From positions 186,001 through 250,000 of the forward strand of contig UCAG01000016.1 in NCBI GenBank assembly GCA_900470285.1: a stretch of 64,000 nucleotides of DNA, read 5' to 3'. Source of the DNA: Hyphomicrobiales bacterium (lineage in GTDB: Bacteria > Pseudomonadota > Alphaproteobacteria > Rhizobiales > Rhizobiaceae). A program made the translations under genes and the position numbers. Below, one piece after another: positions 1-64,000 of this stretch. The notes beneath the pieces were generated by a model, which was not told the DNA's origin, made no database searches, and saw nothing but the letters and a program-made list of their open reading frames with translations. Every line of letters starts with the position of its first letter. Positions within the stretch are counted from its first letter, which is position 1.

Positions 1-356
1 GTTTTGAGCTGACGCTTCATTGTCGCAATATTCTGATAGGTCCATTCTTTCGGATGAACCTTGTTCTGCATCGCCGCATTTTCTGCAGGCATACCGAAAG
101 CGTCCCATCCCATCGGATGGAGAACGTTAAAACCGCGTGCGCGCTTATAGCGGGCAATCACGTCGCCCATTGCGTAATTGCGCACATGGCCGATGTGAAT
201 GCGGCCGGACGGATAAGGAAACATTTCCAGCACGTAATATTTTTCGCGTGGATCATCATTGGACGTTTCGAAGATCTTGTTTTCTTCCCAGATCTTCTGC
301 CAATGGGCTTCGCTTACGCGCGGATTATATCGTTCGGTTGCCCGTTCAGTTACCAT
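1..356 (-). CDS. leuS: Leucyl-tRNA synthetase, N-terminal part (cut by window edge)
   Basis: Class Ia aminoacyl-tRNA synthetase that charges tRNA-Leu in the cytoplasm. Only the first 118 codons lie in the window; the rest continues to the left. The translation begins [20 protein letters not shown] and contains the Rossmann-fold signature with the HIGH motif in [20 protein letters not shown], followed by [16 protein letters not shown], all typical of LeuS. The start is the ATG read from 356 down. It is divergent from the YggS gene at 471, so the 114-bp gap should hold two promoters. Identity is secure; length and C-terminal domains cannot be seen. Confidence 0.97.
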
Positions 357-470
357 GGCTGTATTTACTCATGCAAAGAGAATGGAATATGTAGTGCGAC
401 CTTCATCATGGATTGGCCAAAGCGTCAACCTTCTCCCATAGTGAAGCGGCAGAAAAAGGAGATTTATACC

Positions 471-1163
471 ATGAATGCACCCGACAGCACCCTTGCTGAC
501 AATCTCAAAGCAGTTTGCACGGCCATTGCGCAAAGTGAACACGAAGCGCAGCGGACAGCAGGTTCGGTGCAGTTGGTTGCGGTTTCCAAGACCTTTGATG
601 CCGCAGAAATCACGCCTGCACTGGAAGCCGGACAACGTATTTTCGGTGAAAACCGCGTTCAGGAAGCTGAAGCCAAATGGCCGCAACTGCGCGAGCGCTT
701 CTCCGATATTGAGCTTCATCTCATCGGCCCGCTGCAATCCAACAAAGCGGCGGATGCTGTGGCTTTATTCGACGTGATTCAGACTGTTGACCGCGAAAAG
801 ATTGCCGCAAGCCTTGCCGGAGAAATCAGGAAGCAAAACCGCACCGTCAAATTATTCGTTCAGGTCAATACCGGCAGCGAAGAGCAAAAAGCAGGCATCG
901 ACCCGCGTGAAGCTGTTGCCTTTGTTGCCCGCTGCCGCGATGTCCACGGCCTGGAGATTGCCGGTCTGATGTGCATTCCGCCGGTTGATGAAAATCCGGG
1001 GCCGCATTTTGCTTTATTGCGCAAGCTGGCGACTGAGGCAGGCGTTTCTGAATTATCGATGGGAATGTCCGGTGACTTCGAGACCGCCATTGCTTTCGGC
1101 GCGACTTATGTACGTGTCGGTTCAGCAATTTTCGGCAGCCGTCCGCCTTTAACAAACGCCTGA
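471..1163 (+). CDS. YggS/PLPBP family pyridoxal phosphate homeostasis protein
   Basis: Predicted cytoplasmic PLP-binding protein of the YggS/PROSC family, 230 residues, a usual family length. The fold is an alanine-racemase-like TIM barrel; the PLP lysine is expected in LVAVSKTFDA, followed by the family signature FGENRVQEAEAKW and, near the end, GMSGDFETAIAFGATYVRVGSAIFG. The reading frame is open far upstream (to about 54), but that extension runs antisense to leuS. The ATG at 471 has a good ribosome site (AAAAAGGAG, about 9 bases ahead) and matches the family start. Adjacency to leuS is common in related genomes. The family has no known enzymatic activity; it buffers PLP. Confidence 0.95.
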   Translation: MNAPDSTLADNLKAVCTAIAQSEHEAQRTAGSVQLVAVSKTFDAAEITPALEAGQRIFGENRVQEAEAKWPQLRERFSDIELHLIGPLQSNKAADAVALFDVIQTVDREKIAASLAGEIRKQNRTVKLFVQVNTGSEEQKAGIDPREAVAFVARCRDVHGLEIAGLMCIPPVDENPGPHFALLRKLATEAGVSELSMGMSGDFETAIAFGATYVRVGSAIFGSRPPLTNA

Positions 1164-1452
1164 CCAAATCTTCTTTCCAGACTGTGCAGTTTTTCACTGT
1201 AATCTTACAGTACAACAACATGTCGCAAATAATTGTCTTGCTTCACCCTGTAACAATTATAAACTCCGGCGCAATTCCGACAATTGTGCCGGAGGGATTA
1301 CGCCGGCATTGAGCTATGCGGACACCCTGACACCAATACGGAAGCAGATCAGACTTTTTGCCTGATTTACGATGCGAACCGCACGCATTAACAATGGTGC
1401 GGTTTTTTATGCAATGTGCCGGCAAGGAGGGCCGCCGGCGCGAGGAGGAACT
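1164..1452 (+). other. Intergenic region with strong hairpins, candidate acs leader or small RNA
   Basis: No protein is evident in these 289 bases. Three inverted repeats are visible on the plus strand: CTGTAA-tc-TTACAG (1197-1210), a long hairpin with arms 1264-1276 and 1282-1294 (12 of 13 positions complementary, 5-base loop), and a terminator-like stem AACCGCAC/GTGCGGTT (1377-1384/1397-1404) followed by Ts. The last could end the yggS transcript, a short independent RNA, or an attenuated acs leader. No known riboswitch class was recognised. Confidence 0.4.
1377..1408 (+). terminator. Intrinsic terminator upstream of acsA
   Basis: Eight-base perfect stem AACCGCAC/GTGCGGTT with a 12-base loop and a following T-run. 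It sits 45 bases before the acsA start, so acsA needs a promoter downstream of it or read-through. Confidence 0.65.
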
Positions 1453-3408
1453 ATGTCCGAGAAGAAATATCCCGTATTGCCGGAGGCGAAGGCGCGCGCG
1501 CTGATCGACAATGACACTTATCTTTCATGGTATAATGAAAGCATCAGCGACCCTGACGCATTCTGGGGCAAACACGGTAAACGTATTGACTGGTTCACAC
1601 CTTACACCAAGGTGAAAGATACGTCTTTCGAGGATAATGTCTCCATCCGCTGGTATGAAGACGGCGTCACCAATGTCTCTTATAACTGTATTGACCGCCA
1701 CCTCGAAAAGCGCGGAGATCAGACCGCGATTATCTGGGAAGGCGACAACCCTTATATCGACAAGAAAATCACCTATCGCGAGTTGCATGAAAATGTCTGC
1801 CGCCTTGCCAATGTGATGAAAAAGCACGGCGTGCGCAAAGGCGATCGCGTTACTATCTATCTGCCGATGATTCCGGAAGCAGCCTATGCGATGCTGGCCT
1901 GCGCGCGTATCGGTGCTGTGCATTCGATCGTCTTTGCAGGTTTCTCGCCGGAAGCGCTGGCAGGACGTATTATTGACTGTGAATCCACATTCGTGATCAC
2001 ATCGGATGAGGGTATTCGCGGCGGCAAACCTATTCCGCTGAAAGAAAATACCGATACCGCAATTGATATCGCCGCCAAGCAATATGTTTTTGTAAACAAG
2101 GTCTTGGTTGTTCGCCGTACCGGCGGCAAGATCAACTGGGGTCGCGGCCGTGATCTCTGGTATCATCAGGAAGTTGCCAGCGTCGATGCGGCTTGTGAAC
2201 CGGAACCAATGAAAGCTGAAGACCCGCTCTTCATCCTTTATACATCCGGTTCCACAGGTAAGCCGAAAGGCGTGCTGCACACCACCGGCGGCTACCTCGT
2301 TTATGCCTCGATGACCCATGAATATGTCTTCGATTATCATGAAGGCGATATTTACTGGTGTACAGCGGATGTGGGCTGGGTCACCGGTCACTCCTATATT
2401 GTCTATGGCCCGCTCGCCAATGGCGCAACCACGCTGATGTTTGAAGGCGTGCCGAATTTCCCTGATCAGGGACGTTTCTGGGAAGTGGTCGACAAGCATC
2501 AGGTCAATATTTTCTATACCGCGCCAACGGCAATCCGCGCGCTGATGGGTGCCGGTGATGAATTCGTAACCCGCAATTCGCGCAAATCCCTGCGTCTGCT
2601 CGGCTCGGTTGGTGAACCGATCAATCCGGAAGCATGGGAATGGTATTATAATGTGGTCGGCGATCAGACCTGCCCGATTGTTGATACATGGTGGCAGACT
2701 GAAACCGGCGGCATTCTGATTACCCCGCTGCCGGGTGCGACCGATCTGAAACCGGGTTCGGCAACCCGTCCGTTCTTCGGCATCAAGCCACAGCTGGTGG
2801 ATGCGGAAGGTGCTGTGATCGAAGGTGCTGCCGATGGTAATCTCTGTATCACCGATTCATGGCCGGGTCAGATGCGTACACTCTATGGTGATCACCGCCG
2901 CTTCATCGAGGCCTATTTCACCACCTATAAGGGCAAATATTTCACCGGCGACGGCTGTCGTCGTGATGAAGACGGCTATTACTGGATTACCGGCCGCGTC
3001 GATGACGTGCTGAATATTTCCGGCCACCGTCTCGGCACTGCGGAAATTGAATCGGCACTGGTTTCGCATCACTCGGTATCGGAAGCTGCCGTTGTCGGCT
3101 ATCCGCATCCGATCAAAGGTCAGGGCATCTATTGCTATGTCACGCTGATGACCGGCGAAGCAGAGCATGATGAAGATGCATTGCGCAAAGAACTGACCAA
3201 GCATGTGCGCAGTGAAATCGGACCGATTGCAACACCGGATATGATCCAGTTTGCACCGGGTCTGCCAAAGACCCGTTCGGGCAAGATCATGCGCCGAATC
3301 CTACGCAAAATTGCAGAAGATGATTTTGGTGCACTCGGCGATACATCAACTCTGGCCGATCCGGCAGTTGTGGATGATCTGATCGAAAAGCGTCAGAACC
3401 GTAAGTGA
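1453..3408 (+). CDS. acsA: Acetyl-CoA synthetase
   Basis: AMP-forming acetate:CoA ligase (651 residues, normal for the family): acetate + ATP + CoA to acetyl-CoA + AMP + PPi, the high-affinity acetate uptake route. Visible motifs are the adenylation P-loop [11 protein letters not shown] (residues 263-273), [20 protein letters not shown], the [20 protein letters not shown] hinge region, and the C-terminal [11 protein letters not shown], whose lysine (K611) is the site acetylated by Pat-type enzymes in homologues. The ATG at 1453 is preceded by a strong Shine-Dalgarno (GAGGAGG). The frame is open further upstream but lacks family similarity there. It is transcribed alone: a terminator precedes it and another follows it at 3416. 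Confidence 0.98.
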
Positions 3409-3415
3409 AAAACAG

Positions 3416-3440
3416 AAAAGGCCGGTTCAACCGGCCTTTT
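3416..3440. terminator. Bidirectional terminator between acsA and the epimerase gene
   Basis: AAAAGGCCGG-TTCAA-CCGGCCTTTT, flanked by A/T runs on both sides, serves two convergent genes. The stop codon of the minus-strand epimerase gene falls inside the loop. Confidence 0.9.
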
Positions 3441-4305
3441 TATTTATATAGGCATCAGCCATTGCTGTCATATCCGGCTGACCGTCATGATAAGCAAAAC
3501 CAGCGGCCTCCAGATCACTGCTATCAATAATCAGATCTTCAAAAAGCTGCTCATACATGGCTTTTTTACCTAAGAATGTCAGCCCTGCTTTCATCAGCGG
3601 GCGTGGCACTGGTACCATTCTGTTCGCTTTGCCCATTGCCTGTCTCAACCTAGTGACAAGCTGTTTTGTCGACAGCAACACCGGATCAGCCAGATGAAAA
3701 ATCCGGCGGTCAATTTGTGACTGACCAGCCAGAGCCATAAATTCCAGTGCCCGCACCACATTATTACAAGAAACAAAACTGCGCTGATTATTGGCACAAC
3801 CAAAGGGCAGAGGCACAGCACTATCGCAGAGCTTCAATAACAGGCGCAGATTACCGGGAGCACCGGCACCATAGACCAGTGCAGGCCGTGCAATGCCGAT
3901 CTCAATGCCCTGCATTTTCAAAAGCCCTTGTTCCGCCAGCGCTTTTGTATGTCCGTAATCAGACCGCGGACGATAGGACAAATTTGTTGTCAGCGGTGAC
4001 GGATGCCCCGCTACCACATTAATTGTCGAAACAAAGATAAAGCGCTTCACGCCCGCTGTACGAGCCTGTTCAGCCAAAGCCACAGCCAGTCGATGATTAA
4101 CTGCATCCATCTCTGAGGGATCGGCAGCATTTTTTCCGCTTCTATGCGCAATGCCGGCACAATGAATCACGCATTCCACACCGGAGAAGTCAGGTTCACT
4201 CAGTTCATGACGTGCAATAATCCGCACCTCATGCGCCTGCTCCCGCAGATACACGACCAGTCTGCGCCCGATAAACCCGCCTGCACCGGTAACCGCAATT
4301 TTCAT
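3427..4305 (-). CDS. NAD-dependent epimerase/dehydratase (extended SDR family)
   Basis: A 292-residue extended short-chain dehydrogenase. The N-terminal TGAGGFIG is the NAD(P)-binding Gly motif; the catalytic pair is in SDYGHTKALAE (YxxxK), with the preceding FVSTINVV supplying the Ser/Thr. ARPALVYGAGAPGNLR is the substrate-side segment typical of UDP-sugar 4-epimerases and 4-ketoreductases. A role in nucleotide-sugar metabolism for LPS or polysaccharide is likely, but the substrate cannot be told. It is convergent with acsA and divergent from the acetyltransferase gene at 4395. Confidence 0.88.
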   Translation of the reverse strand: MKIAVTGAGGFIGRRLVVYLREQAHEVRIIARHELSEPDFSGVECVIHCAGIAHRSGKNAADPSEMDAVNHRLAVALAEQARTAGVKRFIFVSTINVVAGHPSPLTTNLSYRPRSDYGHTKALAEQGLLKMQGIEIGIARPALVYGAGAPGNLRLLLKLCDSAVPLPFGCANNQRSFVSCNNVVRALEFMALAGQSQIDRRIFHLADPVLLSTKQLVTRLRQAMGKANRMVPVPRPLMKAGLTFLGKKAMYEQLFEDLIIDSSDLEAAGFAYHDGQPDMTAMADAYINKKAG

Positions 4306-4394
4306 CTGTCAAATCCGTATCTGAAATCGTACTTTCTCTGATAGCAATGCTCTGACAATAATCATACCGCTTTGCAGCCAAATGAGACCGGATC

Positions 4395-4847
4395 ATGCAT
4401 TTTCACTTCAGCCCCGCACGTTCAGAAGATTTCAGCAAATTATTGGAGCTGCGTCTGCTCACCATGCGGGAAAGCCTTGAACGGATCGGCCGTTTTGACC
4501 CTCAGCGGGCATTTGAACGTTTTCAAAATAGTTTCCGTTCGCAACATACTCGTCTGATTATCGCGGATCATCAGTTCGCCGGATGTGTCGCTCTGGGGCC
4601 TGACGAAGACGACTGGCTTCTGGAACATTTCTACATTGCACCACAATTTCAAAGATGTGGTTTAGGCAGTCAGGTTCTGTCGCAACTGATTACCGAAGCC
4701 GAACAGGCGAGGAAAATTATAAAGCTCAGCGTTTTACAAAAGAGCGATGCTGCACGATTTTATGAAAAACACGGCTTTCACAAAACCGGCGAGGATGAAT
4801 GGGACATTTACTATACCCGCCTCCCCGCCATTTCACGTGAATCATAA
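4395..4847 (+). CDS. GNAT family N-acetyltransferase
   Basis: A 150-residue single-domain GNAT protein. The acetyl-CoA-binding motif A is seen as EHFYIAPQFQRCGLGSQVL (R/Q-x-x-G-x-G/A type), followed by the motif B region LSVLQKSDAARFYEKHGF. The substrate (small molecule, antibiotic or protein N-terminus) is unknown. The ATG at 4395 is the first in a well-conserved start. It converges on the DUF1674 gene, 18 bases apart. No signal peptide. Confidence 0.85.
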   Translation: MHFHFSPARSEDFSKLLELRLLTMRESLERIGRFDPQRAFERFQNSFRSQHTRLIIADHQFAGCVALGPDEDDWLLEHFYIAPQFQRCGLGSQVLSQLITEAEQARKIIKLSVLQKSDAARFYEKHGFHKTGEDEWDIYYTRLPAISRES

Positions 4848-4865
4848 AAACGGAAAAATCCGCCT

Positions 4866-5117
4866 TTAAAAATCAATCGTGCGGCCTTTGATTTCCCAGT
4901 CACCATAACGCGCCGGATCTTTGCCGCCACGACCACCGATTTCTTTTGCAGTTTCGGTTTGCTGTTCAACCTCACGTCGTGCTTCAGCTTCCAGCAAAGC
5001 GCGCTGGGCAGCAGGCGGCAGGTCTTCAAACTTTTTGCGCGGTGCAGGAGCATCAGATTTCTGATAATCTGCCAATGAAACCACATTATTATTCGCTGAT
5101 GGTGTTTCATTATCCAT
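4866..5117 (-). CDS. DUF1674 / SDHAF4-like succinate dehydrogenase assembly factor
   Basis: Small protein (83 residues from the preferred ATG) ending in the family signature GGRGGKDPARYGDWEIKGR, which defines DUF1674, the bacterial relatives of mitochondrial SDHAF4. In eukaryotes SDHAF4 binds flavinated SdhA during assembly of complex II; the same role here is inference. An upstream ATG (5144) is possible, but the one at 5117 has AGGACA in the right place, while the upstream one has no ribosome site. The N-terminal half is low-complexity and probably disordered. Confidence 0.85.
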   Translation of the reverse strand: MDNETPSANNNVVSLADYQKSDAPAPRKKFEDLPPAAQRALLEAEARREVEQQTETAKEIGGRGGKDPARYGDWEIKGRTIDF

Positions 5118-5266
5118 GGGTTTTGTCCTGTCCGTCTGCAGCATATATCAAATTAAGTTTTAGCAGTGCTATCATAGCCCTTGTCTTATTGAAGATATAG
5201 TGTGCAGGCCCCATTTTATCATCACATGAAAATGACCTTATTGACGAACCGGAACGGAGATACTGA

Positions 5267-6307
5267 ATGAACATGATGCGTACTGCCATGCTGATTGCCT
5301 TCATGACAGCCATGTTTATGAGTATCGGTTATCTGATCGGCGGCTCAGGCGGCATGATGATTGCTCTGGTGATAGCTGTTGCCATGAACTTCTTCAGCTA
5401 CTGGAATTCCGACAAGATGGTGCTGCGTATGTATAATGCGCAGGAAGCGGATGAGAATACCGCGCCGGAATATTACCGTATCGTGCGCGAATTATCGGAT
5501 CGTGCCGGCCTGCCGCAGCCGCGTATCTATATCATTCACGAAGACCAGCCCAATGCTTTTGCCACCGGCCGCAATCCGGAAAATGCCGCTGTCGCCGCCA
5601 CAACCGGCCTGTTGCAGCGCCTGAACAAGCAAGAAATTGCTGCTGTGATGGCGCATGAACTAGCACATGTGCAGAACCGCGACACGCTGACCATGACGAT
5701 CACCGCAACCCTTGCCGGTGCTATTTCCATGCTCGGTAATTTCGCAATGTTCTTCGGCGGCAATCGGGAAAACAACAATTTGCTGAGCACAATCGGCACC
5801 ATTGTCGCTATGCTGGTTGCGCCTTTTGCGGCGATGATTGTGCAGATGGCTGTCAGCCGTACCCGTGAATATGCTGCTGACCGTCGCGGAGCGGAAATCT
5901 GCGGCAACCCACTCTGGCTGGCCTCGGCTTTGAACAAGATTGCGCGCGGCGCCCATGAAACCGTAAATGAAGAGGCCGAGCATAATCCGGCAACCGCGCA
6001 TATGTTTATTATCAACCCTTTGAGCGGTCGCGGCGCGGATAATCTGTTCTCTACTCACCCTGATACGGCAAACCGTATTGCTGCATTGGAAGGTATTGCG
6101 CAGGAAATGGGCATTAATTCTGTCTATGATAATACAGATAATGGTTTTCAGAACCGTCAGTCTGGTGCATATAGCCCGACAAATAGCCAATCACAGAACC
6201 GCCCGCGCAGCACACCGACACGGAATAATCCGTGGGGGCAGGCAGCGGGCAGCGATTCTTCACCGGATGACGAGCCGGAAAAACCCTATAAAGGACCATG
6301 GTCTTGA
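5267..6307 (+). CDS. htpX: HtpX-type M48 membrane zinc metalloprotease
   Basis: Inner-membrane quality-control protease of the M48B family (346 residues). It has two N-terminal hydrophobic segments (about residues 3-20 and 26-42), the zinc site HELAH (130-134) and two more hydrophobic stretches (about 150-205), followed by [14 protein letters not shown], which carries the third ligand Glu. The last 60 residues are polar, rich in Ser/Asn/Pro and probably disordered; alphaproteobacterial HtpX often has such a tail. The ribosome site GGAG lies just before the ATG. Its end overlaps the rsmB start by 10 bases, so the two are probably translationally coupled. Confidence 0.95.
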
Positions 6308-7752
6308 GCGATAACAAACCTGCCGCTAAACGCACCGGTTATACCCCGCATAAGAAGCCGTTTAACAAGCAGGTTCAGGCTGAGCCAAAGGCAGACCACG
6401 CATTGGGGCTGTCTGAAACCGAATATCGCGCAAAGCTTGAAGCAGAGCATCCGGGGCTGAATGTCCGCCAGTGCGCCGCCAAACTGCTCAATGCTGTGGT
6501 TGCCAAAAACACATCGCTCGACGGCCTCACGGACGCGCATCACGGTCACCCGCAATATATGGAACTGGATGATCGCGACCGTTCGCTCGTGCGCGCTATT
6601 CTCGGTACAGCTTTACGCAACCGCAACACCATTGAAACCGCATTGTGCAAGCTGCTTGATCGTCCGCTGCCTGCCAATGCGACTGCATTGCAGCAATTGC
6701 TGCATGTCGGTGCGGCACAGATCCTCTATCTCGACGTACCGGATCATGCAGCGGTTGATCTGGCTGTGACCTCTGCCAATATCGATCCGCGCAACCGCAA
6801 ATATGCCAGTCTCGTCAATGCCGTGCTGCGTCGCCTCACCCGTAATAAAGAGCGCGCTATCGAGCTGAAAATTCCGAACGGTCCTGACTGGTATATTGAA
6901 AGCCTGACCAAAACCTATGGCCAGAAACAGGCCGAAGCTATTCTGGCGATGCAGGCCTATGAACCTTCCATCGATCTGACGGTTAAAAGCAATCCGGCAG
7001 AATGGGCTGCAAAGCTCGGCGGTACATTATTACCAAACGGCTCCGTGCGCCTCGGTTCTTTTGAAGGTGCCCTCACCGCACTGGAAGGTTTTGCAGAAGG
7101 TGAATGGTGGGTGCAGGATGCTGCTGCAAGCCTGCCCGCCACATTGCTCGGCGATATTAAAGGCAAACGCGTTGCCGATCTTTGCGCTGCACCCGGCGGC
7201 AAGACTGCACAGCTGATTATGGCCGGTGCCAAAGTCACCGCATTTGATATTAATAAGAACCGCCTGAAGCGTCTGAAAAGCAATCTCGATCGTCTGCAAC
7301 TGGACGCAGAACTGATTGCAACCAATATTCTCGACTATCAGACGGATGAGCTGTTTGACGCCATCCTGCTCGACGCGCCTTGCTCATCCACCGGCACAGT
7401 GCGCCGTCACCCTGATGTGCTCTGGACAAAAACACCGGACGACATTGTCCGCTTGGCACAGGTACAGGCCAAACTGCTTCGTCATGCAATTTCTCTGGTG
7501 AAACCGGACGGCATTATCGTCTTCTCCAATTGCTCGCTCAATCGCGAGGAAGGTGAAGACATGGCACAGGCCATTCTGGCGGAAGGCGTGCTGAAAGCTG
7601 AACCATTCAAGCCCGAAGAGTTGAAGGGAATGGAACAGCTGATTACAGATCAGGGCTTCCTGCGCTCGACACCAGCTGATTTGCCTCACGATGAGCCGAA
7701 AATGGCTGGTATGGACGGTTTCTTTGCCGCCCGCTTCCGTCGCCCGGCCTGA
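6298..7752 (+). CDS. rsmB: 16S rRNA m5C967 methyltransferase RsmB (Sun/Fmu)
   Basis: SAM-dependent cytosine-C5 methyltransferase, 484 residues. It has an N-terminal NusB-like RNA-binding domain (about residues 55-190) and a C-terminal Rossmann methylase with [10 protein letters not shown] (about 294-303), DAPCSSTG with Cys362, and [13 protein letters not shown] with Cys412; the paired cysteines are the RsmB/RsmF hallmark. The ATG overlaps htpX; a TTG two codons later (before SDNK) is an alternative start. A basic N-terminal extension precedes the NusB domain. Placement after htpX and before a heparinase-fold gene and purH matches Brucella-type gene order as I know it. Confidence 0.94.
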
Positions 7753-7912
7753 AAACTGGCGAATAATTTATCTGTTTCTTATAAAAACGTACTGATCCAC
7801 ATCATTCCGCAGTTCTTGGTTAACAAAGAGTTCACTATTGCCGTGGAATGATAGATCATAGCGCATGAATAACGAAGCATATCCTCGCCGGATTAGTCCG
7901 GTGCCGATATGC

Positions 7913-7958
7913 TCCAGAGCGCGTCGCGTTTAATCATACCCGCTGCGCTCGCTCTGGA
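7913..7958. repeat. Intergenic palindrome, arms TCCAGAGCG / CGCTCTGGA
   Basis: Inverted arms at 7913-7921 and 7950-7958 around a 28-base centre, in the 283-bp gap between rsmB and the heparinase-fold gene. It resembles the small palindromic intergenic elements of Rhizobiales. It lies next to a second, different palindrome at 7968, making a composite element. Confidence 0.55.
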
Positions 7959-7967
7959 TTTTGTTAA

Positions 7968-8018
7968 TTGTCGCATGTTCGCGGTAGCTCAAATGAATTC
8001 ATTTGAGCGCGACATGCT
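7968..8018 (-). repeat. Dispersed palindromic repeat family A, copy 1
   Basis: 51-bp element whose core is a perfect palindrome, GCTCAAATGAA/TTCATTTGAGC (7987-8008). Its reverse complement matches the sequence at 44523-44573 closely over the whole 51 bases, so this is a mobile or amplified intergenic repeat. It ends 5 bases before the Shine-Dalgarno of the next gene and may sit in its 5' leader. Confidence 0.8.
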
Positions 8019-8035
8019 CTAAGGAGTACCCTGCC

Positions 8036-9763
8036 GTGAATGTCGCGCTGAGCGAAACCCCGCATCTGTGGACACTGGCCGTTGCCCAAGGCTGGCGACG
8101 TTTCAGCAGACGTGTGCGGCGCGGGCCGATGTTTCGCTGGCGTTTTTCCGGCTTTACACCTGAGCGCGTGCTGATTGCCCCGCCGGATTTGCGCGTTGCT
8201 GATCCGCAGCTGGCACAGGAATTTTATCACGGTCGCTATGCGCTGGCCGGCCGGCTGGTGGAAACCGGCGGCATCTCCCCTTTTGCCATTGAACCGCCAA
8301 CGGATGCGTGGGAGGCCTCGCTGCATTCCTTTGGCTGGCTTCGTAATATGCGTGCCGCCGGAACCGAACTGGCTATGGTCAATGCCCGCGCTCTGGTCGA
8401 AGACTGGATCCGTATGCATGGCAAGCGCATTGAAGGCATTGCCTGGTCGCCGGAAATTACCGCGCAGCGCATTATCGCATGGCTCCAGCATTCCAACATC
8501 ATTCTTGCCACCTCAGATCTTGCCACCTATCGCAAATTCATGCGCTCACTGGCGATGCAGGTACGATATTTACGCACCATGACCGGTGTGATGGATGATG
8601 GTGAAGATAAGTTACGCGCACGTATTGCGCTGGCTTTTGCCAGTCTTGCACTGCCGGTCTCGCAATCCATGGCGCGTTCGGCACGCCGTCACCTCGAATA
8701 TGAGCTGAACCGGCAGGTACTGGCCGATGGCGGCCATATTTCACGTAATCCTGCCGCTATTCTGGAATTGCTGGCCGATCTGCTGCCACTGCGCCAGACC
8801 TATAGCAACGGCAATGAAGCACCACCGAAGGCGCTGATTGAAACTGTTGAACGTATGCTTCCAGCCTTGCGTTTCTTCCGTCATCAAGACGGCAGCCTTG
8901 CGCTGTTCAACGGTGTTGGGCCGACTTTGCCGGAGCGCCTGATTTCCGTATTGCGCCATGATGAGACAGACGGTGCGCCGCTCACTCATGCCCCGCATTC
9001 CGGCTATGAGCGCCTGCATATGGGCTCGACCACGATCATTGCGGACACAGGGTTGCCGCCGCCGGTCACTGCCTCGCGCGATGCCCATGCCGGTTGTCTG
9101 GCATTCGAAATGTCCTCCGGTCGCCAGCGTTATATTGTCAATTCCGGTATCGACCGTTACGGCCCGCCGGAATTCCGCCCGCTTGGCCGCACCACAGCAG
9201 CCCATTCCACGGCAACGATCAACGACACATCCTCGTGCCGTTTCAGTCTCAATTCCAGCATTTCCAGCGTTCTCGGCACACCGATTATTGCCGGACCAAC
9301 CAGCGTCAGACGTCAGCGGCTGGAAGGCATGGGCGAGCAGGGTTTTGTTGCCAGTCATGACGGTTACGTCCGGCTGTTCGGTTATACCCATGAACGTCAG
9401 GTTGTTCTGTCACACAATGGCAGCCTGATTGAAGGTGTTGACCGCTTTATCAAGTCGCATCTGAAAACCACGCGCAGCGGTAAAAACAAACAGCAATCCG
9501 ATCTGGTGACAGTGCGCTTTCATATTCATCCGCAGGTCTATATCCGTATGGATGAAGACGGTGTGGTGCATCTGACCGCCGATCACGATGACAGCTGGGC
9601 TTTTTCCTGCGCTGATGTCATGCCGCAGCTCGAAGATTCCATCTTCTTCGCCGGTTTCCGTGGGCCTGTGCGTTCACGTCAGATCGTGCTGACCTTCTCT
9701 GCCATGGAAGCAGATCATATCAGCTGGCGCTTTACCCGCACCGGCCTTGGTCAATATGTGTGA
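8036..9763 (+). CDS. Heparinase II/III-like protein
   Basis: A 575-residue protein of the heparinase II/III family: an N-terminal alpha/alpha toroid-like half (about residues 60-330) and a C-terminal beta-rich half with HAGCLAFEMSSGRQRYIVNSG and HSTATINDTSS, the typical Heparinase_II_III region. The GTG at 8036 is preferred because AAGGAG lies 9 bases upstream; the frame extends upstream only through the repeat at 7968. No signal peptide is obvious. Homologues sit beside purH in many Rhizobiales, and their substrate is not established; polysaccharide lyase activity is possible but unproven. It is probably co-transcribed with or immediately upstream of purH. Confidence 0.87.
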   Translation: MNVALSETPHLWTLAVAQGWRRFSRRVRRGPMFRWRFSGFTPERVLIAPPDLRVADPQLAQEFYHGRYALAGRLVETGGISPFAIEPPTDAWEASLHSFGWLRNMRAAGTELAMVNARALVEDWIRMHGKRIEGIAWSPEITAQRIIAWLQHSNIILATSDLATYRKFMRSLAMQVRYLRTMTGVMDDGEDKLRARIALAFASLALPVSQSMARSARRHLEYELNRQVLADGGHISRNPAAILELLADLLPLRQTYSNGNEAPPKALIETVERMLPALRFFRHQDGSLALFNGVGPTLPERLISVLRHDETDGAPLTHAPHSGYERLHMGSTTIIADTGLPPPVTASRDAHAGCLAFEMSSGRQRYIVNSGIDRYGPPEFRPLGRTTAAHSTATINDTSSCRFSLNSSISSVLGTPIIAGPTSVRRQRLEGMGEQGFVASHDGYVRLFGYTHERQVVLSHNGSLIEGVDRFIKSHLKTTRSGKNKQQSDLVTVRFHIHPQVYIRMDEDGVVHLTADHDDSWAFSCADVMPQLEDSIFFAGFRGPVRSRQIVLTFSAMEADHISWRFTRTGLGQYV

Positions 9764-9911
9764 CAGGCGTTCAAATCCGCTGTTTTAGAGTAGGATTCCA
9801 ATAGAAGCTGTGATACGCCCCAATCGTCCCACTTTACCGGATTGATGTATGTGACGGGTAATCAGATCCGTCCTGATGCATTGTCCCGACATAAAGCACA
9901 AAGAGACCGTC

Positions 9912-11525
9912 ATGGCTGTCAGCTCCAAACATATTCCCGCTCCTGATCTTTTCCCTGTGCGCCGCGCACTGCTCTCCGTATCGGATAAAACCGGTCTGGT
10001 AGACTTTGCCCGCGCATTGCACGCAAAGGGCGTTGAGCTTCTGTCCACCGGCGGTACCGCCAAATCCATCGCAGCAGCGGGTATTCCTGTGCGCGACGTT
10101 TCGGAAATCACCAATTTCCCTGAGATCATGGATGGCCGCGTCAAGACATTGCATCCGAGCGTTCACGGCGGCCTGCTCGCTGTGCGTAATGATCCGGAAC
10201 ATGTGGCAGCGATGGAAGCCCACAATATTACCGGCATTGATCTGGTTGTGATCAATCTCTATCCGTTTGAAGAAGTGCGCTATCAGGGCGGTGACTACGA
10301 TACCACCGTTGAGAATATCGATATCGGCGGCCCTGCGATGATCCGCGCGTCGGCCAAAAACCATGCTTATGTGACCATCGTCACCGATCCTAACGATTAT
10401 GACAGCGTAGTTGCCGAGCTGGAAACCGGCAATGGTTCCCTGCCTTATGCTTTTCGTCAGCGCATGGCCGGTAAAGCCTTTGCCCGTACCGCTGCTTATG
10501 ATGCCGCAATTTCCGGCTGGTTTGCTGAAACCACAAAGGAAGAAGCACCACTGCACCGCGCACTGGCCGGTAAACTGCATTCCGTGATGCGCTATGGTGA
10601 AAACCCGCACCAGCAGGCCGGTTTCTACCTGACCGGTGAAACCCGCGCCGGTGTGGCCACCGCCACCCAGCTTCAGGGCAAGCAGCTGTCCTACAACAAC
10701 ATCAATGATACAGATGCAGCTTATGAATTGGTGGCAGAATTTGATCCGGCGAAGGTCGCAGCCGTTGCCATCATCAAACATGCCAATCCGTGCGGTGTGG
10801 CTGAAGGTGCATCGCTGAAAGAGGCTTATCTCAAGGCCTATGCCTGCGATACAGTTTCAGCCTTTGGTGGTATTGTCGCTCTCAACCGTACACTGGATGC
10901 GGAAGCTGCTGAGGAAATCGTCAAGATTTTCACTGAAGTGATTATCGCACCGGATGCAACACCGGAAGCACAGGCCATTGTCGCCGCCAAGAAAAACCTG
11001 CGTCTGCTGGTCACTGGCGGTCTGCCGGATGTCCGCGCACCGGGCATTGCCGCTAAAACCGTTGCTGGTGGCCTGCTGATCCAGAACCGTGACAATGGCA
11101 ATGTTGATGATCTCGACCTTAAAGTCGTGACCAAACGCGCGCCAACCGAACAGGAAATGATTGACCTGAAATTTGCCTTCCGTGTTGCCAAACACGTCAA
11201 GTCCAATGCGATTGTCTATGTTAAAGACGGCGCAACTGTTGGCGTTGGCGCAGGCCAGATGAGCCGTATCGACTCTTCCCGTATTGCAGCGCGCAAGGCA
11301 GAAGATGCAGCAGCAGTAGCAGGCGGCGAACCACTGACCAAAGGCTCAGTTGTTGCCTCCGATGCTTTCTTCCCGTTTGCTGACGGCCTGATCTCGGCTG
11401 TCGAAGCCGGTGCCACAGCGGTCATCCAGCCAGGCGGCTCAATGCGTGATGATGAAGTAATTAAAGCTGCTGATGAAGCAGGCATTGCCATGGTCTTTAC
11501 CGGCATGCGCCACTTCCGCCACTAA
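9912..11525 (+). CDS. purH: Bifunctional AICAR formyltransferase / IMP cyclohydrolase
   Basis: Catalyses the last two steps of de novo IMP synthesis. 537 residues, normal. The N-terminal MGS/cyclohydrolase domain (about 1-200) has STGGTAKSI and [17 protein letters not shown]; the C-terminal formyltransferase domain has the catalytic [20 protein letters not shown] and [10 protein letters not shown], and it ends GMRHFRH. It is very close to the Brucella protein as remembered. The ATG at 9912 ([13 protein letters not shown]) is preferred to an upstream in-frame ATG at 9876, which lacks similarity; its ribosome site (AAAGAGA) is modest. A strong terminator follows. Confidence 0.98.
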
Positions 11526-11541
11526 GCTATATATCCGAACG

Positions 11542-11570
11542 AAAAAGGCGGCTTTTCAGCCGCCTTTTTT
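11542..11570. terminator. Bidirectional terminator after purH
   Basis: AAAAAGGCGGC-TTTTCA-GCCGCCTTTTTT, with A and T runs on the two sides. It sits between the convergent purH and UMF1-type transporter genes, 8 bases from the latter's stop. Confidence 0.92.
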
Positions 11571-11577
11571 ATTTGCG

Positions 11578-12972
11578 TTAAACAGGATTTTTTTCCGGAT
11601 AAGGCGTTCTGGCTGCCAGATATAAACCAGCCACGAAGAACAGTACCAACACTGCAATACCAAGGCGCGGAGAACCGCTCGCAGCCGTCATGCTCGCCAC
11701 CAGAAACGGGGCCAGAAAGCTGGTTGCGCGTCCGGCCAGCGCATAAATACCGAAATAGCGTCCTGCTTCATGCGGTTCGACACTGCGGGCAAACCACGAG
11801 CGGGAAGACGCCTGCACAGGCCCGAAGGCAATGCCAATCAGCATACCGAAAGCCAGATAGGCTTTTTCCCCGCCGGAGGAAAACAGTCCTGTATTACTGT
11901 CCGGCGGAAAATGAACCAGACCATAAAGCGTGTAATCCGGTCCCGTAGAAACAATACCCAAGGTAGCGATCAGCAACAGCACCAATGAAACAACAACCAC
12001 CCATTTGGAGCCGAACCAGCTATCGACATAGCTGGCAAACCAGCAACCGAAAATCGCCACGACATTGAGGATAATACCAAACAGACCAATCTCAGTGATC
12101 GACCAGCCGAACATGGCCGCAGCAAAACCGCCGCCCAGCGCCAGCAGTGCATTCACACCGTCCTGATAGATCATTCGCGCGATCAGAAAACGGAACAGAG
12201 CCGCTTTTTTGCGCACTTCATGCAGGGTTTCTTTCAACTCTGCCAGACCTTCGCCAATGGCGGCTTTCAGCCCCATGCCTTTTTCCTGATCCGGGGTAAA
12301 GATAAACATCGGCAGAATGAAAATCAGATACCACAGCGCGGCAATCGGCCCCGTAATACGGGCATCCTCACCTTTCAGAGCATCCAGCTGCCAGAGCGGC
12401 TCAATCCCGATCAGCGTTTTGCCTGTTTCCGGCGAGGCTGCCAGGCAGGTAACCACAAAGATCAGAACAATCATACCGGCGAGATAGCCAAGCCCCCATG
12501 CGAAATTGGAAACCTGCCCGATATGCGAGGCAGGGATTAGTCTCGGCATCATGGAATCGTTAAAAACGATAGAAAACTCTGCGGCAACGGAGGCGCAGAT
12601 GAAGGCCAGCAGAACCCAGACATAGCTTGATCCCGGCTCGGCATACCATAGCAAAGACAGGCTGATGATTTTGATAATGGCAAAGAAACCGATCCACGGT
12701 TTTCTTGCACCGGTTTTATCCGCAATAGAACCCAGTGCCGGAGACAGGATTGTGATGACGATACCCGCAAAAGCCACGCCATAGCCCCATGCCGCCTGCC
12801 CTGCGACCGGATCATCCGACATGCGCGAAATGAAATAAGGGCCGAAAATGAAAGTGGTGACGACTGTAAAAAACGGCTGAGCCGCCCAGTCGAAAAACAT
12901 CCAGCCCCAGATGCCTTTGTTCCACACGCTGTCATGCGCCGGTCGTTCTGCAGACGGATGTGTGATGCTCAA
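11578..12972 (-). CDS. MFS transporter, UMF1/Atg22-like family
   Basis: Inner-membrane protein of about 464 residues with around 12 hydrophobic segments. The opening KGIWGWMFFDWAAQPFFTVV and GSIADKTGARKPWIGFF mark the UMF1 (Atg22-like) branch of the major facilitator superfamily; the substrate is unknown (yeast Atg22 exports vacuolar amino acids). No in-frame ATG is near the start. A TTG at 12972 follows GGGGG at good spacing and is preferred; another TTG at 12996 would add eight residues and abuts a repeat at 12997. It is convergent with purH. Confidence 0.85.
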   Translation of the reverse strand: MSITHPSAERPAHDSVWNKGIWGWMFFDWAAQPFFTVVTTFIFGPYFISRMSDDPVAGQAAWGYGVAFAGIVITILSPALGSIADKTGARKPWIGFFAIIKIISLSLLWYAEPGSSYVWVLLAFICASVAAEFSIVFNDSMMPRLIPASHIGQVSNFAWGLGYLAGMIVLIFVVTCLAASPETGKTLIGIEPLWQLDALKGEDARITGPIAALWYLIFILPMFIFTPDQEKGMGLKAAIGEGLAELKETLHEVRKKAALFRFLIARMIYQDGVNALLALGGGFAAAMFGWSITEIGLFGIILNVVAIFGCWFASYVDSWFGSKWVVVVSLVLLLIATLGIVSTGPDYTLYGLVHFPPDSNTGLFSSGGEKAYLAFGMLIGIAFGPVQASSRSWFARSVEPHEAGRYFGIYALAGRATSFLAPFLVASMTAASGSPRLGIAVLVLFFVAGLYLAARTPYPEKNPV

Positions 12973-12996
12973 ATCACTGCCCCCAAAATCATTCAA

Positions 12997-13039
12997 GCGT
13001 ATCCCGAAAAGTGTGAAGCGGTTTTCGGATAAGATACGC
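12997..13039. repeat. Dispersed palindromic repeat family B, copy 1
   Basis: Inverted-repeat element beginning GCGTATCCCGAAAAG and ending TTTTCGGATAAGATACGC. The same motifs recur at 35474-35512 and 38954-39041. It resembles the RIME-type intergenic palindromes of Rhizobiales. It lies immediately upstream of the UMF1-type transporter gene. Confidence 0.75.
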
Positions 13040-13068
13040 GCAATAAAAAAGATAGCTTATTTAAAACA

Positions 13069-13095
13069 AAAGGGCCGGTTTAACACCAGCCCTTT
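13069..13095 (-). terminator. Terminator of the glutamate dehydrogenase gene
   Basis: Stem AAAGGGC.../...GCCCTTT with inner GGT/ACC pairing; read on the minus strand it is followed by TGTTTT. It lies 27 bases past the gdhB stop. Confidence 0.7.
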
Positions 13096-13121
13096 CTGTT
13101 ATGTCGTCAATCAAGCGATGA

Positions 13122-16100
13122 TCAGCCCGCAAGATCAGCCATGAAACCGGCTGCCACGGCCAGACGGGAAACGCTCAGATCTCCGCCTTCTGTCAGCGCA
13201 ATCATACGCTGACGCACACCGTCAATCCGCTCGGCATCACGGGTCAGCCAGCTCTGTACCGGATCGGCCTCACCTTTGAATTTGGTAAGCGCTTCCATCG
13301 TCACAGCACGAGTTGCCTGTGTGATTGTGTCTGTCGCACGCGACAATGCCAGACCATCATAATAATCCGTTACCGGTACGACAGATGCCGCTTTTTCAAT
13401 ATTGGCAATACGGAAAGCATCAACAATTTTGAAATAAGCAGTTGCAGCCGTCATCAGCTCTGCCTTGCCCTGATAGGCAATCAACGCAATATCCGCCATC
13501 AACTTAGCCGACTGCAGTCGGGCAAGTTTGCGCGCCAACGCTTCACCGGCACCTTTAGCGATATATTTTGCCGTATCTGCTGTAATCAGATCAGCAATGA
13601 AGTCAGGCATCAGCTCTTCGAGTTTTGGCTCCAGCGCCATGCGTGTCCGCTTCACCGCGCTGACCATTTCACTCAAAGTTGCATCAAAGCGGTTATTGCG
13701 CAGCACCCATGCGGTGGTTGAGAACAGCATTTCCCCGACCAGCGCATAGAATTCATTCTGTACTTTGCCCGGAATTTTATTATCCAGCGCATTGATCGCC
13801 TGATAGAGCTGCTCGGTTTCAAAACCATCAGCCACAGCCACATAAGACCGCAGAATTTCTGCCGGTGCTTCAGCTGTCAGATCATTCAAACGGCTGATAA
13901 ATGTCGGGCCACAACGATTAATCGCATCATTGGACAGAAGTGTTGCAATGATTTCGCGATGCAGACGGTGATGGGTAATATCCTTGGCAAAACGCTCCTG
14001 CATTTCCTGCGGGAAATAGCCGAACAGGCGTGAATGCAAATAGGTGTCATCCGGCAGATTGCTGGCGATCAGATCATCGGACAGTACCATTTTACCGTAG
14101 GCCAGAAGCACGGCCAGTTCCGGACGGGTCAGCGCCTCACCGCGTTTCTGGCGGTCTGCCAGCGCCTGATCATCCGGCAGATATTCCACCTTGCGATCCA
14201 GCAACTTGCGGCGTTCCAGAGACGACATCATCCGCATCAGATATGGCAGTTCGGATGCACCGCGTTTTTCAACAAGGGACAGAGCCAGCGGCTGCTCATA
14301 ATTATTATGCAGCACCAGTGCTGCCACTTCATCAGTCATCTGTGCCAGCAGCACATCGCGTGCTTCACGGGTCAGACGGCCATCCTGCAGGCTTGGCGTC
14401 AGAGCAATCTTGATATTGACCTCAACGTCCGACGAATTCACACCAGCCGAATTGTCAATCGCATCCGTATTACAACGACCGCCATTGAGGCTGTATTCGA
14501 TACGGCCACGCTGGGTGGCACCCAGATTAGCGCCCTCGCCGATCACCTTAGCGCGAACTTCACGACCGGTGATACGGATCGCATCATTGGCACGGTCACC
14601 AACCTGCGCATCATTTTCCTCATTCGCACGAATATAAGTGCCGATACCACCAAACCACAGCAGATCAACCTGCGCGCGCAGGATAGCACCGATTACTTCA
14701 TTCGGACTTGCAGTCAGTTTGCCCAGACCAATCGCCTCAGCTGCGGCTTCAGACAACGTAATGACCTTCTGCGAGCGGCTGAATACACCGCCACCGGCAG
14801 AAATTTTTGAACGGTCATAATCCTGCCAGCTGGAGCGCGGCACATTGAACAGACGCTGACGTTCCGCAAAACCGATATCGGTATCCGGCATCGGATCAAT
14901 AAAGATGTCACGATGATCAAATGCGGCCACCAGTTTGATTTTCGGCGACAGCAACATGCCGTTACCGAACACATCACCGGACATATCGCCCACACCGGCA
15001 ACAGTGAATGGTGTAGTCTGGATATCAATATCCATTTCGCGGAAATGGCGCTTTACCGCTTCCCATGCACCACGGGCAGTAATGGCCATTTTCTTATGAT
15101 CATAACCGGCAGAACCACCGGAAGCAAAAGCATCATCCAGCCAGAAATGCTGTGCCTGACTGATCGCATTGGCCGTATCAGAGAAAGTGGCTGTGCCCTT
15201 ATCTGCCGCGACCACGAAATACGGATCATCGCTGTCCTGACGGATAACATCAACCGGCGGCACAATCTTGCCTTCAATAATATTATCAGTGATCGAAACC
15301 ATGGTGGAAATGAAAGTAATGTAAGCAGCGCGTCCGGCTTCAAACACCGCATTGCGATCGCCACCAACCGGCAGACGCTTCGGATAGAAACCGCCCTTGG
15401 CACCACCCGGCACAATCACCGCATTCTTCACCTGTTGTGCCTTCACCAGACCCAGCACTTCTGTGCGGTAATCCTGTGCACGGTCAGACCAGCGCAGACC
15501 ACCGCGCGCCACAGCACCAAAGCGCAGATGAACACCTTCCACTTCAGGGCCGTAAACGAAGATTTCACGGTAAGGGCGTGGTTCCGGCAGCCCGTCTACG
15601 GCACGCGGATTAAGCTTCACCGCCAAAGTCACCGGCGCATTGCCTTCGCCGTCATGCATATAGGCATTGGTGCGCAGAGAGGCTTCAACCAGATTGCGGT
15701 AACGACGCAAAATCTGATCATCATCAATGCTTGGTACTGCCTGCAAAGCCGTTTCAATGGCTTCAACAACAGCACGCTCTTTCGCTTCTGTATCCGCCTG
15801 TTTGGCCAGTGCCGGATTAAAGCGCAGATCAAACAATGTGTAGAGATGGGTGGCAATGTCCGGATAACGGTTGAGCGCCGCAGCAATGAAATCCTGCGAA
15901 TAGGTAATACCGGCCTGCTGCAGATAACGCCCGTACATACGCAGGATCATAATCTGACGCGCTGTCAGACGTCCGCTCTGTGCAAGGCCATTATAACCGT
16001 CATTATCCGCCTGTCCGCTCCATACAGTGCGGAACACATCATCAAGCAAATCACCGTCATCGCTGAGATCAACGGCTTTGTCCGATGCGCTGACAATCAG

Positions 16101-17930
16101 CATATCATGGACATGCACCATGTTCTTACCACCGGCTGCAGTCTGCACCGGAAGAGCGAAGGTCTGTTCGCTGATGACACGGAAACCCATATTTTCCAGC
16201 AGTGGCACGCGCTGTGACAAAGCCAGAGCTTCACCGAAATGATAGAGTTTCAGGAAAGCCGCCTGCGGTTCCTGTGTGTCATAACGGTAGAAATCGACAT
16301 AAAGCGGATTTTCTTCAGTCAGCGCCTCAATGCGAACGGCATCAACAAGCGCTTCGGATTCGTTAAAGGTCTCGCGATAGGATTCCGGAAAGCCGGAAGC
16401 CAGACTGATCACACGCGGTGCGAAAGTCTGTGAGCTTTCCTCTGCCGCATCACGCACACCATCTTCCCATGTGCGAACGAAAGTGCGGATCTGCTTTTCC
16501 AGAGTCTCGCGAGCCATCTCGCTCACGCTGCCGTCATGGCGGCGGATGATAAACTGAACGCGGGTCACACCTTTATCAAGGAACACCGGATGGAACTCCA
16601 CGGATTCTCCGTGATAAACATCCATCAGATAATTGCTGATCGCCTCACGCACCACCGAGTCATAGCGGTCGCGCGGCAGATAGACCAGCACACTGACAAA
16701 ACGGCTGAAACGATCAATGCGCGGCAATACGCGGACACGCGGACGTTCATCCAATGCCACGATCAGTTCGGCATGATCGGTCAGGGCATCCACATCAATC
16801 TGGAACATATCATCACGCGGATAATCTTCCAGCACACGTACCAGCGCCTTACCGGAATGGTCTGCGGCATTGAAGCCGAGGCGGCCAATCACAGCTTCCG
16901 CTTTACCGCGCAGATAAGGAATTGTGCTCAAGAATGACGTATAGGCAGTCGAAGTAAACAATCCGACCAGACGCATTTCGCCGGTTACTTTTCCGTCTGC
17001 ATCAAACAGCTTGATACCGATATAGTCGATATATTCGCGGCGATGGACGAGCGAACGGCTGTTACCCTTGGTAATCAGCAGGCTTTCAGAACCTTTGAGA
17101 AAGTCCTGCAGTTCCTGTGTGATCGAAGCATTATCCTGCCCCTGACGCAAAACGCGGACAGCTTCATTACGCAGAATACCCAGTGACGGTGCATCAGCCT
17201 GAATAAGGGTCCCCTGAGCCGCATCGTAACGAAACTCACGCATACCCAGAAATGTGAAATTACCATCGCGCAGCCATTTGAGCAGTGCAATGGCTTCACG
17301 GCCTTCCGCTGTTTCCGGCAGGCCTTTGACGGCGCTGTAAGAGGCAATCACCTCATCAAGACGTGCCAGCATCGGCTTCCAGTCGCTGACAGCAGCATAG
17401 ACCTGTCCCAGCACCATTCCGAGCGCCTGTTCCAGAATTGCTCTTGCGCTTTCATCCAGTTGTGGCAGATGCAGCTGAATAACACTGACCTGCTCCGTAC
17501 CTTCAACGGATTTACCGGAGGTTGCTTCGCCGTGAACCTCATAGCTGCTGCCGTTAAACGCAACATTAAGCACCGGATGCACAACCATATAGATCATGCC
17601 GGAGCGTTCGAGAATTTCCGCCATCGTCGAATCAAGCAGAAACGGCATATTGCGATTGATAAGGGTTACAACGGTCAGCGGACGGCCGCGACGGCGCAGA
17701 ATACTGTCATTATCAACACTGATGACAGGCTTATCGGCCTGATAACCGCCAAGAGCTTTCAAAGCGAGCTTTGCAGCTTCTTCCATATCACCGGCATCAT
17801 AGGCGGCAATATCTTCCGCCGGTGCCCATTCAAACAACAGCTTAGCGAACTGAGAAGCTACAGGCTCAGAGATATTCTGATAATCGACAACGAATTTGGT
17901 CTGAGCGGTATGGTCTGTATCGGCACTCAC
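13122..17930 (-). CDS. gdhB: NAD-specific glutamate dehydrogenase, large (180 kDa) type
   Basis: Oxidative deamination of glutamate to 2-oxoglutarate and ammonia with NAD. About 1602 residues, the length of the large GDH family. A long N-terminal regulatory part (ACT-like segments, about 1-700) precedes the catalytic core with LRFGAVARGGLRWSDRAQDY, then VIVPGGAKGGFYPK carrying the catalytic lysine, and TPFTVAGVGDMSGDVFGNGM with NAD-binding glycines; a helical C-terminal region follows. The GTG at 17930 is preferred as start because GAGGAG lies about 7 bases before it; an ATG 15 bases upstream would leave the ribosome site inside the gene. It is a single-gene transcript. Antisense open frames here are shadows. 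Confidence 0.95.
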   Translation of the reverse strand: MSADTDHTAQTKFVVDYQNISEPVASQFAKLLFEWAPAEDIAAYDAGDMEEAAKLALKALGGYQADKPVISVDNDSILRRRGRPLTVVTLINRNMPFLLDSTMAEILERSGMIYMVVHPVLNVAFNGSSYEVHGEATSGKSVEGTEQVSVIQLHLPQLDESARAILEQALGMVLGQVYAAVSDWKPMLARLDEVIASYSAVKGLPETAEGREAIALLKWLRDGNFTFLGMREFRYDAAQGTLIQADAPSLGILRNEAVRVLRQGQDNASITQELQDFLKGSESLLITKGNSRSLVHRREYIDYIGIKLFDADGKVTGEMRLVGLFTSTAYTSFLSTIPYLRGKAEAVIGRLGFNAADHSGKALVRVLEDYPRDDMFQIDVDALTDHAELIVALDERPRVRVLPRIDRFSRFVSVLVYLPRDRYDSVVREAISNYLMDVYHGESVEFHPVFLDKGVTRVQFIIRRHDGSVSEMARETLEKQIRTFVRTWEDGVRDAAEESSQTFAPRVISLASGFPESYRETFNESEALVDAVRIEALTEENPLYVDFYRYDTQEPQAAFLKLYHFGEALALSQRVPLLENMGFRVISEQTFALPVQTAAGGKNMVHVHDMLIVSASDKAVDLSDDGDLLDDVFRTVWSGQADNDGYNGLAQSGRLTARQIMILRMYGRYLQQAGITYSQDFIAAALNRYPDIATHLYTLFDLRFNPALAKQADTEAKERAVVEAIETALQAVPSIDDDQILRRYRNLVEASLRTNAYMHDGEGNAPVTLAVKLNPRAVDGLPEPRPYREIFVYGPEVEGVHLRFGAVARGGLRWSDRAQDYRTEVLGLVKAQQVKNAVIVPGGAKGGFYPKRLPVGGDRNAVFEAGRAAYITFISTMVSITDNIIEGKIVPPVDVIRQDSDDPYFVVAADKGTATFSDTANAISQAQHFWLDDAFASGGSAGYDHKKMAITARGAWEAVKRHFREMDIDIQTTPFTVAGVGDMSGDVFGNGMLLSPKIKLVAAFDHRDIFIDPMPDTDIGFAERQRLFNVPRSSWQDYDRSKISAGGGVFSRSQKVITLSEAAAEAIGLGKLTASPNEVIGAILRAQVDLLWFGGIGTYIRANEENDAQVGDRANDAIRITGREVRAKVIGEGANLGATQRGRIEYSLNGGRCNTDAIDNSAGVNSSDVEVNIKIALTPSLQDGRLTREARDVLLAQMTDEVAALVLHNNYEQPLALSLVEKRGASELPYLMRMMSSLERRKLLDRKVEYLPDDQALADRQKRGEALTRPELAVLLAYGKMVLSDDLIASNLPDDTYLHSRLFGYFPQEMQERFAKDITHHRLHREIIATLLSNDAINRCGPTFISRLNDLTAEAPAEILRSYVAVADGFETEQLYQAINALDNKIPGKVQNEFYALVGEMLFSTTAWVLRNNRFDATLSEMVSAVKRTRMALEPKLEELMPDFIADLITADTAKYIAKGAGEALARKLARLQSAKLMADIALIAYQGKAELMTAATAYFKIVDAFRIANIEKAASVVPVTDYYDGLALSRATDTITQATRAVTMEALTKFKGEADPVQSWLTRDAERIDGVRQRMIALTEGGDLSVSRLAVAAGFMADLAG

Positions 17931-18128
17931 TGTAAAACTCCTCATTATACAGACCGCCTCTGCCTAAATTACCTTCGGCCTGCTCATTCTCTCAAATAAC
18001 AAGCAAATTGTGACAAAAGAACCGTTTTTTTTCGATTTTTCGCCCGTGAACAAGCAAAAGTGAAATTAAATCGTTCTTAAAAATCATAAACCCGCCGCAA
18101 AAATAAAAATCAGCAGTGGATAAAATTC

Positions 18129-18776
18129 TTACAGCTCCACCAGATGGTCTTCCAGCTCGTTTTTATCGCCGGCCTCTTTAGGAAAATGCTGCGCCAGCAG
18201 GTCACCGGCCTTACCAATCGACTCAATAAACCCCTCCGCAACACTTCCCTGTGCTGCATGGCGGCTGAGTGTGGCGACAATGGCATTCCATTCCTGCTGA
18301 TCAACCCTCTCATTGATCCCCGCATCAGCCACCACTTCCGCATAGCGTTCAGCAAGAGAGACGAATAGCAGGATACCCGTGCGCTTATTAGTCAGATGCA
18401 CATTACGGGCGATAAACTGCTGCAATGCATTTAGATGTGCCCGCCGGTAGCGCACGCGATGCGGTACCAGCACCATGCGTAATGCGGGTACAAAAGCCAG
18501 CAGTGCAACCAGACAAATAAAGGCCGCCAAAATAGCCAGTGCGAATTTCGGCAATGACAGATCAAACCAATAATAATGCGCCGCAAAAGCAGCAATCACT
18601 GCAGTTACGATCATACCACAACAGGCAATAAAACCCGCCACATAAAAATAATCATCACTGCGCTGCGCCAGAACAGCATAGATTTCGCCGCCCGTTTGTG
18701 CTTCCGCATCACGGATGGCAGAGGCAATACGCTGACGGTCTTCCTGAGAAATATGATTACGCTGAGAATGTGTCAT
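18129..18776 (-). CDS. TPM-domain membrane protein
   Basis: 215-residue protein starting MTHSQRNHISQEDRQRIASA, with AIRDAEAQTGGEIYAVLAQRSDDY, the opening of a TPM (YgcG/Psb32) domain, interrupted by two hydrophobic helices (about 45-70 and 78-103), then IARNVHLTNKRTGILLFVSLAERYAEVVAD, the second half of the domain. The split by membrane helices is a known sub-architecture. The role is unknown; TPM proteins have been linked to phosphatase activity and to membrane-complex assembly. It lies 12 bases after the Gly-rich TPM gene and is third in the lemA-TPM-TPM cluster. Confidence 0.8.
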   Translation of the reverse strand: MTHSQRNHISQEDRQRIASAIRDAEAQTGGEIYAVLAQRSDDYFYVAGFIACCGMIVTAVIAAFAAHYYWFDLSLPKFALAILAAFICLVALLAFVPALRMVLVPHRVRYRRAHLNALQQFIARNVHLTNKRTGILLFVSLAERYAEVVADAGINERVDQQEWNAIVATLSRHAAQGSVAEGFIESIGKAGDLLAQHFPKEAGDKNELEDHLVEL

Positions 18777-18788
18777 AGCCTTGCCCCT

Positions 18789-19655
18789 TTACCAGCTGCC
18801 CGATGCGCCACCGCCACCCGATGAACCGCCGCCACCGGAAAAGCCGCCACCACCGGATGAACCGCCGCCGAAGCCACCACCGAAACCGCCTCCGTAGCCG
18901 CCACGCCCTGAAGAACCTCCGCCGCCACCGCCCAATGCAATCGTCACGCCCAGCCATTCATAACGGCCGGGGCCGATTTTTCTGCCGAAAACCGGAGCCA
19001 GCAAAGTAAAACCGAAACCGCCGAAGAAAATACTGATCCAGAAAATCAGAAAAATAACTTCAATCCAATCCGTCTGGTCAGCTGCCTCTTTCTGATTGCG
19101 TTTTGCACGTGCCTGTAATTCTGCACCTTCACCACGCAAAACCTGCAAAATATCATCGACACCTTTGGTAATGCCGGTGCCATAATCGCCATTACGGAAT
19201 TCAGGGATAATCGCATTCTGAATGATGATTGCCGAGAGAGCATCAGTCACTGTGCCCTCCAGCCCGTAGCCGACCTCAATACGCACTTTGCGCTCATTGG
19301 GTGCAACCAGCAGCAAAATACCGTTATTTTCACTCTTCTGGCCAATGCCCCATGCACGGTAGAGCCGGTTGGCATAAGTCTCAATATCCATTCCGTTCAG
19401 ACTGGGAACCGTTGCAACCACAATCTGGTCGGATGACTCTTTTTCGTAGGCGCCGAGCTTTGCAATCAGTTCCTGCTGCTGCGCAAAAGACAGCACTCCC
19501 GCAGCATCAACCACACGATCGGTTAAAGCAATGGCCGGTTTATCCGTGCTTTGCGCATATGCAAGATTTGCAAATGCCAGCAGCACCACCGCAAGAAGCA
19601 TTTTCAGCGCAAACCGGAAAGCAGCTTGTTCCGGAAGAATACGGACAAGATTCAT
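18789..19655 (-). CDS. YgcG-like TPM-domain protein with Gly/Ser-rich tail
   Basis: 288 residues. An N-terminal signal peptide (hydrophobic FALKMLLAVVLLAFANLAYA, about 16-35) is followed by a TPM domain (about 40-180: LTDRVVDAAGVLSFAQQQEL, VATVPSLNGMDIETYANRLY, KVRIEVGYGLEGTVTDA), a transmembrane helix (about 205-225) and a tail of roughly 45 residues that is almost only Gly, Ser and Phe. The glycine tail is typical of this family and probably disordered. Neighbours are lemA upstream and a second TPM gene downstream, the usual partnership in bacteria; envelope function inferred. Confidence 0.86.
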   Translation of the reverse strand: MNLVRILPEQAAFRFALKMLLAVVLLAFANLAYAQSTDKPAIALTDRVVDAAGVLSFAQQQELIAKLGAYEKESSDQIVVATVPSLNGMDIETYANRLYRAWGIGQKSENNGILLLVAPNERKVRIEVGYGLEGTVTDALSAIIIQNAIIPEFRNGDYGTGITKGVDDILQVLRGEGAELQARAKRNQKEAADQTDWIEVIFLIFWISIFFGGFGFTLLAPVFGRKIGPGRYEWLGVTIALGGGGGGSSGRGGYGGGFGGGFGGGSSGGGGFSGGGGSSGGGGASGSW

Positions 19656-19703
19656 ACCACTATCCTGAGTTTTCCCATTTCCTGAACTTTACTGAAAACA
19701 GAA

Positions 19704-19725
19704 CGGGCAGGATTTCTCCTGCCCG
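19704..19725 (-). terminator. Hairpin after lemA
   Basis: CGGGCAGGA-TTTC-TCCTGCCCG, read on the minus strand before TTCTGTTTT. The T-tract is imperfect, so it may only attenuate transcription into the TPM genes. Confidence 0.5.
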
Positions 19726-19731
19726 CCGTCA

Positions 19732-20361
19732 TCAGTTGAACTGTACTTTAGGAGCGGCTTGAGAAGCCGGATCAATAGTGAAAGTCGGCATCGGCTCATT
19801 GTTCCAGAACCACAATGTCTTCCACAGCATGGTCGGCATGGTCTTCAGACCGGTATTATAAACACGTACCGCTTCGATATAATCGCGGCGCGCGACAGCA
19901 ATCCGGTTTTCCGTGCCTTCAAGCTGCGATTGCAGTGCGAGAAAGTTCTGATTGGCCTTCAGATCAGGATATTTCTCGACCACAACCATCAAACGGGACA
20001 AAGCACTGCTCAGATTGGCCTGATTATCCTGAAACTGTTTGAACAATTCCGGATTATTCAGCATTTCAGGAGAAATCTGTGTCTGCGTTGCCTTTGAACG
20101 GGCTTCAATCACCGCAGTCAGGGTTTCCTGTTCATGCGCAGCATAGCCTTTAACGGTTTCCACCAGATTGGGAATAAGATCGGTGCGGCGCTGATACTGA
20201 TTCAGTACCTCACTCCATGCCGCCTTTGCTTTTTCCTCATTGGTCGGAATAGTGTTGAAACCACAGGCCGCCAGAAGCGGCGCGAACATCAACACAACAA
20301 GCGTTAGCAGCGAGCGCAGTTTCAGCGGAAATGTTGTTACAGCAGAAGTCTGACCGGTCAT
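19732..20361 (-). CDS. lemA: LemA family lipoprotein
   Basis: 209 residues. The N-terminus has a hydrophobic stretch ending in the lipobox LLAAC (signal peptidase II site), so it is probably a lipoprotein. It continues with the LemA core: AWSEVLNQYQRRTDLIPNLVETVKGYA, KATQTQISPEML and YPDLKANQNFLALQSQLEGTENRIAVARRDY. The fold is a helical bundle; the function is unknown. The ATG at 20361 has an ideal GAGGAGATATCC leader; an upstream start at 20400 is unlikely. It leads the lemA-TPM-TPM cluster. Confidence 0.9.
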   Translation of the reverse strand: MTGQTSAVTTFPLKLRSLLTLVVLMFAPLLAACGFNTIPTNEEKAKAAWSEVLNQYQRRTDLIPNLVETVKGYAAHEQETLTAVIEARSKATQTQISPEMLNNPELFKQFQDNQANLSSALSRLMVVVEKYPDLKANQNFLALQSQLEGTENRIAVARRDYIEAVRVYNTGLKTMPTMLWKTLWFWNNEPMPTFTIDPASQAAPKVQFN

Positions 20362-20500
20362 GGATATCTCCTCATCTTGCACAAGTTTCGCGCAGATCAT
20401 TTGTTATAAATAAACCGCAAAATCCCATTTGAAAATACACACTTAATAAATGTGAAAAATACAAACAATGCGCAGCTTTTCAAACCGGTATTTCAAAACA

Positions 20501-20539
20501 AAAAAATACCGTGCCGCTTTACAGAGGCACGGTATTTTT
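20501..20539 (-). terminator. Terminator after rpsP
   Basis: AAAAAATACCGTGCC / GGCACGGTATTTTT around a 10-base loop. It is strong, with A/T runs on both sides; on the minus strand it ends the ffh-rpsP transcript. Confidence 0.9.
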
Positions 20540-20569
20540 AATCACGTATAAAAAGCTATCGCTTCAGAA

Positions 20570-20989
20570 TTATTCTGCAGCAGGAGCTTCTTCAGCAGGC
20601 GCAGCTGCGGCAGCAGCAGCTGCTTCAGCGGCTTCTGCAGCCTTTGCAGCGGCTTCTTCTTCAGCCTGCTTAGCCATTGCCAGACGTTCCTGGGCTTTTT
20701 TGCCTGGTACGCCTTTGGTTGGGTTGTTGCCGGCTTCACGTTTGGCAATACCAGCCTGATCGAGGAAGCGCAGAACGCGGTCTGTTGGCTGTGCGCCATG
20801 ACCGATCCAATACTGAATGCGTTCTGCATTAACAACAACGCGCTCTTCTTTATTAGCAAGAGTTGCATTCCACGAACCCAGCTTTTCAATGAAGCGGCCG
20901 TCGCGTGGTGCGCGAACGTCTGCAACAACGATGTGGTAGTAAGGGCGCTTCTTGGAGCCGGCACGTGCCAGGCGGATTTTCAGGGACAT
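20570..20989 (-). CDS. rpsP: 30S ribosomal protein S16
   Basis: 139 residues: the bS16 core [40 protein letters not shown] and [21 protein letters not shown], then a basic linker and an Ala/Glu-rich C-terminal extension of about 45 residues, common in Rhizobiales S16. It is usually followed by rimM-trmD-rplS; here a strong terminator and then lemA follow, so that operon is split. It is preceded by chorismate mutase and ffh on the same strand. Confidence 0.97.
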
Positions 20990-21092
20990 AGTGTTTTCCT
21001 TAAAGTTTATGTCGCGTTACTGAAACAGTAACAATTTCTGAAATACGACCGTTAAAACAGCCATACTTGTTTTTTACACCGCAAAACGAACA

Positions 21093-21401
21093 TTACTGTC
21101 CGATATGGTTTGCGGCGGTATGCTCATGATGCCGGATCACTTCTTTCACAATGAAGTTCAGAAATTTCTCAGCAAAATCGGGATCGAGACTGGCATCCAA
21201 TGCCAGATTACGCAGGCGCTCGACTTGACGTTTTTCACGTGCCGGATCAGCAGCAGCCAGACCGCGCTCGGCTTTCAGAACACCGACAGCTTTGGTGCAG
21301 CGAAAACGCTCCGCAAGCATATGGATCAGAGCCGCATCAATATTATCGATCGATCCGCGCAGGGCGATAAGTTCAGCAGGAATTGTCTGTTCTTCGCTCA
21401 T
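21093..21401 (-). CDS. Chorismate mutase, AroQ type
   Basis: About 102 residues, an all-helical AroQ-class chorismate mutase: LIALRGSIDNIDAALIHMLAERFRCTKAVG, then R-EKRQVERLRNLA, and a C-terminal EKFLNFIVKEVIRHH. It converts chorismate to prephenate for Phe/Tyr synthesis. The start is uncertain: a GTG at 21410 overlaps the ffh stop (GTGA), and the ATG at 21401 gives MSEEQ; either way it is tightly coupled to ffh. Insertion between ffh and rpsP is a feature seen in several Rhizobiales. Confidence 0.87.
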   Translation of the reverse strand: MSEEQTIPAELIALRGSIDNIDAALIHMLAERFRCTKAVGVLKAERGLAAADPAREKRQVERLRNLALDASLDPDFAEKFLNFIVKEVIRHHEHTAANHIGQ

Positions 21402-21406
21402 TATGC

Positions 21407-22966
21407 TCACTTTTTCTTAGGCAGGCCAGGCAGACCACCGCCAAGACCAGGAAGTTTCGGGCCACCAAGGCCAGGTAAACCACCGCCGAGCCCCGGAAGG
21501 CCGCCGCTTTTACCAAAACCGGCTGCTTCAGCCTGTTTCTGCAGAGCTTCCAGCTGTTTCGGATCCATACTCGACAGGTCGGGCATTCCACCACCGAGGC
21601 CGCCGAGACCGCCAAGTCCCATCTTACCGGCAAGGCCACCCATCATCTGTTTCATCATGCCGCCTTTGCCCTTGCCCATAGCTTTCATCATATCAGCCAT
21701 TTGCATGTGCATTTTCAGCAGCTTGTTAATATCAGCAGCATTGGTACCGGAACCTTTGGCAATACGCTGCTTGCGGCTGTGCTTCAGCACAGCAGGATTA
21801 GCGCGTTCAGCCTTGGTCATAGAACCGATGATTGCGAGCTGACGATCGAATAATTTATCGTCCAGACCGGCAGCAGCAGCTTTGTCTTTCATGCCTGACA
21901 TGCCCGGCATCATCCCCATGATACCGCCCATACCGCCCAGCTTTTTCATCTGTTTCAGCTGGTCAGCCAGATCGTTCATATCGAACTTGCCGGCCTGCAT
22001 TTTCTTGGCCATTGCCGCTGCTTTTTCAGCATCAATGGTTTCAGCCGCTTTTTCGACGAGCGAAACAATATCGCCCATGCCGAGAATACGGTCTGCGATA
22101 CGCTTTGGATAAAACTCCTCCAGCGCATCCATTTTTTCGCCGGTAGCGATTGCTTTAATCGGCTTGCCGGTAACAGCGCGCATCGAAAGTGCTGCACCGC
22201 CACGACCGTCACCGTCCATACGGGTCAGCACGATACCGGTAATACCAACGCGCTCATCAAAGTTACGCGCCAGATTAACAGCATCCTGACCGGTCAGGCT
22301 GTCAGCAACCAGCAGAATTTCATGCGGATTGGCGGCCTTACGGATATCCGCCATTTCCACCATCAGCGGCTCGTCAATATGTGTACGACCCGCTGTATCG
22401 AGAATCACAACATCATGACCGCCGAGCTTGGCCGCCTGTACGGCGCGCGCGGCAATCTCTACCGGCGACTGCCCGGCAATAATCGGCAATGTATCAACGC
22501 TGACCTGCGTTCCGAGCTGGCGCAGCTGTTCCTGCGCGGCAGGGCGGCGCGTATCCAGCGATGCCATCAGAACTTTTTTCTTCTGGCGATCCGTCAGACG
22601 CTTGGCCAGCTTACCGGTGGTCGTGGTTTTACCCGAGCCCTGCAAACCGACCATCATGATAACAACCGGTGCCGGTGCATTCAGGTCAATGGACACGCCT
22701 TCGGTACCAAGCATTTCCACCAGTTCGTCATGGACGATCTTAACGACCATCTGACCAGGCTTGATGCTTTTCAGAATTTCTGCACCAACCGCTTTTTCAC
22801 GTACGCGGTCAGTAAATGAGCGAACTACTTCCAGCGACACATCCGCTTCAATCAGCGCACGGCGCACTTCTCGCAACGCGCCCGCAACATCGAACTCGGA
22901 GAGAGCTCCGCGTCCGGTCAGACCGTTCAGAATAGAGCCAAGACGCTCCTGAAGTGATTCAAACAT
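21407..22966 (-). CDS. ffh: Signal recognition particle protein Ffh (SRP54)
   Basis: GTPase that, with 4.5S RNA and FtsY, targets nascent inner-membrane proteins. 519 residues from the ATG at 22966 (MFESLQERLG). N domain, then G domain with GLQGSGKTTT (G1), DTRRPAAQEQL, DTAGR (G3) and TRMDGDGRGG (G4); then the Met-rich M domain with MGGIMGMMPGMSGMK and SRKQRIAKGSG (RNA binding). It ends in an unusually Gly/Leu/Pro-rich tail of repeated GLGGG units (about the last 60 residues), as in other Brucellaceae. Its stop overlaps the chorismate mutase start region. Confidence 0.97.
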   Translation of the reverse strand: MFESLQERLGSILNGLTGRGALSEFDVAGALREVRRALIEADVSLEVVRSFTDRVREKAVGAEILKSIKPGQMVVKIVHDELVEMLGTEGVSIDLNAPAPVVIMMVGLQGSGKTTTTGKLAKRLTDRQKKKVLMASLDTRRPAAQEQLRQLGTQVSVDTLPIIAGQSPVEIAARAVQAAKLGGHDVVILDTAGRTHIDEPLMVEMADIRKAANPHEILLVADSLTGQDAVNLARNFDERVGITGIVLTRMDGDGRGGAALSMRAVTGKPIKAIATGEKMDALEEFYPKRIADRILGMGDIVSLVEKAAETIDAEKAAAMAKKMQAGKFDMNDLADQLKQMKKLGGMGGIMGMMPGMSGMKDKAAAAGLDDKLFDRQLAIIGSMTKAERANPAVLKHSRKQRIAKGSGTNAADINKLLKMHMQMADMMKAMGKGKGGMMKQMMGGLAGKMGLGGLGGLGGGMPDLSSMDPKQLEALQKQAEAAGFGKSGGLPGLGGGLPGLGGPKLPGLGGGLPGLPKKK

Positions 22967-23487
22967 CCAAATTTCCCAATCTCTGTTCAGACCGGTCACG
23001 CGCCGGATCTGAGTGCAGGTTCATCCCGAAATCATATATGACAGACGGTTTATAAACCGGAGCTGCATCCAAAGCAAAACAGCACCCGAGGGCGCATAGC
23101 GCTGTCGGATGTTGACCTCCGGGATCTCTTTATACCATACGGGTCCCGGTCGGCTGCCTGAGAACATATACTCATAGCGGAATTATCGCGCGTTCTTTAC
23201 ATGATCTGCGGTTTATGAGTCAAGCTTTTGCTGCGTCTTTCCCGGATGAAGCAATCATCCGGCACACCGGTAAGCATAATACCCTCCCGTGCTTTTTAAA
23301 CTGTGACCTAAAAAACGCGATCAGTCTCAAACAGGACTGTACAAAAGTATTGCGCCTCATTCAGACCACATTCAACAGACATCGCCGTCATTCTTATATA
23401 TACAGGCCAGAATTATATTTTCCGTAAAACCCTGTTAACCATATAAATCTATAAAGCATCCGAGCAAAGTTCTAACGAGGCAGCTTC
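22967..23487. other. Gene-free region between ffh and the transglycosylase, possible structured RNA
   Basis: 521 bases without a convincing gene; short open frames here have no family features. Between about 23064 and 23150 several nested inverted repeats occur: CATCC...GGATG enclosing ACAGC...GCTGT, then CCGGGA (23119-23124) with TCCCGG (23144-23149). It could be an ffh leader (minus strand) or an independent RNA. It does not match the 4.5S RNA tip motif. The right part (23200-23487) is A/T-rich and presumably carries the promoter of the transglycosylase gene. Confidence 0.35.
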
Positions 23488-24327
23488 ATGCAGTCAAAGA
23501 CTATCAAATCCTCCCTCCGTCAGTTGACAGTTCGTGTAATTGGCGGATCAATCGCTGTGCTGGCCGTTTCCGGTGCTGCACAGGCAGCCCAGTGCGGCAA
23601 TACAGGCGCAGGCTTTCCTGCATGGGTGCAGGGCTTCAAACAGGAAGCAGCAGCACGCGGCATCAAAGGCAATGCATTGTCCGCTCTGGACAATGTAAAA
23701 TACGCAACAGCAACCATTAATGCTGACCGCAACCAAAAAAGCTTCAAGCTGTCACTCGACGACTTCATGAAGAAACGCGGTTCAACCACAATCATCAATC
23801 GTGGTAAAACCCTGAAAAAGCAGAATGCAGCTCTGTTCGCCAAGATTGAACAGCGTTACGGCGTTCCTGCCGGCCCGCTGCTGGCCATCTGGGGCATGGA
23901 AACCGGCTTCGGTAATTATATGGGCAAACAGCACACGCTTTCAGCTGTTGCGACACTGGCCTATGATTGCCGCCGTTCGGAATTCTTCACTAATGAGCTT
24001 TATGCAGCCCTCCAGCTGATTCAGCGCGGTGATCTCAGCCCGAATGCTGTGGGCGCAATGCACGGCGAAATCGGCCAGACACAGTTCCTGCCATCCAGCG
24101 TCATTAAATTTGGTGCAGACGGCGACGGCAACGGCCATATTGATATGGTCGGTTCGCGCGCTGATGCGCTGGCATCAACTGCCAACTTCCTGAAAGCTCA
24201 CGGCTGGCGCGCCGGTGCAGGTTATCAGCAGGGGCAGCCAAACTATGCTGCGATTCAGGGCTGGAACGCTGCAACCGTTTACCAGCAGGCAATTGCCATT
24301 ATGGGTCAGGCAATCGACGGTAAATAA
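23488..24327 (+). CDS. Lytic murein transglycosylase, MltB-like (SLT_2)
   Basis: 279 residues with a signal peptide (VIGGSIAVLAVSGAAQA, about 17-33). The core has FPAWVQGFKQEAAARGI, RYGVPAGPLLAIWGMETGFG with catalytic Glu138, HTLSAVATLAYDCRR and GAMHGEIGQTQFLPSS. It cleaves the MurNAc-GlcNAc bond of peptidoglycan to 1,6-anhydro products in the periplasm. There is no lipobox and no extra peptidoglycan-binding domain, so it is a short soluble form of the MltB family. A terminator at 24346 makes it a single-gene unit. Confidence 0.92.
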   Translation: MQSKTIKSSLRQLTVRVIGGSIAVLAVSGAAQAAQCGNTGAGFPAWVQGFKQEAAARGIKGNALSALDNVKYATATINADRNQKSFKLSLDDFMKKRGSTTIINRGKTLKKQNAALFAKIEQRYGVPAGPLLAIWGMETGFGNYMGKQHTLSAVATLAYDCRRSEFFTNELYAALQLIQRGDLSPNAVGAMHGEIGQTQFLPSSVIKFGADGDGNGHIDMVGSRADALASTANFLKAHGWRAGAGYQQGQPNYAAIQGWNAATVYQQAIAIMGQAIDGK

Positions 24328-24345
24328 CCACTGCTCAATGACAAT

Positions 24346-24373
24346 AAAAAACCGGCTTCTCAGCCGGTTTTTT
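24346..24373 (+). terminator. Terminator after the transglycosylase gene
   Basis: AAAAAACCGGCT-TCTC-AGCCGGTTTTTT. Strong; the A-run on the left lets it also serve the minus-strand gene ending at 24389. Confidence 0.92.
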
Positions 24374-24388
24374 ATCACTGTACATATA

Positions 24389-25111
24389 TTACCCGCTCTG
24401 ACCAAAGCGGCTCAACCGGATTTTATCGCCCTGAACAAAGCACATCTTGTTAAAAAATGTCAGCTCCAGAGGATTAGGTAAACGTATATCATGCATATCC
24501 GGACAGGGCTTTTTTACCGGATCATAAAACCGGTCAATCTGCGAAATGAATATAAGGATAAAATCTTTTTGCTGTGCAAAGGATTTTAAAGCGGCCACCT
24601 GCTCTGCCAAATCCGGCTTATCCCGCCTCTGATCCAGTATTTGTAAGTAATCTATGACAATATATGCACCATGCGGAGCAGCAGCCATTCTGGCAATAAT
24701 ATAATCCGCGCTAATCGCATCCGAACCGTCAAAGACAAACAAGTCATTACTGCTTTGCCATTCAGGGCGGAGCTTTTTTAAACGCTGCAAGACATCTTGC
24801 TCTGTATATTCAAGCGTAAAAAATACACCTTGCTTCCCGCTTTCCACAGCGCTGATCAACAATTCAAGGCTTAGCAAAGTTTTACCCTGCCCCGGGCGTG
24901 CGCCCAGTAAAACCATATCCCCCGGCCTCAATTGCCTGAACAAACCATCAGCCGACAAAGTCTCAGCCTGTTTCATAACGAGCAGGCTCCAGTCATTATA
25001 CCCCTCTTCAACTGCAATCATATTAAGCGCCTGATGAAGCGGAATATTACGCTTTCGGGATAAAAGTCTGGCTCTGCGTTTTAAAAGATAAAGCGGCGCT
25101 GAAAGCATCAT
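24389..25111 (-). CDS. DnaB-like RecA-fold ATPase (single domain)
   Basis: 240 residues with one RecA-like ATPase domain of DnaB-C type: Walker A GARPGQGKT (70-78), GVFFTLEYTEQDVLQRLKKL, Walker B YIVIDYLQILDQ and ILIFISQIDRFYD (sensor-like). The N-terminal 60 residues contain ISRKRNIPLHQALNMIA-like helices but no DnaG-interacting domain. At half the size of the replicative helicase it is not DnaB itself. Similar short proteins are annotated DNA helicase in Brucella; the function is unknown. AGGAGGT sits 6 bases before the ATG. Single gene. Confidence 0.75.
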   Translation of the reverse strand: MMLSAPLYLLKRRARLLSRKRNIPLHQALNMIAVEEGYNDWSLLVMKQAETLSADGLFRQLRPGDMVLLGARPGQGKTLLSLELLISAVESGKQGVFFTLEYTEQDVLQRLKKLRPEWQSSNDLFVFDGSDAISADYIIARMAAAPHGAYIVIDYLQILDQRRDKPDLAEQVAALKSFAQQKDFILIFISQIDRFYDPVKKPCPDMHDIRLPNPLELTFFNKMCFVQGDKIRLSRFGQSG

Positions 25112-25293
25112 GCGTATAACCTCCTGTTATGAGCAATATCAGCATTCCCTCCTTATGCATGATGCCCGAACAGACGGTTCAGCTTTTAACGCCCTGCATG
25201 AATAATACTTTCCCGTACGGAGGGGGGAGGCATGGGCCATGCCTGAAACAGAGTTTATACCGGATTTCAGAAACAGGAAATCTCCGGATATAA

Positions 25294-25319
25294 AAAAACC
25301 GGCATAAAAGCCGGTTTTT
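25294..25319 (-). terminator. Terminator after the carbonic anhydrase gene
   Basis: AAAAACCGGC-ATAAAA-GCCGGTTTTT, 17 bases past the stop of the minus-strand gene. Confidence 0.9.
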
Positions 25320-25336
25320 ATTATCTGAGTTCAGGT

Positions 25337-26023
25337 TCAGGCAGCCGGTGTTTCATTGCTTTCAGGCTGCGCCGGCATTTCATCCGTATCCGGACGAATA
25401 AAATCGCCGGTCTGGGAATCCATCACCCACAATTCACCGGTCGAAATATCGAACCATGCACCATGCAGGGAGAGCCGGCCCTTCTTCTCCAGAATATCAA
25501 CGCACGGGAAACTACGCAGATTATTCAGGGAAAAGCGGATTGAAATACGCTCAAGCGCAGTCTGTCGCTCTGTCTGTGTCATCAGCGTGTTGGATGTAAT
25601 ATTCTCTGCGGCCGGTGCCAGCAGGCTCATCCATTTGCCGATAAAGTCGCCCGGAGACAGCGGGCTGCTATCCGTATCAAGAGCCGCTTTAATGCCACCG
25701 CAGCGCCCGTGGCCAAGCACAACAATGTGCTTAACCTTGAGGCTCTGCACAGCGAATTCCAATGCCGCAGAAGCAGCATGATATTCGCCATCCGGTTCAT
25801 AGGGCGGGATGAGATTCGCGACATTGCGCAAAACAAAGATTTCACCCGGACGGGTATTGAAAATGATTTCCGGCGCAGCGCGGGAATCACAGCAAGCAAT
25901 GACCATCGTTTCCGGTGTCTGCCCCTGATCTGCGAGTTCCTTATAGCGCATTCTTTCATCGGCAAAATCCGATGCCATGAAGTTGCGGTAACCGGCGAGG
26001 AGTGTGTCTGGAAGATCTACCAT
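25337..26023 (-). CDS. Beta-class carbonic anhydrase
   Basis: Zinc enzyme interconverting CO2 and bicarbonate. 228 residues from the ATG at 26023. The zinc site is complete: Cys44 and Asp46 in ACCDSR, and His105 and Cys108 in LGHGRCGG. PGEIFVLRNVANLIPP and GAWFDISTGELWVMD are family signatures, and the sequence is close to a characterised Brucella beta-CA. An in-frame upstream start at 26062 has no better ribosome site and is unlikely. The C-terminal 20 residues are Pro/Glu-rich. Confidence 0.95.
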   Translation of the reverse strand: MVDLPDTLLAGYRNFMASDFADERMRYKELADQGQTPETMVIACCDSRAAPEIIFNTRPGEIFVLRNVANLIPPYEPDGEYHAASAALEFAVQSLKVKHIVVLGHGRCGGIKAALDTDSSPLSPGDFIGKWMSLLAPAAENITSNTLMTQTERQTALERISIRFSLNNLRSFPCVDILEKKGRLSLHGAWFDISTGELWVMDSQTGDFIRPDTDEMPAQPESNETPAA

Positions 26024-26270
26024 GATTTTTCGATAAACCCATATTTTGCCAAGATCAATCAAAGATTAGCCTGAATTTCACTCTGCACAGGCATAGAACA
26101 GGAACTGCTCCGCTCAGTTTTTCCTGCATTTTCCGGCTCAAACCAGTATAAACAGCCCGTTTTCACTCAAAATCAGACTGATTTTCATCCTTTTTCTCCA
26201 CATTAAACAATCTATCAAAAAATATTTTATCTACAAAAATTTTCACACTTTTATAGCGCCAAAACAAAAA

Positions 26271-26289
26271 GAGCGCCTTTCAGGCGCTC
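26271..26289 (-). terminator. Terminator overlapping the pyridoxal kinase stop
   Basis: GAGCGCCT-TTC-AGGCGCTC, followed on the minus strand by TTTTTGTTTT. The stem includes the stop codon. Confidence 0.85.
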
Positions 26290-27175
26290 ATCCCGCGCTT
26301 TGATCATGATTTGGATGAACCAGACGACGCAGTTGCACCATGGCCATCGGCCGCTCCAAACTCGCGGCATCAGCTTCCAGCATCAATTCATCCGCTCCGC
26401 GTTTTGCTGCACGGGCAAGAATTTCAAACACGGCAGCTGTGGTCAGTTGCAATGATTTCTCTTCATTCATGCCGCTCATTTTACGGGCAAGGAACAAAGC
26501 GGAGGTCAGATCCCCCATACCATTGCCCGGTCCGTGAACAATCCGGTGCTCCGCCATCAAAGCCTGTGTCCGCGTAACCAGAATATTGCTGATACTATCC
26601 CGCATCAGCGCAAAGGCAGAGGTTACCAGCATAGTCTCCGGCCCCGCACGCAATGCAGCTTCCATCAATTGCTGATTATCAGTTGGTTCCGTTGCCGTCA
26701 GCCATCCCAGCTCGTAACGGTTCGGTGTGGCAATATCGGCAAGCGGCAGCAGCAAATCGCGAATGGCAACTGCCGTGCTTTCCGCAACATAAAGCCCCTT
26801 CATATCTCCGATCACAGGATCGCAAATATATTGTAACTTCGGATTTCTGGCTTTCATAGCGGTGATGAGATGTGCGACAGCTTCAACCTGAGCAGCATTA
26901 CTCATAAAACCGGTCAGTACAGCACTCACCTCACCCAGCCATGGTGCACGCTCCAGATCACCAATCAAGGATGAAAACTGCGCGGCATCCGGAATAATCC
27001 GCCCTGCTGGTCCGTGCCCCGGATGCCATGGCAGAATAACGGTCGGCACAGCCCACACCGGATAGCCAAGCCGCTCCAGTGCAAAAACTGCTGCTCTGTT
27101 GCCGATAGAGCCACGCACCACATGGCTGGAAATAACAATTACGGCACTGGTGCTGGTCGGCGCAGAAACGGTCAT
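26288..27175 (-). CDS. pdxY: Pyridoxal kinase, PdxY type
   Basis: 295-residue ribokinase-fold enzyme phosphorylating pyridoxal/pyridoxamine in the PLP salvage route. Motifs: VISSHVVRGSIGNRAAVFALERLG at the start (split in the motif sense as ISSHV and GNRAA), PTVILPWHPG, ICDPVIGDMKGLYV, TPNRYELGWLT and GPGNGMGDLTSALFLA, carrying the catalytic Asp of the GxGD motif. Single gene with its own terminator. PdxY rather than PdxK is a judgement from the PNRYEL/GPGNGMGD pattern. Confidence 0.9.
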   Translation of the reverse strand: MTVSAPTSTSAVIVISSHVVRGSIGNRAAVFALERLGYPVWAVPTVILPWHPGHGPAGRIIPDAAQFSSLIGDLERAPWLGEVSAVLTGFMSNAAQVEAVAHLITAMKARNPKLQYICDPVIGDMKGLYVAESTAVAIRDLLLPLADIATPNRYELGWLTATEPTDNQQLMEAALRAGPETMLVTSAFALMRDSISNILVTRTQALMAEHRIVHGPGNGMGDLTSALFLARKMSGMNEEKSLQLTTAAVFEILARAAKRGADELMLEADAASLERPMAMVQLRRLVHPNHDQSAG

Positions 27176-27284
27176 GGAAGATATCCGGCATGAATATAAA
27201 ATATGTCGCTATAGAACCCCCGCCGGATTCTATAGTAAAGTCAATTTTATAAGAAACAGGCCCGAAGAGACGATAATCTGTCTC

Positions 27285-28070
27285 TCAGGCATCAGCCACT
27301 TGGTCTGCCGGTATCCCGACAGGCGGCTGATCTGCCATTTCAGGCATATGCAAACGTCGCTTATTCACATGCCCTTCCGCCTGCCCGTCGCCTTCAGAAC
27401 CCGGCTTTTCGCCTTTGAAGTAAAATTTCTGCCATGCCTGTTTAACAGTCTGCGCATCACCATTCATGAGGTTCTGATTAAATTCCCGCCTTACCTTTGA
27501 CCACGTCACATATTCCTGCTGCAAAACCGGCGCATCCTCAATCCTGCGGATCACCGGTTTTACTTCATCCATTTTATGATGTTCTGTCAGCTGGATAAAA
27601 CAGAACGGCTCTCCTTTTTTGAAACGGACAATGCCCGGGCGGGTCATAATCCAGTTCATTGTGAAGGGAAAAGGCAGCCAGTCGGTCTCAACCAGACCGG
27701 TCAGAGGCTGAATGCCGTCTTTAACATGATTGGGTGCACCACCTGCCAGTAATGCGCATTGCGGCGGTGTGCGAAACAGATAACCGGTATGGAAAGTCAC
27801 AACACCGTGGCTGAAATGCGATTCCACAAAATGTGAAAATTCACGGTCGCGGCAAGATATAGTAACATCTGTCTTATCTTTACCGCCATTCCAGCAAATA
27901 CGAATATCGGTCGGACAGAGGATTTCCCAGCCCGTTGTATTGGCCATAGTCAATGGCAGGCAACGATAGGGAAAACGGATGTGAAAACTGTCCATCCAGT
28001 CCCGCTCGGCACGACCGGAAATAATCTGCGGCGCATGATCCATGACGCTGAAACATTCCAAATATGTCAT
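27285..28070 (-). CDS. DUF6065 family protein
   Basis: 261 residues, function unknown. It has the family features ERDWMDSFHIRFPYRCLPL, MANTTGWEILCP, HFSHGVVTFHTGYLFRTPP and WLPFPFTMNWIMTRPG; no membrane helix or known catalytic motif is seen. Related proteins have been noted near oxygenase or natural-product clusters, but nothing of the kind surrounds it here. The C-terminal 50 residues are polar. Moderately confident in the family, none in function. Confidence 0.7.
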   Translation of the reverse strand: MTYLECFSVMDHAPQIISGRAERDWMDSFHIRFPYRCLPLTMANTTGWEILCPTDIRICWNGGKDKTDVTISCRDREFSHFVESHFSHGVVTFHTGYLFRTPPQCALLAGGAPNHVKDGIQPLTGLVETDWLPFPFTMNWIMTRPGIVRFKKGEPFCFIQLTEHHKMDEVKPVIRRIEDAPVLQQEYVTWSKVRREFNQNLMNGDAQTVKQAWQKFYFKGEKPGSEGDGQAEGHVNKRRLHMPEMADQPPVGIPADQVADA

Positions 28071-28222
28071 ACTTACCTCCGGAAAACACTATGTTTGCCG
28101 TCAGTAAATATGCACCTGATACGCTTCCAGATTCTGACGGCATCACACAAGATGCATAATCCCGTCAGCCTTGTTCACTGATGTTTTTGTCAGCCTTCAT
28201 CGTTAGACAGATGCAATCACCG

Positions 28223-29242
28223 TCAGTGCAAACGAACGATCAGCTTGCCGAAATTACGTCCTTCAAGCAGGCCGATAAAAGCCTCGGGTGCCTGCTCCAA
28301 CCCCTGAACAATATCCTCGCGATAGCGCACTTTATCCTGTGCAATCCAGTTTACCATCTCCTGATAAAAGGCAGGGCGCTGCTCACTGAAATCACGCTGG
28401 ATAAAGCCACGAATTGTCAGACTTTTCGACAAAACATCCCGCATCAAAAGCGGCAGACGATCCGGTCCTTCAAAATCACCGGTGCTGTTATACTGCGCCA
28501 CCAACCCGCAAACAGGTACACGGGCGAACTGGTTCAGCAACGGGAAAACAGCCTCAAACACCTTGCCGCCGACATTCTCAAAATAAACATCAATGCCTGA
28601 AGGACAGGCTTCACGCAGGGCTTGTGCAAAATCCGGCCGGTAATGATCAATAGCCACATCAAAGCCGAATTCCTCAATCAGTGCACGACATTTATCCGCA
28701 CCACCAGCAATCCCCACAGAACGCGCACCTTTCAGCCGTGCAATCTGGCCAACGGTAGACCCCACGGGCCCGCTTGCCGCAGCCACCACCACGGTTTCTC
28801 CGGCCTTGGGCTGGCCGATCGTCAGCAATCCCGCATAGGCTGTAAAACCCGGCATTCCCAGAACACCGAGCGCGGTGGTTACCGGAGCAGCCTGCGGATC
28901 GAGCTTGCGCAGGGTTGCACCGTCAGCCAGCGCATAGGTCTGCCAGCCGGAATGCGATAAAACAATATCACCAACGGCAAAATCCTGATGCTTGCTGGCA
29001 ATCACTTCACCAACTGTACCACCTTCCATCACCCCGCCGATTGCAACGGGCGCAGCATAGGATTTAGCATCGCTCATCCGGCCGCGCATATAGGGATCAA
29101 GTGACAGATAAAGCAGCTTGAGCAGCACTTGCCCGTCTGCAGGTTCAGCAACGGGAGCCGTTTCAAGACGAAAATTCTCGGCTGTCGGTCGGCCTTGCGG
29201 GCGCGAGGCGAGCACAATGCGTTTTGTCGTGATTTCAGCCAT
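28223..29242 (-). CDS. NADP-dependent oxidoreductase, MDR family (CurA-like)
   Basis: 339 residues, zinc-free medium-chain reductase of the leukotriene B4 dehydrogenase/CurA group. SLDPYMRGRMSDAKSY near residue 50, the Rossmann motif AAASGPVGSTVGQIARL (about 155), and FENVGGKVFEAVFPLLN are characteristic. It probably reduces the C=C bond of alpha,beta-unsaturated carbonyls. The start at 29242 (MAEITTKRI) matches the family; the upstream in-frame ATG at 29314 encodes an unlikely extension. Confidence 0.9.
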   Translation of the reverse strand: MAEITTKRIVLASRPQGRPTAENFRLETAPVAEPADGQVLLKLLYLSLDPYMRGRMSDAKSYAAPVAIGGVMEGGTVGEVIASKHQDFAVGDIVLSHSGWQTYALADGATLRKLDPQAAPVTTALGVLGMPGFTAYAGLLTIGQPKAGETVVVAAASGPVGSTVGQIARLKGARSVGIAGGADKCRALIEEFGFDVAIDHYRPDFAQALREACPSGIDVYFENVGGKVFEAVFPLLNQFARVPVCGLVAQYNSTGDFEGPDRLPLLMRDVLSKSLTIRGFIQRDFSEQRPAFYQEMVNWIAQDKVRYREDIVQGLEQAPEAFIGLLEGRNFGKLIVRLH

Positions 29243-29376
29243 GAGACCTGTTCCTTTAACCGGATAATTTGGCATCAGACAATACACGGCGCATTTCGTC
29301 CGGCAAAACAACAAGCTGTGCTTTTAGCAAAGAGAATGAAATAATTTTTGCTCTGTTCAATATTTAAAGAAACAAA

Positions 29377-29399
29377 AACCCCGCCTTAAAGGCGGGGTT
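29377..29399 (-). terminator. Terminator downstream of mmsA and its duplicated tail
   Basis: AACCCCGCC-TTAAA-GGCGGGGTT, with a T-run on the minus-strand side (TTTTTGTTTC). It lies about 290 bases past the mmsA stop, beyond the tandem copies at 29489-29696. Confidence 0.85.
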
Positions 29400-29488
29400 G
29401 ATGCCAACATGATTGGCCGCAAAACTAAGCGGGAATTGATTTTGATTATGACGTGCCAATTGCAGCCCATCAGAGCCAAAATAATCAG

Positions 29489-29740
29489 CTCATGGTCGGA
29501 ATGACAAACTCTACCCCATCCTTCACACCCTGCCGCATGCCTGCAGCCACGAAGTGGTGAGGACATGCAAACAAGTAAAAGCTGGGTGTTATCTCATTGT
29601 CGGGATGACGAACTCAGCTCCGTCCTTTACACCCTGCCGCATGCCCGCAGCCACGAAGTGGTGAGGACATGCAAACAAGTAAAAGTCGGGTGTTAGCTCA
29701 TGGTCGGAATGACAAACTCTGCACCGTCTTTAACACCCGA
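29489..29740 (-). repeat. 104-bp tandem repeat derived from the mmsA 3' end
   Basis: Two full 104-bp units (29489-29592 and 29593-29696) followed by a partial third that is the mmsA 3' end itself. Each unit begins CTCATGGTCGGAATGAC or a near variant, read on the minus strand as the final GVKDG-EFVIPTM codons and stop, plus about 60 bases with a CCAC-GAA-GTGG hairpin. The outer copies differ from mmsA by several substitutions, so the duplication is not recent. 104 is not a multiple of three, so the copies do not extend the protein. Confidence 0.85.
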
Positions 29741-31189
29741 CGGCCAGCGTGAAGTCACGGTTTTGGTCTTGGTATAAAAGCGGAAAGCATCTGGGCCGTG
29801 CTGGTTGAGATCGCCGAAACCGGAGCCTTTCCAGCCGCCAAAAGTGTAATAGGCAATCGGCACAGGGATCGGCACATTCACACCGACCATCCCAACCTGA
29901 ACACGGGAGGCAAAGTCGCGGGCGGCATCACCGTCACGGGTGAAAATTGCGACACCATTGCCATATTCATGATCATTCGGTAGGGATAATGCTTCCTCAT
30001 AGGTCTTGGCGCGGACAACACTGAGCACAGGGCCGAAAATCTCTTCCTTGTAAATGCGCATATCTCTGGTGACATGATCGAAGAGACAACCGCCGAGATA
30101 AAAGCCATTTTCATAGCCCTGCATTTTGAAATTGCGGCCGTCAACAACCAGCTTGGCACCTTCTTCGACACCAAGATCAACATAACCGCGTACACGATCC
30201 AGCGCCTGTTTTGTCACCAGTGGGCCGTAATCCGCAGACACATCCGTTGACGGGCCAACCTTCAGCGCTTCGACACGCGGGATAAGCTTATCCATCAGAC
30301 GCTCTGCGGTGTCATGACCGACAGGAATGGCAACCGAAATCGCCATACAACGCTCGCCTGCAGAGCCGTAACCGGCACCGATCAGCGCATCAACCGTCTG
30401 ATCCATATCCGCATCCGGCATAATGATCATGTGGTTTTTGGCACCGCCAAAACACTGAACACGTTTGCCATTAGCGCAGCCGCGGGCATAAATATATTGC
30501 GCAATCGGGGTGGAGCCGACAAAACCGATTGCCTTGACATCCGGATCATCCAGCAATGCATCAACCGCATCTTTATCGCCGTTGACCACATTGAAAATAC
30601 CGGCAGGCAAACCGGCTTCCATAAACAATTCCGCAAAACGCATCGGCACGCCCGGATCGCGTTCGGAAGGTTTGAGAATAAACGCATTACCGCAGGCAAT
30701 TGCAGGTCCGGCCTTCCACAACGGGATCATCGCCGGAAAGTTGAATGGGGTAATACCCGCCACAACACCGAGCGGCTGGCGCATGGAATAAACATCAATG
30801 CCGGTGCCGGCAGCATCGGTGAATTCACCTTTCAGCAGGTGCGGCGCACCAAGGCAGAATTCGATCACTTCCAGACCGCGCTGAATATCACCCTTGGCAT
30901 CAGGAATGGTTTTACCATGTTCACGCGCCAGTAATTCCGCAAGGCTGTCATATTCGGCTTCAACCAGTTCCAGAAATTTGCGCAAAACACGCGCACGGCG
31001 CTGCGGGTTGGTCGCAGCCCAGGCAGGCTGCGCCGCCTTGGCGTTTTCGACCGCTGCACGCACTTCGTCTTTGGTCGCCAGAGCAATCTGCCCCAGCACC
31101 GCACCATCCATAGGCTGATAAAATTCAGTCGTCCGGCCGCTTGCACCTGCCACATGCTTGCCGCCGATAAAATGCCCGACCTGTCTCAT
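29693..31189 (-). CDS. mmsA: Methylmalonate-semialdehyde dehydrogenase (acylating)
   Basis: CoA-dependent aldehyde dehydrogenase converting (methyl)malonate semialdehyde to propionyl- or acetyl-CoA in valine, thymine and inositol breakdown. 498 residues. VAGITPFNFPAMIPLWKAGPA, ILKPSERDPGVP, FVGSTPIAQYIY and GYGSAGERCMAIS with catalytic Cys281 are the MmsA signature; the usual ALDH general-base Glu is absent, as expected for this acylating subgroup. The ATG at 31189 follows GGGAGAGAG; a GTG one codon upstream is possible. It is divergent from a LysR gene 112 bases away. Its 3' end is tandemly duplicated downstream. Confidence 0.95.
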   Translation of the reverse strand: MRQVGHFIGGKHVAGASGRTTEFYQPMDGAVLGQIALATKDEVRAAVENAKAAQPAWAATNPQRRARVLRKFLELVEAEYDSLAELLAREHGKTIPDAKGDIQRGLEVIEFCLGAPHLLKGEFTDAAGTGIDVYSMRQPLGVVAGITPFNFPAMIPLWKAGPAIACGNAFILKPSERDPGVPMRFAELFMEAGLPAGIFNVVNGDKDAVDALLDDPDVKAIGFVGSTPIAQYIYARGCANGKRVQCFGGAKNHMIIMPDADMDQTVDALIGAGYGSAGERCMAISVAIPVGHDTAERLMDKLIPRVEALKVGPSTDVSADYGPLVTKQALDRVRGYVDLGVEEGAKLVVDGRNFKMQGYENGFYLGGCLFDHVTRDMRIYKEEIFGPVLSVVRAKTYEEALSLPNDHEYGNGVAIFTRDGDAARDFASRVQVGMVGVNVPIPVPIAYYTFGGWKGSGFGDLNQHGPDAFRFYTKTKTVTSRWPSGVKDGAEFVIPTMS

Positions 31190-31301
31190 CACAACTCTCT
31201 CCCAAATTTAAAATCTCTGTTCCATCATCGCCCTGCAAAAAATAGTTTTCAAGTAGGTGAAAAGCGTATCCGTTGTGCAAAAATATATATAAGCTTAAGC
31301 C

Positions 31302-32183
31302 ATGAACTGGGATGATATTCGCATATTTCTGGCTGTTGCACGCTCCGGACAAATTCTCGGCGCAGCAAAGAAGCTCGGCCTTAATCATACAACCGTCTCA
31401 CGCAGACTCACAGCACTTGAAGGCAGCCTGAAAACAACATTGCTCAACAGGCGCACCAATGGCTCTGAGCTCACGCAGGCCGGTGAAGAATTTCTGCTCT
31501 CCGCAGAAAAAATGGAAGCAGAAATGCTCAGCGCCCATGCCCATCTGGCCAATGCGGATATCACTGTGGCCGGTACAATCAGGATCGGCGCACCGGACGG
31601 TTTCGGTGTGAACTTTCTCAGCCCCAGACTGGCGCGTTTCTCAGCACTCTATCCTGATCTGACCATTCAGCTCGTGCCTGTTCCCCGCTCTTTCTCACTC
31701 TCACGACGCGAAGTTGATATTGCCATCAGTGTCGAGCGACCGGAGACCGGCAGACTGATCGCCCGCAAACTCACCGGCTATAATCTCGGTCTTTATGCGC
31801 ACAAAGAATATCTTGAGCGCTATGGTACACCGCACACTGTTGAGGACTTAAATCATCACCGGCTGATCGGCTATGTGGAGGATCTGGTTGCCACACCGAC
31901 ACTGGATTATGCACGGGAAATCAGCCGCGACTGGCAACCTGCATTTGAGGTTTCCAGTGCTTTGGGACAGGTTGAAGCTGTCAAAGCCGCAGCAGGCATC
32001 GGTATTTTACATGGCTTCATTGCCCGCGAATATTCCGATCTGACCGAAATATTGCCCCATAAACGTATCAAGCGCTCCTACTGGCTGTCCTATCATGAAA
32101 CAGCCCGTACCCTGCGCCGCATCCATATTGTTGCCGATTACATTTCCGGTCTGGTCGAGCAGGAACGCCATTTATTTAGCTAA
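31302..32183 (+). CDS. LysR-family transcriptional regulator
   Basis: 293 residues. N-terminal winged helix: MNWDDIRIFLAVARSGQILGAAKKLGLNH with TTVSRRLTALEGSLKTTLLNR, then a periplasmic-binding-like effector domain from about residue 90. It is transcribed divergently from mmsA, so it probably regulates mmsA and itself from the shared 112-bp region; the ligand would then be a valine or inositol breakdown intermediate (inference). The start at 31302 fits the family; no strong ribosome site is seen. Confidence 0.9.
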   Translation: MNWDDIRIFLAVARSGQILGAAKKLGLNHTTVSRRLTALEGSLKTTLLNRRTNGSELTQAGEEFLLSAEKMEAEMLSAHAHLANADITVAGTIRIGAPDGFGVNFLSPRLARFSALYPDLTIQLVPVPRSFSLSRREVDIAISVERPETGRLIARKLTGYNLGLYAHKEYLERYGTPHTVEDLNHHRLIGYVEDLVATPTLDYAREISRDWQPAFEVSSALGQVEAVKAAAGIGILHGFIAREYSDLTEILPHKRIKRSYWLSYHETARTLRRIHIVADYISGLVEQERHLFS

Positions 32184-32210
32184 TTATAGCATATGCTCCG
32201 GCAACGCCCC

Positions 32211-32873
32211 TTATCTCTCCTTGAGCCGGTAAAAGATCAGCATCAGTGTCAGAACCATGACGGGCAGCAAAAGCGACCAGATACCTGTGCCGGTATATAA
32301 AACAGCCCCGCAGGCTGCACCAAACACCAGCGAAAGCCACACATAGATATGCTGCAGCCAGCGATAACGCGGAGCCTGTCCGCGTAAACTATACGCCAGA
32401 TCATTGGCGGCATTAAAAATCGTGCCGGTAACAAAAGTTGTGCCAAGCCGCGCTGCTCCGTGCGGTTTAAAAACAGCATTTTGTGCACCCATTGCCGCTG
32501 CCAGCAAAATGACCGGCATTGGTGCCAGCCCTTGTATCTGACTGAGCAGCATGGTGCTTAATAAAAGAGTGATAACCAGCAACATAACCCGTGCTGAATA
32601 CCAGTGCTGCTCACGGACACTGATAAAAGAAGCAAGAAATGCCCCGCTGAAAAACAGCGCGATCAGCAGCAGAGGCATAAACAGGCTTTGTCCGCGCAGC
32701 AATTGCAGTGCACGGCCATCCGGCCCGCTCATTGCCAGCCCGAGCTGAGTCGTATTCCCGCTCATGAAAGAAGCAAAATAACCGCCCAGCTCAATAAAAG
32801 CGAGCGCATCAACAAAACCGGCAACGGCAGTGAGAACCAGACCAGTCAGCAAACGGGCGGGAGGCGTCATCAC
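32211..32873 (-). CDS. DUF1275 (YoaK-like) membrane protein
   Basis: 220 residues, around six hydrophobic helices. VLTAVAGFVDALAFIELGGYFASFMSGNTTQLG is the diagnostic DUF1275 opening (VDA...GGxFxSFMSGNT, spanning about 14-46). AAMGAQNAVFKPHGAARLGTTFVTGT is the second conserved block. Inner-membrane, function unknown. It converges on the LysR gene with 27 bases between them, without an obvious terminator. Confidence 0.88.
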   Translation of the reverse strand: MMTPPARLLTGLVLTAVAGFVDALAFIELGGYFASFMSGNTTQLGLAMSGPDGRALQLLRGQSLFMPLLLIALFFSGAFLASFISVREQHWYSARVMLLVITLLLSTMLLSQIQGLAPMPVILLAAAMGAQNAVFKPHGAARLGTTFVTGTIFNAANDLAYSLRGQAPRYRWLQHIYVWLSLVFGAACGAVLYTGTGIWSLLLPVMVLTLMLIFYRLKER

Positions 32874-32904
32874 AACTCACTAAAGCTAGCGTCAGAACAA
32901 ATGA

Positions 32905-32934
32905 AAGCCCGCCGGAGTCTGTTCCGGCAGGCTT
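32905..32934 (-). terminator. Terminator after the GlsB/YeaQ-like gene
   Basis: AAGCC-c-GCCGGA / TCCGGC-a-GGCTT with a 6-base loop, leading into TTTCATTTG on the minus strand, 20 bases after the stop. Confidence 0.65.
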
Positions 32935-32954
32935 CAATAGTGAATTTTAAAAGA

Positions 32955-33209
32955 TCACGCTCGTTTTACAAGTCTCAGTATGACCAGCAAGATAACAGCA
33001 CCGATAAATGCATTCACAATCGCGGCAATGACACCGCCACCGATCGCAAAACCAAGACGCGGCAACAACCAGCCAGCCAGAAACGCACCGATCACACCAA
33101 CGACAAGATTTCCGAGAAGACCGAAACCACCGCCGCGCACGACCTGTCCCGCCAGCCAGCCGGCAACCAGACCTACAATAAGAAAGACCAGTAAACTTTC
33201 TGCACCCAT
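32955..33209 (-). CDS. GlsB/YeaQ/YmgE family stress membrane protein
   Basis: 84 residues, almost all hydrophobic: three Gly-rich transmembrane helices with the signature LIVGLVAGWLAGQVVRGGG, NLVVGVIGAFLAGWL and the C-terminal IGAVILLVILRLVKR. This is the transglycosylase-associated/YeaQ family of small inner-membrane proteins, usually induced by general stress. In alphaproteobacteria members are often under EcfG control, but no clear EcfG promoter was found upstream. Confidence 0.9.
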   Translation of the reverse strand: MGAESLLVFLIVGLVAGWLAGQVVRGGGFGLLGNLVVGVIGAFLAGWLLPRLGFAIGGGVIAAIVNAFIGAVILLVILRLVKRA

Positions 33210-33547
33210 TATTATCTCCGATATTAATTGCTGCTTGTTTCAGAATTTACTGCATCCCGCTCATTATTCCGACAATAATGACCGGTCGCATCATCAGGAT
33301 AACGCATTAAAGACCACATGGCTGCATAATATAATCAATAAATATAACAGGCTTAGAGCAGTGCCTGTGAACCCGGGAGTTATTTTCTCATAGAGAGAAG
33401 GCATAGACGATACAAAGCCCGATATTGCAAATTAACACTATTTTAAGAATCGCCTTATTTTCATCCTCAAAATCAGAGATACTGCCCGCCAAACATTCCG
33501 CTTGTTAAAATCGTGTAAATTTATACATTTGCTGAATACAAGCTCGC
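33210..33547. other. Gene-free divergent promoter region
   Basis: 338 A/T-rich bases between the divergent YeaQ-like gene and the HWE kinase. No ORF with coding character, no strong hairpin and no recognised operator. It presumably holds both promoters. Confidence 0.4.
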
Positions 33548-35458
33548 ATGGGGGATACGCAGGTGGAAGCCAGATGGGATACCTCAGTCAGTAGCCTTTT
33601 CGGATTATCAGAAGCATCTTCATTATTTCAGGCTGTTTTACCGCGCTTTACAATCATGAACGGGCATAATGATCCGGTTCTTGATAATCTGGTTGCGCTG
33701 ACAGCCAGACTTTGCGACGTACCTGTCGCGGCTATTAATCTCATTTCACAAGAGCAGCAGATCTTTAAGGCTGTTTATGGCCTGACGCTGAATGCCCCTC
33801 CTTCCGGACATAATTTTTGCCGCCAGACATTACTGGCTGATGATATTTTTATTGTCAGTGATGCAAGCATAACGCCGCTCTTTGCCGGCGAACCGTTTGT
33901 AACCGGTGCCTCACCTTACAGTTTTTATGCCGGGCTGAAGCTGACCGGCCATGACGGCACAATTTTCGGCACAATGCTAATCCTCGACAAAAAACCGCGT
34001 CATTTATCTTCCGAGCAGCTCAAGGATTTTCGCAGGCTGGCGCAGATCGCCGGTTCACATATGGAGATGCAGGCGCTCCATCACCGGCAGCAACAAAAAG
34101 AACAACTGAACCAGCTTATTATCGATAATGCTCTGGACTATGCGATTATCACCACGACCCTGAGCGGTCAGGTGACCAGCTGGAATGCGGGCGCGCGCAG
34201 ATTATTCGGCTGGACAGAAGAGGAAGTGCTGAAATCTTCAGTCGATATCCTGTTCACACCGGAAGAGCGTGAGAAAAATGTACCGGAAATGCGCCGTGTC
34301 AGCGCCTTGCATCACAAACAGGATGCAGTGGAGCGCTGGCATATGCGCAAGGATGGCAGCCGGTTCTGGGCAAGCGGCCAGCTTTTGCCACTCTACGATC
34401 AGGATGGGCATATGCAGGGTTTTCTCAAAATCCTCATGGACCGCACATTTGTTCGCGAGCAGCAGGAGCGCCTGCGCGAACAGGAGGAAATGCTCCGTCT
34501 TTCTCAGGAAGCCGGCGGGATCGGTTCTTTCGATATAGATCTGATCAGCCGCACCATCACCGTCACCAACCAGATCCGGCAAATTTACGGCATTGCGCCT
34601 GACACCAATATCACGATCGAGCTGTTTGAAAAACTGATGTCACCCCGCAGCGGTCGCGAGCAGACAACCGATACGGCAAAATCCGGTTCTCTGCCTTTAC
34701 CCCGCTCCGGCAATAGCGAATATCTTATTCACCGGCTGGATAATAATGAACAACGCTGGGTTGCTCTTTCAACGGAACTCATCAGCGATGATCAAGGCAC
34801 TGTGGTGCGTATGCGCGGTATCGTACAGGATATTACAAACCGCAAAAACGCAGAAGAACAGCAGGCGATGCTGACCGCAGAACTGGCCCATCGCAGTAAA
34901 AATATTCTCGCGGTTATTCAGGGCATTGCCAATCAGACATTACGCAGCACGACCAGCGCGGAAGATGCAAGAGCTGCATTCGAAGCCCGTATTATGGCGC
35001 TGAGCAAAGCACAGGATGTACTGACGCAAGGTGCAAAATCCGTCAGTGCCGAACTTGCGGATATTGTGACTAACAGCCTGTCCGTACATGCCGGCGCCGG
35101 TGCAGAACGGATCAGTATCAGCGGCATTCCTGTTACGCTCGGTTCACGGCAGGCTTTATCCATGGTCATGGCTCTGCATGAGCTTGGCACCAATGCCGTC
35201 AAATATGGTGCGCTCTCAACACCTGACGGGCATATCGAAATCAGCTGGCGGGTGGAAAACGGCCGCTTCCGGTTTTACTGGACAGAAAAGGACGGCCCGC
35301 AAGTGGAAGAGCCGGAGCGGCGCGGCTTCGGCTCCCGCCTGATTGAACGCACACTTGCAGCCAGTCTCGGCGGCTCAGCCGAGCTGCATTATTTACAGCA
35401 GGGGCTGGAATTCCGGCTCGATGCTCCTGCCAATAATATGCGCTTCGATCCGGCGTAA
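33548..35458 (+). CDS. HWE-family sensor histidine kinase (GAF-PAS-PAS)
   Basis: 636 residues, cytoplasmic by absence of signal or membrane helices. A GAF domain (about 45-190: LTARLCDVPVAAINLISQEQ, FCRQTLLADD) is followed by a PAS/PAC (about 195-320: ITTTLSGQVTSWNAGARRLF, RKDGSRFWASGQ), a weaker second PAS (about 325-425) and an HWE kinase core with AELAHRSKNILAVIQGIA (phospho-acceptor His) and HELGTNAVKYGALS (N box). This class often senses light or redox and feeds the PhyR-EcfG stress response in Rhizobiales. No response regulator is adjacent. The start is uncertain: a GTG at 33563 after GGGGG is at least as likely as the ATG at 33548. Confidence 0.9.
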   Translation: MGDTQVEARWDTSVSSLFGLSEASSLFQAVLPRFTIMNGHNDPVLDNLVALTARLCDVPVAAINLISQEQQIFKAVYGLTLNAPPSGHNFCRQTLLADDIFIVSDASITPLFAGEPFVTGASPYSFYAGLKLTGHDGTIFGTMLILDKKPRHLSSEQLKDFRRLAQIAGSHMEMQALHHRQQQKEQLNQLIIDNALDYAIITTTLSGQVTSWNAGARRLFGWTEEEVLKSSVDILFTPEEREKNVPEMRRVSALHHKQDAVERWHMRKDGSRFWASGQLLPLYDQDGHMQGFLKILMDRTFVREQQERLREQEEMLRLSQEAGGIGSFDIDLISRTITVTNQIRQIYGIAPDTNITIELFEKLMSPRSGREQTTDTAKSGSLPLPRSGNSEYLIHRLDNNEQRWVALSTELISDDQGTVVRMRGIVQDITNRKNAEEQQAMLTAELAHRSKNILAVIQGIANQTLRSTTSAEDARAAFEARIMALSKAQDVLTQGAKSVSAELADIVTNSLSVHAGAGAERISISGIPVTLGSRQALSMVMALHELGTNAVKYGALSTPDGHIEISWRVENGRFRFYWTEKDGPQVEEPERRGFGSRLIERTLAASLGGSAELHYLQQGLEFRLDAPANNMRFDPA

Positions 35459-35542
35459 AAACACCGCTCTAAAGCGTATCCCGAAAAGGGCGAAACAGTT
35501 TTCGGGATATGCATCAAAACAAATAATTAGAGCGGCGTTTTT
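35457..35542. repeat. Dispersed palindromic repeat family B, copy 2 (composite)
   Basis: Outer arms of about 15 bases (CACCGCTCTAA / TTAGAGCGGCG with A/T ends) enclose the family B unit GCGTATCCCGAAAA (35474-35487) / TTTTCGGGATATGC (35499-35512). The element begins at the kinase stop codon and the A/T-flanked outer stem may double as a terminator. Confidence 0.75.
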
Positions 35543-35557
35543 GTAAGTGGTAAAATC

Positions 35558-36070
35558 TCAGACCAGATGCCTGAAAGCCTGAATGACTTCGTCATAAACA
35601 GGGCGCTTGAACGGAACGATCAGTTCCGGCAATTCCATCATCGGCTTCCATGCCCACATATCAAATTCGGCATCATGTCCGCCCGGTGGCGGGTTGATTG
35701 CAATCTCGCTTTCGTCGCCTTCAAAACGATAAGCGAACCAGCGCTGTGTCTGACCGCGATATTTGCCATTTAAGGCAATACCGATCAGATGTTCCGGCAG
35801 ATCATAATTAATCCAGTTTGGCGCTTCTGCCAAAAGACTGACGCTGCGCATACCTGTTTCTTCATAGAGCTCACGCAGCGATGCGGTTGCCGGATCTTCA
35901 CCGGCATCAATACCACCCTGCGGCATCTGCCAAAGCTGTGTCGCACCTTCCATCTCGCCATTTGGCTCAATAATACGACGCCCTGCCCAGACTTTGCCCT
36001 CATTGTTCAAAATCATAATGCCCACACACGGGCGATAAGGAAGCGATGCGGGATCACGCTTTTCAGTCAT
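35558..36070 (-). CDS. rppH: RNA pyrophosphohydrolase RppH (Nudix)
   Basis: About 170 residues. The Nudix box is complete, [20 protein letters not shown] followed by TG, and [21 protein letters not shown] and [13 protein letters not shown] are RppH/IalA features. It removes pyrophosphate from 5'-triphosphorylated RNA to start decay; the Bartonella orthologue IalA is known as an invasion-associated protein. Two ATGs are possible (36079, 36070); the second is preferred on spacing to GGA. It is the last gene downstream of the envC-ctpA pair on the same strand, separated from ctpA by a terminator. Confidence 0.93.
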
Positions 36071-36103
36071 TCTTTTCATTCCGTTTATTTAACACCAGAG
36101 ACA

Positions 36104-36131
36104 AAAAACGCGGGGACTGCCCCGCGTTTTT
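36104..36131 (-). terminator. Terminator after ctpA
   Basis: AAAAACGCGGGG-ACTG-CCCCGCGTTTTT, 16 bases past the ctpA stop; strong in both directions. It separates ctpA from rppH. Confidence 0.93.
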
Positions 36132-36146
36132 CTGAAGTGTACAAGC

Positions 36147-37484
36147 TTATTGTTTATCAGGCTTTGGCAGATCTTTTTTAGGATCCGGCGGGAATGCCGC
36201 ATTGGCCATTTCACCACGCAGCAGCTTCAGAGCTTCGCCCAGCTGAATGTCGTCCTTTGGCTCCAGCGGTACATAGGCGGATGAACCGGAACCGGTATCA
36301 TCCTCATCCGCACCTTTGATATGGCCTTTCAGTCCGGCCTCACCCTTGGTCGTTACATCACGACCCTTCAGCTCATCCGGCAGCGGCTGTTCCACCTTAA
36401 TATCCGGTGTAATGCCCTTGCCCTGAATCGACTTGCCCGATGGCGTGTAATAGAGCGCTGTCGTCAGACGCAGCGAACCGTTTTCACCAAGCGGGATAAT
36501 GGTCTGCACAGAACCTTTACCGAAGGACTGCGTCCCCAGAACAGTCGCACGACGATGATCCTGCAGCGCACCGGCCACAATTTCAGACGCGCTGGCAGAC
36601 CCGCCATTGATCAGCACGATAACAGGTTTGCCTTTGGTCAGGTCGCCTGCACGGGCATCAAAGCGGGTAACATCCTGCGGATCGCGGCCACGGGTCGAAA
36701 CAACCTCGCCCTTATCAAGGAAGGCATCTGACACGGCAACAGCCTGATCAAGCAGACCACCCGGATTGAGACGCAGATCGAGCACAAAGCCTTTGAGCTT
36801 ATTCTCAGGAATCTGTGACTGAATATCTTTGATCGCCTTGGTCAGATCGTCAGAGGTTTTCTCTGTGAAGGAAATCACACGCAGATAACCGACATCATTC
36901 TCAACGCGGTAACGGACTGCTTTGACCTTGATGATAGCGCGTTTAATCGACAGTTTGATCGGCTTGTCCGCACCCTGACGGATCAAAGTCAGCTCAATCG
37001 CCTCATCAACCGGACCACGCATCTTGTCGACAGCGTCATTCAGCGACAAGCCGCGCACTTCCGAACCATTGATCTGCGTAATCAGGTCACCGGCGAGAAC
37101 GCCGGCTTTCGATGCCGGTGTATCATCAATCGGCGCAATGACCTTGACCAGATCATTTTCCATGGTCACTTCTATACCAAGACCACCGAACTCACCCTTG
37201 GTCTGCACGCGCATATCCTGCGCGGCCTCAGGATTGAGATAGGAAGAATGCGGATCAAGCGAGGTCAGCATACCGTTGATCGCGGTTTCGATCAGCTTTT
37301 TATCTTCCGGCGGCGTCACATATTGCTGGCGCACGCGTTCAAAAATATCGCCGAAAATTGCGAGTTCTTTATAGGTATCATTATTGGCAGCATTTGCACT
37401 TGAAGCCGGAGCCCCCTGTACAGCAACCATCGCCGAAGCCCCCATCAAGGCACCTGCGAAAAGAAGCGACAGTTTACGTATCAT
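36147..37484 (-). CDS. ctpA: C-terminal processing protease, S41 family
   Basis: 445 residues from the ATG at 37484 (GGAAGGA just upstream). Signal peptide (LSLLFAGALMGASAMVAVQG), helical NTD, PDZ domain (about 95-165: GGLGIEVTMENDLVKVIAPIDD), then S41 protease with VLINGGSASASEIVAGALQD (nucleophile Ser) and GTQSFGKGSVQT (catalytic Lys). Periplasmic processing protease that trims or degrades envelope proteins, including murein hydrolases in other bacteria. It overlaps the envC-like gene by 11 bases, so the two are coupled. Confidence 0.95.
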   Translation of the reverse strand: MIRKLSLLFAGALMGASAMVAVQGAPASSANAANNDTYKELAIFGDIFERVRQQYVTPPEDKKLIETAINGMLTSLDPHSSYLNPEAAQDMRVQTKGEFGGLGIEVTMENDLVKVIAPIDDTPASKAGVLAGDLITQINGSEVRGLSLNDAVDKMRGPVDEAIELTLIRQGADKPIKLSIKRAIIKVKAVRYRVENDVGYLRVISFTEKTSDDLTKAIKDIQSQIPENKLKGFVLDLRLNPGGLLDQAVAVSDAFLDKGEVVSTRGRDPQDVTRFDARAGDLTKGKPVIVLINGGSASASEIVAGALQDHRRATVLGTQSFGKGSVQTIIPLGENGSLRLTTALYYTPSGKSIQGKGITPDIKVEQPLPDELKGRDVTTKGEAGLKGHIKGADEDDTGSGSSAYVPLEPKDDIQLGEALKLLRGEMANAAFPPDPKKDLPKPDKQ

Positions 37485-38844
37485 CTTGTGTCCTTCCGGA
37501 ATGCCTGTCGGTCCACCACGGGGTCGGATCGACGGATTTCCCATCTTTTCGAAATTCTATGTAAAGCATCGGTGAAGAATTACCACTCCCCAGTGAAGCA
37601 ACACTGGTTAAAAGCTTATCTCCCATGGTTCCGACCGGCTCACCCGCCAGCACAAACCGGCCCTGCGCAACATTGATTCTGCTTAATCCTGCCATCACGA
37701 TATGATATCCGCTGCCAACATCAAGGATTAAGAGTTGTCCGTAGGAACGAAAGGGCCCCGCATAAAGCACAACGCCATCAGAAGGTGACGTAATCGTGGC
37801 ATTTTGTGGTGTTTGCAGCATTTCTCCTGCACGCGGGCGGCCAAAATCGTCTTTCTGACCGAATTTTTGTATGATCTTACCGCTGGCCGGTAGCACAAGC
37901 TGCCCGCGCAGGGACGCAAAATTCGCACGGGACACCAACGAATTTTCACCAGGCTGTGCTGCACGCTCTTGTCCGTCTGCCAATCGCTGCTGCTCGGCAT
38001 CACGCGCGGCATCGGCAGCCGTGCGGACTTTATCCATTCGCTCCTGCAACGAGGCAATCAAATCTTTCAGACTGGTCGCCTTTTTCGCCAGTTCTGCGGC
38101 ATGGGCACGTTCGGTCAGCAATTCTTCTTCTGACTGGCTGTAAAGCTTTTGCTTTTCTTCCAGCAGCAATTCCTGTTTCTGGCGCTCTTCAAGCTGCGCT
38201 GTGCGGCTGGCAATCAACCGCTCCTGCTCATCTTTGATCGAGGTCTGCAAGCGCTGCATCTCTTTCAGATCAGCCATCAGTTCCAGCGTCTGCGCCCGCA
38301 TTTCCGGTACTACCGCACCCAGCAGCACTGCAGAACGTACAGAGGACAGCGCATCATCAGGACGCACGAGAATGGCCGGCGGCGGGTTCAGCCCCATGCG
38401 CTGCAAGGCTGCCAGCACTTCCGCCAGCACTTTACGGCGGGAACGCAATGACAGCCGGATACCGTCTTCCTGTTCGCTGAGCGCAGTCAGTTTCTGCCCT
38501 GCAGCCTCAATGTCTTCCGAGAGTTTCTTGTCTGTCTTGGCAGACTGGATCAATGCGGCGGTGATTGTTGCCTGATCTTTTTTCAGTTCTGAAACACTTG
38601 TTTCCAGCTGCTCCAGCTTTTCTTTTGAAAGCGCAATCTCGCTGTTAATTGCATCCAGACTGCCTGAAACTTTTTGATGCTGTTCTTCCAGCGGCACCGG
38701 CGGAGGAGCGGATGGAGCTGTCTCCTGCGCAATAGCCGGAACCGGCAACAGCATCAGCAAACCGGCAGAAAACACGCATCTGACCTGTCCGGCACAAATG
38801 CGGCTCATCTTAAAAAGCCGGAAGGAAATGCTGCTGTTATTCAT
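37474..38844 (-). CDS. EnvC-like murein hydrolase activator (degenerate M23 domain)
   Basis: 456 residues: a signal peptide (VFSAGLLMLLPVPAIAQ), a long coiled coil (about 55-290, Glu/Lys/Gln-rich), and a C-terminal LytM/M23 domain (about 340-445: KIIQKFGQKDDFGRPRAGEM, ITSPSDGVVLYAGPFRSYGQ, GYHIVMAGLSRI). The catalytic HxGxD and HxH zinc ligands of active M23 enzymes are not in place (PRAGEM and HIVMAG instead), as in EnvC, which activates amidases at division rather than cutting murein itself. The TTG one codon upstream is an alternative start. It is coupled to ctpA. Confidence 0.9.
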   Translation of the reverse strand: MNNSSISFRLFKMSRICAGQVRCVFSAGLLMLLPVPAIAQETAPSAPPPVPLEEQHQKVSGSLDAINSEIALSKEKLEQLETSVSELKKDQATITAALIQSAKTDKKLSEDIEAAGQKLTALSEQEDGIRLSLRSRRKVLAEVLAALQRMGLNPPPAILVRPDDALSSVRSAVLLGAVVPEMRAQTLELMADLKEMQRLQTSIKDEQERLIASRTAQLEERQKQELLLEEKQKLYSQSEEELLTERAHAAELAKKATSLKDLIASLQERMDKVRTAADAARDAEQQRLADGQERAAQPGENSLVSRANFASLRGQLVLPASGKIIQKFGQKDDFGRPRAGEMLQTPQNATITSPSDGVVLYAGPFRSYGQLLILDVGSGYHIVMAGLSRINVAQGRFVLAGEPVGTMGDKLLTSVASLGSGNSSPMLYIEFRKDGKSVDPTPWWTDRHSGRTQDDT

Positions 38845-38953
38845 CAAAATTCGAATACTGATCCGTTGCGATCACTCAGTTATAGCGGTGAATCTATAAC
38901 AAAGATTATCCGTGTCACAATCCGTCTGTAAATGCTCTATTTATTGTCATTAC

Positions 38954-39041
38954 GCGTATCTTATCCGATCGGAGCGGGATACGAAATCAGTCCGGTGAAC
39001 TGATTTCCCTGCGTAGACGCTTCACACTTTTCGGGATACGC
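38954..39041. repeat. Dispersed palindromic repeat family B, copy 3 (long form)
   Basis: 88-bp element bounded by GCGTATC (38954) and GATACGC (ending 39041), with an internal hairpin GAAATCAG/CTGATTTC (38983-39007) and the family string CACACTTTTCGGGATACGC. It lies in the 200-bp gap between envC and rlmH and ends 5 bases from the rlmH stop. Confidence 0.75.
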
Positions 39042-39046
39042 TCAAA

Positions 39047-39529
39047 TTACACCCGATGATAAGGATGTCCGGAAAGAATAGTTACCGCACGATATAATTG
39101 CTCGGCAATCAGAATACGCGCCAGCTGATGCGGCCATGTCATTTTGCCCATTGCCAGCACCAGATCAGCCCGTGCCCGCAATTGCGGATCATGACCGTCA
39201 GGCCCGCCAAGAGCTAAAATCAACTGTCTTTTGCCGCCATCACGGATTTTGCCCATCTGCTCGGCAAAAGCCTCAGAGCCAAGCTCTTTACCGCGCTCGT
39301 CCAGCAGGATCAGAGCAGCGCCATTATCCAGCGCTTCATAGACACGCGCAGCCTCATCAGCCTTGCGCTGATCCGCATTACCGCCACGGCTTTCGGTAAT
39401 CTCACTGACACCGGTAAACTCAAATCCCAAAGCCGTTCCGGATTTGGAAAAACGGTCAAAGTATCGCTCGGCCAATTCCCGCTCGGGACCGGCTTTCATT
39501 TTTCCGACCGCATAAACTGTAACACGCAT
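39047..39529 (-). CDS. rlmH: 23S rRNA pseudouridine1915 N3-methyltransferase RlmH
   Basis: 160 residues, SPOUT methyltransferase acting on the 70S ribosome. MRVTVYAVGKMKAGPERELAERY-type start, LLDERGKELGSEAFA, LALGGPDGHDP and the C-terminal knot HQLARILIAEQLYRA followed by HPYH are all present. The ATG at 39529 matches the family. It lies 95 bases after rsfS, the classical rsfS-rlmH order. Confidence 0.96.
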   Translation of the reverse strand: MRVTVYAVGKMKAGPERELAERYFDRFSKSGTALGFEFTGVSEITESRGGNADQRKADEAARVYEALDNGAALILLDERGKELGSEAFAEQMGKIRDGGKRQLILALGGPDGHDPQLRARADLVLAMGKMTWPHQLARILIAEQLYRAVTILSGHPYHRV

Positions 39530-39624
39530 AATCAAAAAACCTCTGCCTGCCATAATCTGTCAGGCAGTTTGAACAGCATGCCGTCACAATCCGGCATGCC
39601 TGATCTTACAAATCATCGTGCAAA

Positions 39625-40050
39625 TTAATGCACTGACTTTTTACGCGGATTAAATTCATCCGCTTCCGGTGTGAGCCAGATTTTTTCAATATTATAGAAC
39701 TCACGGATTTCCGGATGGAAAATATGAACGATAATATCGCCCGTATCCACCAGAACCCAGTCTGCTGATTCAAGACCTTCGATCTGAACATCACGCACAC
39801 CGATTTCTTTCAGCGCACGCAACATATGATCGGCCACAGCACCGACATGGCGCTGGGAGCGACCGGAAGCGATCACCATATAATCGCCCAATGCGGATTT
39901 ACCGCGCAGATCAATGGAAATGATATCTTCTGCCTTGGAGTCATCAAGGCTTGCAAGCAGAACCTCTAAAGCATGAGACACAGTGGCTTCGCCGCTGACC
40001 TCAGCTGGTGAAGGCGTGGTAACACCCTTCTTTTCAATTGCTGTTCTCAA
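39625..40050 (-). CDS. rsfS: Ribosomal silencing factor RsfS
   Basis: About 141 residues; binds uL14 and blocks subunit joining under starvation. SKAEDIISIDLRGKSALGDY, MVIASGRSQRHVGAVAD, GLESADWVLVDTGDIIVH and FHPEIREFYNIEKIW are the DUF143 core. The frame is open to 40149, but the TTG at 40050 follows GGAAAGG at good spacing and gives LRTAIEKKG, so I take this as start. Order nadD-rsfS-rlmH is the usual one. Confidence 0.93.
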   Translation of the reverse strand: MRTAIEKKGVTTPSPAEVSGEATVSHALEVLLASLDDSKAEDIISIDLRGKSALGDYMVIASGRSQRHVGAVADHMLRALKEIGVRDVQIEGLESADWVLVDTGDIIVHIFHPEIREFYNIEKIWLTPEADEFNPRKKSVH

Positions 40051-40188
40051 TGAGTACCTTTCCGTAAAGAACAACGCCACACGGCAACTACTCCCCGTGT
40101 AACTATAAAAGTGGCAGAGTCCTGTGTCTGTTTCAAGACACGGACTCATGGAAATTTGACAGGAAAAATAACCTGCTGATTTTGCGTC

Positions 40189-40860
40189 TTATTCTCTCAT
40201 CTCTTGCCGGCGCAATTGCGTGGATGAAAGATCCGACTGCGGCCCGTGGATAAAAACCCATGCCGGAGCCGGCTGTGTTGCAAGTTTTGCAGCCTCTGTT
40301 TCAGGCAGGCGTGCCGCCTCGAACTGCTGCGCCATCACGGAATCTTCCGCCGCCATATTCGAACCCGGCCGGTTGATGACAGCAATCGGATAAGTACGGG
40401 CAATTTCATTCCATTCCTGCCAGTGATGGAAATTCATCAGATTATCCGCGCCCATAATCCAGACCAGATGCTTGTCCGGATTATGTTTGCGCACCAGCGC
40501 CAGCGTATCTGCCGTATAGCGCACCTGATAACTGGCTTCAAATGCCGTAACATGAATTCTCTTATCAGTGATAAGCTCTTCACTCAGCGCGATCCGTTTG
40601 GACAGCGGTGCCAGTTCGTTCACATCTTTCAGCGGATTGCCGGGTGTCACCACCCACCAGACCTGATCCAGCCCCAGCCGTTCCAGTGCCAGTTCTGCCA
40701 CCAGAACATGGCCTGCATGAGGCGGGTTGAAAGAACCACCGAACAGGCCAATTTTAGCGCCAGCCGCTGCAACAGGCATGCGCAGATATTCTTTTGCTAC
40801 ATCCTGAAATGCTTGCGGTAAAGCAGCCTTGTCAGATTGATCTTTCACTGGTTTGGACAT
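40189..40860 (-). CDS. nadD: Nicotinate-nucleotide adenylyltransferase
   Basis: 223 residues; makes deamido-NAD from nicotinate mononucleotide and ATP. GLFGGSFNPPHAGHVLVAEL carries the nucleotidyltransferase HxGH-type motif, with WIMGADNLMNFHHWQEW and the C-terminal SSTQLR (ISSTxIR class). It lies directly after proA (9 bases) in the obgE-proB-proA-nadD-rsfS-rlmH run. Confidence 0.95.
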   Translation of the reverse strand: MSKPVKDQSDKAALPQAFQDVAKEYLRMPVAAAGAKIGLFGGSFNPPHAGHVLVAELALERLGLDQVWWVVTPGNPLKDVNELAPLSKRIALSEELITDKRIHVTAFEASYQVRYTADTLALVRKHNPDKHLVWIMGADNLMNFHHWQEWNEIARTYPIAVINRPGSNMAAEDSVMAQQFEAARLPETEAAKLATQPAPAWVFIHGPQSDLSSTQLRRQEMRE

Positions 40861-40869
40861 GAGCGCTGT

Positions 40870-42150
40870 TTAAACCCGTGTCTGTCCGTTACCGCGGACG
40901 CGATATTTGAACGAAGTGAGCTGTTCCACACCAACCGGCCCGCGCGCATGCATTTTGCCTGTTGCGATACCTATTTCCGCACCCATACCGAACTCTCCGC
41001 CATCAGCAAATTGTGTCGAAGCATTGTGCAGCAAAATGGCTGAATCAATCTCGTTAAAGAACCGCTCAACAACCGCAGCATTTTCTGCAATCACAGCCTC
41101 GGTATGATGGGATGAATAGCGGTTGATATGTGCCAGCGCACCATCAATGCCATCAACCAATGCTACAGAAATGATGGCATCCAGATATTCCGTTGCCCAG
41201 TCTTCCGCAGTTGCCGGTTCAGCTGCCGGATATAATGCACAAACCTCTGCATCACCACGGATGAGACAACCGGCTTTCGCAAGTTCATCCAGTACCGGCA
41301 CCAGATGAGTTTCCGCCACATTGCGATCAACCAGCAAAGTCTCTGCTGCACCGCAAATACCTGTACGGCGCATTTTGGCATTGACAACGATCTTCTTTGC
41401 CATTTCCAGATCAGCACTGCTATCAATATAAACATGGCACAGGCCTTCGAGATGAGCGAAAACCGGCACCCGCGCCTCTTCCTGCACACGGGCAACAAGG
41501 CTTTTACCGCCACGCGGTACAATCACATCAATCGCACCATTCAGACCTTTGAGCATTTCACCAACGGCAGCACGATTTGTTACCGGCACCATCTGAATGG
41601 CAGCTTCCGGCAAACCGGCAGCTTTCAGGCCTTCTGCCAATGCAGCATGAATTTCACGGGATGAATGGGCGGAATCGGAACCACCACGCAGGATCACCGC
41701 ATTACCGGCTTTCAGGCAGAGCGCACCGGCATCAGCGGTCACATTCGGACGGCTTTCATAAATCACGCCGATCACACCAAGCGGTGTGCGTACACGCTCA
41801 ATATGCAAACCATTCGGGCGATCCCATTCGGTCATCACTTCACCGACCGGATCTCTCAAAGCTGCAATCGCACGAATACCGTCAGCCATCGCACGGATAC
41901 GTGCTTCATCCAGTTTCAGACGATCAATGAATGAGGCTGCCGTTCCTGCCGCTTCCGCTGCGGCAACATCCAGCACATTCGCATTGAGGATCAGATCTTT
42001 GCGTCGCAACAAGGCATCGGCCATAGCAATCAGGGCTGCGTGTTTGCGCTCGGCGCTGGCAATCGCCAGCGGGCCTGCAGCAGCACGCGCTTTGCGGCCA
42101 AGCTCTGCCATCAGTTCAGAAACGGCCAGATTATCCTGCTTATCCTGCAT
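40870..42150 (-). CDS. proA: Gamma-glutamyl phosphate reductase
   Basis: Second step of proline synthesis: NADPH reduction of gamma-glutamyl phosphate. 426 residues from the ATG at 42150, which overlaps the proB stop by 11 bases. Signature [23 protein letters not shown] (split: ESRPNV, GALCLKSGNA-like), [30 protein letters not shown] with the catalytic Cys, and a C-terminal [15 protein letters not shown]. Confidence 0.97.
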
Positions 42151-43309
42151 CGCACATTTCCCCCTCAGCACTCACAGCACCCAGCAAACGGTGGCCGCGG
42201 ATCACCAGATCATTGCGGTGCACCATCGAGGAGCGCGCGAAATAACCGAGAATTTCCTCAATCTCACCGCTCTTATGACCAGCGATCTTCACGGCATCGG
42301 CAGCATCATAACCGGCAAGACCACGGGCAACCTCTCGCCCCTCCAGATTGAGAATGGAAACCGTATCGCCGCGCTGAAAATCACCGCGGATTTCCCGCAC
42401 ACCGGCTGGCAAAAGAGACTTACCGGATTTCAGCGCTTTCAAAGCACCATCATCAATCACCAATTGCCCCGCAGCATCGAGATGGCCGGAAATCCAGACC
42501 TTCCATGCATTAACCGGCGCATTGGACGCTTTGAACAGTGTTGACCGCTCACCACGATCAATCGCCGCCAGCGGGTTCATCCGCGTACCGGAGGTGATGA
42601 TCATCGCAGTTCCGGCCGCATTGGCAATCTTACCGGCATCCAGCTTGGTTTTCATACCACCACGCGACAATTCAGAAGCGGCAGCACCGGCCATAGCTTC
42701 AATATCCGGCGTGATTGCTTCCACTACCGGTAAAAACTGCGCATTCGGGTCTTTATGCGGGGGCGCAGTATAAAGGCCGTCAATATCAGACAACAGAATG
42801 AGCAGATCAGCACCGATCATGGTAGCAACACGGGCAGCCAGACGATCATTATCGCCATAACGGATTTCGTTAGTCGCAACCGTATCATTTTCATTGATAA
42901 CCGGCACGGCCTTGAGCTTCAGCAGCGTTTCAATCGTCGCGCGGGCATTGAGATAGCGGCGGCGCTCTTCCGTATCAGACAATGTGAGCAGCACCTGCCC
43001 TGCCATAATCTGATGAGCGCCCAGCACATCGGCATAGGCTTTCGCCAGTGCAATCTGTCCTGCGGCGGCTGATGCCTGACTTTCCTCAAGCTTAAGCGTG
43101 CCGGGCGGCAGCCCCAGAACCGTGCGTCCCAGTGCAACCGCGCCAGAGGACACCACCAGCACTTCCACACCTTGTGCCTGCAAAGCCGCAATATCAGCTG
43201 CAAGGCTGACCAGCCAGTTCTGCTTCAGCCCCTGAGCACGATCAACCAGAAGCGCCGAGCCGATTTTGATAACAATACGACGATAATTCTTCAGCGCCCC
43301 GATCGTCAT
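42140..43309 (-). CDS. proB: Glutamate 5-kinase
   Basis: First step of proline synthesis. 389 residues: amino-acid kinase domain ([60 protein letters not shown]) and a C-terminal PUA domain (about 300-385). The start at 43309 ([11 protein letters not shown]) is 7 bases after the obgE stop; the longer open frame runs into obgE. The enzyme family is feedback-inhibited by proline. Confidence 0.97.
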
Positions 43310-43316
43310 GATCTGC

Positions 43317-44420
<1,104 letters not shown>

Positions 44421-44522
44421 TTAAGAGGTAATAAATTGCAGAGATATGCGACCGCAATTTTAACTGAGATATTTAAACTGAGCCAATACAGCAAAAAACC
44501 GGACTTGAAAACCGCCGCCTAA

Positions 44523-44573
44523 AGCATGTCGCAGCTAAATATATTCATTTGAGCTACCGCGATCATGCGACAA
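44523..44573 (+). repeat. Dispersed palindromic repeat family A, copy 2
   Basis: 51-bp element beginning AGCATGTCGC and ending GCGATCATGCGACAA; near-identical to the reverse complement of 7968-8018 with only a handful of differences, including a partly lost central palindrome. It lies between obgE and the acetyltransferase gene. Confidence 0.8.
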
Positions 44574-44606
44574 ACAGCCTTCATAAAGCCGGAGCAGTGC
44601 AGAGCG

Positions 44607-45278
44607 TTATTGCCCTGCACCACGCATTTCCAGCCATTGCTGGCGGGTCATGATATAGCATTCAACCGGTACATCACCGTCAGTAACGGAATGTCCGACC
44701 GCAGAGCCGGTATGTCTGAAACCGCATTTTTCAATCACACGTTTTGAGCCTTCATTGCGACTCTGGGCGCTGATATAAATCTGCTCCAGCGACAATTCAC
44801 GAAATGATAAATCAATCAATGCGGTTGCGGCTTCTGTGGCATAGCCTTTGCCCCAATAGGGTTCACCCAGCCAATAACCGATTTCATAGCCCGAACCATA
44901 TTTATGATCGTGCAAAGTAATGCTGCCGATAAATTCACCGGTCTCGGCTAAGGTAATCGCATAGGCGAACTGGCCAATAGCGCCCGATGCCGCGAGTTTG
45001 ATAAAATCAACCGCATGCTCGCGGGAATAGGGATAAGGCAAACGCGCCAGCATGCGCGCCACTTTCACATTGTCAGCCAGAACAGCAAGGGCGTCGATAT
45101 CCTCTTCATGCGGCAACCGTAGTACGAGGCGCTCGGTGAGCTGCACGGGAGAATCCCGCAAGACAACATCTGCGCCATAATCACCTGTCAGGCCTGCGCC
45201 TCTGAGATCATCATCGGCCACTGTTGCGGCCTGCTTACTGTCACTGTTTAGTTCTGTTCCGCTCTGCAATTTTGTCAT
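44607..45278 (-). CDS. GNAT acetyltransferase, RimJ/RimL-like
   Basis: 223 residues. A 45-residue polar N-terminus precedes a GNAT domain with LTERLVLRLPHEEDIDALAVL, EFIGSITLHDHKYGSGYEIGYW (split GSITL, GYWLG), WGKGYATEAATALIDLSF (acetyl-CoA P-loop) and ISAQSRNEGSKRVIEKCGF. The pattern is of the ribosomal-protein alanine acetyltransferase branch (GNAT_3). It lies between obgE and rpmA, a position often occupied by such a gene in Brucella relatives. Confidence 0.88.
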   Translation of the reverse strand: MTKLQSGTELNSDSKQAATVADDDLRGAGLTGDYGADVVLRDSPVQLTERLVLRLPHEEDIDALAVLADNVKVARMLARLPYPYSREHAVDFIKLAASGAIGQFAYAITLAETGEFIGSITLHDHKYGSGYEIGYWLGEPYWGKGYATEAATALIDLSFRELSLEQIYISAQSRNEGSKRVIEKCGFRHTGSAVGHSVTDGDVPVECYIMTRQQWLEMRGAGQ

Positions 45279-45320
45279 TGTTGCTTTCAGGCCTGCCGGC
45301 CATCCTCCGGGAAAAATAAA

Positions 45321-45348
45321 AAGGGGAGACGGTTTCCCGTCTCCCCTT
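45321..45348 (-). terminator. Terminator of rplU-rpmA
   Basis: AAGGGGAGACGG-TTTC-CCGTCTCCCCTT, followed on the minus strand by TTTTATTTTT. Strong. Confidence 0.93.
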
Positions 45349-45420
45349 CAATATTTTGTCCGTAAAGCGGCTTCATATATCGGGTTCGACAGGAACACCG
45401 GTATATGAATGGAGCACCGG

Positions 45421-45690
45421 TTACTCCGCAGCTTCAGCCATCGGGTTCACGGATACAAAGGTTCGGCCGTTTGCTTTTGTCTTGAAAGACACAACGCCGT
45501 CAGCCTTTGCGAACAGGGTATGATCTTTACCCATGCCAACATTTGCACCCGGATGCCACTGTGTACCGCGCTGGCGAACAATGATGTTGCCTGCGATAAC
45601 AGCTTCGCTACCGAATTTTTTCACGCCAAGGCGTTTCGACTCTGAATCGCGACCGTTACGCGATGAACCGCCAGCTTTCTTATGTGCCAT
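45421..45690 (-). CDS. rpmA: 50S ribosomal protein L27
   Basis: 89 residues: [40 protein letters not shown] and [20 protein letters not shown] are bL27 throughout, with no N-terminal cleavable extension. AAAGGAG ribosome site. Second gene of the rplU-rpmA operon. Confidence 0.98.
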
Positions 45691-45714
45691 CGGTATTCTC
45701 CTTTAATTCGTTGA

Positions 45715-46098
45715 TTACTCAGCAGCTTCAGCTTTTGGCGCAGCCTTTTTCGGCGCGGCCTTAGCTTTAGCGGATGGCTTTGCACCACCGGTGAGGATTT
45801 CCGAAATGCGGATTGTCGTCAGTTCCTGACGATGACCGCGTGTACGCTTGGAGTTCTGGCGGCGACGCTTCTTGAACGCGATAACTTTTTTCGCACGGCC
45901 CTGTTCAACAACTTCTGCAGTTACAACAGCACCTTCAACGCGCGGAGCACCAACAGTGGCGTTTTCACCTTCGCCAACAATCAGAACTTCTGCAAATTCT
46001 ACAACATCACCGGCTTCACCGGCAACTTTTTCAACTTTAAGCACATCATTGGCGGCAACGCGATACTGCTTACCACCTGTCTTAATGACTGCGAACAT
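45715..46098 (-). CDS. rplU: 50S ribosomal protein L21
   Basis: 127 residues: [40 protein letters not shown] and [20 protein letters not shown] form the bL21 core; the last 25 residues are an Ala/Lys-rich extension seen in Rhizobiales. AAAGGAAA ribosome site. It leads rpmA, 24 bases downstream. Confidence 0.98.
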
Positions 46099-46462
46099 TT
46101 GTTTTCCTTTCGGGTCGTTCGTTTCCGGTTCTCCCGCAAGGCAGGGACCGTCTTCTTGTCAGTCGTGACAGTTTGATTATTTATCTTAACAAAAACATCA
46201 GTTTAAGGGCTGATAAACACACAACAAAAGTCAAAGGGGATTCTCATCCTCCTGCGACGTGGCCGCATATAGTGGCAAAAACGCCGCCGCGTCAAGGTTT
46301 TTCAGACCACAAAGCACATTATCTGCCAAATTATGCTGTTTTATGAACGATTAGGTCTTGTCTAAATCCGCTGTCCGCGTTATGAGCGCGACACATTCAG
46401 CAAATCGCATGATTTGATATGAATACAGACTTTTAGGTTTGTACTTCATATTACGATAAAGC
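46099..46462. other. Gene-free region between rplU and tRNA-Ser
   Basis: 364 bases without a coding signal. The left part holds the rplU promoter and leader (minus strand); the right part the tRNA promoter (plus strand). It contains a loose inverted repeat around CAAATCGCATGATTTG (46400-46415), which recalls family A repeats but is too diverged to assign. Confidence 0.4.
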
Positions 46463-46552
46463 GGAGAGGTGGCTGAGTGGTTGAAAGTACCGCACTCGAA
46501 ATGCGGCGTGGGGGCAACTCCATCGTGGGTTCGAATCCCACCCTCTCCGCCA
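46463..46552 (+). tRNA. tRNA-Ser (anticodon CGA)
   Basis: 90 bases including an encoded CCA. Acceptor GGAGAGG pairs with CCTCTCC (46542-46548), D-arm GGCTGAGTGG, anticodon loop in GCACTCGAAATGC (anticodon CGA, reads UCG), a long class II variable arm (GTGGGGGCAACTCCATC) and T-arm GTGGGTTCGAATCCCAC. All genes to the right have accessory character, so this tRNA is the likely insertion target of an island; no second copy of its 3' end was found inside the window. Confidence 0.97.
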
Positions 46553-46695
46553 TTTTACCCTATTAAATTGAGCATAGCTTACTCAGGTATCTCTCCCTGC
46601 GCGGTCCATCGCTCGTGTCCAGTCAAGAGCCACACTCAAGGCACAACCTCGATTATCGAGTAAGCCAAAGATCATACACAAGCAGAGGCGTGCAG

Positions 46696-48054
46696 TTAGC
46701 ACCTGGAAGCTCCTAACTGCGATGCTGCAACCAATACATCTGCAAGGCGAACGACATCTTCGTGTTGAGTGCGCCATGACGACAAACTAACCCGAAACGC
46801 AGGACGCCCTTGCCAGACCGTATTGCCGAACCAACCTGCACCTGTGTCAAGAACGGTTTGTCGAACCCGGGCAGTTCTCTCATCATCACCACAGCGCACC
46901 AGCACTTGATTAAGCACAACACGATTGAGAACATCGAGACCACCTTCATGCAGGCGTTGCGATAACCACATGGCTTCATCACAATGACGGTCGATCAAAT
47001 TCGCAATGCCTGCGCGACCAAGCGTTCTAAGCGCGGCCCAAATAGGAATTCCGCGAGCACGGCGAGAAAACTCCAGTGTAAGGTTTTTTTGCGAGTCGGC
47101 AGAAGCAACCGCATAAACTGCATCGGCATTCATGGTTTGAGCAAATGCCTCTGCGTGGCGGCAGATGGCGACCGCGCCATCATAAGGCGTGTTCAACCAT
47201 TTATGACCATCCGTCGTCCAGCTATCAGCCGCCTCGATCCCATCCGTGAGTGCTTTTCGTGACGAAGCCCGCGCCCACAGACCGAATGCGCCGTCAACAT
47301 GAACCCAAGCATTCGCCATTCTGGCCGTTTTGATAAGGGGAACAAATGGATCGAACTCGCCGGTATTTACCTCTCCTGCCTGAAGGCAAAGAATGGTTCT
47401 GTCATCAAGCGCAGGCAATTGTTCGGGATCAATCCGACCGAAGCCATCAGTCGGCGCAATAATCAAACGCGCAGTTCCAAATCCCAAAAGTCTAAGCGCT
47501 TTTTTAACAGTAATATGGACGGTTTCAGAAACAACGACCTTGATTTCAGGAGCGCCGATCAAACCATCTCTATCGAAGTTCCAACCTTGTCGCGCTAGCA
47601 GCGATCGGCGTGCCGTCGAAAGACAAGAAAGCGTGCATGCTGTTGCGCTGGTTCCAAATCCCACTGCGCTCTCACGAGGCAGATCAAGGATATCAAGAAG
47701 CCATTGTCCCGCTACTTTCTCTATCGTCGCTGCAACCGGTGAATTATCATAGGATGAGGCGCATTGATCCCATGCCAGCATCAGCCGTTCGGCAGCAGCA
47801 GCTGCTGGCAGAGCTGCGCCAACCACAAAACCGAAATAGCGCGGGCCATTCGAAGCTGTGGTTGCAGGTGAGCCATATGTGTCGAGCATACGCAAAGTTT
47901 CGATAGCATCCAGACCATAATCTGGCAGCTTTTCCGCGAATACGGCAAGACCGTCACGTGCAGCCTGATTTGGAAACGGTGAGCGCTCTTCAATACCCAC
48001 CAGATAATCCCTCGCACGCTTATCCGCTTCTGCGACAAGTTCGAGCTCCTGCAT
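46696..48054 (-). CDS. PLP-dependent group II decarboxylase
   Basis: 452 residues, aromatic-amino-acid/glutamate decarboxylase superfamily. GYFGFVVGAALP-like ARYFGFVVGAALPAA-type segment near residue 75, VGFGTSATACTLSCLSTARRSLL, WVHVDGAFGLWARAS (Asp binding the pyridine ring) and the PLP lysine in DGHKWLNTPYDGA. It decarboxylates an unknown amino acid. The start at 48054 follows AAAGGAAATATAT. It lies 30 bases downstream of the HxlR regulator on the same strand, probably co-transcribed, and is opposite an exporter: the set may make or tolerate an amine or related compound. Confidence 0.87.
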   Translation of the reverse strand: MQELELVAEADKRARDYLVGIEERSPFPNQAARDGLAVFAEKLPDYGLDAIETLRMLDTYGSPATTASNGPRYFGFVVGAALPAAAAAERLMLAWDQCASSYDNSPVAATIEKVAGQWLLDILDLPRESAVGFGTSATACTLSCLSTARRSLLARQGWNFDRDGLIGAPEIKVVVSETVHITVKKALRLLGFGTARLIIAPTDGFGRIDPEQLPALDDRTILCLQAGEVNTGEFDPFVPLIKTARMANAWVHVDGAFGLWARASSRKALTDGIEAADSWTTDGHKWLNTPYDGAVAICRHAEAFAQTMNADAVYAVASADSQKNLTLEFSRRARGIPIWAALRTLGRAGIANLIDRHCDEAMWLSQRLHEGGLDVLNRVVLNQVLVRCGDDERTARVRQTVLDTGAGWFGNTVWQGRPAFRVSLSSWRTQHEDVVRLADVLVAASQLGASRC

Positions 48055-48084
48055 ATATATTTCCTTTGCTCTGCCACAATTTAA

Positions 48085-48537
48085 TCAGCGGTCTTCGATC
48101 TTCTTCACACGGGTATCGTTCCAGTTCAAAGGGCGCCCATCTTGCGCACGCAGCTCCAAACGAGCAACGGGAGCACCTGTATCGGTATCCAGTAGTGCAG
48201 ATTTTGGCTCATTTGGCCGATAGAGATAATCTTCGCCCCATTGGCGCAGCGCAACGATAACAAGGAAAAGTCCGCGCCCTTTCTCAGTAAGCACGTATTC
48301 CTGATAAGCAGATCCATCCGAAGCAGGAGCGAGTTCCAAAATGTCTCGTTCAGTTAAGATGCGCAAACGCGTTGCCAGCGTTCCCTTGGCGATGCCAAGC
48401 CCTGTCTGAAATTCGCTAAAGCGCCGCACACCATCAAAAGCGTCTCGGATAATAAGCAGAGACCACCAATCCCCAATGACATCCAACCCCCGCGCTACCG
48501 GGCACCCGGCATCCCACAGACTAACCCGCTTTACCAT
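48085..48537 (-). CDS. HxlR-family transcriptional regulator
   Basis: 150 residues. Winged-helix core: CPVARGLDVIGDWWSLLIIRDAF (the Cys at the usual redox/ligand position, residue 12), then FQTGLGIAKGTLATRLRILT and YVLTEKGRGL. HxlR proteins sense aldehydes, quinones or drugs. It is divergent from the MFS gene (94 bases apart) and upstream of the decarboxylase; the intergenic region carries two copies of AACTAGATT that could be its operator. Confidence 0.92.
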   Translation of the reverse strand: MVKRVSLWDAGCPVARGLDVIGDWWSLLIIRDAFDGVRRFSEFQTGLGIAKGTLATRLRILTERDILELAPASDGSAYQEYVLTEKGRGLFLVIVALRQWGEDYLYRPNEPKSALLDTDTGAPVARLELRAQDGRPLNWNDTRVKKIEDR

Positions 48538-48577
48538 GGCTTTTTGCCTTCACATTTTGATTCTTGTCTCAATTTAG

Positions 48578-48623
48578 AACTAGATTTTCGTCACCGCAAG
48601 TGGTCTTAACATGAAACTAGATT
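48578..48623. promoter_or_regulatory. Candidate HxlR operator, direct repeats AACTAGATT
   Basis: AACTAGATT occurs twice (48578-48586 and 48615-48623), 37 bases apart start to start, in the 93-bp gap between the divergent hxlR and MFS genes. Position and duplication suggest regulator binding; binding itself is inference. Confidence 0.45.
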
Positions 48624-48630
48624 AAATTTC

Positions 48631-49869
48631 ATGGACCGAAATAACATGCAGCACGAATGTAAAAGCAGGACGGAACAGAAAACAGGCATGGGGTTATCAA
48701 AGTCCACAACCTTGATTTTCGCTACCGCCGCCGGCCTTAGCGTGGCAAATATTTACTACGCCCAGCCACTACTCGATTCAATGGCGCTGGATTTCGGAAT
48801 TTCACCATCCTCAATCGGTCTTGTTGTGACATTGACACAAATTGGTTATGCGCTGGGTTTAATATTTCTTGTTCCGCTCGGGGATTTGGTCAACCAACGC
48901 AGCCTCATCATTGGTCAAGGTGTTTTGTCAGTGTGTGCGCTGGTGGGTATTGCAATGGCGAGGACCGAAGCAATCCTCTTCACCAGTCTGGCAGCAATGG
49001 GATTGCTGGCCGTCGTAGTTCAGATGCTGGTCGCTACCGCTGCCACTTTAGCAACGCCCGAGGAACGCGGTAAAACTGTGGGCATGGTTACAAGCGGAGT
49101 CGTTATCGGTATCCTCGCTGCACGATTTATCGCCGGTATACTTGCAGATTTCGGTGGCTGGCGGATGGTTTACCTAACATCGGCGGTCTTAACGGCAGGA
49201 ATGGTCGGATTACTCATGCGAGTTTTGCCGCGTCAGCATTTAGCTAACTGCACAGACAATTACATCGCAACTCTGCGCTCCATTCCGGTTCTTTTCTTAA
49301 CTGATCGAATATTACTGGTTCGCGGCATTCTAGCTCTTTTTATCTTTGCAACGTTCAGCACATTCTGGACGGCTCTGGTCTTGCCCCTTAGCACTGCGCC
49401 ATTCTTCTACTCACATACACAGATTGGTTTATTCGGCTTGGTTGGTCTGGCAGGAGCAATTGCTGCCACAAGCGCAGGTAAATTCGCTGATCGTGGATAC
49501 GAGCAACGGGTAACGGGTTTCTCACTCACGTTATTACTGACATCGTGGGGATTAATCGTATTTCTGCCAAGTTCAATCGCGGCATTACTCATAGGTATTG
49601 TTTTGCTTGACCTTGCTGTGCAAGCCATCCATGTCACCAACCAAAGCATCATTTTCGATCGCCATCCCAACGCCCGCAGCCGCCTCGTCGGCGGCTATAT
49701 GATCTTCTATTCTATTGGCAGTGCTATCGGTGCCATTGCCTCAACAATGGCCTACGCTCAAGCCGGATGGTCCGGCGTATCGATACTCGGTGCGGGGTTT
49801 AGTATCGCTGCCTTACTCGTTTGGGGGACAACACTACATTTGCATATCAAGACACCAAAGAAACAATGA
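48631..49869 (+). CDS. MFS transporter (DHA1-type efflux)
   Basis: 412 residues with about 12 hydrophobic helices. ATAAGLSVANIYYAQPLLDSMALDF is the typical opening of this MFS branch; LVPLGDLVNQR (motif A) and a C-terminal VGGYMIFYSIGSAIGAI follow. Probably a drug or metabolite exporter controlled by the divergent HxlR protein. The start is uncertain: three in-frame ATGs (48631, 48646, 48688) precede the first helix, and none has a strong ribosome site; the first is given. Confidence 0.87.
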   Translation: MDRNNMQHECKSRTEQKTGMGLSKSTTLIFATAAGLSVANIYYAQPLLDSMALDFGISPSSIGLVVTLTQIGYALGLIFLVPLGDLVNQRSLIIGQGVLSVCALVGIAMARTEAILFTSLAAMGLLAVVVQMLVATAATLATPEERGKTVGMVTSGVVIGILAARFIAGILADFGGWRMVYLTSAVLTAGMVGLLMRVLPRQHLANCTDNYIATLRSIPVLFLTDRILLVRGILALFIFATFSTFWTALVLPLSTAPFFYSHTQIGLFGLVGLAGAIAATSAGKFADRGYEQRVTGFSLTLLLTSWGLIVFLPSSIAALLIGIVLLDLAVQAIHVTNQSIIFDRHPNARSRLVGGYMIFYSIGSAIGAIASTMAYAQAGWSGVSILGAGFSIAALLVWGTTLHLHIKTPKKQ

Positions 49870-49944
49870 TATGCTGGGACAACCCTTGGCTCCCCATGCG
49901 GGGTATCCTACGCATGATCTTCAATAAATATTGGAGATCATGCA

Positions 49945-50067
49945 ATGGCTACAATCCGGAAACTACGTGGACGCCGGCAAGCACAAGTGCGCAGACGCAG
50001 AAGAAGTATCGCCATCTGTGTTGTTGATAAAAACGACTATCCTTTGCAGAAATCTCAAAACCTATAA
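49945..50067 (+). pseudogene. Truncated tyrosine-recombinase (integrase) N-terminus
   Basis: A 40-codon frame opening MATIRKLRGRRQAQVRRR, preceded by GGAG. The string closely matches the first residues of many phage/ICE tyrosine integrases (MATIRKLRGRWQAQVRR type, the start of the SAM-like N-domain). After about residue 18 the match ends and unrelated codons run to a stop. I read it as a remnant of an integrase. No catalytic domain follows in any frame. Confidence 0.55.
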
Positions 50068-50111
50068 TTGCGACCTAAGTGAAAGATATTTTCATGAGGA
50101 ATATTGCATTG

Positions 50112-50130
50112 ACGTAAGATGGCAAGATTA
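50112..50130 (+). promoter_or_regulatory. Candidate AraC operator, site 1
   Basis: ACGTAAGATGGCAAGATTA, 62 bases before the barrel gene at 50192; 17 of 19 positions match site 3 (52218) and the core TGGCAAG matches site 2 (51088). Conservation in front of three neighbouring genes, one of them an AraC regulator, suggests a shared operator. Confidence 0.5.
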
Positions 50131-50191
50131 AGACACCCTCCGCACCTAAAGCGATAAGTATGAAGTTACTTATCGGGAGGCCTTGAAAAGG

Positions 50192-51019
50192 ATGAGCGCA
50201 AATAGTTTAGTCTATGAGCTTAAAAAGCCATATATTCACACTTTATCATTAGCTCTTTTCCTTGCTCTGAACGCGACCACAGCATGGTCGCAACCTTCTG
50301 CCGAAGATTTATCGCAGCAATTAGCCAATCCGCTGGCAAGCCTGATCAGCGTTCCCTTTCAAAACAATTTTGACTTCAGAGCTGGCCCTGATCAAAAAGG
50401 TTTCTCCTACGGCCTTAACATTCAACCTGTCATCCCGTTCAGCCTGAACGAAGACTGGAACATTATTTCACGTACAATTATCCCGATAGCCTATCGGGAT
50501 TACATGCCGGACGGAAGTGTTGCAGGTTTGGGTGATATTAATGCCAGTCTTTTCCTGTCACCAAAACAAAGCGGCCCCAGCGGTTTAATCTGGGGTGTTG
50601 GTCCTGTCTTTCTTCTGCCAACGGCAACCGATGACTATCTGGGCGGCGGGAAACTCGGATTAGGACCAACTGCTGTCGCTTTGATCCAGCGAGATGACTG
50701 GACTGTTGGTGCTCTGGGCAATCATATTTGGTCTGTTGCAGGCTCTTCGAACAGGCAGGATATTAGTTCCAGCATGCTTCAGCCGTTTGTTTCATATAAT
50801 TTAGGCCACGGAAGATCAGTGTCTCTCAGCCTTGATTCAACGTATAATTGGGAAGCCAGCCAATGGACATTGCCGATTAATCTGGATGCTACACAGGTTT
50901 TCAAAGTTAAAGATCAGGCGATGAGTATTCAGGTGGGCGGGCGTTATTATGCTGACGGCCCTGATGGCAGTGCGAAATGGGGATTACGCACGACCCTGAC
51001 ATTTATGTTTCCCGAATAA
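50192..51019 (+). CDS. Outer-membrane transporter-like beta-barrel protein
   Basis: 275 residues. Signal peptide (HTLSLALFLALNATTAWSQ) followed by ANPLASLISVPFQNNFDFRA and alternating amphipathic strands to a C-terminal aromatic-rich strand (LRTTLTFMFPE). This is the pattern of the barrel family annotated transporter or neuromedin U in proteobacteria (distant from the phenol-degradation meta-pathway porins). The ATG at 50192 is chosen over a TTG at 50183, which is too close to the GGGAGG. A candidate AraC operator lies upstream. Confidence 0.75.
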   Translation: MSANSLVYELKKPYIHTLSLALFLALNATTAWSQPSAEDLSQQLANPLASLISVPFQNNFDFRAGPDQKGFSYGLNIQPVIPFSLNEDWNIISRTIIPIAYRDYMPDGSVAGLGDINASLFLSPKQSGPSGLIWGVGPVFLLPTATDDYLGGGKLGLGPTAVALIQRDDWTVGALGNHIWSVAGSSNRQDISSSMLQPFVSYNLGHGRSVSLSLDSTYNWEASQWTLPINLDATQVFKVKDQAMSIQVGGRYYADGPDGSAKWGLRTTLTFMFPE

Positions 51020-51087
51020 ACGGCCGGATCTGTTCACAGCACAACAATGTCCCGTCATTTCAACAAGTTGTAATTCTCCTGAGACTT

Positions 51088-51104
51088 TGGCAAGGTAAGG
51101 CATC
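51088..51104 (+). promoter_or_regulatory. Candidate AraC operator, site 2
   Basis: TGGCAAGGTAAGGCATC, 25 bases before araC. It resembles site 3 (TGGCAAGATTAGCCATC) at 14 of 17 positions. The position fits autoregulation. Confidence 0.45.
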
Positions 51105-51128
51105 AACCATCTGATCGGGTAAGATGCA

Positions 51129-52130
51129 ATGGCGACCATCCCTATAACGCGAAGCTTGTTTCTTCTTCCTTTTGTAGGGATTCTGGATGAGATTGGTGCC
51201 CCGAGCAGTTCACTTTTAGAGAAATTCCGGCTTCCGCTGAATCTGAATGAACAGAGCAGTTTTTACATTCCGCTCTTGCCTGCACTCAGCTTTATTGAAG
51301 CCGCGCAAAAATCTCAGGATCTGGAAGACTTTAGCTTCCTCGCCGGACAGCGCTTACATTTTTCTCATTTGCGGGAAAGAACGAAGGCTCTGGTTGCCCA
51401 TTCACCAACTTTGCTCGTGGCTTTGCGTCATGCATGTTATTGGGCATCGCGCGAGGATTCAATGCTCAGCATGTGGATCGAGTATGATCAGGATCACATA
51501 CGGGTTTGCAACAGAATTACTTTGCCCGGCAATCATGCATATTTAAAACATGCGCAATGGCTGCAAAATGTTTTCTCTGTCTATATCGCACGGCAGTTTA
51601 CAGGAGCGGGCTGGATGCCGCCGGTTATGGCTTTTGAAGCCGGTTACACGCCGAGCGCGGCGACACAATCCTGCTGGCCAAATGTGCAATTTCTCTCAGA
51701 CCAGCAGGCTTCCTGGATCAGTATACCCAATTCCTGTCTCAGCCTGCCCTATCATGCAAACACCCTATATTCCCCATGTCACGCCCCTGAAGATGAACCT
51801 ACCGGCTATGAGATTGTAGAAACCCTGAAACTGATGCTGCCCTCCTATCTGGATGGTGGCATTCCGACACTCGCGCAGGTAGCGGAGATGGCAGGGGTCA
51901 GCCCGCGTACTTTCCAACGCAAACTCTCAAGTGTTGATTTCGTATATTCGGATATACTCGACACCATAAGATTTGAACGCTCAAGCGCACTGCTACGTGA
52001 GACAGATGCCAAAATAATTGATATTGCTTTTGCGTCCGGATATTCCGACCCCGCTCATTTTAGTCGCGCATTTCGTCGGATTGCAGGGATCACACCGAGG
52101 CAGTTTCGTGAGCAATCACAACAGAATTAA
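51129..52130 (+). CDS. AraC-family transcriptional regulator
   Basis: 333 residues: an N-terminal ligand-binding domain of the Arabinose_bd type (PF12625-like, about 15-200) and two C-terminal helix-turn-helices, AEMAGVSPRTFQRKLSS and IAFASGYSDPAHFSRAFRRI followed by GITPRQFREQ. It lies between the barrel gene and the DUF1254 gene, all on one strand; shared upstream sequence motifs suggest that it controls both and itself. Effector unknown. No ribosome site is strong at 51129, but the family start fits. Confidence 0.92.
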   Translation: MATIPITRSLFLLPFVGILDEIGAPSSSLLEKFRLPLNLNEQSSFYIPLLPALSFIEAAQKSQDLEDFSFLAGQRLHFSHLRERTKALVAHSPTLLVALRHACYWASREDSMLSMWIEYDQDHIRVCNRITLPGNHAYLKHAQWLQNVFSVYIARQFTGAGWMPPVMAFEAGYTPSAATQSCWPNVQFLSDQQASWISIPNSCLSLPYHANTLYSPCHAPEDEPTGYEIVETLKLMLPSYLDGGIPTLAQVAEMAGVSPRTFQRKLSSVDFVYSDILDTIRFERSSALLRETDAKIIDIAFASGYSDPAHFSRAFRRIAGITPRQFREQSQQN

Positions 52131-52217
52131 GCACTTTATCTGAACGTTTCCAAAGTACTCAATGTCATTCACCTGTTGTGCATAAGCATATAACAGAGTG
52201 CCGCTTAATTAAGGTTG

Positions 52218-52241
52218 GCGTAAAATGGCAAGATTAGCCAT
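52218..52241 (+). promoter_or_regulatory. Candidate AraC operator, site 3
   Basis: GCGTAAAATGGCAAGATTA (52218-52236) extended to CCAT; it contains the inverted repeat ATGGC-AAGATTA-GCCAT. About 150 bases before the DUF1254 gene; 17/19 identical to site 1. Confidence 0.5.
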
Positions 52242-52391
52242 CCTCTTCTGCTAACAATAATCTGAATATAGCCTGTCAACCGGACTGCCTGATCGGCTGG
52301 TCATTGTCCGGCTTGCCGGTGTTTGCATGTTTCGTGTTTTCCTTAGCAGATAACACGGCTCGTTAATCAGATTAAATGAAGAGGTATATCC

Positions 52392-53426
52392 ATGTTTCGC
52401 TCCTTTGGAATGAGCTTAGCAATTACTGCGACCCTGTTGACGAGCACGGCATATGCCGAAACATCGGGTGATAAAGTACCCGTCACCGTTGAAAACTTCA
52501 CCCGGGCGGAGACCGACCACTATCTCGCTGCTAATGTCAAACTCATTGGCAGTCTTGGCAAGTTTCAGCATTCCCGCAAGCCGGTAGCAATTGATGCACA
52601 AACCGTCATCCGTATGAACAGGGATACACTCTATTCCTTTGCTGTGTTCGATCTTACCGGCGGACCGGTAACACTCTCTTTACCTGACACTGAAGAACGC
52701 TATATGTCGATGATGGTCGTTGATCAGGATCATTATTTGCCGGTTTTCGCCTATGGAACAGATCCCGTTACATTGACACAAGAATCTGTGGGCACACGCT
52801 ATGTGTTTGTAGCTATCCGGACACTGGTTGATCCGAATGATCCGAAGGATCTCGCCGCAGTTCACAAACTGCAGGATGCCATCAAGGTCGAGCAGAAAGA
52901 CATAGGTAAGCTTGAACTCCCGAACTGGGATGATGAAAGTCTTACAGATATTCGCAATGCACTGCTATCACTTACAAAGCATCAAACATCGTATAACGGC
53001 TCCTTTGGAAAGCGTGATCAGGTTGAACCGATCCATCATTTAATCGGCACAGCTTCCGGTTGGGGCGGCATTCCTGATAGCGATGTCCTCTATCCGAGCT
53101 ATACACCTGAGAAAAACGACGGAAAAACAGTTTACTCGCTGACTATACCTAAGAGTGTTCCTGTGAAGGCTTTCTGGTCAATCAGTGTTTACAACGCAAA
53201 AGGCTTCTTTGAGAAAAACGACTATAATGCTTATTCGATCAACAATCTAACCGCAAAAAAGAATGCTGACGGATCAGTCGCGGTTCAGTTTGGCGGCTGT
53301 GACGGTAAAATCGCCAACTGTCTGCCGGTTGTTGACGGATGGAACTATACAGTACGGCTTTATCGCCCTGATCCGGTTTTGGTGAGTGGTGAGTGGAAGT
53401 TCCCGGAAGCAAAGCCCCTTAACTAA
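52392..53426 (+). CDS. DUF1254/DUF1214 periplasmic protein
   Basis: 344 residues with a signal peptide (MSLAITATLLTSTAYA). FTRAETDHYLAANVKLIG and VIRMNRDTLYSFAVFDL form the DUF1254 part; FWSISVYNAKGFFEKNDYNAYSINN and the C-terminal WNYTVRLYRPDPVLVSGEW the DUF1214 part. The family is widespread and its biochemical role is unsettled. It starts a set of three exported proteins in a row (DUF1254, acid phosphatase, barrel) with 50-bp gaps, probably one operon. Confidence 0.85.
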   Translation: MFRSFGMSLAITATLLTSTAYAETSGDKVPVTVENFTRAETDHYLAANVKLIGSLGKFQHSRKPVAIDAQTVIRMNRDTLYSFAVFDLTGGPVTLSLPDTEERYMSMMVVDQDHYLPVFAYGTDPVTLTQESVGTRYVFVAIRTLVDPNDPKDLAAVHKLQDAIKVEQKDIGKLELPNWDDESLTDIRNALLSLTKHQTSYNGSFGKRDQVEPIHHLIGTASGWGGIPDSDVLYPSYTPEKNDGKTVYSLTIPKSVPVKAFWSISVYNAKGFFEKNDYNAYSINNLTAKKNADGSVAVQFGGCDGKIANCLPVVDGWNYTVRLYRPDPVLVSGEWKFPEAKPLN

Positions 53427-53479
53427 GCTTAACCGGCAAACACAGACGCGATCCGGATCCACCATTCGAGGAACATAAA

Positions 53480-54295
53480 ATGCCTTCAAAGGTCTGTCAC
53501 GCCGTCGTCTTTGCGACCATGTCTTTGTCTGCCCCAAATATAGCTCTGGCGGAAACCGCGCCAGGGCCGAAGGTGACAGACCCTCATTTCCATCTGACAC
53601 CGGGATATTTGCAGACGAGTGATTTGCCGGACAGTCTTGTTTTGCTGGGCGCTCCCCCGGCAAAGGGAAGTGCTGCACTGGCGCGCGATGAAGCCGCGAG
53701 AGGAGCAACAATTCCGCTTCGCGGCAAAGCGCGCTGGAACCTTGCACGAACAGATGCAGACTTGCAATTTCCTCAGCCAGCGAAGAATTTTTCCTGCGCG
53801 ATGCGCGTGGATATCAGCGAAGAGAAAACACCGCATATTTACCGTCTGATGGAGAGGGTTCTGACGGATGCGGGGCTTTCAACCTATGGCGTTAAAAATA
53901 AATATAACAGAGTCCGTCCTTTCATTGTGCATAATGAAGGCACTTGCCAGCCAGACGAGGAAGATGTGTTACGTCATGACGGATCGTATCCGTCAGGACA
54001 CACGGCTGCGGGTTGGGCTTGGGCGCTCACGCTGGCAGAAGTCAATCCGAAACGAACCGATGAGTTGCTTAAACGCGGCCTGTCATTCGGACAAAGCCGG
54101 GTGATTTGTAATGCGCATTGGCAAAGCGATGTTGATGCAGGCCGCATTATGGCTGCCGCTACAGTGGCCAGATTGCACAGTAATCCTGAATTTCTTGCCG
54201 ACATTCAGGGAGCGCGGAAAGAGCTGGAGACAGCGAGTGCTCCGGTTAAAGACTGTGTTGCGGAAAACAAAATACTTTCAGAGTCAGAGCACTAA
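53480..54295 (+). CDS. Class A non-specific acid phosphatase (PAP2)
   Basis: 271 residues, signal peptide cleaved after about residue 24 (SLSAPNIALAE). The vanadium-type phosphatase signature is complete: KYNRVRPF (Lys, Arg), GSYPSGHTAAGW (Ser-Gly-His) and SRVICNAHWQSDVDAGR (Arg, nucleophile His, Asp). It hydrolyses phosphomonoesters in the periplasm, as PhoN/PhoC. GC and codon use look like the neighbouring accessory genes. It follows the DUF1254 gene by 53 bases. Confidence 0.93.
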   Translation: MPSKVCHAVVFATMSLSAPNIALAETAPGPKVTDPHFHLTPGYLQTSDLPDSLVLLGAPPAKGSAALARDEAARGATIPLRGKARWNLARTDADLQFPQPAKNFSCAMRVDISEEKTPHIYRLMERVLTDAGLSTYGVKNKYNRVRPFIVHNEGTCQPDEEDVLRHDGSYPSGHTAAGWAWALTLAEVNPKRTDELLKRGLSFGQSRVICNAHWQSDVDAGRIMAAATVARLHSNPEFLADIQGARKELETASAPVKDCVAENKILSESEH

Positions 54296-54343
54296 AATCT
54301 TTTCGCAAATGAACGACCTGATTGTGCATTCAGGGGGATGATA

Positions 54344-55141
54344 ATGTTTCACTACCGGCTATTCGCTTTTTCACTGGTTGCACTTTTGGGTCAGCAATAT
54401 GTGGCTGTTGCTGCGGATATTCCGGTAGCACCGGTCACGGCTGAATTTGAAAAACAAAATATTAAACCTGACGAATGGAGGTTTAGTGCAAGTCCGTATT
54501 TCTGGGCGGCAGGCATCAGCGGTACTGCCGGACAGTTCGGACTGCCACCTGTGAAAATGAAGTCAGACTTTGGCAGCCTGCTAAAGGAGCTGGACTTCTC
54601 ATTCATGGGTGTCGTTGAAGGACATTATGACCGCTACAGCTTGTTAACCGATATTATCTATACAAAAATATCGACGAACGGCGAGACACCTTACGGAGTA
54701 TTGAGCAACAGTGTCGATATTCGTTCTGAGACATTTTCAGGTCTTTTCGGCGCTGGCTATAGCCTGCTTGAAGACGATAAAAGCCGCCTTGATGCCGTTG
54801 CAGGAGCACGCATCTGGTATGCGAGTACAAAAATTGCTTTTGACGGTGGATTATTCGACGGTCACAGTGGACGTGACAGCGCTGCATGGGTCGATGCTGT
54901 AGCAGGCTTAAAAGCAAAATACTTTTTCTCTGATAATTTCTATTTCAGCGGCTGGGGTATTGTCGGAGCCGGTCAGGCTAAAATCGACTGGGATGTAGCC
55001 GGAACATTAGGCTACCAGCTCAAAGATAACTTGTCAGTCGTCGCAGGATATCGCGCACTTGGTGTTGATTACAGTCATGATGGTTTTGTCTATGACGTTG
55101 TACAAAAGGGTCCAATCTTGGGAATGGTTTTTCACTTCTGA
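54344..55141 (+). CDS. Outer-membrane beta-barrel protein
   Basis: 265 residues. Signal peptide (LFAFSLVALLGQQYVAVAAD), then WRFSASPYFWAAGISGTAGQ and repeated amphipathic strands with aromatic ends, closing with GPILGMVFHF, a typical terminal strand (Phe last). It resembles the small porin-like outer-membrane proteins whose sequence starts with W-x-F-x-A-x-P-Y-x-W. Start: ATG at 54344 after GGGGG; an ATG two codons upstream is possible. Last gene of the exported-protein cluster; a weak terminator-like hairpin is at 55308-55330. Confidence 0.82.
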   Translation: MFHYRLFAFSLVALLGQQYVAVAADIPVAPVTAEFEKQNIKPDEWRFSASPYFWAAGISGTAGQFGLPPVKMKSDFGSLLKELDFSFMGVVEGHYDRYSLLTDIIYTKISTNGETPYGVLSNSVDIRSETFSGLFGAGYSLLEDDKSRLDAVAGARIWYASTKIAFDGGLFDGHSGRDSAAWVDAVAGLKAKYFFSDNFYFSGWGIVGAGQAKIDWDVAGTLGYQLKDNLSVVAGYRALGVDYSHDGFVYDVVQKGPILGMVFHF

Positions 55142-55419
55142 TATTCCGATCCTCCAGAAATCCTCCTGTATAAATTGGCAGAACTTCTTTTGATAGAAAT
55201 CCGAAGCTGCCAAGATGAAGTTGCAATTAAATAAGCTGGATAACTTGAGCACTATTTTACCTGCGTTTTAAGCCTGGGTAGAGCAACTCATTTCCGATCT
55301 ATTATCCAAAGCACCTTATGGTAAGCTTTGTTTATTCGGACAGGCTTGCCGGCTTTATGGCTTTACCGCTTCGCAAATTTGCGGGCCGCTGACCGGGCAT
55401 AAATCGACGCCTTGTTAGC

Positions 55420-55444
55420 AAAAAAATCCCGCTCAAAGAGCGGG
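55420..55444 (-). terminator. Minus-strand intrinsic terminator in the junction region
   Basis: CCCGCTC-AAA-GAGCGGG, followed on the minus strand by ATTTTTTT. No convincing gene precedes it now, so it may be left from a lost one. Confidence 0.7.
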
Positions 55445-55594
55445 CTGTTTGTTTTGTTGGCGTTTTTTTGTCCTGTTCGTGTGGCCATCGATAGTCAATC
55501 GCTTGCGTATCGGTTTCAGTTTGAACGGGCTGTTCTAATAGCTTGTCTTCAGTGAGAAGAGCCATTGTATTTCAGGTATTTTTCATGGGAGATT

Positions 55595-55616
55595 TGGTTG
55601 CGTGGGCACGCAACCA
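55595..55616. repeat. 22-bp near-perfect palindrome
   Basis: Arms TGGTTGCGTG (55595-55604) and CACGCAACCA (55607-55616), perfectly complementary, with a 2-base GG centre. Too short a loop for an RNA hairpin; more like a dimeric protein binding site or recombination site. Confidence 0.7.
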
Positions 55617-55882
55617 CCGATATCGACATTCATTGGTAGTACCGATCTAGCAGCTATTTAAAGAGTGTACTCATCGCGTTTTCCGATAAATCTATACGCA
55701 TTATGCAACAAAACAACCACGTTGCCACAATTATTGATGTTGCGGTCAAGAGGGGCCTGCTATTCAATGTGAGTACCAACGCACCTGTTCGACTGCCTAT
55801 CAAAGTACCTACCAATAGTATTTTTGCCTCCTCTACGAGCTAGGCAACGTGAATTTTCCATCAGCGTCGTATTTGCACCGCA

Positions 55883-56179
55883 TTACATACAGGATCGCTG
55901 TACTACCTGAACTCCCTCAAGATCCGCGTCCCAGGAGCACTGATATATGACATAATATCGCCCGTCATAGACAGTGGTGTGCTCAAGTGTTATCGCTTCA
56001 TAGTTCACATCAAGGTCAACTTCAGGAAGCTTTTCATGGGAAGGCCGAGCAACTAATCCCAAATCAGAGATAAGCAAACCAACTATAATGCCAAGAAACA
56101 CATATATACGACGCCCCCCCCCTATCAAACGCACCCTATACTTGACTACAATCTGTTCGTAAAATACCACATATCGCAC
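55883..56179 (-). CDS. Small hypothetical membrane protein
   Basis: Up to 98 residues, no family recognised. One hydrophobic segment (VFLGIIVGLLISDLGLVA, about 27-44) is preceded by a basic region, then a polar domain with YVIYQCSWDADLEGVQVVQR and two Cys. The start is a GTG without a clear ribosome site. A run of nine Cs (56114-56122, Gs in the gene) lies just before the membrane segment and could shift the frame. Divergent from the regulator remnant at 56218. Confidence 0.35.
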   Translation of the reverse strand: MRYVVFYEQIVVKYRVRLIGGGRRIYVFLGIIVGLLISDLGLVARPSHEKLPEVDLDVNYEAITLEHTTVYDGRYYVIYQCSWDADLEGVQVVQRSCM

Positions 56180-56217
56180 AAGGTAATACTGGGATATATA
56201 GAGAACTAACTATTCTT

Positions 56218-56563
56218 ATGGATACATTTGCACAACGCCTACGAGCTCGCGCTAAACACAACTCGGCATCTCAAACACCGAAGCTGAAAGGCGATTCGGT
56301 TTAGCAAAATGTAGGTACGCACACTACGCTTCTGGTCGGCGAAAACCAAACTTGACGAAGCTCAAATCCATTCCCCCCTTTCAAAGCCCCCTAACTGGTT
56401 GCTTGGCGTGATAGATACCAGCGAGAAGGAACCTAAACAGGCAGATTTGATTGGGCGCTTTGCCAGCGCGGCTACTGACATGGCAATGGAAGAACTTTAA
56501 CTTTACATCATACAGGCCGAAGCGGTTATCGCAGCAAAAAACCTGAACGGGAATAAAGAATAA
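56218..56563 (+). pseudogene. Frameshifted XRE-family repressor, first gene of the defence operon
   Basis: From the ATG at 56218 the frame gives MDTFAQRLRARAK and then shifts; the next frame (from about 56259) gives QLGISNTEAERRFGLAK, then YAHYASGRRKPNLTKLKS, a Cro/CI-type helix-turn-helix; a second shift before 56390 gives NWLLGVIDTSEKEPKQADL, then a TAA at 56498-56500 and, in the same frame, LYIIQAEAVIAAKNLNGNKE to the stop at 56561-56563. That stop overlaps the hsdM ATG (TAATG), so the intact gene was the first of the operon. A C-run at 56373-56378 is a plausible place for the second shift. Confidence 0.75.
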
Positions 56564-58866
56564 TGGCTAACGAAGAATATTTGGACCGCTTCAAACGCGA
56601 AAATAAAGCCGCCTTCGATGCAAAAATCATCACTTTGGATGACGAAGAAAAAAACGTCATTTACCTTGCGCTTAACAAAAAATACCGTCTAAGTGACCCC
56701 GAAGAGTTTGTCCGTGCAAGCGCCTATGCATCCCTGATACTCGACTACGGGTATGCAAGAGAGCAGATTGATATTGAGTTCGCTGTTCCGCATCGTGTGC
56801 CAAACATTCATGCAGATATAGTCATATTCAAAGATAAAGGTCGGAAGACACCTTACATCGTTGTTGAGTGCAAACGTGAAGAGGCCAGCCAAGGGGAGCT
56901 AGACCAAGCTGTTGAACAGGGCTTTGGATATGCTAACTCGCTGAAAGCTGATTTTATGTGGATGACGTCCGGCATCCGCAATGATTATTTCAAGGTTTCG
57001 GGCTTCGGCGGCGTTGAACGTATCGAAAACCGAATTGCTGATCTTCCCAAGGAGGGCAAAGAAGAGGCTTCCCGCGCCAAGTATACCAAGGGTGGTAAGG
57101 ACGGTTTCGAGCTCGAGATTGTCGAAGAAAACGAACTGACACGGAAATTCAAACAGGCCCACGATGCCCTATGGGCAGGCGGTAAGCGTAATCCGTCTGA
57201 GGCTTTTGATGAACTCGACAAGCTTATTTTCTGTAAGATTTGGGACGAACGCACTAATCGTAAGCCCGGCGAACCCTACGACTTTCAAGTCTTCACTGAC
57301 GACAAGGGCGACGATTTGAAAAAACGTATCCAAGCGCTCTACCACAAGGGACGAGACAAAGACCCCGAAGTGTTTAAAGAAGATATCCGCCTATCAAACT
57401 CGGAACTACAAACCGTAGTTGGTTACCTTGCGGGAACGGACCTGGGCAAGACCGATCTCGATAGCAAAGGTCGCGCTTTCGAAACTTTCATGACCGGCTT
57501 CTTCCGGGGTGAGTTCGGGCAGTATTTTACCCCACGCAACATCGTTAAATTTATCGTCGATGCTCTTCCGATCAACCATGAATCTGTTGTGATCGACACA
57601 TCGTGCGGCAGTGGTGGCTTCCTGCTTCATGCGCTGGACAAGGTACGTCGCGAAGCTGATCGACATGCAGAAGATGGGTACTTCGATCTTAATACGCGCG
57701 AAGGTATGATTGCTCATCACAAGCATTGGCATGACTTCGCGGAAAACAACCTTTACGGCATAGAGATCTCCGAAGGCATCGCCCGTACCGCCAAGATGAA
57801 CATGATTATCCATGACGACGGACATACCAACGTCATCGCGTTCGACGGGCTTGAGCCTATCGACACCATGCGCGACCGGACAAAGAACCAAGGGTTCAAG
57901 GCGGGCAACTTCGATTTCATCATCACCAACCCGCCCTTTGGCGCAAAGGTCAAGCTGAAGGAAAAACGCTATCTTGAGGACTATGATCTTGGCTGCAAGG
58001 ACGTCGATTGGATCGATGCCAAGCTGAAGAACATCACCGTCAAGCAGAAGAAGGTAGGCGAAAAGGATTACATTCGCCGCACCTTCTTGGATAAGGCACG
58101 AGACCAACAGACTACCGAAGTGCTGTTCATCGAACAATGCCACCGTTTCCTTAAACCCGGCGGCTACATGGCGATGGTCATCCCGGATAGCATCCTGACC
58201 AATTCTAGCATGCAGTATGTACGTGACTGGATCGAAGAACATTGGCGCATTGTCAGCGTCGTTTCACTTCCGCAGTTCGCTTTCGCGGCCAACGGTGCAG
58301 GCGTCAAGAGTTCTGTTCTGTTCCTTCGCAAGCACGACGAAGCCACCACCATTGCCATTCAGCGCGCTAAAGAAAAGGCGCAAGACGCGATCCATGGCCG
58401 CAAGGATGGCGGAAAAGCGCTGGAAAAGTTGATTAAGGAAAAAGCGTCGAAACTGAAGAAGGGTGACGCCACCATTCAGCGAATCGACCAAGAGCTTGTC
58501 GCCAAGCTGGACGCGCTGAAGGCGCAAGGCACGTTGACGACGGATGCGAGCCGCAAGCTGAAGGGAGAAGCGGACAAAGCCAAGAAGGCCTATGAAGAAA
58601 CAGAAGCCTACCAGCAATGGAAAGCTGCAACGTCCGAAGAGTACAACGAGCGCATCGCCACTTTGCGCGAAACGCTCAACGACGAATTCCTGACCGAAGT
58701 GAAAGCCAAGGTCACCGATTATGAAATCTTCATGGCAATTGCGGAAGACATTGGCTACGACGCCACGGGACGACCGACCGGGGCGAATGAACTGGACACC
58801 GTTTCCTACGAATTGAGCCAATTTATCCAGCACATTGAAAGCGGGGTAGCGCACCCTTTTGCCTAA
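56563..58866 (+). CDS. N6-adenine methylase with N-terminal HsdR_N nuclease-like domain
   Basis: 767 residues. Residues 1-130 form an HsdR_N-like PD-(D/E)XK fold: Glu67, Asp85 in HADIVIF, and Glu102-Cys-Lys104 in VVECKRE. After a linker, an HsdM-type gamma methylase follows: QYFTPRNIVKFIVDAL (320-335), SAM motif DTSCGSGGF (345-353), GIEISEGIARTAKMNM, catalytic NPPFG (456-460), and a Lys/Glu-rich coiled coil (about 600-710). The fusion resembles BcgI-type type IIB subunits, where one chain holds nuclease and methylase and works with a separate S subunit. Whether the nuclease is active is untested. The start overlaps the XRE remnant stop. No hsdR follows. Confidence 0.9.
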   Translation: MANEEYLDRFKRENKAAFDAKIITLDDEEKNVIYLALNKKYRLSDPEEFVRASAYASLILDYGYAREQIDIEFAVPHRVPNIHADIVIFKDKGRKTPYIVVECKREEASQGELDQAVEQGFGYANSLKADFMWMTSGIRNDYFKVSGFGGVERIENRIADLPKEGKEEASRAKYTKGGKDGFELEIVEENELTRKFKQAHDALWAGGKRNPSEAFDELDKLIFCKIWDERTNRKPGEPYDFQVFTDDKGDDLKKRIQALYHKGRDKDPEVFKEDIRLSNSELQTVVGYLAGTDLGKTDLDSKGRAFETFMTGFFRGEFGQYFTPRNIVKFIVDALPINHESVVIDTSCGSGGFLLHALDKVRREADRHAEDGYFDLNTREGMIAHHKHWHDFAENNLYGIEISEGIARTAKMNMIIHDDGHTNVIAFDGLEPIDTMRDRTKNQGFKAGNFDFIITNPPFGAKVKLKEKRYLEDYDLGCKDVDWIDAKLKNITVKQKKVGEKDYIRRTFLDKARDQQTTEVLFIEQCHRFLKPGGYMAMVIPDSILTNSSMQYVRDWIEEHWRIVSVVSLPQFAFAANGAGVKSSVLFLRKHDEATTIAIQRAKEKAQDAIHGRKDGGKALEKLIKEKASKLKKGDATIQRIDQELVAKLDALKAQGTLTTDASRKLKGEADKAKKAYEETEAYQQWKAATSEEYNERIATLRETLNDEFLTEVKAKVTDYEIFMAIAEDIGYDATGRPTGANELDTVSYELSQFIQHIESGVAHPFA

Positions 58867-58913
58867 GCCCCGGCCTAGTTGAAGATCAATTCTTCAAGGT
58901 AAGCTGGGGCATC

Positions 58914-60290
58914 ATGCGGGATCGTTTTGATCCCCTTCCTTTTCAACCGTCTTTCTTCCTTCGTCGCCTGATAGGTAGTGGACGTCACGACTACGTGCGG
59001 TTTTCTCAAATCGCCAGCGGATTTCGAAACGGTTTTCCTATTGGGAGGGAGGAACAAGCAGACGAACCGACCAAAAATGTACAACTTAGACCCACAAACC
59101 TAGGCTCTGAAGGTGAATGGCTTTCGGAGAAGATAACGTACGTTCCTGAAGAATCAGTTCCCAACACCGCAAGAGCGGTAGCTGTTGGAGAAATAGTATT
59201 CAACAATACAAACTCACAACAATTGGTGGGAAAGACCGGCGTTTGGGACAGGTCTTTTGGCGAGAATGTCGTACTCTCGAACCATATGACGCAGATTGAA
59301 ATGAACGATGGCTACGATCCCGAAGTCTACGCCTATATCTTGAATGTCTATCGAAGCAACCGAGTGTTCTACAATCTCTGCACTAATTGGAATAATCAGT
59401 CCGGTTTTGCGGGCAACCGCTTGCGCGCTCTTCCACTTCCGAAATTAAAGGGGGCCGAACAAGAAGTTTTGGCCAATATCATTCTGGACAGTCAAAACAA
59501 AGCAAAGCAGCGTTTAAATGAAGCCGACGAGCTTCTTGCCTCGATCGACGACTACCTGCTTTCCGAACTTGGCATCGTGCTGCCACCCGAACCGGAAAAC
59601 AGCATCGACAACCGCATGTTTCGTACGAACTCCCATGGGCTAAGCGGTTGGCGGTTTGACGCACGGGTTCACCAATACGACTTCGCCTTGTCTTCGGGCA
59701 AGTTCACGAACGCACGCCTCGCGACCGTTTGCGCAATAAACCCGCGAACCGTCTTCCGTGGACCTACTGAAGCCGAGGACGTCAGTTTCATACCGATGGA
59801 TGCCATTTCGGATCGACTTGGCATCATCCAAAGACATGATACCCGGCCTCTTTCTGAGAACGTAGGCTACACTTCGTTCCAAGACGGTGACTTGCTTTGG
59901 GCGAAGATCACGCCATGCATGGAAAATGGAAAGTCCGTCGTCGTAAGTGGTCTGCACAAGGGATTTGGTTTTGGTTCCACCGAATACCATGTGTTGCGGT
60001 GCCCAGATGACCGACTTGATATTGGCTATCTACATGCGCTTCTCAGGATGCAGCGTGTTCGCAGGGCCGCCGTCCGGTTCTTCACCGGCGCTTCGGGACA
60101 TCAACGCGTAGACGCCGACTTCTTGAAGACTCTGGAAATTCCGCTTCCACCAATCGACTTGCAACGTGCGCTGTCTGCAGAAGTTCGCGACCGCGTTGCC
60201 AAGTCTGTTGCGCTAGAGGCTGAAGCACGCGCTGAACTTGATCGGGCTAAATCAGAAATTGAAGCAGTTTTGTTGGGGGATGCAGCATGA
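58914..60290 (+). CDS. HsdS-type specificity subunit
   Basis: 458 residues, two target recognition domains separated and ended by helical dimerisation segments. First TRD about 25-190 (ending NRLRALPLPKLKGAEQEVLA), first helix LDSQNKAKQRLNEADELLAS (about 195-225); second TRD about 240-410 (RTVFRGPTEAEDVSFIPMDA, LLWAKITPCMENGKSVV, TGASGHQRVDADFL, LEIPLPPIDLQRALSAEV), second helix to the end. It should give the methylase a bipartite target. It begins 47 bases after hsdM and its stop overlaps the next start (ATGA). Confidence 0.9.
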   Translation: MRDRFDPLPFQPSFFLRRLIGSGRHDYVRFSQIASGFRNGFPIGREEQADEPTKNVQLRPTNLGSEGEWLSEKITYVPEESVPNTARAVAVGEIVFNNTNSQQLVGKTGVWDRSFGENVVLSNHMTQIEMNDGYDPEVYAYILNVYRSNRVFYNLCTNWNNQSGFAGNRLRALPLPKLKGAEQEVLANIILDSQNKAKQRLNEADELLASIDDYLLSELGIVLPPEPENSIDNRMFRTNSHGLSGWRFDARVHQYDFALSSGKFTNARLATVCAINPRTVFRGPTEAEDVSFIPMDAISDRLGIIQRHDTRPLSENVGYTSFQDGDLLWAKITPCMENGKSVVVSGLHKGFGFGSTEYHVLRCPDDRLDIGYLHALLRMQRVRRAAVRFFTGASGHQRVDADFLKTLEIPLPPIDLQRALSAEVRDRVAKSVALEAEARAELDRAKSEIEAVLLGDAA

Positions 60291-61777
60291 GTACGGTCTT
60301 CAGTGGTGCCTTTGCTCCTTCCATCGGTGGCTTCTTGACCGTACGCGGCTATGCCCGGCTGATCGACATTGCCAAGTGCTCTTTCGCGGACCCCGCCTAC
60401 CAACGCGACTTGAAAACGGACCATGTGGAGGAAATCAGGAAGTTCTTCGACGACGGCGAATACCTCTTCTTCCCGGAAATCATCCTGTCTGTGCAACTGG
60501 ACGTGGACTACGACAAGGTGGGTGCCCCGTCTGGCGATCCGTTCCAACTGATCCGCGACGGCACCCCCTTTAAGTCAAACACCAACGGGCTGGACGTCAA
60601 GCCACGCAAGCCACGCTCGCCTTCTGACCTGACCCGCTACGAAATCACGGTTCCCGACGACGCCAAGCTTTTCAAGCGTATTGACGGCAACCATCGCCTG
60701 AGCGCCTTCGAAGCGCTAGAGGACATTGAGTTCGATCGCTACGTTGCGCCTTTTTGTCTAGTATTGTTTGGTAGTGCCAAGGATGCTCAGAGAAATGAAA
60801 AGGCACTGTTCCACAACATTAACTCAAAGGCGTGGCCACTAACATCCGAAGAGGTATTCAAAGGCATCATCGACGCACCAGAGGACTTCTCCGATAGCGA
60901 TCTGAGCGACCGCTTTGGATCAGAGTACCTTCAATGCCGCCAATTGAAGGACAGATTGGACTTCAACTACCTATCCAACCTGAAAGGCGTTTTTGGCAAG
61001 AACGAAGGGCAGGATGAATGCGCCCGTTCAGTGCTGGTACAGTCCTTGCAGGACATGGCCAAACAGCTAGGTAAAGCAACGCCCCCGACAACGGACGCCA
61101 TATTCGAAGCAATCAAGCGCATCAACGATACCTATAGCGACAAGCGCCTGAAAGCATCCACGGCGCAGGGACTATTCACCGCATTCCTGTTCTTCCAACT
61201 CAGCAGCGACCGCACATGCGGCACCTATGAGCAATTCACCAATTGGGTTCTGAAAACGCATCAATACGAGCTGCAGTCCATTCACGCCACCGACTTGATC
61301 AAGATTTTCGGCAAGATTGCCCAATCGCGCAAACGGCAAGTCTTCGTTTCGATGCAGTTCACTGACGACACCAAGCCCAACTTCGAAGCAATCAAAAGTG
61401 CAGTCGATGACCTAAACAAAGCCCATGATCTAGACATAGCCATACGCCCGATACGCATTGACCAGTTTGACACGGGGTTTTCGTATGAAATAAATGCCGA
61501 AGTGCTGCGTCTCATAGAAGACTCGGGGCTTCTCATCGCGGACCTGACCCACGGAAATAAAAACGTCTATCATGAAATCGGCTATCTCATGGGCTTGAAC
61601 CAAGGCAAAGGACTTGAGCACGAGAACTTCCTTCTCATCCACAATGATTCAATCGGCGGCGTAAAGAAGGACATTGGCTTCAACATCGCCGGTATCAAGC
61701 AATTGCGTCTGAATGACACCAATGCGCTACGCGAAGCGGTAAAAGAACAAGTTTCCAAATTTTACGGACTGGCTTGA
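60287..61777 (+). CDS. DGQHR-like (DndB-related) protein fused to NDT/TIR-like domain
   Basis: 496 residues, two parts. The N-terminal ParB/DndB-like domain has SFADPAYQRDL (33-42), RIDGNHRLSAFEAL with DGNHR (133-137) in place of DGQHR, and ALFHNINSKAWPLTSEEV (173-190). The C-terminal domain (about 349-496) opens RQVFVSMQF, contains IDQFDTGFSYEINAEVLRLI and LIADLTHGNKNVYHEIGYLM with a candidate catalytic Glu430; this is the pattern of nucleoside-2-deoxyribosyltransferase-like and TIR-like domains that cleave N-glycosidic bonds of nucleotides such as NAD. Fold and activity are inferred from motifs only. ATGA overlap with hsdS shows tight coupling. Confidence 0.78.
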   Translation: MSTVFSGAFAPSIGGFLTVRGYARLIDIAKCSFADPAYQRDLKTDHVEEIRKFFDDGEYLFFPEIILSVQLDVDYDKVGAPSGDPFQLIRDGTPFKSNTNGLDVKPRKPRSPSDLTRYEITVPDDAKLFKRIDGNHRLSAFEALEDIEFDRYVAPFCLVLFGSAKDAQRNEKALFHNINSKAWPLTSEEVFKGIIDAPEDFSDSDLSDRFGSEYLQCRQLKDRLDFNYLSNLKGVFGKNEGQDECARSVLVQSLQDMAKQLGKATPPTTDAIFEAIKRINDTYSDKRLKASTAQGLFTAFLFFQLSSDRTCGTYEQFTNWVLKTHQYELQSIHATDLIKIFGKIAQSRKRQVFVSMQFTDDTKPNFEAIKSAVDDLNKAHDLDIAIRPIRIDQFDTGFSYEINAEVLRLIEDSGLLIADLTHGNKNVYHEIGYLMGLNQGKGLEHENFLLIHNDSIGGVKKDIGFNIAGIKQLRLNDTNALREAVKEQVSKFYGLA

Positions 61778-61788
61778 GGGTATAGGAA

Positions 61789-63678
61789 ATGGACGCAAAG
61801 GCGCACGATCTGAACTTCGTTCTTGGGCAACGGCAACAATGGGTCGTGCCTGTCTACCAGCGTCATTACGAGTGGGAAACGGACACGGACAAGCAAATCC
61901 CGAAGTTATGGGACGACCTTCGGGACAAGGCCGTAGAACGCCTGGAAAAAGACCGCAGGCCGCTACCTCACTATTTTGGAGCAATCATCTATGCCGAACC
62001 GGCAAAACAAGCTTTTGGCGTTGTTCCTCTTCGCTTCCTTGTCGATGGGCAACAGCGTATCACCACGTTTCAAATCGTCCTTGTTGCTATCCGCGAAGTA
62101 GCCCGCAAGCTCGACATAAAGCATCTTGTCGAAGTCACCAGCACTTACCTCTTCAATGACGAAAACAAAGGCATGAAGGACGCCGAAAAGGAGCGGTTCA
62201 AGCTTTGGCCTTCGTCGTACGACCGTGACTTGTTTCAGAAGATCGCGACTGAAAAATACGACGAAGTCGTAGCGTCGTTTACACCGCGATATTTTCATGG
62301 AACCGGGCGGATCAAGAAAGGTGGAACCCCAAAGCTTCTTCTCGCCTACCATCACCTTTACATCGAAATATCCGCTTTCGTAGACGACCGCGTAGAGATG
62401 GGCGAAGAGCCTGAAGCCGTGCTTGGTGCGCTACTTGAGGGCTTTCTTGCGGGATTTCAGATTGTCGTCATCCAGTTGGATGAAAACGACGATGCGCAAG
62501 AAATCTTCGCGTCGCTCAACGGACTTGGGAAGCCGCTCGCACCCTTTGACCTTATCCGTAACAGCATCTTCCATCGCGCACGGAAGCTTGGCGAAGACGA
62601 TGAAAAGCTATTCGATGGCCGGTGGAAACTCTTCGAAGAACCATTTTGGACAGAAGAAGTCCGGCAAGGCAGATTGAAACGCGCCCGTGCCGACCACCTT
62701 ATCGCACATACAGTCGTTGCGGAGACCGCAAGGGACGCCAACATCGGCAAGATCGCGACCGAATACCAGCACTATGCGCGCGATCGCGCCTTTCCGACCG
62801 TGGCCGAAGAACTGGACGTACTCATCGGTCATGCCAAAAACTACCGGCTGCTTGAAAATGCCAAGGAAGATACGACAGTCGGTCGAATAGCCAATGTGTT
62901 GAAGATATGGGATTTGTCTACGTTCCATCCCTTCGTGCTTTGGGTACTCAGCAATGTGTCCGACGAAGGCGAACAAGGTCGAATCCTTGGGCTTATGGAA
63001 AGTTACCTCGTGCGCCGCGAACTGTGCGGCCTCACGACGAAGAACTACAACAAGGTCACAACAAGCTTCATCCGCGCCGCCAAGTCTGCGCCGGAAGCGT
63101 TCGACGCATTTAGCAAGCACATGGCGTCGATGACGGGCGACATATCGAAAATGCCAACCGACGCCCAAGTGAAGGAAGCAGTGCTACGCCGCAAAGCCTA
63201 TGCGGCTATTCCACCCTCCCGACTTCGTTTTATCCTTCAGAACGTGGAGTACGATCTTCGCGACAAATTCGATGAAGTGACCATAGCAACCTCAAACCTA
63301 ACCATCGAACATGTGATGCCGCGTAAGTGGGCCGAGAACTGGCCTCTTGGAGATGGAAGGACGGCTTCGCACGAATCAAGTTTCGAAGCGATGATTGCAG
63401 GCGTGCCGATGGATGATGCCATGAAGGCTTCAGTCGAAGCCCGCGCACAATCAGTCGATACGTTGGGCAACCTTACCCTTATCACCAGCGCACTAAACCC
63501 CAGCTTGGGCAATGCCGGTTGGGCGAAGAAGCGCGAAAAGCTGTCCGGTTCCCTGCTAGTGCTTAATCGTATGCTCGCGAAGATCGATGACTGGAACGAA
63601 AAGAGCATCGAAACGCGGGCAGACAAGATTGGCGACATAATCGTTTCACGTTGGAGTGCGCCAAAAATCGAAAAATGA
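61789..63678 (+). CDS. DUF262-DUF1524 protein (GmrSD/SspE-like)
   Basis: 629 residues. N-terminal DUF262: WVVPVYQRHYEWE (18-30) and FLVDGQQRITTF with DGQQR (86-90), the NTP-binding/DNA-sensing motif of GmrS and SspE. Middle helical part (about 200-490). C-terminal DUF1524 HNH: LTIEHVMPRKW (His508), DTLGNLTLIT (about 557-566) and NPSLGNAGWAKKREKL. Single-chain fusions of this kind are modification-dependent restriction enzymes (type IV GmrSD) or sensors of DNA phosphorothioation (SspE). It starts 11 bases after the previous gene (AGGAA ribosome site) and ends the operon. Confidence 0.92.
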   Translation: MDAKAHDLNFVLGQRQQWVVPVYQRHYEWETDTDKQIPKLWDDLRDKAVERLEKDRRPLPHYFGAIIYAEPAKQAFGVVPLRFLVDGQQRITTFQIVLVAIREVARKLDIKHLVEVTSTYLFNDENKGMKDAEKERFKLWPSSYDRDLFQKIATEKYDEVVASFTPRYFHGTGRIKKGGTPKLLLAYHHLYIEISAFVDDRVEMGEEPEAVLGALLEGFLAGFQIVVIQLDENDDAQEIFASLNGLGKPLAPFDLIRNSIFHRARKLGEDDEKLFDGRWKLFEEPFWTEEVRQGRLKRARADHLIAHTVVAETARDANIGKIATEYQHYARDRAFPTVAEELDVLIGHAKNYRLLENAKEDTTVGRIANVLKIWDLSTFHPFVLWVLSNVSDEGEQGRILGLMESYLVRRELCGLTTKNYNKVTTSFIRAAKSAPEAFDAFSKHMASMTGDISKMPTDAQVKEAVLRRKAYAAIPPSRLRFILQNVEYDLRDKFDEVTIATSNLTIEHVMPRKWAENWPLGDGRTASHESSFEAMIAGVPMDDAMKASVEARAQSVDTLGNLTLITSALNPSLGNAGWAKKREKLSGSLLVLNRMLAKIDDWNEKSIETRADKIGDIIVSRWSAPKIEK

Positions 63679-63758
63679 CGATACAATTTTTCACACGGCG
63701 TTAGCCCGGCGAGTTTCAATTGAACTATGCTGTTTATGACCTGATTACGTTTCTACAG

Positions 63759-63833
63759 TCAAACCCCGTTAAAACGGAGTGGATTACCATCTAGCTTCGA
63801 TCGCATGCCGTATGGTACCATCAGCTTCGACAT
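63759..63833 (-). pseudogene. Truncated ORF after trbI (possible DUF2274 start)
   Basis: 25-codon frame beginning MSKLMVPYG, its ATG 2 bases after the trbI stop. In Trb clusters trbI is usually followed by a DUF2274 gene whose protein starts MSKL; here the match stops after four residues and a TGA follows soon, so the gene seems cut at the junction with the defence operon. Confidence 0.4.
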
Positions 63834-63835
63834 AC

Positions 63836-64000
63836 TTAGCTCCTATACGGTTCGAGTACGAGATCTCGTGTGACGCTGACCCTGACCGGATAGCCGAGTC
63901 GAATGGTCAGCGTGGGTGCGACCTGCAACTGGCGCTGGACGATCTGCTGCCCGGCCTGATTGGTAGTGTCCTGTGCTCCGTCGCTAATGGCGCGGATCAG
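63836..64000 (-). CDS. trbI: Conjugal transfer protein TrbI, C-terminus (cut by window edge)
   Basis: The last 54 residues of TrbI: AISDGAQDTTNQAGQQIVQR, then LQVAPTLTIRLGYPVRVSVT and RDLVLEPYRS before TAA. TrbI is the VirB10-like component of the Trb type IV secretion channel spanning both membranes. The rest lies to the right of the window. It shows that the defence operon abuts a conjugative element (ICE or integrated plasmid) on the opposite strand. Confidence 0.85.
   Translation of the reverse strand: MIRAISDGAQDTTNQAGQQIVQRQLQVAPTLTIRLGYPVRVSVTRDLVLEPYRS

Follow-up and report, generated by a model that had tools for sequence, protein, structure and literature searches.

The operon and its surroundings

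The window, i.e. the whole stretch of 64,000 nucleotides, carries an operon of four intact genes (g1-g2-g3-g4), which according to ORF calling runs uninterrupted from 56563 to 63678 on the plus strand. The genes and features of this region are as follows:

56218..56562, + strand: broken HTH (putatively XRE-like) regulator, upstream of g1 and outside the conserved core
56563..58866, + strand: g1, predicted HsdR_N-type PD-(D/E)xK nuclease and N6-adenine methylase (BcgI-A/MAD2-like), 767 aa
58914..60290, + strand: g2, HsdS specificity subunit, 458 aa
60287..61777, + strand: g3, DGNHR (DGQHR/ParB-Srx-like) domain with a C-terminal NDT/DNPH1/TIR-like domain, 496 aa
61307..61774, + strand: predicted N-glycosidase-like C-terminal domain of g3, modelled on its own
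61789..63678, + strand: g4, predicted GmrSD-family Type IV nuclease (DUF262-DUF1524), 629 aa, in an exchangeable place

Four genes of these kinds had already been described in the first-pass annotation of this DNA, and ORFs as well as profile matches bear out that they are present, intact and on the plus strand. The operon start given there, 56218, actually belongs to the broken regulator, which is readable only as fragments in three frames with stops and for which no ORF of at least 80 aa is listed; its designation as XRE-like is our own reading of these fragments and comes from no library match. The sequence TAATG, previously taken for a gene-gene contact, is the last stop of this regulator against the ATG of g1, and g1 and g2, said to overlap or nearly touch, are separated by 47 bases. 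The ATGA overlap of g2 and g3 and the 11-base gap between g3 and g4 were found exactly as claimed. As for the Trb genes proposed to lie next to the operon, a TrbI gene on the minus strand (L029:836-1945) does begin 157 bases past g4; it is, however, the only one among the ten neighbouring proteins scanned, which also include a serine recombinase.

A nuclease-methylase with a separate specificity subunit

In g1, endonuclease and methylase are combined in one chain, as judged from its Pfam matches to HSDR_N_2 (57.4 bits) and N6_Mtase (110.8 bits), and the residues D85, E102 and K104 as well as N456-PPF are invariant in 14/14 aligned g1 proteins. The product of g2 is a Type I specificity subunit according to PADLOC (Specificity_I, E 2e-54), and with a mean p-distance of 0.71 over 12 loci, compared to 0.50 for g3 and 0.40 for g1, it is the most variable core gene. 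A helicase domain was found by Pfam in none of the four proteins. Hence, none of the four supplies the HsdR translocase of Type I restriction-modification, in agreement with the first-pass annotation. The best PDB relative of g1 is RM.BsaXI (E 2.3e-38), a Type IIB enzyme, and the pair of g1 and g2 looks like a two-chain enzyme of this type. No Type IIB system is known to include a DGQHR-NDT/TIR protein. The one-chain nuclease-methylase, the separate specificity subunit and the missing translocase are shared with BcgI and BsaXI, the subunit layout of BcgI being described in PMC4027205.

The operon also resembles the methylation-associated defence system (MADS), with which it shares a MAD2-related HsdR_N-methylase and an HsdS accompanied by extra genes. 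It could thus be regarded as a reduced or divergent MADS, and g1 is indeed related to MAD2 (NF047738, 311.6 bits; PADLOC mad2, 175.8 bits), as is, only weakly, g2 to MAD5 (29.8 bits). However, g1 stays far under the 720 bits demanded by NF047738 and g2 under the 400 demanded for MAD5. Neither PADLOC nor NCBIfam gives a mad match for g3, nor does NCBIfam for g4, and no mad3- or mad4-like gene is found among the four, with 25 PADLOC matches considered for each of g1, g2 and g4. Such genes do exist beside a distant g1 relative (L051), where mad3- and mad4-like proteins are encoded and g3 is absent. A reduced or divergent MADS is therefore highly improbable, and membership was rejected because g1 and g2 fall below the cut-offs and no further Mad match was found for g3 (PADLOC and NCBIfam) or g4 (NCBIfam).

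A three-gene core and its fourth place

In 16/20 of the g3-bearing loci examined, g1, g2 and g3 occur in the same order and on the same strand. Additionally, all eight g2/g3 junctions compared, taken from 8 of these 16 loci, display a 4-base overlap (ATGA or GTGA). Given both observations, the arrangement exceeds chance. The distances of g1 and g3 are closely correlated (r 0.953, 12 loci), while the correlations with g2 reach just 0.633 and 0.667. An exchange of HsdS is directly visible in the comparison of L014 and L017, whose g1 and g3 are 98% and 96% identical with only 31% identity in g2. HsdS is hence exchanged freely within an otherwise constant operon, which argues that g3 by itself does not read one fixed sequence. 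Even in the distant locus L109, with 30% identity in g1 and 26% in g3, both g3 domains are present and the three genes stand in order.

This linkage count is largely g3-first; the assessable g1-first cases with g3 or a remnant of it number three (G061, Leisingera and G1123), and in G525 the contig stops at g1. As the locus scan was seeded by exact short peptides, it is not a census. Full-length g3 is rare, being found in the source genome and one other among 398 genomes, and damaged copies occur in L009, L011, L015, L016 and L018. Searches with alignment A1 and with the L109 protein gave no g3 relatives in viral contigs, and none were found in phage records. At the distant MAD2-like loci inspected, g3 does not accompany the enzyme, L109 being the exception, and the L109 form was found neither in plasmids nor in the 197 further genomes searched from its family.

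The fourth gene behaves differently. Judged by Pfam, g4 belongs to the GmrSD Type IV nucleases as an ordinary member, predicted to cut modified DNA: it passes both cut-offs (GmrSD_N, 105.9 bits versus 33.2; GmrSD_C, 87.8 bits versus 23), carries DGQQR at 86 and the HNH-like EHVMP (EHxMP) at 507, and displays no notable difference from this family. In the first-pass annotation, it was part of a single four-gene system in which g3 and g4 both read the methylation set by g1 and g2. In favour of such a unit are the close gene spacing and two further loci, L002 and L004 (the latter from Notoacmeibacter marinus), which carry the same four genes with g4 86-88% identical. Against it, the fourth place of the 17 loci with readable flank holds GmrSD in 3, Mrr-type nucleases in 5, RhuM in 3, a Bro-N protein in 1 and no gene in 5 (among the latter L006, from Methylobacter tundripaludum, and L013), so that g4 is missing or replaced in 14/17; between L002 and L003, for instance, the fourth gene is swapped. 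Moreover, in the three inspected of 23 plasmid records found with a g4 relative, this occurs without g3 each time, standing alone in two and placed after HsdS, in a Type I-like operon, in the third. The expected co-occurrence in other genomes thus holds for g1-g2-g3, which are tightly tied, and fails for GmrSD, one of several occupants. A single unit of four genes is improbable and was dropped once the fourth place proved variable; the variation therefore leads to a three-gene core with an exchangeable fourth gene.

The two-domain protein g3 and its possible role

According to PMC4619093, DGQHR proteins are defined by a QR pair, FxxxN and the pentapeptide DGQHR. The N-terminal part of g3 carries the QR pair and FxxxN in 14/14 proteins, and its pentapeptide is DGNHR, not DGQHR, in all 14. 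It hence shares the QR pair, FxxxN and a DG-x-HR pentapeptide with DndB and DpdB and with the related DUF262 of GmrSD and SspE. Unlike these, g3 is fused to an NDT/TIR-like domain and misses the TIGR03187 cut-off of 58.85 (44.2 bits in the window, 20.9 in L013 and 26.8 in L014), and its matches to DndB and GmrSD_N are both below the Pfam cut-off.

The full-length g3 model is of moderate confidence, with blocks of pLDDT 44-67 across residues 391-470. Because no known fold matched it at E <= 0.001 (ParB-N only at E 0.23), the C-terminal domain was modelled alone with its relatives (model mc073505ff9ca; 27 sequences, pLDDT 77.8, pTM 0.79). In Foldseek, this model matched DNPH1 best (E 5e-4), followed among the N-glycosidase-like folds by NDT (2.1e-3) and the TIR domain of RPP1 (2.6e-3); flavodiiron chains match as well (6.3e-4 and 7.2e-4). 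With these borderline E-values and a model of moderate quality, the domain is predicted to adopt an NDT/TIR-like fold. D419, N426 and E430 are kept in 14/14 g3 proteins, down to 26% identity, and E430 is present in all 27 aligned C-terminal domains, 17 of them from outside g3, as expected for the catalytic glutamate of N-glycosidases. Predicted fold and conserved glutamate are thus shared with NDT/DNPH1/TIR-like N-glycosidases such as Swarozyc DUF4062 and TIR effectors. In contrast to them, the domain in the window matches no Pfam family at E <= 1. The cut-off of PF05014 was not reached either, with no match for the window or L014 and E 0.02 for L012. The g3 proteins of the window (E 0.0012), L012 (0.00044), L013 (0.0095) and L109 (3.8e-9) match "Effector, TIR", a CBASS model of PADLOC, while the g3 of L014 has no PADLOC match. 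Overall, profile and fold matches support the domain reading of the first-pass annotation for all four genes. Its view that the gene set is uncatalogued also stands, as the set and a dedicated g3 model are absent from the libraries scanned (PADLOC 2.0.0, NCBIfam, Pfam and PHROGs) and no description of g3 or the gene set was found in searches of an open-access literature library.

In PADLOC, the g3 of the window matches CARF2--CARF best (E 1.3e-5) and the TIR model less well, as would suit a ligand-binding rather than a catalytic domain. In this case, g3 would serve in regulation or sensing, as a brake on restriction that senses NTPs in the manner of DndB, and its C-terminal domain would bind a ligand without catalysis. 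DndB is an ATP-dependent negative regulator according to PMC10853773, and the constant g2/g3 overlap fits a subunit or brake. Conservation of D419, N426 and E430, however, exceeds the needs of a pseudo-enzyme, which makes this role rather unlikely. Alternatively, g3 might act on DNA, its DGQHR NTPase guiding a base-removing or base-exchanging NDT-like enzyme, and the operon would then modify or depurinate DNA. Its closest fold match, DNPH1, uses deoxynucleotides as substrates. Together with DpdA, the ParB-like ATPase DpdB drives the insertion of bases into DNA (PMC12839542), and for an NDT domain in Abi proteins a ricin-like action has been proposed, with DNA in place of RNA as the target (PMC3710099). 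Nevertheless, none of the four genes has a Pfam match to base-exchange or precursor enzymes, the C-terminal domain and its relatives match free-nucleotide enzymes, TIR effectors or CARF models, and a mark is already supplied by methylase and HsdS. Hence, action on DNA is unlikely.

Our preferred reading, with a probability of roughly 0.45, is that of a three-gene immune core, in which g1 and g2 mark and cut, g3 is an abortive effector guarded by their complex, and g4 is directed against modified DNA. Here, g1 and g2 would form a BcgI/BsaXI-like complex, with HsdS locating a split target that g1 methylates on host DNA and, if unmethylated on foreign DNA, cuts without a translocase. The DGNHR (ParB/Srx-like) part of g3 would bind and probably hydrolyse a nucleotide as a switch, and the C-terminal part would cleave NAD+ or a (deoxy)nucleotide at an N-glycosidic bond, halting infected cells. 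As for activity and trigger of g3, we infer that the protein stays silent within or beside the g1-g2 complex and is freed once this complex encounters unmethylated DNA or is put out of action. g4 would serve as a swappable Type IV nuclease covering phages with modified DNA. A likely role in defence, as first proposed, is supported, and the operon may be a restriction system carrying a built-in self-destruct.

The guarding step is modelled by analogy on PrrC, which is guarded by PrrI (PMC3710099, where fusions of NDT domains to the N-terminal domains of Abi proteins are described as well). Both are restriction-modification operons with a linked effector, a candidate one here; PrrC, however, pairs a HEPN nuclease with an ABC NTPase, whereas g3 combines a ParB/Srx-like part with an N-glycosidase-like fold, and what is shown in the present case is linkage and g1-g3 co-inheritance, with guarding as a proposal. 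TIR-like NADases act in defence (PMC13174449), and DndB of the ParB superfamily is a possible nucleotide-degrading effector (PMC10853773).

More tentatively, g3 could represent a new class of abortive effectors (ParB/Srx switch plus N-glycosidase) that senses the state of g1-g2, not DNA sequence, in the manner of a dead-man switch. HsdS recognition could then change while the suicide arm remains unchanged.

Restriction-modification is usually viewed as cut-and-protect. A BcgI/MAD2-like enzyme tied to a DGQHR-NDT/TIR protein would couple self-marking directly to abortive defence, and the operon, though rare and patchily distributed, would give DGQHR proteins a testable role beyond sulfur and deazaguanine systems. 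Moreover, the swaps of HsdS and the fourth gene around a constant g1-g3 pair would offer a natural experiment on what the effector needs and does not need. In other lineages, the nuclease-methylase chassis is partnered by mad3/mad4-like proteins, an unnamed protein of 263-272 aa or g3; on the same tentative reading, this chassis would be a general platform for plug-in effectors.

Operon layout and the exchangeable fourth gene

The four-gene set proposed in the first-pass annotation is borne out with small corrections, all four genes (g1-g4) being complete and located on the + strand at 56563-63678; the proposed start at 56218 did not hold, since 56218-56562 is a broken regulator.

Features of the operon and of the stretch downstream of it (L029)
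56218-56562, helix-turn-helix-like regulator, broken: pieces over three frames, directly before g1
56563-58866, +, g1, nuclease-methylase: HSDR_N_2 57.4 bits, N6_Mtase 110.8 bits
58914-60290, +, g2, HsdS: PADLOC Specificity_I, E 2e-54
60287-61777, +, g3, DGNHR protein: TIGR03187 44.2 bits, under cut-off 58.85; Pfam DndB and GmrSD_N below cut-off
61789-63678, +, g4, GmrSD nuclease: above both Pfam cut-offs
L029:836-1945, TrbI gene, past g4, close to the end of the contig
L029:5817-6902, serine recombinase, past g4, close to the end of the contig

The helix-turn-helix-like label derives from inspection of the pieces, and the TrbI and recombinase genes near the contig end indicate a possible integrated element. 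The idea of a single four-gene system had to be given up: the operon consists of a three-gene core, g1-g2-g3, and an exchangeable fourth gene. In L002 and L003 (L-numbers other than L029 denote fetched loci with g1 or g3 relatives), g1, g2 and g3 are 86%, 80% and 85% identical, respectively, and the fourth place next to this core holds GmrSD in the former versus Mrr in the latter.

Occupants of the fourth place in 17 loci with readable flank (L015, L016 and L018 excluded)
GmrSD, 3/17: window, L002, L004
Mrr_N-Mrr_cat, 2/17: L003, L009
Another Mrr_cat protein, 3/17: L010, L011, L012 (upstream in L012)
RhuM, 3/17: L014, L017, L050
Bro-N protein, 1/17: L005
No same-strand gene adjoining g3, 5/17: L006-L008, L013, L109

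Calls for L009, L011 and L050 were made by sequence comparison with L003, L010 and L014, respectively. Five fourth-place proteins are Type IV enzymes or PDC entries (phage defence candidates) in PADLOC. Of 23 records found with proteins resembling g4, three plasmids were inspected: on two the protein occurs by itself, and on the other it comes after a Type I-like HsdS. Exchange also affects HsdS: L014 and L017 share 98% identity in g1, 96% in g3 and 90% in RhuM, yet only 31% in HsdS, a clean specificity swap. Across 12 loci, the distance correlation is 0.953 for g1-g3, versus 0.633 for g2-g1 and 0.667 for g2-g3.

Linkage of the core genes

The order g1-g2-g3 on one strand was found in 16 of the 20 g3 loci examined, namely the window, L002-L007, L010-L015, L017, L050 and L109; the 20 comprise the window, 16 loci from a peptide-seeded scan of species genomes, Leisingera plasmid L018, L050 and L109. 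Two ordered loci, L011 and L015, have a damaged g3, the latter with only part of g1. Among the others, L008 and L016 reach a contig edge (HsdS is still present in L016), in L009 g3 is truncated and both g1 and g2 are missing, and L018:10930-13173, annotated as N-6 DNA methylase, is a g1 piece fused to the C-terminal part of g3, HsdS being absent. The L109 proteins are only 30% (g1) and 26% (g3) identical to those of the window, and both g3 domains are present.

Starting from g1, three cases with g3 or a remnant were obtained (genomes G061 and G1123, and Leisingera), and in genome G525 the contig stops at g1, which contains a stop codon. Among distant MAD2-like g1 relatives (26-34% identity), g3 was found in none of 12 loci (11 of 12 distant genome matches, G162 left out, plus G015), none of five plasmids inspected out of 14 records, and none of nine further loci (L108, L110-L117), contigs being short for some distant loci (L052, L053). 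Hence, g3 distinguishes one part of a larger family.

Many copies are damaged, with a truncated or split g3 or a stop in g1 (L009, L011, L015, L016, L018 and L107). The pattern is what frequent loss of the system would leave; draft-assembly sequencing errors may account for part of it.

Domains, conserved residues and proposed mechanism

By Pfam, g1 combines an HsdR-type nuclease domain with an N6-adenine methylase, and g2 is an HsdS subunit by its PADLOC match. Among PDB entries, g1 is closest to RM.BsaXI (E 2.3e-38), a Type IIB enzyme. Nuclease residues D85, E102 and K104 and the methylase motif NPPF at 456-459 are invariant in 14/14 aligned g1 proteins (L015, L018, L107 and L109 left out), and L109 g1, outside this alignment, has corresponding nuclease and methylase motifs. 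PMC4027205 describes the BcgI layout. Relatedness to MAD2 (g1, 311.6 bits; cut-off 720) and MAD5 (g2, 29.8 bits; cut-off 400) stays below both cut-offs.

In g3, the QR pair, DGNHR, FxxxN, D419, N426 and E430 are all present in 14/14 proteins (window, L002-L007, L010, L012-L014, L017, L050 and L109; the cut or damaged L008, L009, L011, L015, L016 and L018 excluded). The full-length model (13 sequences, mean pLDDT 76.6) matched ParB-N only at E 0.23. For the C-terminal domain, the model (27 sequences, pLDDT 77.8, pTM 0.79) best matched human DNPH1 (E 5e-4), besides a nucleoside 2-deoxyribosyltransferase (E 2.1e-3) and the RPP1 TIR domain (E 2.6e-3), with flavodiiron chains (E 6.3e-4) within the range of these N-glycosidase-type matches. 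Nuc_deoxyrib_tr was found at E 1 or better in 10/10 relatives of this domain scanned, in one above its cut-off; for the window domain itself no Pfam family was listed. In PADLOC, window g3 scored better against CARF2--CARF (1.3e-5) than against a TIR effector (0.0012), L109 g3 matched a TIR effector alone (3.8e-9), and L014 g3 had no match. The domain is NDT/DNPH1/TIR-like, with putative catalysis and substrate.

In the mechanism we infer, including trigger, substrate and guarding of g3, g1-g2 would mark and cut DNA, as their domains and invariant residues imply, and g3 is probably the effector, given its fold, the conserved Glu, weak TIR-effector matches and precedents. Precedents described are TIR-like NADases acting in defence (PMC13174449), an R-M system that guards PrrC, NDT domains as part of Abi proteins (both PMC3710099), and DndB as a possible nucleotide-degrading effector (PMC10853773). 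Since HsdS varies with g1 and g3 constant, g3 may sense the g1-g2 complex rather than a DNA sequence. Proteins of the g4 type may contribute cutting of modified DNA; GmrSD complements BREX according to PMC12839542.

Wider partners, frequency and hosts

Partner genes of nuclease-methylase relatives vary. In L051, the two following genes match mad3 (123.2 bits) and mad4 (27.5 bits), and in L053 the partner is an AAA_21 protein. In L055, L059, L062, L065 and L115, a MAD2-like g1 and HsdS are followed by a protein of 263-272 aa (31-61% mutual identity), which had no Pfam match above cut-off and, in the three of five copies queried, no PADLOC match; in L065, a Klebsiella plasmid, two DUF262 genes come next. 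This variety suggests that the nuclease-methylase is a chassis accepting different effectors.

Full-length g3 occurs in its own genome and one other among 398 sampled genomes of the window's phylum, six more having matches to the C-terminal domain only, and the L109 form in its own genome only among 198 of that family. Judging by how the records are titled, hosts from the peptide-seeded scan are scattered, e.g. Yoonia, Methylobacter, Giesbergeria, Anaerosolibacter and assemblies that carry the names Thermotoga and Gracilibacteria. Some copies of the g3 locus have integrases, transposases or primases in their vicinity.
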